32,395 nt of DNA from a virus. The translations under genes and the position numbers were made by a program. Where the stretch lies: positions 1 through 32,395 of IMG/VR virus record IMGVR_UViG_3300030450_001181, one strand, 5' to 3'. The notes under the pieces are model-generated. The model saw only the letters and a program-made list of their open reading frames with translations. It had not been told where the DNA came from and made no database searches. This document shows, one piece after another, positions 1 through 32,395 of the stretch (the stretch's first letter is position 1; each line of letters starts with the position of its first letter).

Positions 1-821
1 TGTGTCTGAATAGCAGAAGTAACTCCATCTACATAGTTCAGTTCAGTAGTAGTAAGAGTTGCTCCATCAACAAGTTGAACTTCAGCTTGAGTCAGATCAG
101 CCAATGCAGCGGCTGTATCACTAGCCATTGTTGCAAGCTCTGTTAGCTCAGCATCTAGTGGCTGCTTTGCATCGAGTTGAGTTTGAACATTAGAAGTAAC
201 ACCATCGACATAATTAATTTCTGCTGTCGTAGCAGTCACTCCATCAAGGAGATTTACTTCAGCAGTAGTAACTGTTGCGCCATCTAGGATCTGGACTTCC
301 GTACCAGTCAGATCAGCAAGAGAGGAAGCTGTCCCTGAACTCATCGTTGCGAGTTCTGTTAGTTCAGCATCTACAGGCTGAGTTGTTGTATCTACATAGT
401 TCTTTGTCGCTGCATCCTGTGCTGCTGTTGGATCAGCAACTTCAGTAATCTTTCTACTGTTAGCTGTAGGCAGACCAGTAGTAGGAGAAATTGCTATGGC
501 TTTTTGCTGAATATCGTCTAGCTCTTGAGCGTTATATAAATGCTGGAGGTTGCTGGTATCTAGATCTCCTGCTGTAAGAGTCGAGCCATCTGCATAGTCA
601 ACAAGAACTCCTGTTAGAGGTGTAATTCTTCTGACTTCTACAACCACTCCATTGTCAGGAGCACTAGCTAAACGGACTGTTGATTTGTTCGGCTCAAAGG
701 TGAATGAGGTATTTGTATAGTTGACATATACCTTTACATGATCCTCATTGATATAAGGAAAGGTGATATTGAAATCGGTCTGTGACCCATTCCCTGAATA
801 AGTGTCGAATGCGTAGGCCAT
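1..821 (-). CDS. T7-type tail fibre protein, N-terminal part (runs off window start)
   Basis: This is the receptor-binding tail fibre. Only the first 273 codons are in the window; the rest lies to the left. The ATG at 821 begins MAYAFDTYSGNGSQTDFNIT, the typical start of the T7 gp17 N-terminal domain that attaches the fibre to the tail. Around residues 110-125 comes a DPTAAQDAATKNYVDT-type segment, common in fibre shafts. After that a repeated shaft begins, with units of the type LLDGVT / TTAEINYVDGVT / QLDAKQPLDAELTELATM occurring about twice at protein level. The DNA copies are clearly diverged. It lies 7 nt downstream of the 2270-aa ejected-protein gene and is the last late gene seen on this strand. 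The attachment domain is confident; receptor specificity cannot be read because the C-terminus is missing. Confidence 0.9.
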   Translation of the reverse strand, partial: MAYAFDTYSGNGSQTDFNITFPYINEDHVKVYVNYTNTSFTFEPNKSTVRLASAPDNGVVVEVRRITPLTGVLVDYADGSTLTAGDLDTSNLQHLYNAQELDDIQQKAIAISPTTGLPTANSRKITEVADPTAAQDAATKNYVDTTTQPVDAELTELATMSSGTASSLADLTGTEVQILDGATVTTAEVNLLDGVTATTAEINYVDGVTSNVQTQLDAKQPLDAELTELATMASDTAAALADLTQAEVQLVDGATLTTTELNYVDGVTSAIQT

Positions 822-828
822 AGATCAG

Positions 829-3800
829 TTACTGATTGAGTTGACTGGAAAATTGACGAGCGGTAGTCCTATTCTGCCCCATATTATCGGTCTGACGATA
901 TTGATCTGGATGAGGGCCTCCTTCTCTAAAGAGTTTATATTGTTCATTGTTGTTTAGTCTTCTCTGTTCAATCAGTAATACTTCCATTCTATATGGGTTG
1001 TTGACGTCTGTTCTAAATTTCTCCTTAGCAGCTTTCTTATAAGCATTAATAACTTCTTCTAGTCTAAGTTTCCTTGTATAGCCATCTTGGACATCCTTTG
1101 AATCTATTGGATGGTTAATGTAGTTTAACTTTCTATATTGTGTATCTTTTGTGATTACCTGGTATAGAGCTTCTGCAAGGTTTAATCCACCAAATCCATC
1201 TAACTTAATTGAATAGATATAAGATTGATATTGCTGGAAGGCAGGGTAACTCAGATCAATTCCCTTACCAAAATCAGTTGGTCTAGGTGGTGCGAAGACA
1301 TTTCCTTTTTGGGAAAGTCTCAGCATCTCTTCCATTAGGATTACATTCTTCGATGTTGAAGGTGGGAATCCAGAATCTGTCTTCTCGCTCTTACCTCCAA
1401 TACCGTATTCACTAACTAATCCTCCAGCCATACTTCTCCAGGTTGCTTCTGTTAGACGGAATAACCAAGGAGCATCTTCTCCAGGCATTTCACCGCTACC
1501 TAAGAATCCAGGATTATAAAGAGGTTCTCCTGTTATCCAGTTAATTCTTGGTGGAAGCTTGTCGGAGAAGCCAGGAGTGCTGTTCTTCAGCTCATCTAAG
1601 AACTGACTTCCAAAGCCAGAGGCTTTAGTAAGGAGATCTGATGCAGCATTACCTGTGAAGTCCTCTTGGCTATTGAAATAAACATCTAAACCGTTTGCAT
1701 CAACTCCTTTCTCTAACCCATTCTCCCAGTCAATAACGATTGGTTCTTGTGTAGTAGGAACAAACTTCTTCCCTGGATCATAAGCTTGTCTTATCTCTCG
1801 CAGTTGAGAGCTGCGTGGAGCGAAGCCGAGAATGAATCGCTGAACGCCTCGTTCAAATTTACTTCTCTCTCCTACTTCTAATTCTCTTCTTCCATATCCA
1901 TTAGGAATGAATTGATCCATAAATCCAATAATTCCTTGGTAATAAGTAGCTGAGAATCTATTTTTCATTACTTGTGCAGCTAGTGATGCTACTAAAGCAA
2001 CACCTGCATCATCTCTTTGTTCTTGACTTAGATCTGCATACAACATCTTGTAATCAGCTAGTCCTCCAAGAAGTGTTGTTGCTGGTTCAAAGGCTCTATA
2101 AGAATGCCATCTTCCATATCTCCATACTCCATTTGAATCCTTCCATCTATGTCTCCAAGAGAGAGGAGGACGTTTTGCATTTTCCCAGGCTTTCCTCATC
2201 CCAGGATCATTTGGCCCAAATCCTGTCCATTCAATAGGAAACTCATCATTAAACATTGCTCCCCCAAGAGTGCCTAGCACGACTGAACCTACAGCAAGTT
2301 CACCTTTCCATTTATTAGAGATGTATCCACTTTCATGTAAAAGATCTCGATAGAAAGTATCAGTTGACAGGTTTAGTATTGGTGTCATCCTTAAAAATTG
2401 TTTTGTGATATCTCCAGGTGTTCTGTTGAATGGTTGAATAAAGCTTGCTACAAAGCCCAATCTGCTTGCTTGTATCTGCCCCCACCATTCAGGAATCTTC
2501 GACCAACCCGCAGTCATAGAAGGAGTTAGTTCTCCCACCTCTGGAACATCCCATAGTGTTTGTCCTTTCTTTAATCCTTTGGGGTCTTCACCTATTCTTG
2601 CTATTCTGTTATACAACCGAAGAGCTTTGTTTGATATTTTTCCATCTCTATAAGCATTTGCAAATTCATCAATAGCAGCTTCATCTACTTCTCCTCTTGA
2701 TCTTGCTAGTTCTGCACCAAAGCCATAAGTTCTTTGTCCTACACGAGCACGAACATCATTAGTGAATGTTAACATTCTTCCTATTTGTATTGCTGTCTCA
2801 TCTTTCATTATTGCGTCTGAAATTGTTTCTCCATTAATAACTGCATCTGATGTATAGAACTTGACTTTTGCCGCAGCCCATCTATCTGCATATTTCCATT
2901 GCTCTTCTAATGGAAGACCTTTTCTTGATGCTTGAGTCAACCCTTCTTCTAATCCAATTGTATGAAGTAGAGAATTACCAACTAAAGATTTTTGCAAAGT
3001 CTCTAATGATTGCATTGCTCTTATATCTATTGTTCCTACTTTCCATGCAATCGTAAGGAATCTACTTATAGGACTATCTTTTAATTCTCTAAGGATTGGG
3101 CGTTGATTTAAGTCGTAGGAAGGATGAGTTTCTTTTAGTTGATAAGCACGATTCTGATTATATCCATCTAGATCAACCATATCTCCAGCCCATGCTCCAA
3201 CACGGCGCTTGGGATCGTATAGAGCCATTCCTGTCTCTGCTGATTTGGCAGCTAATCTCAGTGCTCCTTCTGCATAACGCATGAAATACTGATATTGCTG
3301 CAATGCAAGATTCGCTTTTCTCATATTCCCTGAGCCTGCTTCTATACCTGCGTTAAACAAAGGATCAATAGCTATTCTTGGAAATACAGCGAATTGAAGA
3401 CCCCAGGTTTTTGCTCCACTAAGAAGTTGGTTAACTCTCCAGACAGCTAAAGCTTTTCCTACTCTTTCTACTCTGTCTACTTTCTTAGGTGCTTTCTTGA
3501 TCGGACTTGGGCCATCAATAAATTGCTCAAGGGTTTTCATTCCTGCGGCTCTGTCACTATCAGAAGCAATGAAGGCAAGTTGATGAGCTATAGATTCAGC
3601 TTCTGGAGTCCACTCTCCAGTCTCAACAGCTTGTCTATATTCTTCTGGTAGATTCTGATATAGCTCATCCTTCTGGACTTTGGCATTGAGGTCTTCGACT
3701 ATTCCAGCCTTATCTAATCTGAGACTTCCATTAACAGGGTTAATACCTTTAGCGTTAATAGGAGCTTGTGTTCCTGCTAATAATTGACCTGCTGCTCTAG

Positions 3801-6800
3801 TCCAAGTTCGATATGTCCTTACATATTTAAGAGAAGTCTCTAAAGATTCTTCAAGGCTTTTAGCTGTTGCTGCATAATCAATAGAACCATTCGCTTCTGC
3901 ATTAAGCATCTGCCTTGCATACTTAGCAGTCTCTCTACTTGAAACATCAAGTCCTATTCTTAAAGTTAATAAGTTTCTGACATTCTCTGCATTGTTAGCG
4001 AAGAATGCTGTTGCTCCTTTAACATTTTCATCAGATAAAAAGTCCTCTAAATCTATACCTTCAGCTAAGAAATCATTCTGTAGTTGTTCTACTATCTTTC
4101 TTGTATTTAAGATAGGAATACCTGTATCAATTATCCTGTCTATTTGATGAGAAACAGCATCATAAAGTCTCTCTACATCTGGAGTTGTTTCTGTATAAAC
4201 TTTCTTACCACTAGGAGATCTGATTGCAGTTACATCCTGCCAGATTTCTTCGTCGACAAGATTGATTTCACCTTCATCTACCTTCTTAATATTCTCTAAG
4301 AATTCATCACCTACTCCTCTAACTTCATCAGGAGTTGGGTCTCTAAATCTAGGCTTATCAACAACTCTTTCTCCTCCTCGCATGGTTCTATACAATTCAT
4401 CAACTCTTGGATCTATCGGAGAAGGTCCCTCATGATCGAGGATCTCCATAGAGATTTGTCTCCATAGATCTTCTTCGTATTCAATCTGGCCAGGAGTTGT
4501 CTCTAATGGATATTGTCTAATTTGTTTTGTATTCCTTTGCTTCAAGAAATCATTAAAGATTTTCTCTGTACGAGGGCCACCAAGCTGAGCTTTTAAACTA
4601 ATCCATAAATCTTTAAAGAATATTCCTATCTGTTGTATAACTCTAGTGAATGATCCTTCTGGTGCTAGATCTGCTTTCTTCCAATGCTTAAGAAGAAGTT
4701 GATCTGTTAACATCTCCGCAAAGTATTCATCTATATTGTAATACCTATAGTTTTCTGCCGTAAAAACACCTTTGTAACTATTGGTGGGATCAATTGATAG
4801 TTTAAATTCTTTAAGTATATCCTCTGATTCTTTAAGCCCGGCTTCTCCATCTAGGACAGCCCTATGAAGATTGTTATATCTCTCAACTACAAAAAGATCA
4901 TTCATTATTTTTTCTAATTCTTTCTTTTCAATAGGAGTAAGCCCAGAAAGTGGATATATCTCTGCTTTGTTATTTAGAGCGATAAGTTCTTCTGCTCTTT
5001 TTTGAGTCGTCCATACATCGATTTGATCATATGCTTCTTTTATCTTTGCTCGGTCTGAAGTTAAATCTGCAACCTTTTTTCTTAGTTTTAAAAGATCTTT
5101 GTCAGCTTTTCCTATATAACGAGCTCGTGCTCTGATAAATTCTTTTTTATATGCTTTAAGATCTGCTTCTGGAAGGAATCTCGACAATGTATGCCATAGC
5201 TCATGGATCATAGTTCTTTTGAAATCTCCATCTCTCGTTATATCTGTATTGATTTCAAGTAGACTTCTTCCAAAAGCAAAGCGACCTTCTGGTCGTATTT
5301 TATTAAAGAAGCTAAGAGTTACATCATCAAACATATCTTCACCAATCATATCTATAAATTTTTCAATAGCTTTTACATCTTCGACCTCAAGATCTCTTTG
5401 TACTTCTCGTCTCATTTGTTTCTTTATTTGTTCTACTCCTTTGTGATGTCTCATGGATATTCTTCCTTCTCCTAATCCAGCACCCCTCGGATTATTTCCT
5501 TCTAAACTATCGATAATTTGAGAGATACTTTTTCCTTCAAGAAAGGCTGCTTCTATTTCATCATCTTTAATAATTTTCTGTGTACGTTCATAAATATTTC
5601 TACCTGTGTTTGGATTTATTCCTTTTTTTCTTCTTGTTGTTTTTGTTCTGAAATAAGGAATGTCTCCTTTCTTTAATGCAATTGCAAGTTCTTGAACTCT
5701 AGCTGTGAAGGCTTCTTGAGCTTCTTCAATTTCTTTAACTTGTTGTGGTGTAACAGGATTACCATCTGGATCAACCCAGCCTTTTTCTCCTTTCCATGAA
5801 AAACCGTCTTCAAGCAATCTGTCAGGATCAATCGTAGATTCTGAGAAGGCAGTCTCAGATTCTTCTTTTAGAAGAGCTCCTTCATCTCCAACACGTACAT
5901 TTGGATCATCTAGGATTTGCTTCTCTGCTGTTCCAAGTTCTTCGAGTCTCTTCTTGATTTTATTATTATCTCTAATCCATTTTTTATAAGCCTTGCCTTC
6001 GGCAGTCATCTTTCTTTTTCCATCAACCGTTTCATAGAAACTTTCTGGTTTAGTCGGTTCTGTTCCTAAAGCTTCCTGCTTCTTCAGGAGTTCATTCATC
6101 TCATCATCTGGACTTATTCTTTTTCTTGGGGGGGCTTCTTTTATATCTGAGAATCGTACTGGAACATCTTTAGATCTCTCTGGAAAACCAAAGGCTCTAT
6201 TTACATAATCTTGATCAACTACTTGTAAATCACCCCACTTTGGATGATTACGAACAACAATGTTTTTACCTTCTCTCCTAAGTCTTCCCGCTTTAATTCG
6301 TAGAGCTTGTTGCTTGGCTCTAGCAGCAGTATCTTTTCCAAGAGGAAAATCTCCTAGATCAACAAAATCTTCATCAGGGAATTGTGTTGTTAGAGAAGCT
6401 GACTTAGTTTTGTCATAATGTCTTTGCCATACCCATCCTTCAACGTTACTGTCTTTACTTCCTGCATATACACCTGGCCCATAAGCACCATTTGGGCTAT
6501 GTCTAATACCTGTTTTTTGAATATTCTCTATTGCATCTTTAGTAGTTGCATGAACAAATCTAGGTTGCTCTTGAATTCTTTTACCTAATTGATATCTTAC
6601 TTCTTCCCATTTTTGATCTCTCCATTCTTTAGTTTGATTTGCAAATGATTTATCAAACTGTGCTCTATCAATTCTTGTTTGAAGTCTTGCATCTCTAATG
6701 TTTGGATCTTTTGCATTAGCAGTCTCTATTTTCTTAACTTGTTCTATTGCGTCATAAAATTCTGGACTACCTGGAACTGTTTTAGATAGATTTTCTATAG

Positions 6801-7641
6801 ACCATTTACCTAGAAGCAGTCTGATCATTGAAGCAGTACTACCTACACCAAAATCAATTCCCCATCCTTCAATCGCATTTTTTAAACGACCTTTCAAAGC
6901 CGAGTCATTAGGATTACTCTTTAATTGATTTAATAAATCCTGTACTTGAGGATTAGAATTTTCTTCAATCCATTGGAAAGCTGATGTATTAGCAGCTAAA
7001 TCATATAAACGACCTTCATACTGATCGAAACCAGCAAAGTCAATGATTAATCCTTTTGGATTGATAGTCGCATTTACACCTGCTGCTGTGATTGGAGCTG
7101 CTACTTTTCCGACTACAGGGATTTTGCTTGCTGCTGTTGCTGCTGCTGTTTCTAACTGTTTACCTTTAGCAGTTACTTTTGCTATTCCTTTTCCTACACC
7201 AGTTCCTTTTAATCCCCAGTTAACAGCTCTAAGAGCTTTACTGAGCATGAACCATTCAAGACCGAACTGAAGGACACCAGTTCCAAAATCCTCAAGAGCA
7301 CCACTACTCTCTAGCTTTTCAGGTTTCCAATCACCTAAACCTAAGATTGCTTTATTTGGATTATCAGCTGAAGTAGCAACAGACTCATCTACCCAAGGGG
7401 TAAGAGCTGCAAGGTCACGAACTGTATCACTACCTTCTTGAACAGCATTAATTCCTGCATTGACGAACATGCGAGGAACAGTTTTAACTGCACCGACGGG
7501 ATCAAATGGTTCTGATTCAGGAGTCCTAGCTTCTAGTGCTCTCTCGTCTGCATGACGCTCTTCAAGCTGTGACTGAGTTTTTTCTACCCATTTATATGTT
7601 TCCTCCTTAGTAACAGGATCAATAACTAGTTTGTAACCCAT
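829..7641 (-). CDS. Giant internal virion (gp16-like ejected) protein with ADP-ribosyltransferase-like and metallopeptidase-like regions
   Basis: A 2270-aa protein in the T7 gp16 position (between the gp15-like gene and the tail fibre), so probably an internal-core protein ejected into the host with the DNA. T7 gp16 is about 1318 aa, so this one is greatly enlarged. Residues about 360-490 look like an ADP-ribosyltransferase: H364 in FVHATTKDAIENIQKTGI, followed by GPGVYAG with Y392. Residues 813-817 are HELWH, an HExxH zinc-protease signature. E972 and E976 in NIDEYFAEMLTD are candidates for a third zinc ligand. This combination matches the 'polyvalent' proteins of phages and conjugative elements (ART-PolyVal and zincin-like families). 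The N-terminal 200 residues contain Ala/Gly-rich stretches, and the C-terminal 1000 residues show no domain I can name. No gp16-type lytic transglycosylase was seen. The role of either enzyme domain is inferred. Confidence 0.85.
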   Translation of the reverse strand: MGYKLVIDPVTKEETYKWVEKTQSQLEERHADERALEARTPESEPFDPVGAVKTVPRMFVNAGINAVQEGSDTVRDLAALTPWVDESVATSADNPNKAILGLGDWKPEKLESSGALEDFGTGVLQFGLEWFMLSKALRAVNWGLKGTGVGKGIAKVTAKGKQLETAAATAASKIPVVGKVAAPITAAGVNATINPKGLIIDFAGFDQYEGRLYDLAANTSAFQWIEENSNPQVQDLLNQLKSNPNDSALKGRLKNAIEGWGIDFGVGSTASMIRLLLGKWSIENLSKTVPGSPEFYDAIEQVKKIETANAKDPNIRDARLQTRIDRAQFDKSFANQTKEWRDQKWEEVRYQLGKRIQEQPRFVHATTKDAIENIQKTGIRHSPNGAYGPGVYAGSKDSNVEGWVWQRHYDKTKSASLTTQFPDEDFVDLGDFPLGKDTAARAKQQALRIKAGRLRREGKNIVVRNHPKWGDLQVVDQDYVNRAFGFPERSKDVPVRFSDIKEAPPRKRISPDDEMNELLKKQEALGTEPTKPESFYETVDGKRKMTAEGKAYKKWIRDNNKIKKRLEELGTAEKQILDDPNVRVGDEGALLKEESETAFSESTIDPDRLLEDGFSWKGEKGWVDPDGNPVTPQQVKEIEEAQEAFTARVQELAIALKKGDIPYFRTKTTRRKKGINPNTGRNIYERTQKIIKDDEIEAAFLEGKSISQIIDSLEGNNPRGAGLGEGRISMRHHKGVEQIKKQMRREVQRDLEVEDVKAIEKFIDMIGEDMFDDVTLSFFNKIRPEGRFAFGRSLLEINTDITRDGDFKRTMIHELWHTLSRFLPEADLKAYKKEFIRARARYIGKADKDLLKLRKKVADLTSDRAKIKEAYDQIDVWTTQKRAEELIALNNKAEIYPLSGLTPIEKKELEKIMNDLFVVERYNNLHRAVLDGEAGLKESEDILKEFKLSIDPTNSYKGVFTAENYRYYNIDEYFAEMLTDQLLLKHWKKADLAPEGSFTRVIQQIGIFFKDLWISLKAQLGGPRTEKIFNDFLKQRNTKQIRQYPLETTPGQIEYEEDLWRQISMEILDHEGPSPIDPRVDELYRTMRGGERVVDKPRFRDPTPDEVRGVGDEFLENIKKVDEGEINLVDEEIWQDVTAIRSPSGKKVYTETTPDVERLYDAVSHQIDRIIDTGIPILNTRKIVEQLQNDFLAEGIDLEDFLSDENVKGATAFFANNAENVRNLLTLRIGLDVSSRETAKYARQMLNAEANGSIDYAATAKSLEESLETSLKYVRTYRTWTRAAGQLLAGTQAPINAKGINPVNGSLRLDKAGIVEDLNAKVQKDELYQNLPEEYRQAVETGEWTPEAESIAHQLAFIASDSDRAAGMKTLEQFIDGPSPIKKAPKKVDRVERVGKALAVWRVNQLLSGAKTWGLQFAVFPRIAIDPLFNAGIEAGSGNMRKANLALQQYQYFMRYAEGALRLAAKSAETGMALYDPKRRVGAWAGDMVDLDGYNQNRAYQLKETHPSYDLNQRPILRELKDSPISRFLTIAWKVGTIDIRAMQSLETLQKSLVGNSLLHTIGLEEGLTQASRKGLPLEEQWKYADRWAAAKVKFYTSDAVINGETISDAIMKDETAIQIGRMLTFTNDVRARVGQRTYGFGAELARSRGEVDEAAIDEFANAYRDGKISNKALRLYNRIARIGEDPKGLKKGQTLWDVPEVGELTPSMTAGWSKIPEWWGQIQASRLGFVASFIQPFNRTPGDITKQFLRMTPILNLSTDTFYRDLLHESGYISNKWKGELAVGSVVLGTLGGAMFNDEFPIEWTGFGPNDPGMRKAWENAKRPPLSWRHRWKDSNGVWRYGRWHSYRAFEPATTLLGGLADYKMLYADLSQEQRDDAGVALVASLAAQVMKNRFSATYYQGIIGFMDQFIPNGYGRRELEVGERSKFERGVQRFILGFAPRSSQLREIRQAYDPGKKFVPTTQEPIVIDWENGLEKGVDANGLDVYFNSQEDFTGNAASDLLTKASGFGSQFLDELKNSTPGFSDKLPPRINWITGEPLYNPGFLGSGEMPGEDAPWLFRLTEATWRSMAGGLVSEYGIGGKSEKTDSGFPPSTSKNVILMEEMLRLSQKGNVFAPPRPTDFGKGIDLSYPAFQQYQSYIYSIKLDGFGGLNLAEALYQVITKDTQYRKLNYINHPIDSKDVQDGYTRKLRLEEVINAYKKAAKEKFRTDVNNPYRMEVLLIEQRRLNNNEQYKLFREGGPHPDQYRQTDNMGQNRTTARQFSSQLNQ

Positions 7642-7646
7642 TGTTT

Positions 7647-10600
7647 CTAAGCGATATCAGACCTTCCTCTTATGGTACTGGATTCCTCTCTCTTGTATAT
7701 ATCCTTGAAATTCCCAAGTATTTTTAAAATCTTCTGTACATAATCAGGATCTGTTGCATATCCTCCGTCTTTTAATATCTGAACTGCTTCTTCTCTGGTC
7801 GTGGCATTGCTAGCTCCTTTCCTTCCCATGAAATCTTGATCCCATTCTTCTTTGTATTGAAGTAGAGCTTCTCTGATTGAAGAAAAATCTTTGAATGGTT
7901 TTTGATATGTTCCTTCTTCTCCTTTTATAAATTCCTGTGTTGACTTAATTTGAGCTTGACCTGCTTTCAATTCCCCAGGAGTTGCCTGTAATCCCCAATA
8001 GTTATTATCAGCAGCAGCATTAAGCCCCCATGAAGATTCAAGTCCCATTTGCGCTGCTGCTATTTCTGGATATTTAATTCCTAATTCCTTGGCAAGATTA
8101 TAGATTAATGTGAAATTTGTTGTTGCTCTTTGGTAATTATCTTTTTCTTGAGACAAGACAATAGGTTGATTGCTTAATATTCCAGGTTGCAAGTCTCCTG
8201 CTATAAGAACACCTTCATCTCTATCTTGAAGACTTACTTCATTGTTTTTTTTTACAGTGCTAGGCCAAAGCCTATCAAACATTGTTTCCATTTCCGGGCC
8301 GTAAACCCCTTGTACTTTTGCCTGTTGAGTGAAGAATTCTCTAGGCGTCATTTCATTGCTAAGACGATCAATGATTTGACCTGTCTCTGTTAAATATATT
8401 TGCTGAAGAGGAGGCGTTGTTACTTCTCCTTTACTTGCTCCAAATCCAAAACTTAAGATTCGTCCTTGTACTCCAGCAGGTTCTCTTCCTTCATTTCTTT
8501 TCTTTATATAACCCGCTAATCTGCCTTTACCAATATTTCTTGAGAACAGTCTCCAGTCCATATCACCTGTTATTCCCTCTTTAGTTCGTCTGCTATCTTC
8601 TTCTTCTAAAGCGAGAAGCTGACCCATCAGTATTGGAGTTGCATATAAAGGTGCAACTGCTATTGATTTCGCAAGTTGTTGATTTTCAGTTTTATCTCCT
8701 CTATTTCCTCCAGCTAATGTATTTATGATTTGTCTAGGAGTTTCAGCGACAAATGTATCTACATTGCCACCACTAGATTGCTTGTTGACAAAGCCTTGGT
8801 CAGAAATAGTTAAAGGTTGATTACTGCCTAGCTGCTTAGTACCACCTTCTTTCTTGCCTAGCCGTTCTTGATCTAATTTGCTAGCAAGATCCTGATATTC
8901 TTTTAATGCTTTATTTAAAAGATTAGTAGCTTGCTCTGATCTTTGTTTGTCATCTAATTCTGAGTCATTGAAAATCTCTAATAGATCAGTATCTATTTCT
9001 TCTAATTTATTTCTAATAAGAGTTTGTTCTTCTGTTGTAGTTGTATTGCCATCACCTTTTCTGTCGTAATATCCTTTAGCTGCCTTATCAATCTTTGTAA
9101 TAATTTTTTGATTCTTTTTGTTAAAGCTTTCTTTCTTTGTTTTATATTCTTCACTAACAAGAGTTCTTAAATGGGTTGCCTGTGTAGTATTAATTAAATC
9201 ATTTGCAGACCAATCATTAATAAGTGCCTTGAAATAAATAGGTCTATCCCCTGGGTTTTGATTAAGGATCCAAAGATAATTTTCCTTCTGTTGTTGATGT
9301 CCAAACCCTTTCATATAGTTATCATAGTTATTCGTTAATTGTGTTATATAAGCTTTTCTTTTTGCACCACTCATTGTTAGCTGTGCATTTGATACTAAAG
9401 ATCTATAGTTATCTGACATAATTTCTAAATTAGTTTTTTGAGTAATGATTACAGATCCATCTGCCTTTGTAATAGTGATATCTTGAACTCCTTTCTCATT
9501 CCAATCACCATCATTATGTTGTTGAAGAAGACCATTCCAATCATTTCCTGCTTGCTGCGTTCCTCTTCTTTCGTTAGCCGCATCAAGAATGTTACCTTTC
9601 TGATTTCGAGATTGAGTAAGTTTCAGAATGAAAGCATTCTTAAGTGCAGCTTTGCTTCCATAGACTTTCCATAAATAATCATTAGGGCCAGGGCCAGTCT
9701 TAGTATTTAATAATTCATTCTCAATATTAATTATTTCATTTTCATATTGATCATCTGGTACAACTGCATTGACTGTTTTAACTAATTCATCTAAATAATT
9801 AGTTTTAACCTCTTTGAACAGCTTTAAAGAAGCAGGGCCAGTTACAAGCTTGATTAAATTTTTAGTAAAAGAGTCACCGCTTCCTAGATCATTAGCTTCA
9901 ATATCATCTAAAGATTCTCTGATTGAATTAGATTGATCAGTTCCCCATGTTTCCTTTGCCTTACCATCAACATAGACTGCATGTTCTGATGAAACTTTCT
10001 GTCTTGCACTATATATAGCTGCTTGTATTTGACCTGACTTTGTTAGTTCTGCATAAGCTCTTGTATTACCAATTGCTTCTCTAAAATAATTAGTAGCATA
10101 AGCAGAGATTTCATCTACTTCACCAGGTTGAGCTAAAGGTGAAAGAGGAATAATCTCACCTACATCATTTCTTGGTCTGTTTTCATCAGTAAAACTATTT
10201 CGATAATGCTCTAGTAAATGATCATTAAATCCAGAGACAAGTGCTAATCCATTTGCTTTTGCTTTAACAACTTCATATTCTCTCTCTGTTCTAGTATCCA
10301 TCGAATGGAAAATAGCCCATGAGTTAGCAGAAGAAGGATCATTCTCTGCTGCCTTTTCAAGTGAATTCTTTGCTTTGTTTAAATTCCTTTTACTGTCGTT
10401 TAACTTGTTTAATGCTTTTGTTTCTTCATCTTCTTCTTTTTCACCTTCAGCAAATCTTTGTTCAGCTCTTTCTCTTGCCGCCTTATCCATTGCTGCTTGA
10501 AGATTCCAAAACTCACTTCCAAAAATTTTTAGTTTCGTATTGATATCACCAAAGGCATCTGACAATGCCATTATGTTTTCGTGATTAGACTGAGCTTTTG

Positions 10601-10811
10601 GTGCATCAGGTATTTGAATAGCACCAGGAACATTTAAAGGTTTTGATTCAATATATGTATCTCTAGTACCTGAGATAACAGGAAGTTTGCCAGCTTGTCC
10701 AAGCTTAAATTGTTTTATTGCAGCAGATGTTTCACCACTACCAGGAGTGTATCTAGTGGCTGATCTTCTATCAGAAGTTCCGCCTGATTTTCCGTGTGTG
10801 TAACGTGCCAT
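7647..10811 (-). CDS. Internal virion protein, gp15-like, with C-terminal glucosaminidase-like cell-wall hydrolase
   Basis: A 1054-aa ejected-core protein by position. The first 750 residues are rich in charged helical and coiled-coil-like sequence (for example residues 110-160, with KEEDEETKAL). Residues about 905-1035 resemble a GH73/FlgJ-type endo-beta-N-acetylglucosaminidase: AAAQMGLESSWG with candidate catalytic E925, then NNYWGLQA, and YATDPDY at 1018-1024, a signature of that family. Its likely job is to open the peptidoglycan locally during DNA ejection. In T7 the muralytic domain is in gp16, so here the activity sits in the neighbouring protein. The gene lies 5 nt after the gp16-like gene's ATG side and 3 nt from the gp14-like gene, consistent with one late operon. 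Confidence 0.85.
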   Translation of the reverse strand: MARYTHGKSGGTSDRRSATRYTPGSGETSAAIKQFKLGQAGKLPVISGTRDTYIESKPLNVPGAIQIPDAPKAQSNHENIMALSDAFGDINTKLKIFGSEFWNLQAAMDKAARERAEQRFAEGEKEEDEETKALNKLNDSKRNLNKAKNSLEKAAENDPSSANSWAIFHSMDTRTEREYEVVKAKANGLALVSGFNDHLLEHYRNSFTDENRPRNDVGEIIPLSPLAQPGEVDEISAYATNYFREAIGNTRAYAELTKSGQIQAAIYSARQKVSSEHAVYVDGKAKETWGTDQSNSIRESLDDIEANDLGSGDSFTKNLIKLVTGPASLKLFKEVKTNYLDELVKTVNAVVPDDQYENEIINIENELLNTKTGPGPNDYLWKVYGSKAALKNAFILKLTQSRNQKGNILDAANERRGTQQAGNDWNGLLQQHNDGDWNEKGVQDITITKADGSVIITQKTNLEIMSDNYRSLVSNAQLTMSGAKRKAYITQLTNNYDNYMKGFGHQQQKENYLWILNQNPGDRPIYFKALINDWSANDLINTTQATHLRTLVSEEYKTKKESFNKKNQKIITKIDKAAKGYYDRKGDGNTTTTEEQTLIRNKLEEIDTDLLEIFNDSELDDKQRSEQATNLLNKALKEYQDLASKLDQERLGKKEGGTKQLGSNQPLTISDQGFVNKQSSGGNVDTFVAETPRQIINTLAGGNRGDKTENQQLAKSIAVAPLYATPILMGQLLALEEEDSRRTKEGITGDMDWRLFSRNIGKGRLAGYIKKRNEGREPAGVQGRILSFGFGASKGEVTTPPLQQIYLTETGQIIDRLSNEMTPREFFTQQAKVQGVYGPEMETMFDRLWPSTVKKNNEVSLQDRDEGVLIAGDLQPGILSNQPIVLSQEKDNYQRATTNFTLIYNLAKELGIKYPEIAAAQMGLESSWGLNAAADNNYWGLQATPGELKAGQAQIKSTQEFIKGEEGTYQKPFKDFSSIREALLQYKEEWDQDFMGRKGASNATTREEAVQILKDGGYATDPDYVQKILKILGNFKDIYKREESSTIRGRSDIA

Positions 10812-10814
10812 TAG

Positions 10815-11516
10815 TTATCGAGGTACATAACCTTTTCCATCCCATTTATAGCCAGCTCCCTTGATACTACTAGCCATACTCATACCCGCACTAGCCCCTT
10901 GTAAACCAGCACTTAGCACTGCCATCCCTGTATTAAATTTACGTTTAGGTATGTGAATTGGTTTAGCAGGATCTACATACAATTGCTTGATATAAGGAGT
11001 AAGTCCTGCTTTCCTCTGCGCTTTTCTAACAAGTACACCTTCTTTTTCAAAGCCCTTCTGAGCACCAGTAAACGCAAGATTCCTATCAGAAACGTAATCA
11101 TAATTGCCATACTGATTCTCGACATCAGCTAATAAATATGCAGTATTAATTCCTCCACCTTTTGCTGCAAGAATTTCTCCTGAAGCTGCCCAAGTCTCAA
11201 GTTTTTTCTCTCGTTTTTCTCTAGCAGTTTGTTCTTGTGCTCTTGCAATATCTAAATCAATAATTTTAAATTCTTTTTCTGCTCCTCTATCTGCTAAAAA
11301 TTCATTAGTTGCATTAGTTAAATCTGTCGTTTGTTCTTTTTGATCTTGTACAAATCTATTTGTTTTTGTTTGCAACATATTAACTGCAAACTGTGCATCC
11401 ATATTTAAGTTCTGCGCTTCTATCTCTGCATTACGTGCCTGAGTTGCAGCTCTTTGCTGCATGAACCCAAGTCCAGCAGAGACAACACCAATAATGATTG
11501 AGGCAGGCTCACACAT
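10815..11516 (-). CDS. Internal virion protein, gp14-like
   Basis: A 233-aa protein between the gp13-like and gp15-like genes, the T7 gp14 slot. T7 gp14 is an internal-core protein that ends up in the outer membrane as part of the ejection channel. The N-terminus MCEPASIIIGVVSAGLGFMQ is a hydrophobic, Gly/Ala-rich helix. It is followed by a long Gln/Ala/Asn-rich amphipathic helical region (about residues 25-115). A second Ala/Gly/Met-rich hydrophobic segment occurs near the C-terminus (about 198-220), followed by GYKWDGKGYVPR. This architecture is typical of gp14-like proteins of marine podoviruses. The assignment rests on position, size and composition rather than any catalytic motif. Confidence 0.8.
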   Translation of the reverse strand: MCEPASIIIGVVSAGLGFMQQRAATQARNAEIEAQNLNMDAQFAVNMLQTKTNRFVQDQKEQTTDLTNATNEFLADRGAEKEFKIIDLDIARAQEQTAREKREKKLETWAASGEILAAKGGGINTAYLLADVENQYGNYDYVSDRNLAFTGAQKGFEKEGVLVRKAQRKAGLTPYIKQLYVDPAKPIHIPKRKFNTGMAVLSAGLQGASAGMSMASSIKGAGYKWDGKGYVPR

Positions 11517-11518
11517 CT

Positions 11519-11986
11519 TTAAATTTTGACGAACTCATAAAACATTCGACCTTCTGGTCCCCAGTGTAGGTGTTTTTTGATGAAGGTAAAACCTAGCCAA
11601 TTAATCCATTTTACATGGACTTCATTCCTTGCATCAACCATATTGAACAACAAAGGATATAAAGATTGCATTTCAGCTAGTTTCTCCTTTGATTTACGTA
11701 GGAACCATCTCTTGTCAATAGAGTCATCAACCATTGATTGACATCCTAATAACCAGATGCGGCCTGTGTTTTCCGCTGAAGGAATAACTCCACCCATTGC
11801 CATCAATTCGCCTTTGCGGTTTATGACAGTGAGACAAGGCTTACTCATAAAATAACCATAGAGCAAACTACCTTTTGGACAAGCTCCTGAATGAGCTTTC
11901 ACTTCATCAATATCTTCTGGTCTCATATTCTCTGCAATCATCACAACGTCCTTAAGTACTGAAGGTCGAACAGCAGCACTATTCAT
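11519..11986 (-). CDS. gp13-like internal protein with an acetyltransferase (GNAT)-like fold
   Basis: A 155-aa protein whose ATG overlaps the tail-tube B stop by ATGA, so translation is probably coupled. Its pattern is GNAT-like: RKGELMAMGGVIP (strand-turn-strand), then RIWLLGC, then a helical region, and near the end WINWLGFTFIKKHLHWGPEG followed by FYEF, a GNAT-like C-terminal strand pair. T7 gp13, a 138-aa protein needed for virion morphogenesis, has the same pattern and the same genome slot just before gp14. Enzymatic acetylation has not been established for this family, so the call is structural. No strong acetyl-CoA-binding RxxGxG/A loop was seen. Confidence 0.75.
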   Translation of the reverse strand: MNSAAVRPSVLKDVVMIAENMRPEDIDEVKAHSGACPKGSLLYGYFMSKPCLTVINRKGELMAMGGVIPSAENTGRIWLLGCQSMVDDSIDKRWFLRKSKEKLAEMQSLYPLLFNMVDARNEVHVKWINWLGFTFIKKHLHWGPEGRMFYEFVKI

Positions 11987-14697
11987 ATTCTTCTAGCTCT
12001 TTCTTGTAACCAACCTTCCCATTCAGCTGATTGGAACTTACAAGGCAATGGACTACTACTAACTATTTGAATCGTCGCATCAATATTCCGTGTCATCACT
12101 GGAACCCTGACTGTTTCTTTTGGGATACCAACTTGACCTATTACATTCTGGCCAACTTGAATTCCGTTATAGGGGTAAGTCGAAGTATCTCTGCCAAAGG
12201 GAGTTACTTTTAATTCAAAAGCAGAAGTCTTATCAAAAACAACTGACCATTTCCTTAACTGTAAATAAGGAGAAGCTGATACAGAAATAGAACCACCTTC
12301 ATCTTGTTGTTTTAAATAAGGTGTACTAAATTCATAGGTCATATCATAAGGTTCTCCTATAAAGAAAGCAGAAGTACTAACATCACCATCAACAGTTATA
12401 GTCCCATTGTTAGAAGCATCACCGACTGTCTCTGCTGTAGGGGTAAGGACTTGTCCATGTTTTAATTTTATTAATGCTTTAAATTTATATGTGTTAGTTG
12501 CTGCTTGTTTAGTGAAAGAGACTGCTACATTATCTTGTAATGTTTTGCTGAATAAGTAAGAAGGGAAATCAGTGATTGTAACAGTTGCATTTCCTGTAGT
12601 CTTGCAAGTTGTTGATCCTCCTGTACTTGTAATAACTAATCCTTTTGCATTTACAATTGTGATGACTGCATTAGTTGAAGGTTGAGAAGTTGGGAAGCTA
12701 TTGATATCTGCATAGTTTGTTCCTCCTACTGTCAATGGTCTTCCTACTAATTTAGTAACTCCTGCATTGGCTAATGGATAGGGAAGAGTGATTACTGTTT
12801 GAGCATTTAAACCGCCTGCATTTGTAACACTAAAAGTACAATTGGTTTCTGTTGTTTTCCTATCAAGAAGCACTTCAATCTCTGTTCCTGTATCAACAGT
12901 CTCAGGTCTTAGTGATGCCTTCTCTAAATAAACTCCATCTGCATATTCAACAATAATATAAAGATCACTATCTAAAATTGATGCTGTAAGAATGGACTTA
13001 GCTCCTTTGACTTCCCAGTAAGACCAAGCAGACTGCAATTTAGTTTCATCTGCAAAAAGGAATTTATATATATACAGTCGTGTTGGCTCATCCTTGCTAA
13101 CTAATACAATTGTTTCTTCCGAAACAGATGCTGCTATAGCTACTAAGTTCTTAGGAATATATCTAGGAACTGATGCTGTTACTTCTGCTGAGATAGGAGT
13201 TGAACCTGTTACATCAGGTAGATAGAACTCACGCAGTCCAGTGAAATCTCCTTTGTTAATAGGGAAGAAGACAGTACGACCTACACCTATTGGGTCAATC
13301 AAATCAACTGAATCATATTTTGTCATTGATGTGATCGTTGCAGTCGCAGGTGTAAGTGGAGCACCTAATCCTGAAGCACCTGTATCTAATCTGAATTGAC
13401 CATGAGGACTAAACAAGAGCAAGGTGTTAGCAAATGCCATGCTCGAAGTCAGGAAGTTAATATCAGTACCACCTGTACTTACAAAGATTGGATCACTATC
13501 AATAATTGTTTGTACAGTCTCTCTCCAAAATCTTGTGTAGTCGTCAGCTGCTGATAAGCAGGCATATTCATCAGATAAGAAAACTAATCTATTTCTAAAT
13601 ACGTTTATATTTTTTATCTTCTCTCCAACGAAAGGAGGATTAGGAGCACTGGTTGCATCTCCTGCAATTCTATTTCCCCATGTATGTTTCTGAAAAGTAA
13701 ATGTACCATTGGCATTCCTAATTAAAGTATGAGGCATTGTTGTTGCATCTAACTTGTAAACAATATTGGGTGCGACTGTCTCTCTCCATATTCCTTTACC
13801 GCTAGTTCCTCCATTAGTAGTTTCAAACTTTACATAATAATCATCTGCTTCTGTAGAACTAGACCCGATTATTTTTAATAATTGTCCATTGATTCCTTTC
13901 AGTGGTAATTGCTGTATTGCTTCTACTTCATCTTTAACTCCAACAATAAACATATCAGCAATTGTGTCGCTGACTGCTATCGTGAATGTTCCTCCATCAT
14001 CTTTAACTATCTTGAGTAAGTAATCATCAATAGTTGATGCTGTATATTCTGGGCCTAAAGTACTATCACCATTGATTGCATCTCTCAATCCATCACATAC
14101 AACTTTATTGCTAGGTGCTGTTGAAGATGAACCTTGACCTATAACTGGAGTGGTGTATTCTTTCTTGGTTTCTGCATGGTCACTTGCATTTAATGTTACT
14201 GAGTAGGTTGTATTATATTCAGCTTGTCTAATGAATACAGCTCCAGTATTAGCAGCAAAGGTTGGCGATGTTGCACTGTCCATCGCTACAGTTTTTTCTT
14301 TATTAGTAATAAAAGTATGGTCAGCAATACTTGCTAATCGGAAAGAGTTTGCTGGTTCTGATGTGTTTGCTATATCAAGATATCCTTTTCCATCTGGAAA
14401 GCTGACTGTTTGTTCAACTCCAGTCAAGCTAAATACTTTTAAGTCTCCATCAGTTATATAGATTAAATATTGAACAGCTCCATCACGATCAACAATACTG
14501 CTAAAAGGTCTGGTAGTTCCTGCTGTACCAGTAAACATCCTTGCTTGATGATAGAAAGGAGGCCGCTTTTTTAAACCCTCAACAGAACTAGGAATGCAAT
14601 TGATTACTGTCTCTGCTTGTGACGCAAGTCTTAGTGCAGCTGGTTGTTGGCTAACACCATTAATAAGGTTTGGAATTGACTTGGTTACTAATGGCAT
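11983..14697 (-). CDS. Tail tubular protein B, gp12-like (nozzle)
   Basis: A 904-aa protein, somewhat longer than T7 gp12 (794 aa), that forms the tail nozzle under the gp11 ring. The N-terminus MPLVTKSIPNLINGVSQQPA is the hallmark of the family, followed by LRLASQAETVINCIPSSVEG. The middle has the family's FVGEKIKNINVFRNRLVFLS and sequences like TGGTDINFLTSSMAFANTLL (about residues 400-420). The remainder is beta-rich with Thr/Ser-rich insertions. The start at 14697 lies 2 nt after the gp11 stop, and its own stop overlaps the gp13-like start (ATGA). The extra length is in the Thr/Gly-rich region around residues 600-780, a plausible surface insertion. Confidence 0.93.
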   Translation of the reverse strand: MPLVTKSIPNLINGVSQQPAALRLASQAETVINCIPSSVEGLKKRPPFYHQARMFTGTAGTTRPFSSIVDRDGAVQYLIYITDGDLKVFSLTGVEQTVSFPDGKGYLDIANTSEPANSFRLASIADHTFITNKEKTVAMDSATSPTFAANTGAVFIRQAEYNTTYSVTLNASDHAETKKEYTTPVIGQGSSSTAPSNKVVCDGLRDAINGDSTLGPEYTASTIDDYLLKIVKDDGGTFTIAVSDTIADMFIVGVKDEVEAIQQLPLKGINGQLLKIIGSSSTEADDYYVKFETTNGGTSGKGIWRETVAPNIVYKLDATTMPHTLIRNANGTFTFQKHTWGNRIAGDATSAPNPPFVGEKIKNINVFRNRLVFLSDEYACLSAADDYTRFWRETVQTIIDSDPIFVSTGGTDINFLTSSMAFANTLLLFSPHGQFRLDTGASGLGAPLTPATATITSMTKYDSVDLIDPIGVGRTVFFPINKGDFTGLREFYLPDVTGSTPISAEVTASVPRYIPKNLVAIAASVSEETIVLVSKDEPTRLYIYKFLFADETKLQSAWSYWEVKGAKSILTASILDSDLYIIVEYADGVYLEKASLRPETVDTGTEIEVLLDRKTTETNCTFSVTNAGGLNAQTVITLPYPLANAGVTKLVGRPLTVGGTNYADINSFPTSQPSTNAVITIVNAKGLVITSTGGSTTCKTTGNATVTITDFPSYLFSKTLQDNVAVSFTKQAATNTYKFKALIKLKHGQVLTPTAETVGDASNNGTITVDGDVSTSAFFIGEPYDMTYEFSTPYLKQQDEGGSISVSASPYLQLRKWSVVFDKTSAFELKVTPFGRDTSTYPYNGIQVGQNVIGQVGIPKETVRVPVMTRNIDATIQIVSSSPLPCKFQSAEWEGWLQERARRI

Positions 14698-14699
14698 GG

Positions 14700-15305
14700 C
14701 TATCTAGTAAGAGCACGATGAGGGCTATAAGTGGAGAAATGTCCAGTGTTATTTGTATTGCCTCGAAGCATACTGTGCTCATCTCTTACTGTTTCTTCTT
14801 CTAAGAAATGACTTCTTGCTTCTAACTCAGCAGTTATATTAATCTTTGCATATTCCGCACTACCTACTGTTGCTTCTTGCAATTGTCTGCCAGCTCTTAC
14901 CATGATATATCTTCTGGCATATTCAGGAAGTTCTAACCAATCAAGAATAGTTGTTACGTCTCCTTTTAGATCTTTAGTAAAAGTAGACTTCTGAGTTTTC
15001 CTGTCATACAACTTGCCTTGTCTAATAACAATGTCATAGTCAGGATAAGTATGAGGATTGATATATACACGGGTGGTTGTTACTCCTACTTCAATTTCAT
15101 CTGAAGTATTCCTAATTAAATCCTTTTCATAGTCAGTATTGAATGTCCATCCTTCTGTTTGAATTTCACGCATCGCACTATTCAAAGCATCTTGTGCTTG
15201 CTTTGCAATTCCTACTTGGCCAACTGTACTGTTAACAGGAGCTTCGCCTGTCATCTGAAGCACTTTGTTTATTGCTTCTAGTTCAGTAGTGAGAGTTAAA
15301 ACCAT
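14700..15305 (-). CDS. Tail tubular protein A, gp11-like (adaptor)
   Basis: A 201-aa protein that forms the dodecameric adaptor between portal and nozzle in T7-like phages. The N-terminus reads LTTELEAINKVLQMTGEAPV, characteristic of gp11 homologues. It continues with IQTEGWTFNTDYEKDL and a central YARRYIMVRAGRQLQEATVG helix. The length is close to T7 gp11 (196 aa). It is the first gene after the capsid-distal terminator and is followed almost directly by tail tube B. No strong Shine-Dalgarno sequence is visible before the ATG at 15305. Confidence 0.92.
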   Translation of the reverse strand: MVLTLTTELEAINKVLQMTGEAPVNSTVGQVGIAKQAQDALNSAMREIQTEGWTFNTDYEKDLIRNTSDEIEVGVTTTRVYINPHTYPDYDIVIRQGKLYDRKTQKSTFTKDLKGDVTTILDWLELPEYARRYIMVRAGRQLQEATVGSAEYAKINITAELEARSHFLEEETVRDEHSMLRGNTNNTGHFSTYSPHRALTR

Positions 15306-15321
15306 GACGAATAAGAAAAGA

Positions 15322-15345
15322 GGGGGGCCATGCAGAAGACCCCCC
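15322..15345 (-). terminator. Intrinsic terminator after the major capsid gene
   Basis: On the minus strand GGGGGGTC pairs with GGCCCCCC around an 8-nt loop. This gives an 8-bp stem (six G-C, one U-G, one C-G) followed by CTCTTTTCTTATT. The U-G pair forms only in the minus-strand RNA; the plus strand would have a C-A mismatch, so the stem is oriented for the late operon. It begins about 10 nt after the capsid stop and ends about 16 nt before the gp11 start, the same place as T-phi in T7. It probably makes capsid mRNA more abundant than downstream tail mRNA. Confidence 0.8.
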
Positions 15346-15355
15346 GTTATAGAAG

Positions 15356-16321
15356 TTAGCTAGTAGCCCAGTAGATCTCAACTGCACAGTCAGGACGAAG
15401 AACGCCTGTACCGTGAGCCATAGAACCAACCATGAATGTTCCCTGCCATAAGGCATGAACATCAGATCCAGTTTGTTCCATCTTCAGATCCATTAACTTC
15501 ACAGTACCAACAGCTTGCTTGTTGAAAACAAGGCCGACGCTATCTGTGTAGTTAGCGTGATAGGTGTTGTTCTCACCTGTCACTGCTGAACGGTTTGTAG
15601 TTGGCAGATGGTTGGACTTGAGGATGCTGATGCCAGCTACCTTCAAGACTGTTCCTTCTGCGTATGCTCCAGAACCACCCCAATCTCTGTTGAGAACGTC
15701 AGTTGTTTGAGCCAACTTGTAGTACTCAGTTGGGCCAAGAACAACGTAACGATTATCTTCAGGGACATTGTTAATGTCCATCTTCTCGGCTGCTGTCCAT
15801 AGAGCAGTAACTAGGTTTGCACCTGTTACAGCTGCTTTGGTTGCAGCAACGATCTTGATGCGAGTACCGCCTGGAAGATCAGTGTTGAAGTTAGTACCAG
15901 TTCTTGCAGCTTGTGCAATAGTGGCCGCTACATTCTTGTCAAAAGTGTAAGCTAATGCGTTGCCCATCTCAGTTGAGTACTGAGATCTCACGTCATAGTG
16001 ATTCTTAGCTTCGTCGATGTCAGCGATGAAAACATTAGAGACAAGTTTGTCGTCAATGTTTATAGTCGCTTCGGCGTGCTTGATCGCATTACCTGTTAAC
16101 TGTGTACCAGGTGTGTGATAAGCAGTGGAGCTAAGACCGATGATTGGGAATTGGGCAGACTTACCTGACGCAATAGTTCTTACGTTATGTAAGCTCTCAA
16201 AAATTGTGGCTTTACGAAACGCAGAGAGTACCTCTCCACTGAAAACCTTAAGAAAGAGAGCGTCATAAGAACTACCCGTATTGTTAACCAGGCCCAGCCT
16301 GGATACGGTCATGTTGGCCAT
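15356..16321 (-). CDS. Major capsid protein, gp10-like
   Basis: A 321-aa HK97-fold capsid protein of the T7 family (T7 gp10A is 345 aa). Family features are visible. SYDALFLKVFSGEVLSAFRK and the following helix form the N-arm and first helix. SGKSAQFPIIG and YHTPGTQLTGN form the strands before the spine helix. EATINIDDKLVSNVFIADID and SQYSTEMGNALAYTFDKNVA are next. A C-terminal segment near MAHGTGVLRPDCAVEIYWAT ends the protein. It lies between scaffold and terminator. No frameshift site or extended minor form was identified, although only the sequence immediately around the stop was checked. Confidence 0.95.
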   Translation of the reverse strand: MANMTVSRLGLVNNTGSSYDALFLKVFSGEVLSAFRKATIFESLHNVRTIASGKSAQFPIIGLSSTAYHTPGTQLTGNAIKHAEATINIDDKLVSNVFIADIDEAKNHYDVRSQYSTEMGNALAYTFDKNVAATIAQAARTGTNFNTDLPGGTRIKIVAATKAAVTGANLVTALWTAAEKMDINNVPEDNRYVVLGPTEYYKLAQTTDVLNRDWGGSGAYAEGTVLKVAGISILKSNHLPTTNRSAVTGENNTYHANYTDSVGLVFNKQAVGTVKLMDLKMEQTGSDVHALWQGTFMVGSMAHGTGVLRPDCAVEIYWATS

Positions 16322-16433
16322 AAAGAATACCTAGAAAGAAAGAAGGTTCCTGACCTCAATTCCTTCCACTCTGGGTATCCCTCGCAAGGGGCCGTTGCTT
16401 CTTGAATAGGTCTAGGTAATTAAATAATAGCTC
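16322..16433 (-). promoter_or_regulatory. Capsid gene leader with inverted repeats
   Basis: The 112 nt between scaffold stop and capsid start hold no gene. TACCTAGA (16328-16335) and TCTAGGTA (16411-16418) are a perfect 8-bp inverted repeat near the two ends. Between them is a small hairpin CCCT-CGCA-AGGG (16379-16390). The leader could be a phage-polymerase promoter with a structured 5' end or an RNA-processing site. I could not identify a promoter consensus, and no clear Shine-Dalgarno precedes the capsid ATG. Confidence 0.45.
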
Positions 16434-17237
16434 CTACATGACATTTGATCTAGAAAGCTTCTCTTCTACTTTCGCTCTGTATGCAGGATCTGTTTTGTAT
16501 AGAGGGTCATTCATCGCTGCAATAACTTGTGCAGTTGAGTCGAACTTCGCTCTTGATCCTCTCTTATTAGTTCTGCCACTGACTAGCTTTGGCTCACGAT
16601 TTCCTTCTGATTGATAGCGACTGTGTAGACCAGCAACTGCAAGTTTAACCATGTCATAGTTTGGATTTTTAATTGCCATATCGAAAGCAGATTTCTCACT
16701 ATCTGTTAAGACTCCAGCTGCCCAGTCAATCATTTCTCTATAAGCTGCTTCTCCTCCATACTGATCTTGAATCTCCTTGACTTGTCCTTGTTGTAATTCA
16801 GTGTCTCTTTGTGCGTTGACTTGAACGCCTTGAAGATAAGCCTCAACCATGTCACGGCTGAAACCTGCTTCATTTAAATCCCCGTAATCTTCATCTGTGA
16901 GTTGGCCTGTCTCTTGCCATCTTTCATTCATCCCTTGGTAATCAATACCCGCTTCATCAAACTTGCTACCTATGTAATCACCATAGAGTTCTGTCGCAGT
17001 TTGAGGAGTTTCATTCTCTTCTTGTTCTGGTTCTGATTCAGTGATTCCAGAATCTTCAGTTGTTTCTGTCCCAAGTTTCTTTTGAAGTTCGAGATAACCT
17101 TTCTCTAGCTCCTCTTGAGATTTGTATTTACCAGCAAGCAGCCCAGATTCTTCAGTCGTTTCTGTTGATTCTGTTGTTGGTGCATCAGGTGCTACAGCTG
17201 GTGTTGGTGAGTCTTTGATAGTGAGTGCTTCTGGCAT
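16434..17237 (-). CDS. Capsid assembly (scaffolding) protein, gp9-like
   Basis: A 267-aa, strongly acidic protein immediately before the capsid gene, the T7 gp9 slot. The N-terminal 85 residues are low-complexity Pro/Thr/Glu/Ser with repeated TTE-type runs. A helical middle follows (EEGLNEAGFSRDMVEAYLQG-like, about residues 110-180). The basic C-terminal tail, about residues 220-267, runs through GRTNKRGSRAKFDS and ends KLSRSNVM; scaffolds of this family bind the capsid through a basic C-terminus. The ATG is preceded by AACACCCACC rather than a Shine-Dalgarno, resembling the ACCCACC leader motif of the early genes. Confidence 0.88.
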   Translation of the reverse strand: MPEALTIKDSPTPAVAPDAPTTESTETTEESGLLAGKYKSQEELEKGYLELQKKLGTETTEDSGITESEPEQEENETPQTATELYGDYIGSKFDEAGIDYQGMNERWQETGQLTDEDYGDLNEAGFSRDMVEAYLQGVQVNAQRDTELQQGQVKEIQDQYGGEAAYREMIDWAAGVLTDSEKSAFDMAIKNPNYDMVKLAVAGLHSRYQSEGNREPKLVSGRTNKRGSRAKFDSTAQVIAAMNDPLYKTDPAYRAKVEEKLSRSNVM

Positions 17238-17245
17238 GGTGGGTG

Positions 17246-17470
17246 TTAGCGAATTGTGTAGTGTGAGTCGTTGTCTTGAGTTACTCCTTCAGGGTTGTTC
17301 GGAGTAGTAGCTTTTTTCTTGGCAGGTTTTTCTGCCTTAATAACAATCTCTTCTACTTCAGGATCAGGTTGCTTGACCTCTGGTTGTGGGGCCGCTTGGG
17401 ATTCCTGGGTCGAGGACTGTTTGGGGGAGGCTGTTGGGGAACTCTCCGCCTTCTGTGAATTGGGGGCCAT
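17246..17470 (-). CDS. Small Pro/Glu/Lys-rich protein overlapping the portal 3' end
   Basis: A 74-aa protein of unknown function. It starts inside the portal gene in another frame and overlaps it by 107 nt. The ATG at 17470 has a good Shine-Dalgarno (AGAAGGAGCACCTTATG), which supports it as a real gene. Composition is low complexity: Ser/Gln/Pro-rich N-terminus, an EVEEIVIKAEKPAKKK segment, then a polar tail ending DSHYTIR. It ends 8 nt before the scaffold start. Its position between portal and scaffold suggests a virion-assembly accessory protein, but nothing in the sequence shows this. Confidence 0.7.
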   Translation of the reverse strand: MAPNSQKAESSPTASPKQSSTQESQAAPQPEVKQPDPEVEEIVIKAEKPAKKKATTPNNPEGVTQDNDSHYTIR

Positions 17471-19097
17471 AAGGTGCTCCTTCTTTAGTGTAATTTTCAG
17501 CCATTTTAGTGGCTGCGCCTGACTGCAAACCAGCCATAAGCATCTCTTGGTTCTGGGCTTGCTCTTGTTGTTGTTGAGCAGCCATCTGTTCTTGTTGTAA
17601 TTGCTCTGGAGTCTTGACTAGGTTGGTTGTATCTATAGATCCACTCGCAGCTAAACGCCTAAGAGCTTCTTCCATGTTTAGATACTGAGCCATGACTTCA
17701 GGGCCAAGAGCTTGATTAGCGACAGAGATAAACTCAACTAATTTGTTGCGATCATCTCCTCTACCAATAGCTTCTAAGCCTGTAACAGGTTTAGGATTAA
17801 CTAATGGTTCGCCTGTCTCTTGGTCATTTGGAAAGTTAGGTAGTTTTCCTTTTCTTTGCAAGATGTAGATAAGTCTATGTACCAGTGGCAGCTGTAATTC
17901 TTGGGTGAGAATTGAATACAAACCACCTATAGATGCTTCTAATTCTTGTGCCATAAATCTGATCTCTTCAGCTGTAACTCTTTCGCCTGGTCTTTGAATT
18001 GCAGTGTTAAGTAAGAAAGCAAATTGCAATCTTCCTTCTATTCGATCAATAGTTTGTTGAGCTATACCAAGGTCTTGTGCCTTCTGACTTTGGATAACAG
18101 TAACGTCAGCTGCATTGCCTTGGATGATTGCACCATTGGCTGCATTGGCTATTGTCCTTGGCCTAGTAGTTCCATTTGGATTAACTAGGAATAGGATTTT
18201 GGCAGCCGCTGCACTGCCTTCCAAGACGCTTTGATATAGGGATTCAAGGGACAGAAGATCGCCGTAATATTGCTCAACATATGAACGTCCATACTCTTCA
18301 TCGTCGATTCGATTGAAGCGCAGAGGAATCCAAGGGCTGCATTTCTCTGGACACATGCCATATGTATTTGGAATCTCTTCTCCCTTTGCTTCCTGATACC
18401 AGGTACAGACTTGATCTTCAAACTTAACGCAGGTATAGACCTTGACTGTTTTCTTTACAGGCCCGTTTGTTTCTTTCTGATCTGACTTATCAGGTAGGAA
18501 GCTTTCAGGAAGAGCATCAGGATAAACCTCTTCTTCAACGATAATTTCCTTAACACAACCCATTGGGTCACGTTGTACTACATAGTTCTGAAGGTGTAAA
18601 ACCCTTATCCCTTCTGGATTTATATAGAGAAGTACGTTACCAGAAACAAGCAGTTGCTTGAAAGCTTCGTGCATTGAAGCTCTAGCTGACATGGTCTCAA
18701 GCATTGTCATAACTGCTTGCTCAACCTTGACCAATGCAGTATCAAGTTCAGTCTTAATCTCTGGCCCTTCTTCTTCTATATTCAAAGCTAGGTTGTCTAT
18801 CTCTAGCTTGAAGAAAGGAGTATTAGGAGGGAAAAGGCTAAGACCTAGTTTGTTTGATAAATGCAGCAGACCTCTTGCGCCTACTGATTGGTAAGGAGTC
18901 TTCAGTCTTCCTTGATCACCTTGCCCAGAGTCAGGGAAGAGACTTGGAATTGTTACCTTTGCACTATCCCTTGCCCTATCTTCAAAGGGATTGCGATTTG
19001 TTTTTAACTGTTCATATCGAGAAGCAATAGTTCCATCCCGTTTATTGGGAGCTTTGCCTGGCTGGACATCAACATTAGTAGTGAGATTGAGTTCCAT
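17364..19097 (-). CDS. Portal (head-tail connector) protein, gp8-like
   Basis: A 577-aa portal protein, slightly longer than T7 gp8 (536 aa). It forms the dodecameric ring for DNA packaging and tail attachment. Typical features are SRYEQLKTNRNPFEDRARDS near residue 26, TIPSLFPDSG, and YQSVGARGLLHLSNKLGLSL with FPPNTPFFKLEID. FNRIDDEEYGRSYVEQYYGD occurs near 265-285, and the AEEIRFMAQELEASIGGLYS helix near 380-400. The C-terminus is Gln-rich (QEQMAAQQQQEQAQNQEMLM) and then shares its DNA with the small overlapping gene. It follows a gp7.3-like gene by 3 nt. Confidence 0.95.
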   Translation of the reverse strand: MELNLTTNVDVQPGKAPNKRDGTIASRYEQLKTNRNPFEDRARDSAKVTIPSLFPDSGQGDQGRLKTPYQSVGARGLLHLSNKLGLSLFPPNTPFFKLEIDNLALNIEEEGPEIKTELDTALVKVEQAVMTMLETMSARASMHEAFKQLLVSGNVLLYINPEGIRVLHLQNYVVQRDPMGCVKEIIVEEEVYPDALPESFLPDKSDQKETNGPVKKTVKVYTCVKFEDQVCTWYQEAKGEEIPNTYGMCPEKCSPWIPLRFNRIDDEEYGRSYVEQYYGDLLSLESLYQSVLEGSAAAAKILFLVNPNGTTRPRTIANAANGAIIQGNAADVTVIQSQKAQDLGIAQQTIDRIEGRLQFAFLLNTAIQRPGERVTAEEIRFMAQELEASIGGLYSILTQELQLPLVHRLIYILQRKGKLPNFPNDQETGEPLVNPKPVTGLEAIGRGDDRNKLVEFISVANQALGPEVMAQYLNMEEALRRLAASGSIDTTNLVKTPEQLQQEQMAAQQQQEQAQNQEMLMAGLQSGAATKMAENYTKEGAPYGPQFTEGGEFPNSLPQTVLDPGIPSGPTTRGQAT

Positions 19098-19100
19098 AAG

Positions 19101-19403
19101 TTAAACAATTGCGAGGCCCTGACCTGTTACATCTCTCTTCAATCTATCTTTACCAAAGCCAAGGGCAGACCTATCCCCTAAAGCAGAGGCTGCATATTCA
19201 GCAGTTCTTACTGGGCCTTTACCAGCTCTAGCTTGAGCTGCTCTTTTCTGTTCCTCTGCCCTTTGCTTTTGCCAATCAAAAGATTTACCCCACTGCCTTT
19301 TACTCTCAGCGAATTGTTCTTTAGATAATGCGAGAGATTGTCTCTGGAGGTCTAAGCTTTCTCCAGAGCCTGAACCTCCGCCGCCTCCACCGCCTCCGCA
19401 CAT
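19101..19403 (-). CDS. Small virion-associated protein, possibly gp7.3-like
   Basis: A 100-aa protein immediately upstream of the portal gene. It begins with MCGGGGGGGGSGSGE, a poly-glycine start encoded by consecutive GGN codons. A Gln/Lys/Arg-rich helix follows (residues 20-60, with QLALSKEQF-like spacing and WQKQRAEEQKRAAQARAG). It ends GFGKDRLKRDVTGQGLAIV. Position, size and the basic C-terminus followed by a short Gly-containing hydrophobic end resemble T7 gp7.3, a virion protein involved in tail/host adsorption. Similarity is weak and from memory, so the name is tentative. The Cys after Met in front of glycine is notable but there is no signal peptide. Confidence 0.6.
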   Translation of the reverse strand: MCGGGGGGGGSGSGESLDLQRQSLALSKEQFAESKRQWGKSFDWQKQRAEEQKRAAQARAGKGPVRTAEYAASALGDRSALGFGKDRLKRDVTGQGLAIV

Positions 19404-19406
19404 GAA

Positions 19407-19598
19407 TCAATCCTCGCTAAGTTTATTTTGCTCAGTGTAGACGGATTCAAGCATTCTTACCAATTCAACTTGACCTAAGTACCTCCATATCTCTCGATCA
19501 GGAGTATCAATGGAGGGACATTTGTCTGGATAAACTTCTTTTAAACGACGGATGAGCATCTCATCTATCGGAGGCCAGAGCATTTCATCATCATTCAT
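19407..19598 (-). CDS. Small protein of unknown function after the exonuclease
   Basis: A 63-aa protein starting MNDDEMLWPPIDEMLIRRLK. The ATG at 19598 overlaps the exonuclease stop by ATGA, the coupling used throughout this operon. A longer TTG-initiated reading is possible but loses this arrangement. It is acidic and predicted helical, with paired Glu/Asp and Trp/Leu (RRLKEVYPDKCPSIDTPDRE, then WRYLGQVELVRMLESVYTEQ). It resembles small proteins found next to gp6/gp7 genes in marine T7-like phages. No function can be read. Confidence 0.75.
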   Translation of the reverse strand: MNDDEMLWPPIDEMLIRRLKEVYPDKCPSIDTPDREIWRYLGQVELVRMLESVYTEQNKLSED

Positions 19599-20326
19599 AT
19601 CGCTGGCTCCCAAAGTTTTACTTCTCCTGTTACATGGTTGTACTCTCCATCCCTAAGGATGCGAGTCAACCTTGCAGTTAGGACGGCATCAGCATAAGTC
19701 TTTTTCTTTTTGACATAGGCAGAATGAACCTTGGCCCACATTTCTTCAAGAGTTTCAGCTTCACCTAATAATTTCCCTGCTGTAACTGGCCCCACTCCTA
19801 TCAATCCTTCTATATTATCTGTTTTGTCGCCACTCAAAGTCTGAATCATCCAGTGTCGATCAGCTTTCTTGCGAGTAATTAATTCAAGATCATCATTAGC
19901 CAAGAGAGTACAAGGTACACCTCTCATGTCTTTATCAGGCGACACAATTACTGGATCGTGGTACTTCTGTCCTGTTGCAAGTAATCCCATAACATCATCA
20001 CCTTCTAAACCATTGAAGCTGATGGCATGAAATTCTTTGGCAACTCTTTCTCTTATGTTTTTAAGACCGAGAGGCTTGCGCTTACCTAGTCGATTGGCTT
20101 TGTAGTCTTGATAGATTCCATGCCTGAAGGTGGGATAATCAGAGAAGCACATGATTGGTTTGCCAGGACTGATGATCTGATACTGAGCAACACGATCTTC
20201 AATCAGTTGCATTGCATCACGTTCATCTAAGTGAAGGGTGTGAAGGTTCTCATCCCATTTGATATCTGTTTCACATGCACAACAGGAGGAATAGATCAGC
20301 CAGTCAGCATCAATTAATAAAGTCAT
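19595..20326 (-). CDS. 5'-3' exonuclease, gp6-like (FEN family)
   Basis: A 243-aa nuclease of the T7 gp6 / flap-endonuclease family, which removes RNA primers and degrades host DNA to nucleotides. The conserved acidic metal-binding positions are all visible: D6 and D8 in LIDADW, E108/D110/D111 in LEGDDVMG, D131/D133 in SPDKDM, and D167/D170 in SGDKTDNI. This last is followed by the helix-hairpin-helix GLIGVGPVTAGKLL. It is shorter than T7 gp6 (300 aa), mainly at the C-terminus. It overlaps the primase-helicase stop by ATGA. In T7 the DNA polymerase gene sits exactly between these two genes; here they are fused head to tail with no gap. Confidence 0.95.
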   Translation of the reverse strand: MTLLIDADWLIYSSCCACETDIKWDENLHTLHLDERDAMQLIEDRVAQYQIISPGKPIMCFSDYPTFRHGIYQDYKANRLGKRKPLGLKNIRERVAKEFHAISFNGLEGDDVMGLLATGQKYHDPVIVSPDKDMRGVPCTLLANDDLELITRKKADRHWMIQTLSGDKTDNIEGLIGVGPVTAGKLLGEAETLEEMWAKVHSAYVKKKKTYADAVLTARLTRILRDGEYNHVTGEVKLWEPAI

Positions 20327-21930
20327 AGTGCGAATAGGGGTAGTTTTAATCGACCTGTTTGCTGGTCGTAGAGCAGCTTGTCCATAGGGCCAGTGACCCC
20401 ACTAAAGCGATTTTTCAGGAGTCGCAGTTGGAGTTCTGATCTCTCAGCTGGATCTCCCTGTTGGTTTCTTTCGGCGGCAAGGACTAAGTCACTTAACTGG
20501 GCCACAGAATGTGAGCTTCTTAAGTGCGAGAGAGAAACTTGTGTGCCCTCCTCATGTCCTTTACCTTCAGGTCGTCTCAAGTGTGAGACAACTATGAGAC
20601 CAACGCCTGTACTTTCTACTACTTGTCGCAGCTTGGTACAGGTAACGTCGAGTGCTCGCCTCTCATCTAGATCACTGATGCCAGAAATAACTATGGTCAA
20701 GTGATCGAGGATAACGACATCAACTCCCTCAGCTGTAGCTAGATATTGAATCTGTTCAACTAAGCGATCAGGATCTATTGATCCAAAGTGGTCGTATAAA
20801 AAGAGGCGACCAGTTCCAAGTAATCGATCAAAGGCATCCTTAAGCTCTGCATCTTCAGAAAGATTGTCTTCAAAATGTAGAGGTCTTGATAGTTCAACTC
20901 CGATTATTCCTTGCAGTGTTCTTTGAATACTTTCTTCGAGTGCGATGTACCCCACTTTCATTTTATTTCTTAGAAAGTGATGGGCCAGCTCTCGACACAT
21001 GCTTGATTTCCCAGTCCCTGATCCTGCGCAGACTGTCACCATCTCACCCTTGCGATATCCCTTAGTTGCCTCATTTAATTTGGGCCAAGGATATTCACAG
21101 ACTGAGGAGGCCCCTGGTTTTATCAGTGCTTCCCATTGGTCAGCGGCTTGTATGATTGAATCAGGTCTTGCAGGTACGGCTTTCCAAAGCAAGTCCCTAA
21201 GCGCATCCCCCTCTCCTGCGAGGAGCATTTCATTAGCATCTTTTCTTGGTAGTCGACAGATAGCTGCCTTACCAAGAGGTAAGACTTCAAGTGCTTTCTC
21301 GGCAGCAGCCATACCAGGCTCATCCGTATCCAAACAAAGGACAATCCGAACAAAAGTGTTTAACCATTTCTGTACTTCAGGAGTGGATAAATACTTTTTA
21401 ACTGATTGAGCTCCGTTTGGCAGTGACACAACAGGGAACTTGTTGCCTTGTACTTGAGAGACAGACATTGCATCTATCTCTCCTTCAGTAATAACAACGA
21501 AAGTATTACCTTGGTTTGTTTGTCTCCATGTGTGTTGAGAAAAGAGCATCATCTTGCTGGTATCACCTAGCCAAATGAATTTCTTATCTTTAAATCTCAC
21601 ATGTTGAGCACATGGTCTGCCTAAGTGATCGTGATAGTTGGCAACTTGAACAGGTTGGTTGTGATATTCAGCGATGCCATAGGGGAAATGAGTAACTGTT
21701 TCTTCTGTGATGCCACGCTTTTTTAATGCACTTGGTTTGATGAATTTAATTAGTGGTGATACTTGTCTTGGTGGTGCGGTTGGCATTGGTCTTGGTTTTT
21801 TTTCTTTTGATGGTTGGTACTGGTAGTCGCATCCAAAGCAGTGAGCATGTCCATCATCAAAGACGGCGAGGTTATCCTTACTGCCACATTCAGGGCATGG
21901 CTCATGCCTCAGGTATTTACTTTTTTCCAT
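20323..21930 (-). CDS. DNA primase-helicase, gp4-like
   Basis: A 535-aa bifunctional primase-helicase of the T7 gp4 family. A zinc-binding domain comes first (C12, C15, C31, C34). The TOPRIM primase core follows, with EGEIDA at 149-154 and CLDTDEPG (D201, D203). The RecA-like helicase has Walker A SGTGKSS (K308) and Walker B VVILDHL (D409), with SHLRRPEGKGHEEG and SLSHLRSSHSVAQLSDLVL as later helicase motifs. It synthesises primers and unwinds DNA at the fork. T7 gp4 ends in an acidic tail that contacts the T7 DNA polymerase. Here the end is GRLKLPLFAL, not acidic, which fits a phage without its own polymerase. Confidence 0.96.
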   Translation of the reverse strand: MEKSKYLRHEPCPECGSKDNLAVFDDGHAHCFGCDYQYQPSKEKKPRPMPTAPPRQVSPLIKFIKPSALKKRGITEETVTHFPYGIAEYHNQPVQVANYHDHLGRPCAQHVRFKDKKFIWLGDTSKMMLFSQHTWRQTNQGNTFVVITEGEIDAMSVSQVQGNKFPVVSLPNGAQSVKKYLSTPEVQKWLNTFVRIVLCLDTDEPGMAAAEKALEVLPLGKAAICRLPRKDANEMLLAGEGDALRDLLWKAVPARPDSIIQAADQWEALIKPGASSVCEYPWPKLNEATKGYRKGEMVTVCAGSGTGKSSMCRELAHHFLRNKMKVGYIALEESIQRTLQGIIGVELSRPLHFEDNLSEDAELKDAFDRLLGTGRLFLYDHFGSIDPDRLVEQIQYLATAEGVDVVILDHLTIVISGISDLDERRALDVTCTKLRQVVESTGVGLIVVSHLRRPEGKGHEEGTQVSLSHLRSSHSVAQLSDLVLAAERNQQGDPAERSELQLRLLKNRFSGVTGPMDKLLYDQQTGRLKLPLFAL

Positions 21931-22117
21931 CCCGCACTTCCCTTACTACTTGAAGGACATCTTCAGGTAGGCCGTCATTAGCAAAGTCATCTCTGCCTGT
22001 GCAGACACGGCACATACCATTCTCTTCTTCTTTAGGAGCAGGGTCTCTCTTCCATGTGATTGTGTAGTAATCACCCAGTGTGCTTGGGGTCATGTGAACT
22101 TGTACTTCTAGACTCAT
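21917..22117 (-). CDS. Small CxxC protein upstream of primase-helicase
   Basis: A 66-aa hypothetical protein overlapping the primase-helicase start by 14 nt. It has a beta-rich N-terminal half (MSLEVQVHMTPSTLGDYYTI, then TWKRDPAPKEEEN) and a CRVCTGRDDF motif near residue 36. The tail is a charged helix, LPEDVLQVVREVRDGKK. Two cysteines alone are not a complete zinc site, but dimeric zinc binding would be possible. Its ATG sits on a stop codon of an alternative frame, and its 5' end overlaps the 42-aa gene upstream. Function unknown. Confidence 0.7.
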   Translation of the reverse strand: MSLEVQVHMTPSTLGDYYTITWKRDPAPKEEENGMCRVCTGRDDFANDGLPEDVLQVVREVRDGKK

Positions 22118-22199
22118 TGGCTTTCTCCCAGTGGTGGATTAGGAGTTCGAGCTCCTTGATTCGCTGCTTGGCTACGTCGATACGTTGTTGTGTATTCAT
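22071..22199 (-). CDS. Tiny helical protein coupled to the zinc-ribbon gene
   Basis: A 42-aa open reading frame whose ATG (22199) overlaps the zinc-ribbon stop by ATGA. It reads MNTQQRIDVAKQRIKELELL, then IHHWEKANES, an amphipathic helix with coiled-coil character; the remaining residues are polar. It overlaps the next gene by 47 nt. The frame, the coupling and the helix periodicity make it a better candidate than the competing longer frame in the same place. It is too short to assign a role. Confidence 0.5.
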   Translation of the reverse strand: MNTQQRIDVAKQRIKELELLIHHWEKANESRSTSSHDPKHTG

Positions 22200-22450
22200 C
22201 TTGGAGTTCTCCAAGTATCAAGTTGATCGATAAGCCATTCATATTTAGTAATGGTTGTTCGACATGACTTGCATTCTTTCTTCTTCCACCTGAGGTTATT
22301 GATCCTAACGATGCAACCACAGTGAGGGCACTTGATGTTCTTGCCATCGTTACCTGCACGATCAGTCTTTTCAATCAGGGCATAGTCTTCAAGGATTCTT
22401 ATATCCTTGCCTCTCACTCTGATTTGTTTGCTTGATGTAATAGGTGTCAT
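22196..22450 (-). CDS. Zinc-ribbon protein
   Basis: An 84-aa protein with a clear zinc ribbon: CPHCG (C41, C44) and CKSC (C60, C63), separated by IVRINNLRWKKKE. The N-terminal part is short and charged (KQIRVRGKDIRILEDYALIE), and the C-terminus ends in a Trp-containing helix. The ATG at 22450 overlaps the endonuclease stop by ATGA; a GTG three codons upstream is possible but less likely. Sitting between endonuclease I and primase-helicase, it may be a DNA- or RNA-binding replication or transcription accessory factor. That role is inferred from context only. Confidence 0.8.
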   Translation of the reverse strand: MTPITSSKQIRVRGKDIRILEDYALIEKTDRAGNDGKNIKCPHCGCIVRINNLRWKKKECKSCRTTITKYEWLIDQLDTWRTPR

Positions 22451-22905
22451 TGATACCACTCAGGGGGAATACTGCCACTAGCCCATTTGAATCCATGTCG
22501 TGTGGCCCATTGGCCATAAGTAATGGATCGCTTGGCTCGGCTGATCTTGTCTTTTGCATTCTGAAAACACAAGCGGATATCCAAGTCAGGATGAAGCTTC
22601 TTAACAGCAAGCATCTTCCTTCTATCCATTGGAGCAAAGAAACCTTTGGCCTCAATAATTACTCCGTTATCCAGAATGAAGTCAGGTCGATAGTTTGCCT
22701 CAATTACATAAGGCAAAGTCATATCTTCATAAGTGAAGCTGACTTTCTTATCAGTGAGACCCGCCGCTAAGCGGGCCTCGAACTTACTTCTGTATTTAGA
22801 ACTCGTCCCCCGACGATACGTTTGTTGGCGTACAAGCGGCAGGTTCGCTCGTGGATTCTTCGACCTGAAATCCGTAGCTCGTAGAACTTTTTGAGTATTC
22901 GACAT
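22447..22905 (-). CDS. Endonuclease I (Holliday junction resolvase), gp3-like
   Basis: A 152-aa protein of the T7 endonuclease I family, which resolves branched DNA and helps break down host DNA. T7 gp3 is 149 aa. The catalytic set is complete: E43 in YRSKFEARL, D75 in NYRPDF, and E85/K87 in IIEAKG. A C-terminal YGQWATRHGFKWASGSIPPE matches the family ending. The chosen ATG (MSNTQKVLRATDF) gives a 110-nt overlap with the SSB gene; a TTG further upstream would add 16 residues. The overlapping 5' part encodes a basic, poorly conserved-looking N-terminus, so the exact start is open. Confidence 0.92.
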   Translation of the reverse strand: MSNTQKVLRATDFRSKNPRANLPLVRQQTYRRGTSSKYRSKFEARLAAGLTDKKVSFTYEDMTLPYVIEANYRPDFILDNGVIIEAKGFFAPMDRRKMLAVKKLHPDLDIRLCFQNAKDKISRAKRSITYGQWATRHGFKWASGSIPPEWYQ

Positions 22906-23410
22906 GCTTATAAATAATGGCAGCTTCAGGCTGAATCTTGATACCGACTCCAAAGTTTCCTGAGTAGCCAGAGCAACGTAAGAAGACTTGGCCTTCTGTT
23001 CCAGGCCCCATCTTGCTAACTGCTTGCTTCTCTTCCTCGGTCATGGGTTGACCTTGAGAGTTCTGCAAAACAGGAGGTCTATTACTCCATTGCTTGTTGT
23101 CTTTGTTGAGTCCTCCGACTCTCATCTTGGCCTTGATTACAAAGACTGGATTACCATCACGCTCTTCATAAGACCAAGGCATGTTGGCAAGTTTGAATTT
23201 CGTATCAGGTTCAGCTGCTTTAAGTTGAGCCTTCCATCTGTCTAGTAATCCAGAGAGTTGCTCTTCAATTTCGGCTGCCTTATCAGCTGGGATCAGGCAA
23301 TTAACTTTCCATACCCCTGGCGTTTCAAATTTTGTATCTGCCTCTACTAACCAGGCAAATTCAAATCCGCATCGAGGTGTAGTCAGGTTTAGTACTTCTG
23401 ATTTAATCAT
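22796..23410 (-). CDS. Single-stranded DNA-binding protein, gp2.5-like
   Basis: A 204-aa protein in the gp2.5 slot (T7 gp2.5 is 232 aa). It coats ssDNA at the fork and promotes annealing. It has an OB-fold-type beta-rich body (GFEFAWLVEADTKFETPGVW, then KVNCLIP, and later FVIKAKMRVGGL and FGVGIKIQPEAAIIYKH). The disordered tail ends in SSGDEF. A mildly acidic tail with a C-terminal phenylalanine is the gp2.5 hallmark used to contact replisome partners. The ATG overlaps the RNA polymerase stop (ATGA), and its last 110 nt overlap endonuclease I. Confidence 0.88.
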   Translation of the reverse strand: MIKSEVLNLTTPRCGFEFAWLVEADTKFETPGVWKVNCLIPADKAAEIEEQLSGLLDRWKAQLKAAEPDTKFKLANMPWSYEERDGNPVFVIKAKMRVGGLNKDNKQWSNRPPVLQNSQGQPMTEEEKQAVSKMGPGTEGQVFLRCSGYSGNFGVGIKIQPEAAIIYKHVEYSKSSTSYGFQVEESTSEPAACTPTNVSSGDEF

Positions 23411-25779
23411 GTGATGAAATAGGTTGATGATTTTGTGATAGTTGGATCTAACTCTCCAAGCTGAGGCTCAGGTGGTAGATCCTCGGTGTTTGTAAGTTGT
23501 GATTCGAGCTTTGATTTGATTTGTGTAAGCCAATCTGTTTGATATAGATCAGCAAAGCTCTGCCTAACAGAATCCCTTAGCTTGCTCATGCTTGCAGGAT
23601 CGGTGGCAAAGCAATCATGCACACCTCCTATATTTGTGGTGGGGTCTCTCTTTCTAGCAAGGATAGATGCCATTGCCATGTGACTTGAGTCGAAACTATG
23701 CAAAATGTTTGCACTTAAAGCGTTAGCCATCCGAGTCTTGTCTAGACCTGGGGTTTCGACTGCTGTCCGTATATCAAGAGAGACATCTGAGAGATATCTA
23801 AGACGAATCCTAGATTCTCTTTGATTCTGATACTGCTGTTGCACTAGTAATCCACTAGGGGATCTCCATTGCAGCGGCTTGTTCTCTTTACCAGCTCTTA
23901 GACCAATAGCTTTGAAATAATTCATAGCATTTACAGCTGGTGCAATTACCTTGACTGATTCTTTATGCAAGATGTTTGCCATGAAGTGCATGGTTGTCAT
24001 ACATCCCTTCTGAACTGTCCAAGATCCATGTCCATACATGTCCTTAGCTCTCTTCTGTGCCCAGTCATAAGCGTAGTAATAGAACGCTGTTCGACTAGCT
24101 GCATAAGGAGTGGTCATTACACATGGCTTGGCTAATGAACGATCAGGTTGCAGCATCAGCCACTTCCTAGCTCGATCATCAGTACAATCTCTTAGATGTT
24201 CATTGACTTTGGTGATGACAGTCGCATAGATATCTTGAGGTCTATCACTTGGATAGAGATTAACCTCAGCTCCAAGGATTTCTGATCTCAATAACCCAGC
24301 AAAATGTTGGATACCTGAGCACGTGCAGTCGAGCATTATGGGTAGGGCACATTCATACCCCCATCCCTGTCTACTGAAGTTGCAATACTCACGACAGAAA
24401 GCTAAGAAACTCCAAGGTTTATCAGCTCTCAACCAAAACTCACTGTTCAACCAAGGGTCATTGCCAGCTCCAATGATGAGCTGTTCTCTTTGCTTTACCC
24501 AATCAATGCGAGTCTGCCAATCTGACTTGAGACCATAGAGATTAGCTCCATGTATTCTCAGCCAGTCAACATGACTCTCTTCAGTAATTGGTTTTGATTT
24601 GGCAAAGAGAAGCAGCGACCTAGATACATCATTGCCTTGCGGATTTAGATAGGGAGGTCGGTAATAAAATCTTCCTCTCCAATCCATAGAAGTTGGAAAG
24701 AATATTTCCTCCTCCTCTTGGAACCTGCGAGCAACCCAAAGAATCTTTGCGTTTGCTATGCGTGTGTTCCTAGTCCGATCATTCTTTTCATGGAGAATCT
24801 TGGCAGTCTTTCTCCACTTGAGTACACCTAAATCTTCTTCATCCAAGTGCTTTGGATAAGGAGGAATAGGCCAGCCATCTCTAGGTAAGAGGCAACCAAT
24901 TTCTAGGTTGTTGTCATAGGCATGTGTTACCTGTTCCAACATCCATGTGTGTACTCTCCAAGCAACAGACTGATGAATGTTTGCAGCTTGAAAGCAAGGC
25001 TCATCACCTGTGCAATTTGCTTGGATGATCTCGTTATTACTCTTGAATAATTTCAAGGGCATCTTTGTGTAATACCCCCCGTTACTTGGAGAAGTCCAAG
25101 GCTTAGGTGGTATCAACATGGGCAGGTAGTTAGGAGTCATTAACTCCTGCATCTCTTTCACGTCATTGATCCATGCCATGCACTCATCAGTTGCCTTAAC
25201 GACACGCTGCTTTTTGTGAGGTAGATCTTCTCTGACTATTTGAATGAGTCCAGTCTCTCTAGCGATGAGATTGACCAGGAATAAACCCGATGCAATCTTC
25301 TCTCTTGGAGTCCAGTTCTCTGTTTGCTGCATCCTTCTGATGGCAGCCATCTTGTGAGCTTGACGACTACGACCCTTCTTAAATCTGAATAACTCTTGAG
25401 TCGTTGCCCTATCCAACATGGTCTCAATCCATAGCTTGTCAGCTACATCCATCGAGACACTGTGAAGTGTCGGACATGCACTCAAGGAATCAATTACAGT
25501 TCTAATGCTTGCGGCTGCCACCTGTTGTGGCGGCAAGTGGGTGATGGGAAGTAGTTGGGCAAAGCTAACTCCTGCTTTGCCTGACTCAATCCTTTTTCTT
25601 ACTGCCCTTAGGTGGACAACTATTTTGTCAACACCATAGGCAGATAGAGCCTCTCCATATTTAGAAAGAGACTCCATCTTTTTCTTTTGCTGTTGATGTG
25701 TGATGAGTCGGACTCGATCACAACCCAGCGTGAGCATCTCTCTTTCGAGAGCCCTTTGCTCTAGTTCACTTGCTCCCAT
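23407..25779 (-). CDS. Single-subunit DNA-dependent RNA polymerase, T7-type
   Basis: A 790-aa polymerase (T7 gp1 is 883 aa) that transcribes middle and late phage genes from phage promoters. The catalytic residues of the family are recognisable: D484 in LDCTCSGIQHF (motif A, where T7 has DGSCSGIQHF), K551 and Y559 in AKPCVMTTPYAAS (motif B), and D722 in VHDCFATD (motif C). SMDWRGRFYYRPPYLNPQGN is the conserved T/DxxGR region. The N-terminal 250 residues are diverged and shorter than T7. The start overlaps the preceding ribbon-helix-helix gene by 19 nt. Promoter specificity could not be deduced because no repeated promoter sequence was found by eye. Confidence 0.97.
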   Translation of the reverse strand: MGASELEQRALEREMLTLGCDRVRLITHQQQKKKMESLSKYGEALSAYGVDKIVVHLRAVRKRIESGKAGVSFAQLLPITHLPPQQVAAASIRTVIDSLSACPTLHSVSMDVADKLWIETMLDRATTQELFRFKKGRSRQAHKMAAIRRMQQTENWTPREKIASGLFLVNLIARETGLIQIVREDLPHKKQRVVKATDECMAWINDVKEMQELMTPNYLPMLIPPKPWTSPSNGGYYTKMPLKLFKSNNEIIQANCTGDEPCFQAANIHQSVAWRVHTWMLEQVTHAYDNNLEIGCLLPRDGWPIPPYPKHLDEEDLGVLKWRKTAKILHEKNDRTRNTRIANAKILWVARRFQEEEEIFFPTSMDWRGRFYYRPPYLNPQGNDVSRSLLLFAKSKPITEESHVDWLRIHGANLYGLKSDWQTRIDWVKQREQLIIGAGNDPWLNSEFWLRADKPWSFLAFCREYCNFSRQGWGYECALPIMLDCTCSGIQHFAGLLRSEILGAEVNLYPSDRPQDIYATVITKVNEHLRDCTDDRARKWLMLQPDRSLAKPCVMTTPYAASRTAFYYYAYDWAQKRAKDMYGHGSWTVQKGCMTTMHFMANILHKESVKVIAPAVNAMNYFKAIGLRAGKENKPLQWRSPSGLLVQQQYQNQRESRIRLRYLSDVSLDIRTAVETPGLDKTRMANALSANILHSFDSSHMAMASILARKRDPTTNIGGVHDCFATDPASMSKLRDSVRQSFADLYQTDWLTQIKSKLESQLTNTEDLPPEPQLGELDPTITKSSTYFIT

Positions 25780-25943
25780 TTTCCTATTAGCTCAGAGTAA
25801 TTAACCTCTGCCCACTCAGTCAGAGCACGACGAGCCAGATCAGCTCGATCAATACCCATTTCAGAGGCGAGGTCGTCATACCTTTTGAATAGCTTGGGTG
25901 CTAGTACAACTTGAAGCTTTGGATTGGGTGTGGTTTCAGTCAT
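25761..25943 (-). CDS. Ribbon-helix-helix (Arc/CopG-like) putative regulator
   Basis: A 60-aa protein of the size and pattern of a ribbon-helix-helix DNA-binding dimer. A short beta strand (KLQVVLAP, residues 9-16) is followed by helix KLFKRYDDLASEMG, the turn IDRAD, then helix LARRALTEWAEVNYSELIG. It ends WEQVN. Its gene overlaps the RNA polymerase start by 19 nt, and its own ATG overlaps the stop of the 54-aa gene upstream (ATGA), so all three are probably co-translated. A repressor of early promoters is a natural guess; the 14-bp palindrome at 28571-28584 is one candidate operator. Function is inferred. Confidence 0.7.
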   Translation of the reverse strand: MTETTPNPKLQVVLAPKLFKRYDDLASEMGIDRADLARRALTEWAEVNYSELIGKWEQVN

Positions 25944-26100
25944 TTGAAGTTAGTCCTAGTTTGATGGGTACTTCTTCCTTCTCACAGGTGGATGAGTCTT
26001 TACTTGTGATATCAACCCATCGTTCACCTGTGAAATAGAAAGTTCTATCAGTAGCGGGATCAACAAACTGATCCCCTGCCAATGGATTGTTTGGATTCAT
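25936..26100 (-). CDS. Small early protein with a YFTGxxWV segment
   Basis: A 54-aa gene, MNPNNPLAGDQFVDPATDRT, then FYFTGERWVDITSKDSS and a Lys/Glu tail ending TSND. It overlaps the next gene by ATGA (25936-25943), which strongly supports it. The GD...FYFTGERWV pattern is a short beta-type element often seen in phage structural or small proteins, and is echoed in the 50-aa gene at 31082-31234 (YIFTGKEWV). Function unknown. Confidence 0.7.
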   Translation of the reverse strand: MNPNNPLAGDQFVDPATDRTFYFTGERWVDITSKDSSTCEKEEVPIKLGLTSND

Positions 26101-26106
26101 TGTTAG

Positions 26107-26424
26107 TTAGACGATGGAATTAGTACCCAATAAGTATGCAGCTTTCAAATGAAAGAGCATAAACTCATTGCATTCTTTTTCCTTAGTCCAACCATTTTCC
26201 TCGCACACTTTTTTGAATTGAGCTTCAAGTAATTCCTCTCGGCTTGCCTTCTCTAGCAGTGGTTGAGGTGCGTAAGTCCAGGCAGTATCATCTTCCCAAG
26301 GCAGTTGGAAATTACCTATATGCCACCCAATAGTTCGACTCCAAAATAATACTTTACCTTCATCATTAGCCTGTCCAACCTTAGGTGGATTAGTCTTAAG
26401 ATCGTAGGTTTTGAAACTACTCAT
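26107..26424 (-). CDS. Early protein of unknown function, 105 aa
   Basis: A 105-aa hypothetical protein with many aromatic and charged residues: FWSRTIGWHIGNFQLPWEDD and TAWTYAPQPL in the first half. A helical C-terminal half follows (EELLEAQFKKVCEENGWTKE, then MLFHLKAAYLLG). No motif is recognised. The ATG is immediately preceded by the ACCCACCACC leader motif, which here overlaps the end of the upstream gene, and the two genes overlap by 8 nt. It is a typical early host-takeover-type gene by position only. Confidence 0.75.
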   Translation of the reverse strand: MSSFKTYDLKTNPPKVGQANDEGKVLFWSRTIGWHIGNFQLPWEDDTAWTYAPQPLLEKASREELLEAQFKKVCEENGWTKEKECNEFMLFHLKAAYLLGTNSIV

Positions 26425-26611
26425 TGTTTTGTGGTGGTGGGTTGTTGATTAGGTGAAGAGCCCAGTCACAACAGAGCAAAGACTGCTGTGAGCTGGGTTC
26501 TGTTCCATAACGAGACAAGTGCCAAGCTCGATAGCATTGGAAGATCTCTCTGTCCTGTGCGTATCGGCTTGGCGTTTCCTTACTCTTCATAGTCATTAAA
26601 AAGCCAGTCAT
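26417..26611 (-). CDS. Small early protein of unknown function ending in Pro-Pro-Pro
   Basis: A 64-aa protein. The ATG at 26611 overlaps the upstream gene by 32 nt; internal ATG codons at 26596 and 26590 (MTMKSKE, MKSKE) are alternatives that shorten the overlap. The body is helical with paired Cys-Cys and Trp (YRAWHLSRYGTEPSSQQSLL, then CCDWALHL). The C-terminus, INNPPPQNNE, is encoded by the AACCCACCACC leader motif used by the next gene, so part of the coding sequence may exist for its RNA signal. Function unknown. Confidence 0.6.
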   Translation of the reverse strand: MTGFLMTMKSKETPSRYAQDREIFQCYRAWHLSRYGTEPSSQQSLLCCDWALHLINNPPPQNNE

Positions 26612-26828
26612 CCTGACGTTTACCTTCTATGCCTGCAATCAATGCATTAGCACTGAGCCTGCACTCTTCAACGATAATCTTAGGCAACTCTGAACGCAAT
26701 CTTTCTACAATCTTTGACATCTTCTCATGAGTCTCAGGGTTGGATGTCGTCATCATCCTTGACCATGACTCAACAAGTAGATGCTTCTCACTTTCGAGTT
26801 GTTGGTTGTAGCGTTTCATCGCACTCAT
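26580..26828 (-). CDS. Early helical protein of unknown function, 82 aa
   Basis: An 82-aa, mostly helical protein. MSAMKRYNQQLESEKHLLVE, then SWSRMMTTSNPETHEKMSKI and VERLRSELPKIIVEECRLSA form a long charged helix series. It ends DDWLFNDYEE. The ATG at 26828 overlaps the preceding 47-aa gene stop by ATGA, so the two are coupled. No family is recognised. Confidence 0.75.
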   Translation of the reverse strand: MSAMKRYNQQLESEKHLLVESWSRMMTTSNPETHEKMSKIVERLRSELPKIIVEECRLSANALIAGIEGKRQDDWLFNDYEE

Positions 26829-26968
26829 TTGCTTAGCCTCTCAATAAGTAAACGTCTTTGTTCCAACTGGTTACCCAGTGGTGACTTTTTAATTCCACTA
26901 GAGATAGAAAAAAAGGCCCAGCTCCCCGTCAATAAGACGAGGGCTGAGAGAATAACTAAACGATTCAT
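26825..26968 (-). CDS. Small single-pass membrane or exported protein, 47 aa
   Basis: A 47-aa protein with ATGA overlaps at both ends (upstream gene at 26965-26968, downstream gene at 26825-26828). It begins MNRLVILSALVLLTGSWAFF, a hydrophobic helix that could be an inner-membrane anchor or an uncleaved signal. SISSGIKKSPLGNQ and a charged helix, LEQRRLLIERLSK, follow. In a coding block of soluble early proteins, a tiny membrane protein could interact with host membrane or defence functions; this is speculative. The coupling makes it likely real despite its size. Confidence 0.7.
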   Translation of the reverse strand: MNRLVILSALVLLTGSWAFFSISSGIKKSPLGNQLEQRRLLIERLSK

Positions 26969-27213
26969 TTGGTAGTAGGAATCAGAGATAGAACTTCCTG
27001 CTTTGCTTGGCCAGCGAATTTAATCAAGCTTGCCCAGTATTGAGGGCAGTCAATCGAATAAAGATTGTGCCACTCATCAGCATGTAAAGCCCAGCGATTT
27101 TGAAAGTCTCTTTGATAGGTAGCAAAACTAATTAGTTCAGCATCTCTATCTTCAAGTGCCTTCTTCAATACCCTGTTCTCTTCTAATAAATCAGCGTTAG
27201 TTCTTCGTGTCAT
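26965..27213 (-). CDS. Early helical protein of unknown function, 82 aa
   Basis: An 82-aa protein beginning MTRRTNADLLEENRVLKKAL, which suggests an N-terminal coiled coil. A Trp-rich middle (FQNRWALHADEWHNLYSI) is followed by CPQYWASLIKFAGQAKQEVL. It is preceded by the leader AACCCACCACAAGGAG seven nucleotides before the ATG, an excellent Shine-Dalgarno context. It overlaps the 47-aa membrane gene by ATGA. No homology is recognised. Confidence 0.75.
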   Translation of the reverse strand: MTRRTNADLLEENRVLKKALEDRDAELISFATYQRDFQNRWALHADEWHNLYSIDCPQYWASLIKFAGQAKQEVLSLIPTTK

Positions 27214-27220
27214 TTGATAA

Positions 27221-27279
27221 CTCCTTGTGGTGGGTTCGAGGGATTGAGTCCCTCAGTCAGCCTAGTTAAAGGCTGAGGG
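27221..27279 (-). promoter_or_regulatory. Structured leader with alternative hairpins before the 82-aa gene
   Basis: On the minus strand, CCCTCAG at 27279-27273 can pair with CTGAGGG at 27256-27250 (7 bp), or nearby TCAGCC with GGCTGA (6 bp). The same GAGGG (27254-27250) can instead pair with CCCTC (27242-27238) around the 7-nt loop ACTCAAT. These hairpins share a strand and exclude each other, so the leader can switch. It ends in AACCCACCACAAGGAG, containing the Shine-Dalgarno of the following gene. The loop TTTAACTA of the first hairpin echoes the loop TTAACT of the hairpin at 27476-27495. Confidence 0.6.
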
Positions 27280-27285
27280 AGAGAG

Positions 27286-27453
27286 TCACTGTTTAACTAT
27301 GTTGATAGGCTTTGACTTATCAAGTTTTAAATCTTCTAAGTCTTTCTTTGTTATTACTTCCTTCATATTGGAAGCAACATCATCAACAGAATTAATATCT
27401 TTTAGATCTACTTCTTTAGAAGAATCTCCAAAAGAAAAAACTACTGAAGGCAT
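27286..27453 (-). CDS. Small early protein of unknown function, 55 aa
   Basis: A 55-aa, Asp/Lys-rich protein: MPSVVFSFGDSSKEVDLKDI, then NSVDDVASNMKEVITKKDLE and DLKLDKSKPINIVKQ. It is preceded by the shared leader AACCCACCACAAAGGAG with a Shine-Dalgarno 8 nt before the ATG at 27453, which is the main support. It is flanked on both sides by structured RNA elements and so is expressed as a separate unit in the early block. Function unknown. Confidence 0.75.
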   Translation of the reverse strand: MPSVVFSFGDSSKEVDLKDINSVDDVASNMKEVITKKDLEDLKLDKSKPINIVKQ

Positions 27454-27460
27454 AATTAAA

Positions 27461-27495
27461 CTCCTTTGTGGTGGGTTCCCTCAGTTAAGAGGGAA
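27461..27495 (-). promoter_or_regulatory. Leader motif with 7-bp hairpin
   Basis: Minus strand: hairpin TTCCCTC-TTAACT-GAGGGAA (27476-27495, 7-bp stem, 6-nt loop), then AACCCACCACAAAGGAG (27461-27477), which carries the Shine-Dalgarno of the 55-aa gene. The arrangement hairpin-motif-Shine-Dalgarno repeats at 28005-28038. Confidence 0.75.
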
Positions 27496-27544
27496 TAGCT
27501 AGGTCAGGGTTTGCACCTGACCCCCCGCTTTTACGGATTAGCTA
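27496..27544 (-). promoter_or_regulatory. tRNA-like RNA fold, copy 2 (no anticodon arm)
   Basis: Read on the minus strand. The 5' strand TAGCTA (27544-27539) pairs with TAGCTA at the 3' end (27501-27496), an acceptor-like 6-bp stem. A small D-like hairpin follows (CCG-TAAAAG-CGG, extendable by a U-G pair). Then a 7-bp T-like arm GGTCAGG / CCTGACC has the 7-nt loop TGCAAAC. The T-like stem lies directly against the acceptor stem. The stop codon TAG of the upstream 151-aa gene is inside the 5' strand. It is not a normal tRNA because there is no anticodon arm. Its partner is at 28041-28086. Confidence 0.65.
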
Positions 27545-27997
27545 AAGCAGAACTTTATTAGTTCTTACTTCTTCTGGGTGCTTGTCTGGAATTACTTCTT
27601 GGGTGGGTGCTTTTGGAATCATCCATTCCATATCGTAATTCGCTTTATAACAAGTCCAGTTTTCTAGGTTTGGATTCCATAAGTAGGAATATTCAATCTG
27701 TACCGTGTCATACATCAGGAATTCCCTTAGGTCTTCATGTTCAGCTGATGGACATTCCTCCCCTCTCATCTTGAAAGTTCTAATGATTGGTTGATCTAAC
27801 TCTTTCATGTTCCAATCTGTATTGGATCTGATACAGCTAATGTCTCCCCCTTCCATTAGATCTCTTACTTTCAGAGAGTTTGAAAAATGCCTCTTCAGTA
27901 CAACACCAAGCCATTGTGGATATCCATCCGAATGGTGATAAACAGATTCAATAGATCCGTCTTGGTTAAGGATTCCAATCCTTGAACGTGTAGACAT
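27542..27997 (-). CDS. Phage early protein of a widespread uncharacterised family, 151 aa
   Basis: A 151-aa protein beginning MSTRSRIGILNQDGSIESVY, then HHSDGYPQWLG, the recognisable opening of an uncharacterised phage protein family (MSTRSxIG... DGYP). The middle is polar with DLMEGGDISCIRSNTDWNMK. It ends EYSYLWNPNLENWTCYKANY, DMEWMIP and a flexible tail. No function is known for this family to my knowledge. Its leader is AACCCACCACAAGGAG, and its 3' end runs into the tRNA-like element copy 2. Confidence 0.85.
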   Translation of the reverse strand: MSTRSRIGILNQDGSIESVYHHSDGYPQWLGVVLKRHFSNSLKVRDLMEGGDISCIRSNTDWNMKELDQPIIRTFKMRGEECPSAEHEDLREFLMYDTVQIEYSYLWNPNLENWTCYKANYDMEWMIPKAPTQEVIPDKHPEEVRTNKVLL

Positions 27998-28004
27998 TTG
28001 ATGT

Positions 28005-28038
28005 CTCCTTGTGGTGGGTTGATCCCTCTTTCGAGGGA
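28005..28038 (-). promoter_or_regulatory. Leader motif with GAAA-tetraloop hairpin
   Basis: Minus strand: TCCCTC-GAAA-GAGGGA (28023-28038), a 6-bp stem capped by a GNRA tetraloop, then AACCCACCACAAGGAG (28005-28020) with the Shine-Dalgarno of the 151-aa gene 7 nt before its ATG. It lies directly downstream of the tRNA-like fold copy 1. Confidence 0.75.
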
Positions 28039-28040
28039 AG

Positions 28041-28086
28041 AGCTAAGGGCGGAATTGAACCGCCCTCTCGGCCTTACCGATTAGCT
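28041..28086 (-). promoter_or_regulatory. tRNA-like RNA fold, copy 1 (no anticodon arm)
   Basis: Read on the minus strand. Acceptor-like AGCTAA (28086-28081) pairs with TTAGCT (28046-28041). D-like hairpin TCGG-TAAGG-CCGA (28080-28068) has GG in the loop. T-like arm GGGCGG-TTCAATT-CCGCCC (28065-28047) has a 7-nt loop identical to a standard tRNA T-loop at T54, T55, C56, A57, A58. Acceptor and T stems are contiguous, 12 bp in all, the length of a tRNA acceptor minihelix. The upstream gene's last three codons and TAA overlap its 5' strand. No anticodon arm exists. Confidence 0.75.
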
Positions 28087-28301
28087 AACAAGGCTGGAAC
28101 TTTCTTTAATTCCTCCTCGTATTCGATTTCTCCCTCGTCGTCATCCATCTCCATCATTGTGATGGCTTGCTTGGCAAAATCCAATAGGCTTTCTTCGTTC
28201 TCTACGATGATTCGTAGGTCATCAACGAAGCCCTCTGGGTCGTGCTTGTAAGCCTCATAGACGAGAGCAAGTAAGACGGTGGAAGATACCTTCTTGTTCA
28301 T
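28074..28301 (-). CDS. Acidic early protein, 75 aa
   Basis: A 75-aa, strongly acidic protein with 19 Asp/Glu against 8 Lys/Arg, including MEMDDDEGEIEYEEELKK near residues 50-67. It starts MNKKVSSTVLLALVYEAYKH and is largely helical. It is the first sizeable gene of the early block, the place where T7 carries gp0.3 (Ocr), an acidic DNA-mimic that blocks restriction. There is no sequence evidence of relatedness, so an anti-defence role is only a guess. Its ATG directly follows ACCCACCACC, and its stop lies inside the tRNA-like fold. Confidence 0.75.
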   Translation of the reverse strand: MNKKVSSTVLLALVYEAYKHDPEGFVDDLRIIVENEESLLDFAKQAITMMEMDDDEGEIEYEEELKKVPALLANR

Positions 28302-28390
28302 GGTGGTGGGTTCCTATTCGGTTGTAGGTCGTAAGACCCTTGAGGTTCTGCCGAGATTGCCTCGGCATATCCATCATAGTCCCTAGACAT
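28298..28390 (-). CDS. Possible 30-aa leader protein at the start of the early block
   Basis: The frame MSRDYDGYAEAISAEPQGSY, then DLQPNRNPPP, ends TGA overlapping the ATG of the acidic gene (ATGA), the junction used by most genes of this phage. The final Pro-Pro-Pro comes from the ACCCACCACC motif, exactly as in the gene ending at 26417. Within it, TGCCGAG-GCAAT-CTCGGCA forms a 7-bp hairpin. There is no Shine-Dalgarno before its ATG at 28390. It may be a coding leader or a non-coding structured leader. Confidence 0.4.
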   Translation of the reverse strand: MSRDYDGYAEAISAEPQGSYDLQPNRNPPP

Positions 28391-28765
28391 TCTTTTGACA
28401 ATGGGCGGCTAAAAAGAAACACTCAGATTAACTGGCAGGACTGGGAAAATTCATTGACATTCAGTGATACCACCCCCCTCCCCCTCTCTGATCTTTCTGC
28501 GAAGGGGCACGGGGGGTAGCAGCTCTTCCTACATCCTGCGTAAGCCCCTCAGATTTTTGCAATAAAAAAGTAAGATCGATCTTAGATAGGGGGCGGATCT
28601 GTTTCTTCATATATGGACAGCCAGTGAGGGACTGTTATCTTTCGTGTGTTGATGCTCTAGGAATGTTCCCCATCACCCGATAGAGTGTCAAAGAAGGGAG
28701 TTCTCCTGTGGTGGGTGGGACTCCCGTACTATTTGTGATTAATATGAGGAAAATATCAATGAATT
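28391..28765. promoter_or_regulatory. Divergent intergenic region between early and terminase blocks
   Basis: These 375 nt separate leftward early genes from rightward terminase genes and should hold the early promoters, perhaps also the genome-end or packaging region. Structures seen: a long GC hairpin in which ACCCCCC (28472-28478) pairs with GGGGGGT (28511-28517) and CCCC (28480-28483) with GGGG (28504-28507); a perfect 14-bp palindrome TAAGATCGATCTTA (28571-28584); and a 6-bp hairpin (28696-28725). TTGACA occurs at 28395 and 28454 on the plus strand without a convincing -10 box. I could not place a transcription start. Confidence 0.5.
28696..28725 (-). promoter_or_regulatory. Leader-motif copy enclosed in a hairpin
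   Basis: On the minus strand GGGAGT and ACTCCC form a 6-bp stem whose 18-nt loop contains CCCACCACAGGAG, the same motif and Shine-Dalgarno as in the early leaders. No ATG follows at normal spacing. A TTG 11 nt downstream would give only 18 codons. It may be a remnant leader or a deliberately masked one. Confidence 0.5.
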
Positions 28766-28993
28766 ATGAAATCGACAGATGTATTAGCTGATGTCCATGA
28801 GTTATTAGCTCATTGGTGTTTGAATAAGTTGAGGGAAGGGGAAGTAAATGCGGCAGATCTGAATATTATTAGGCAGTTTCTGAAAGATAATCAGATAAGT
28901 GCACAACCAGTAGAGGAAACGAGCTTTGGGGAATTAGCTAAAGCACTACCTGAGATAGAGAATGTAGTGCAATTGCAGAAGAAGAGAGCATAG
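28766..28993 (+). CDS. Small terminase subunit, gp18-like
   Basis: A 75-aa protein directly before the large terminase, with the stop and the TerL ATG adjacent. T7 gp18 is 89 aa. It begins MKSTDVLADVHELLAHWCLN, then KLREGEVNAADLNIIRQFLK, a helical DNA-binding-type N-terminal half. A hydrophobic-acidic helix follows, and it ends ENVVQLQKKRA. TerS recognises the packaging site and stimulates the TerL motor. The start lacks a well-spaced Shine-Dalgarno (GAGGA lies 15 nt upstream). Transcription is rightward, opposite to the early block. Confidence 0.85.
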   Translation: MKSTDVLADVHELLAHWCLNKLREGEVNAADLNIIRQFLKDNQISAQPVEETSFGELAKALPEIENVVQLQKKRA

Positions 28994-30730
28994 ATGAAGA
29001 AAGGATGGGAGCCATTACCTGAACCCTTTAGTGGGGACTTCAGATATTTCTTGGTAGTGGTGTGGACGCACCTGCAATTACCAAAACCGACACCGATTCA
29101 GTTAGATATTGCTGAATATATGCAAGAGGGGCCTAAGAGAAGGATCATTGAGGCTTTTCGAGGGGTAGGAAAGAGCTGGATGGCAGCAGCTTATGTACTT
29201 TGGCTGCTTAGGAATGACCCACAGAAGAAGATTATGGTGGTGTCGGCTAGTAAAACAAGGGCTGATGACTTTGCACAGTTCTGTTTAAGGCTAATTAGGG
29301 AGATGAAGATACTGAAATGCTTAGATCCTGATAGGGATGAGCAAAGGAGTGCAAGTAATAGGTTTGATGTAAGGCCATCGATACCAGATCAGAGCCCATC
29401 GGTGAAATCAGTGGGTATTTTTGGGCAGTTGACTGGATCTAGGGCAGATTTAATCCTTGCTGATGACGTTGAGGTTCCAAATACTGCTTGGACAGTAGGA
29501 ATGAGGGAGAAATTACTGCACTCAGTGGGTGAATTCAATGCAATCTTGAAGCCTGGTGGGGAGATCATGTTCCTTGGAACGCCCCAGACAGAAGAAAGTA
29601 TTTATAACAAGCTGAGAACTAAAAGTTATCAGTGTCGTATTTGGCCGTCGAGATATCCAAAGAAGCCTGAGAAGTATGGAGATGCTCTCGCTCCAGTAAT
29701 CCTGGATAGATGTGTTGATAGAAAGAATATGCCAACTGATCCAGATCGTTTCTCTGATATGGATTTAGTTGAGAGAGAAGCCAGTTACGGACGATCACAG
29801 TTTACCCTCCAGTTTCAACTTGATACTACTCTTTCTGACCTACAACGCTTCCCTCTTAGGTTGAGTGACTTAGTTGTCATGGAAGTAGATCAGAATGCAC
29901 CAGAGAAGCTTGTGTGGTCTTCTGGTGCTGAATACAGGATCAATGACTTACCGACTGTCGGCTTTAGTGGGGATTATTACCATCGCCCTGCATTCATTCA
30001 TGGAGAGTGGATTGAGTTTCAAGGATGCGTAATGTTCGTTGACCCCTCAGGTAGGGGCATGGATGAAACTGCTTATGCAATAGTCGCTCAATTAAATGGA
30101 AATTTATTTGTATTAGAGGTCGGTGCTTTTAGAGAAGGTTATACAGAGCCAGTTTTAGAAGGTCTAGCCCAAGCAGCAAAACGACAGAAAGTAAAACTGA
30201 TTCTCCTTGAAGACCAGTTTGGACAAGGAATGCTGCAAAGCTTGCTCCAACCTTATTTGAGAAATATATACCCATGCACTATTGAACCAGTAAGAAGCAA
30301 TATGCAAAAGGAAAGAAGGATTATTAATGCAATTGAACCTGTCTTAAATCAACATCGATTGATAATTAATAGATCTGTCGTCGAAAAAGATTCACAACCT
30401 AGAGATGATGATCCAATAGAAACAGCCTTGGCATATCAGTTGTTTCACCAAATGACGCACCTGACTGTTGATAAAAATTGTTTACAACATGATGACAGAT
30501 TGGACGCATTGGCTGGAGCTATTGAATACTGGAATGAATCTCTTGCTATAGATGAAAATAGAGCCATTAAAGAACGTGAAACAGAACTCTGGGATCTTGA
30601 ATTGGCTGCATACAAGGGAGATCTTGAAGGGGCTCTCGACGCAAAAATACTTGGGATTCCTCTTGGGTCGCTCGCACAAAGTCGAGGAAAAGAAAACTGG
30701 ATCGCAGATAGAGAAAAAGTCGGACGTTAA
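28994..30730 (+). CDS. Large terminase subunit, gp19-like packaging ATPase/nuclease
   Basis: A 578-aa terminase close in size to T7 gp19 (586 aa). The ATPase has Walker A FRGVGKS (K60), a VVSASKTRADDFAQF motif, Walker B LILADD (152-157, D156/D157) and motif III MFLGTPQTEESIYNKLR (191-207). The nuclease has D349 in MFVDPSGRGMD, LLEDQFGQG near 403, and HDDRLDALAGAIEYW with D499/D500/D503. It drives DNA into the procapsid and cuts concatemers. Its orientation is opposite to the structural and early genes. Its last 179 nt overlap the ATG-initiated version of the next open frame. Confidence 0.95.
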   Translation: MKKGWEPLPEPFSGDFRYFLVVVWTHLQLPKPTPIQLDIAEYMQEGPKRRIIEAFRGVGKSWMAAAYVLWLLRNDPQKKIMVVSASKTRADDFAQFCLRLIREMKILKCLDPDRDEQRSASNRFDVRPSIPDQSPSVKSVGIFGQLTGSRADLILADDVEVPNTAWTVGMREKLLHSVGEFNAILKPGGEIMFLGTPQTEESIYNKLRTKSYQCRIWPSRYPKKPEKYGDALAPVILDRCVDRKNMPTDPDRFSDMDLVEREASYGRSQFTLQFQLDTTLSDLQRFPLRLSDLVVMEVDQNAPEKLVWSSGAEYRINDLPTVGFSGDYYHRPAFIHGEWIEFQGCVMFVDPSGRGMDETAYAIVAQLNGNLFVLEVGAFREGYTEPVLEGLAQAAKRQKVKLILLEDQFGQGMLQSLLQPYLRNIYPCTIEPVRSNMQKERRIINAIEPVLNQHRLIINRSVVEKDSQPRDDDPIETALAYQLFHQMTHLTVDKNCLQHDDRLDALAGAIEYWNESLAIDENRAIKERETELWDLELAAYKGDLEGALDAKILGIPLGSLAQSRGKENWIADREKVGR

Positions 30731-30920
30731 AAGACCAAGGGCTTGGGTTATTCGTTTGCCTGGTGGCTTTCTAGGAATGACTGAGTACGGTGGTTTTCAA
30801 ACTGTTGTTATGGCAGCTAATGCTGATAGCGCTTGGGAAGTTGCTGCTGAAACAGACTCTTGGGAAATGCTGGATTTTGATGTAGATACTGTGATGGTCT
30901 TTCCTAAAGACCCTAGATAA
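30552..30920 (+). CDS. Conserved-looking small protein after TerL, start uncertain
   Basis: The part beyond the TerL stop reads PRAWVIRLPGGFLGMTEYGG, then FQTVVMAANADSAWEVAAET and DSWEMLDFDVDTVMVFPKDP, a compact alpha/beta protein. The only upstream ATG is at 30552, which would overlap TerL by 179 nt. TTG codons at 30651 and 30663 and an internal ATG at 30777 are alternatives, and a TTG start near 30663 (85 aa) is the more economical. Its TAA abuts the convergent gene's stop (TAATTA at 30918-30923), with no spare base. It sits in the T7 19.5-like slot but is not recognised. Confidence 0.6.
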   Translation: MKIEPLKNVKQNSGILNWLHTREILKGLSTQKYLGFLLGRSHKVEEKKTGSQIEKKSDVKRPRAWVIRLPGGFLGMTEYGGFQTVVMAANADSAWEVAAETDSWEMLDFDVDTVMVFPKDPR

Positions 30921-31085
30921 TTATCGCCAGTTGCGTGGTTTCATTTCTGCTACTTGTTTTTCAAGAGCATTGATTCGATGGAATAATTCACGGATATCTC
31001 GTTCTTTTCTTGAGCTGTTATTACTTACAGCAACTACGACAGTTGTCGCAGCTACACCAATAAGAGCTGCCCAGATTTCAGTCAT
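30921..31085 (-). CDS. Small membrane protein with charged helix, 54 aa
   Basis: A 54-aa minus-strand gene starting MTEIWAALIGVAATTVVVAV, a single transmembrane helix (residues 4-20). A basic, coiled-coil-type helix follows (SRKERDIRELFHRINALEKQ) and then VAEMKPRNWR. Such an N-anchored helix is reminiscent of haemolysin XhlA-like or spanin-like lysis accessory proteins, but nothing specific identifies it. Its ATG overlaps the upstream gene stop by ATGA. Its stop meets the convergent gene's stop without a gap. Confidence 0.65.
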   Translation of the reverse strand: MTEIWAALIGVAATTVVVAVSNNSSRKERDIRELFHRINALEKQVAEMKPRNWR

Positions 31086-31234
31086 AGTTTTTTAACCCAT
31101 TCTTTGCCAGTAAAGATATAATCAATGCCTTTAATTCCTCCAGTGTTGGCGACATCTCCTGGCTTCCAATCTCTAGTTGATCCATCTGGGCCGAGAGATC
31201 GGGAAGAATATGATCCCGTATTTTCTCCTGCCAT
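31082..31234 (-). CDS. Small protein of unknown function with YIFTGKEWV end
   Basis: A 50-aa gene starting at ATG 31234, which has a strong Shine-Dalgarno (CTGGAGGTGCAATG). An ATG 21 nt upstream (31255) has none. The sequence is MAGENTGSYSSRSLGPDGST, then RDWKPGDVANTGGIKGIDYI and FTGKEWVKKL. The Gly/Ser-rich start and the GD...Y.FTG..WV ending resemble the early gene at 25936-26100. It overlaps the membrane-protein gene by ATGA; together they form a two-gene minus-strand unit inside the rightward block. Confidence 0.65.
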   Translation of the reverse strand: MAGENTGSYSSRSLGPDGSTRDWKPGDVANTGGIKGIDYIFTGKEWVKKL

Positions 31235-31316
31235 TGCACCTCCAGCTGAGCACATAGTTGTAATTTTGTATTTAATTAAGTTTACAGCTAGTCTTTAGCC
31301 GTGTCTCTTTCTATTT
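31235..31316. promoter_or_regulatory. Short divergent intergenic region
   Basis: 82 nt between the minus-strand pair and the rightward holin-like gene. It is AT-rich (TTTAATTAAG near 31269-31278) and should hold promoter signals in both directions. No consensus -35/-10 or phage promoter could be assigned. Confidence 0.35.
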
Positions 31317-31775
31317 ATGTCAGACCAACAGACCTCCCCACCTTCTGATAAGAAGGAAGAAAAAAAGAAAAGTGTATTGAATAAACTTCAGGAGATGACT
31401 CCCGATAAAGATGAACAGATTGCTTTAGTCGGAGTAGCAGTCCGTTTAGGAATTGTGGTGTGGTCAGGATTCTGTCTCACATTGGCTTATATAGATATTC
31501 CAGGCTTCGCTAAACAAACCTTCGATCCAACCTTTATAGCTTCGATCTTTACTAGTACTCTGACTACCTTCGGAGTCCAGGCAGCATCCAAGAAGGGTGG
31601 CGGAGGACTCTCTAAGGATGATGTAGAAAAAATGATGGCCTCTAAGTCTGGAGCTGGTGAACAAGTTATTAGAGTACAAACTCCAATCCGAATCCAGTCA
31701 CCAGACGGACAAGAGATTCAGCAGATTGTTGAAGCTCCTGCTAAACCACCTACTCCACCAGAAGAAACCGTATGA
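31317..31775 (+). CDS. Holin-like two-helix membrane protein
   Basis: A 152-aa protein with a polar Lys/Glu-rich N-terminus (residues 1-33), then two hydrophobic segments, about 35-58 (IALVGVAVRLGIVVWSGFCL...) and about 72-90 (TFIASIFTSTLTTFGVQAAS). A Gly/Lys linker and a polar Pro-rich tail ending KPPTPPEETV complete it. This is a class II holin-like layout, placed near terminase genes as in many T7-like phages, but no endolysin follows immediately in the window. No Shine-Dalgarno precedes the ATG at 31317. Its stop overlaps the next gene (ATGA). Confidence 0.6.
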   Translation: MSDQQTSPPSDKKEEKKKSVLNKLQEMTPDKDEQIALVGVAVRLGIVVWSGFCLTLAYIDIPGFAKQTFDPTFIASIFTSTLTTFGVQAASKKGGGGLSKDDVEKMMASKSGAGEQVIRVQTPIRIQSPDGQEIQQIVEAPAKPPTPPEETV

Positions 31776-32263
31776 AGAAGTTACTGTTCCTGCTACTGCC
31801 TGGCTTGGTGGTGGCAATCCCAGTTCGAGCTGATATAACTCATGCCATAACTACGAGCACTCAGCTTACGGTTAATGCCGCTGCTACAGCAGCAGAACGT
31901 ATTGGCTCATCTTTCTCGGTATCGGGAAGCAACATAGACACAACTGATGGAACAACTGCAAGCACCGTCTCTGCTGGGACAATTACGAGTGGCGTTTATT
32001 CGCCTGGGACTATTGCCGCCACCCAAGACAATCCAGGCGCAGCGTTTTCCTACAGTGCGAGCTATCTACAAGGCGATGCGGTTCCCACATCAGCCCCATC
32101 GGTAGGCGCAGTAGGCAACTTTAGTGATGTAACTTCTACTGCTGCTGGTACTGCTGGCTCATTAGCAGGCACGATTACTAGTCAAGGTGTATTTACGATC
32201 ACGGCTGGTGGCGCAGGTACTTCTGCAATTGGAAGTATGGAGAGTGCTTTAACTATTAAGTGA
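31772..32263 (+). CDS. Secreted Ser/Thr/Ala/Gly-rich protein with signal peptide
   Basis: A 163-aa protein with a clear signal peptide, MKKLLFLLLPGLVVAIPVRA, with likely cleavage after VRA (Ala-x-Ala-like). The mature part is low-complexity with repeated small residues (SVSGSNIDTTDGTTASTVSA, GTITSGVYSPGTIAATQD, SQGVFTITAGGAGTSAIGSM), suggesting a beta-rich or repetitive exported protein. Signal-peptide proteins are unusual in a lytic podovirus. Envelope modification or virion decoration are possible roles. The start overlaps the holin-like gene stop (ATGA). Confidence 0.75.
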   Translation: MKKLLFLLLPGLVVAIPVRADITHAITTSTQLTVNAAATAAERIGSSFSVSGSNIDTTDGTTASTVSAGTITSGVYSPGTIAATQDNPGAAFSYSASYLQGDAVPTSAPSVGAVGNFSDVTSTAAGTAGSLAGTITSQGVFTITAGGAGTSAIGSMESALTIK

Positions 32264-32395
32264 TGAAGCGGCTTCTGCCACTGTTATTACTTATAAGTTC
32301 TCCTGCTTATAGTGTTCCTGTAGTGCCAAACTTCTCTCAGGGAAGCATGCAAAGTACTACTCGAACTGTTTCAACAGTGGTAGAAAGTATTGTCT
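32263..32395 (+). CDS. Second signal-peptide protein, partial (runs off window end)
   Basis: A partial gene whose ATG (32263) overlaps the previous stop by one base (TGATG), so the two are coupled. It begins MKRLLPLLLLISSPAYSVPV, an n-region with two basic residues, a hydrophobic core and a likely cleavage site after AYS or SVP. It continues VPNFSQGSMQSTTRTVSTVV. Together with the preceding gene it forms a tandem of exported proteins. The 3' end is outside the window, so its size and class are unknown. Confidence 0.65.
   Translation, partial: MKRLLPLLLLISSPAYSVPVVPNFSQGSMQSTTRTVSTVVESIV

What the first reader, a model, noticed from the sequence alone, without database searches (positions are those of the whole stretch)
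28041..28086. Compact tRNA-like fold with a canonical T-loop at an early-gene junction
Minus strand: an acceptor-like 6-bp stem, a D-like hairpin with GG in its loop, and a 6-bp T-like arm with the loop TTCAATT stack into a 12-bp acceptor-T minihelix, the tRNA length, with no anticodon arm. The upstream gene's final codons form one strand of it, so the fold exists within and beyond coding DNA. I suggest an mRNA-processing (RNase P or tRNA-enzyme) or stability element separating early mRNAs. The seen part is the pairing; the function is inferred.
Basis: partly seen in the sequence, partly recalled or inferred. Interest (0 to 1): 0.85.

Follow-up and report, generated by a model that had tools for sequence, protein, structure and literature searches.

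The report
tRNA-like punctuation marks in cyanophage mRNAs
Viruses of ocean cyanobacteria carry, between some of their genes, a 46-base RNA that folds like the top half of a transfer RNA, and in some relatives a complete transfer-RNA gene sits at the equivalent spot before the capsid gene, so these elements probably act as punctuation marks that the host's own tRNA-cutting enzymes use to separate the viral messages.

Summary
The fold at 28041-28086(-) is real. It belongs to a previously uncatalogued RNA family, with a second window copy at 27496-27544(-). A covariance model finds 68 distinct copies in cyanopodoviruses, including the isolates P-SSP7, Syn5, P-SSP2, 9515-10a, S-CBP2 and S-TIP37. 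Every helix covaries. D-loop position "18" and T-loop position "55" covary perfectly (A18/G55 36 times, G18/U55 30 times, no exceptions), the signature of a tRNA elbow. Acceptor and T arm stack to 12±1 bp; there is no anticodon arm. Copies lie at early-gene junctions and just before the major capsid gene. The upstream gene's stop codon lies inside the element, and a separate hairpin begins 0-2 nt after it. At the pre-capsid site, 30 of 105 retrieved sites carry a complete tRNA (29 Gly-TCC) in the same register, including the annotated tRNA-Gly of NATL1A-7; intermediates without a D stem also occur. So the element stands in for a tRNA. Best explanation: mRNA punctuation by host tRNA-processing enzymes, most likely a 3'-side cut (RNase Z type), leaving the downstream message with a 5' hairpin. 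RNase P cutting at the 5' end would remove the upstream stop codon. Cleavage itself is not shown.

The parts
28041..28086 (-). tRNA-like element 1 (TLS1): acceptor-like 6 bp, D-like hairpin, T arm with loop UUCAAUU; no anticodon arm
   Evidence: fold; R1 match 57.5 bits, E 3.6e-15 (part of the training set); identical copy in L003/L018
28068..28080 (-). D-like hairpin UCGG-UAAGG-CCGA; loop ends GG (positions 18-19 equivalents)
28047..28065 (-). T arm GGGCGG-UUCAAUU-CCGCCC
28074..28076 (-). UAA stop codon of the upstream early ORF, inside the D-like loop
28023..28038 (-). Adjacent hairpin UCCCUC-GAAA-GAGGGA, begins 2 nt after the acceptor 3' end; predicted 5' end of the downstream message is U28039
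28074..28301 (-). First early ORF, 75 aa
27542..27997 (-). Second early ORF, 151 aa, between the two elements
27496..27544 (-). tRNA-like element 2 (TLS2), UAAAAG/UGCAAAC type (A18/G55); its first three bases UAG are the stop codon of the 151-aa ORF
   Evidence: 73.3 bits, E 2.4e-20 (part of the training set)
27477..27495 (-). Adjacent hairpin UUCCCUC-UUAACU-GAGGGA
27286..27453 (-). Third early ORF, 55 aa, downstream of TLS2
28373..28401 (-). Candidate sigma-70 early promoter (TTGTCA-17-TATGAT) ahead of the first early ORF; consensus match only, no enrichment over shuffles

Best explanation
It is a minimal tRNA mimic that works as a punctuation mark in polycistronic phage mRNA. SHOWN (by sequence): acceptor and T arm stack coaxially as about 12 bp, and a D-like hairpin docks on the T loop through 18-55 and 19-56 contacts, making the top half and elbow of a tRNA. 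The element closes the upstream gene (stop codon inside it), a separate hairpin starts 0-2 nt later, and the next gene follows. At the pre-capsid site true tRNA-Gly genes occupy the same place. INFERRED: host tRNA-processing enzymes recognise it. RNase Z, which measures from the elbow and cuts CCA-less pre-tRNAs after position 73, would cut between element and hairpin (in the window between 28040 and 28039). The upstream message would keep its stop codon and end in a compact, possibly CCA-tailed tRNA-like 3' end; the downstream message would start with a 5' hairpin that shields it. RNase P could cut the tRNA versions at the 5' side, but in most tRNA-like versions this would destroy the upstream stop codon. 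Such processing would adjust message levels in phages with very few internal promoters.
For: 68 distinct copies: 90.4% of helix cells paired; 261 compensatory cells against 83 in shuffles; 16 of 17 pairs with double changes, similar on the sequence-only alignment. Coupling 18/55: 36 A-G, 30 G-U, 0 mixed, p 1.8e-19, the only non-helix pair among the strongest MIp values; p 3.7e-5 over 17 sequence clusters, with a coupled switch between two elements 94% alike. Stack of 11-13 bp in 64 of 68 copies. Stop codon at position 1, 5 or 12 in 53 of 68. Hairpin at 0-2 nt offset in 63 of 68 against 14% at random sites, with covarying arms between lineages. Full tRNA-Gly at the same place ahead of mcp: NATL1A-7, ARAGORN, RF00005 70.5 bits, GenBank annotation and 30 of 105 contig sites; mcp downstream at 119 of 123 sites; D-stem-less tRNA intermediates. 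No intrinsic terminator at the element. Syn5 has only two phage promoters (PMC3950665). Cyanobacteria have RNase P and RNase Z (PMC10989914). RNase P, RNase Z and CCA enzymes read the elbow (PMC4810234). Engineered tRNA-like elements are cut by RNase P and tRNase Z (PMC4946936).
Against: No transcript ends or cleavage data. The 1-72 pair is not conserved as G-C, weakening RNase P recognition. No CCA is encoded. The tRNA replacement was seen only at the pre-capsid site, not at early junctions, where ARAGORN calls in relatives were spurious. The MPP-C isolate P-SCSP1u has no R1 hit, so the element is dispensable in some lineages. At the pre-capsid site some phages use a different hairpin.
Confidence: 0.62

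Rival explanations
1. RNase P cuts at the 5' end of the element; the upstream message loses its stop codon and is cleared by trans-translation, giving early-gene shut-off, while the downstream message begins with the element.
For: Acceptor-T stack and elbow are RNase P determinants; the element is replaced by full tRNAs at the pre-capsid site.
Against: It makes upstream genes non-stop in most copies, since stops lie at positions 1-12. The separate hairpin at fixed spacing after the element is unexplained. No conserved G1-C72.
Confidence: 0.15
2. No cut by tRNA enzymes: the elbow-stabilised fold is a roadblock or 3'-end protector against exonucleases (or against RNase E, which the host up-regulates during P-SSP7 infection), with ordinary cleavage nearby.
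For: Very stable compact fold plus second hairpin; host rne is up-regulated by P-SSP7 (PMC10989914).
Against: Any stable hairpin would do. It does not explain the strict tRNA elbow (18-55 coupling), the 12-bp ruler or the swap with real tRNA-Gly.
Confidence: 0.13
3. Recombination or cassette linker: conserved linkers with stop codons in several frames at which early genes are swapped; the RNA fold is secondary.
For: Different downstream genes follow the same element in the window and L003. 25 of 68 copies have stops in all three frames of the first 24 nt, against 1.6 in mononucleotide and 5.3 in Markov shuffles.
Against: Sequence diverges strongly while pairing and tertiary coupling are kept, the opposite of selection for DNA homology. 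May be true in addition.
Confidence: 0.05
4. Translational or protein-binding regulator (tRNA mimic bound by a synthetase, EF-Tu or phage protein) controlling the upstream or downstream gene.
For: Overlap with stop codons; position before start sites; glutamine-II riboswitch nearby upstream in several isolates.
Against: No anticodon arm; multiple unrelated neighbouring genes; no conserved identity elements apart from the fold.
Confidence: 0.05

Closest known systems
Plant-mitochondrial t-elements and the mitochondrial tRNA punctuation model (PMC8003010)
   Same: tRNAs or tRNA-like folds between or at the ends of mRNAs that define processing sites
   Different: Here in dsDNA phages of cyanobacteria; no anticodon arm; overlaps the stop codon; paired with a covarying hairpin on the downstream side; cleavage not shown
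MALAT1 mascRNA/menRNA (RF01684)
   Same: Short tRNA-like element inside a long transcript; the Syn5 pre-capsid copy gives a weak sub-threshold hit (23.4 bits, gathering 42.5, E 0.34)
   Different: mascRNA keeps a small anticodon-like arm and is eukaryotic (own knowledge); below threshold, so not a member
Phage T7 RNase III sites between early genes (own knowledge)
   Same: RNA signals at early-gene junctions of a T7-like phage that would separate messages
   Different: T7 sites are long irregular hairpins cut by RNase III; this is a tRNA-elbow fold; T7 has no R1 hit
Phage tRNA-Gly(UCC) genes of cyanopodoviruses such as NATL1A-7
   Same: Same site, register and downstream leader as the tRNA-like element ahead of mcp
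   Different: Complete tRNA with anticodon, presumably also able to act in translation
Plant-virus tRNA-like structures such as TYMV (PMC4810234)
   Same: Viral mimicry of the D/T-loop elbow
   Different: TYMV uses pseudoknotting elsewhere in the fold (PMC4810234) and lies at the genome 3' end (own knowledge); here internal, repeated, in DNA-phage mRNA

Membership tests
tRNA (RF00005) | Cloverleaf with anticodon arm, recognised by tRNA models | tested here: not met
   No anticodon arm; ARAGORN and Rfam find nothing in the window. Spurious ARAGORN calls in L018 and L037 extend over coding sequence
tRNA (RF00005) | D-loop/T-loop elbow (18-55, 19-56) with T loop of the UUCRANY type | tested here: met
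   Perfect coupling 18/55; 19-56 nearly invariant G-C
tRNA (RF00005) | 12-bp acceptor-T coaxial stack | tested here: met
   11-13 bp in 64 of 68 copies
t-element / tRNA punctuation | tRNA-like fold at mRNA junctions, interchangeable with tRNAs | tested here: met
   Junction position; tRNA-Gly in the same place at the pre-capsid site
t-element / tRNA punctuation | Cleavage by RNase P and/or RNase Z at the element's ends | not testable with these tools
   Needs transcript ends or enzymes
T7-type RNase III site | Long imperfect duplex | tested here: not met
   Short two-armed fold with loop-loop coupling
Intrinsic terminator | GC hairpin followed by a U tract | tested here: not met
   No terminator call at either element; mean 1.5 T in the 8 nt after the hairpin
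mascRNA-menRNA (RF01684) | Covariance-model score above gathering | tested here: not met
   23.4 against 42.5 bits for Syn5; no hit for the window
attP tRNA fragment | Identity to one host tRNA, one copy, near an integrase | tested here: inconclusive
   Up to four different copies per contig with compensatory changes argue against it; identity to host tRNAs was not searched directly

The most novel reading that the evidence does not exclude
Cyanopodoviruses turned a phage tRNA-Gly into a dispersed punctuation mark: tRNA genes that lost the D stem, then the anticodon arm, became 46-nt elbow-only elements that host tRNA enzymes cut to free stable early and capsid messages. Some phage-carried tRNA genes would then be kept for mRNA processing rather than for translation.
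Probability: 0.4. Interest if true: 0.92.

Novelty: new variant of a known kind. Interest (0 to 1): 0.86.

Why it matters
It appears to be an undescribed structured-RNA family in some of the best-studied marine phages (P-SSP7, Syn5), with a recurrent place ahead of the capsid gene. It gives a concrete answer to how T7-like cyanophages with almost no internal promoters could set separate message levels. It makes an old question directly testable: whether some phage tRNA genes are there for translation or as RNA-processing signals. The A18/G55 elbow variant is a natural alternative to the G18-U55 contact.

Tried and rejected
Rfam at gathering and permissive thresholds: no real family for the element; the PrrB_RsmZ, freshwater-2 and cyano_tmRNA hits were sub-threshold. 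Terminator: rejected. The 13196(-) T-loop match is inside coding sequence without the fold. Near-sequence BLAST in the phages collection: only chance hits. Bacterial and archaeal genome contigs searched with a specific pattern: none. Syn5-type promoter in the window or other phages: absent or weak. Control phages T7, HTVC031P, CRP-113, P-SSM2, MED4-213: no R1 hits; LUZ100 only E 0.25. Literature (10 searches of open-access full text): nothing on such elements in cyanophages; subscription journals are not covered.

Full report
WHAT IS THERE. The minus-strand fold at 28041-28086 is as described: AGCUAA / D-like hairpin UCGG-UAAGG-CCGA / T arm GGGCGG-UUCAAUU-CCGCCC / UUAGCU, 12 stacked base pairs, no anticodon arm. 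It folds better than any of 200 dinucleotide shuffles (-21 kcal/mol, z -3.4). ARAGORN and Rfam call nothing in the window. The window is an uncultured T7-like podovirus record. Its nearest named relatives by RNA polymerase are the MPP-C Prochlorococcus phages P-SCSP1 (64%). A second copy with a different sequence lies at the next early-gene junction (27496-27544).

A FAMILY, NOT A ONE-OFF. Relatives were fetched through the neighbouring 151-aa gene, the RNA polymerase and DNA patterns. A descriptor gave 40 hits against 0-3 per Markov shuffle. A covariance model from 29 copies then found many more, with up to four copies at successive junctions of one contig (L160, L208). In the whole contigs of close relatives, confident matches lie only in the early region. 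Among cultured phages it occurs in P-SSP7 (601-649, 20631-20679), P-SSP2, 9515-10a, S-CBP2, S-CBP42, S-TIP37, Syn5 and others, the weaker scores confirmed by eye. T7, a pelagiphage, a roseophage and two cyanomyoviruses have none; LUZ100 has only a chance-level match.

PAIRING AND TERTIARY EVIDENCE. On 68 distinct copies, 90.4% of helix cells pair and 16 of 17 pairs show double changes; there are 261 compensatory cells against 83 in shuffles, and sliding the partner by one column drops pairing to 57% or less. That alignment was fitted to the model, but the sequence-only alignment of the founding set agrees. The strongest non-helix covariation is between the second-last D-loop base and the second T-loop base: AG...UGC in 36 copies, GG...UUC in 30, no mixed case (p 1.8e-19). 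It survives collapse to 17 sequence clusters (p 3.7e-5) and switches in concert between elements that are 94% alike. In tRNA these are residues 18 and 55, next to the 19-56 pair, which is nearly invariant G-C here. These contacts build the tRNA elbow (PMC4810234). Acceptor plus T stem measure 11-13 bp in 64 of 68 copies.

ANATOMY. In 53 of 68 copies the upstream ORF's stop codon sits at element position 1, 5 or 12. These three positions lie in different frames, and 25 copies have stops in all three frames of the first 24 nt, against 1.6 in mononucleotide and 5.3 in Markov shuffles. A second hairpin starts 0-2 nt after the acceptor in 63 of 68 copies, against 14% of random sites. Its arms are mostly UCCCUC/GAGGGA, but GCCACUC/GAGUGGC, ACCUCAC/GUGAGGU, GACUCUC/GAGAGUC, GCAUCAC/GUGAUGC and others appear in other lineages. 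No U tract follows, so this is not a terminator. The next gene typically starts about 40 nt further on.

THE NATURAL SWAP. In many cyanopodoviruses an element precedes the major capsid gene, followed by a conserved leader UUGGC...GGAUACC.... In NATL1A-7 that place holds a complete tRNA-Gly(TCC) (ARAGORN; Rfam 70.5 bits; annotated in GenBank at 3479-3549), followed by the same leader in the same register. Of 105 distinct sites, 30 carry a full tRNA, 29 of them Gly-TCC (a slightly different extraction gave 28 of 100). Several others keep acceptor, anticodon arm and T arm but no D stem, and most are elbow-only. The capsid gene follows at 119 of 123 sites. The pattern required a UUC T arm, so these are not population frequencies. 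A tRNA and the tRNA-like element therefore occupy the same slot, which is the strongest evidence that what matters is being read as a tRNA.

MECHANISM. Shown: fold, elbow coupling, placement, swap. Inferred: cleavage. The stop codon belongs to the element and the hairpin to the next message, so the only cut that leaves both messages intact lies between them, after position 73. RNase Z cuts CCA-less pre-tRNAs there and reads the elbow. Cyanobacteria encode RNase P and RNase Z (PMC10989914). Engineered tRNA-like elements are known to be cut by both enzymes (PMC4946936). [quoted passage not shown]

LIMITS. No transcript ends, no enzymes. The tRNA swap is seen only at the pre-capsid site. Early and pre-capsid elements are joined by the model and the shared 18/55 rule, not by flanks. 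P-SCSP1u has no R1 hit. A G1-C72 preference is absent. Only open-access literature was searched, so novelty is provisional.

VERDICT. A real, conserved tRNA-elbow RNA family of cyanopodoviruses, most likely an mRNA punctuation mark that works like organellar t-elements and tRNA punctuation. It is not a tRNA, because the anticodon arm is absent.

Noticed in passing
L335, L336, L337, L340, L341, L342, L345 (pre-capsid regions of S-CBP1, S-CBP4, S-SRP01, 9515-10a, S-B28, SS120-1, DSL-LC07): Instead of a tRNA-like element the same slot holds a conserved hairpin with internal loop ...CACCUCAGAGUCGGACC... (outer stem about 9 bp whose sequence varies; one base differs in DSL-LC07); no Rfam match. It could be another processing signal.
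   Followed up: partly
L349 (P-SSP7 20679-20760) and other pre-capsid regions; window 16374-16393(-) has the core GGCCCC..GAGGGAUACC without an element: Conserved structured leader of the capsid message: UUGGC..GCC-hairpin-GGAUACC..GCCGUC..GACGGUGGGAUAGACCAC, not in Rfam.
   Followed up: partly
L305 1392-1445 (P-SSP7 about 20522-20575) and L308, L335, L336, L342, L344, L351: Glutamine-II riboswitch (RF01704) just upstream of the pre-capsid slot; in P-SSP7 the small ORF MKVTFVYRGVAYTRVIG* that follows it ends inside the tRNA-like element.
   Followed up: partly
L003/L018 against window 27542-28086: The same element 1 is followed by different early genes in two near-identical phages (RNA polymerase 99% identical), so early genes look like swappable cassettes between elements.
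   Followed up: no
L208 5302-6199(-): Four successive early junctions each with an element; the last (6159-6199) has no D stem but keeps a GG with a UUC T loop.
   Followed up: no
L364, L369, L371, L381, L384, L406, L444: tRNA-Gly-like sequences with intact acceptor, anticodon and T arms but no D stem, ahead of the capsid gene; missed by ARAGORN.
   Followed up: partly
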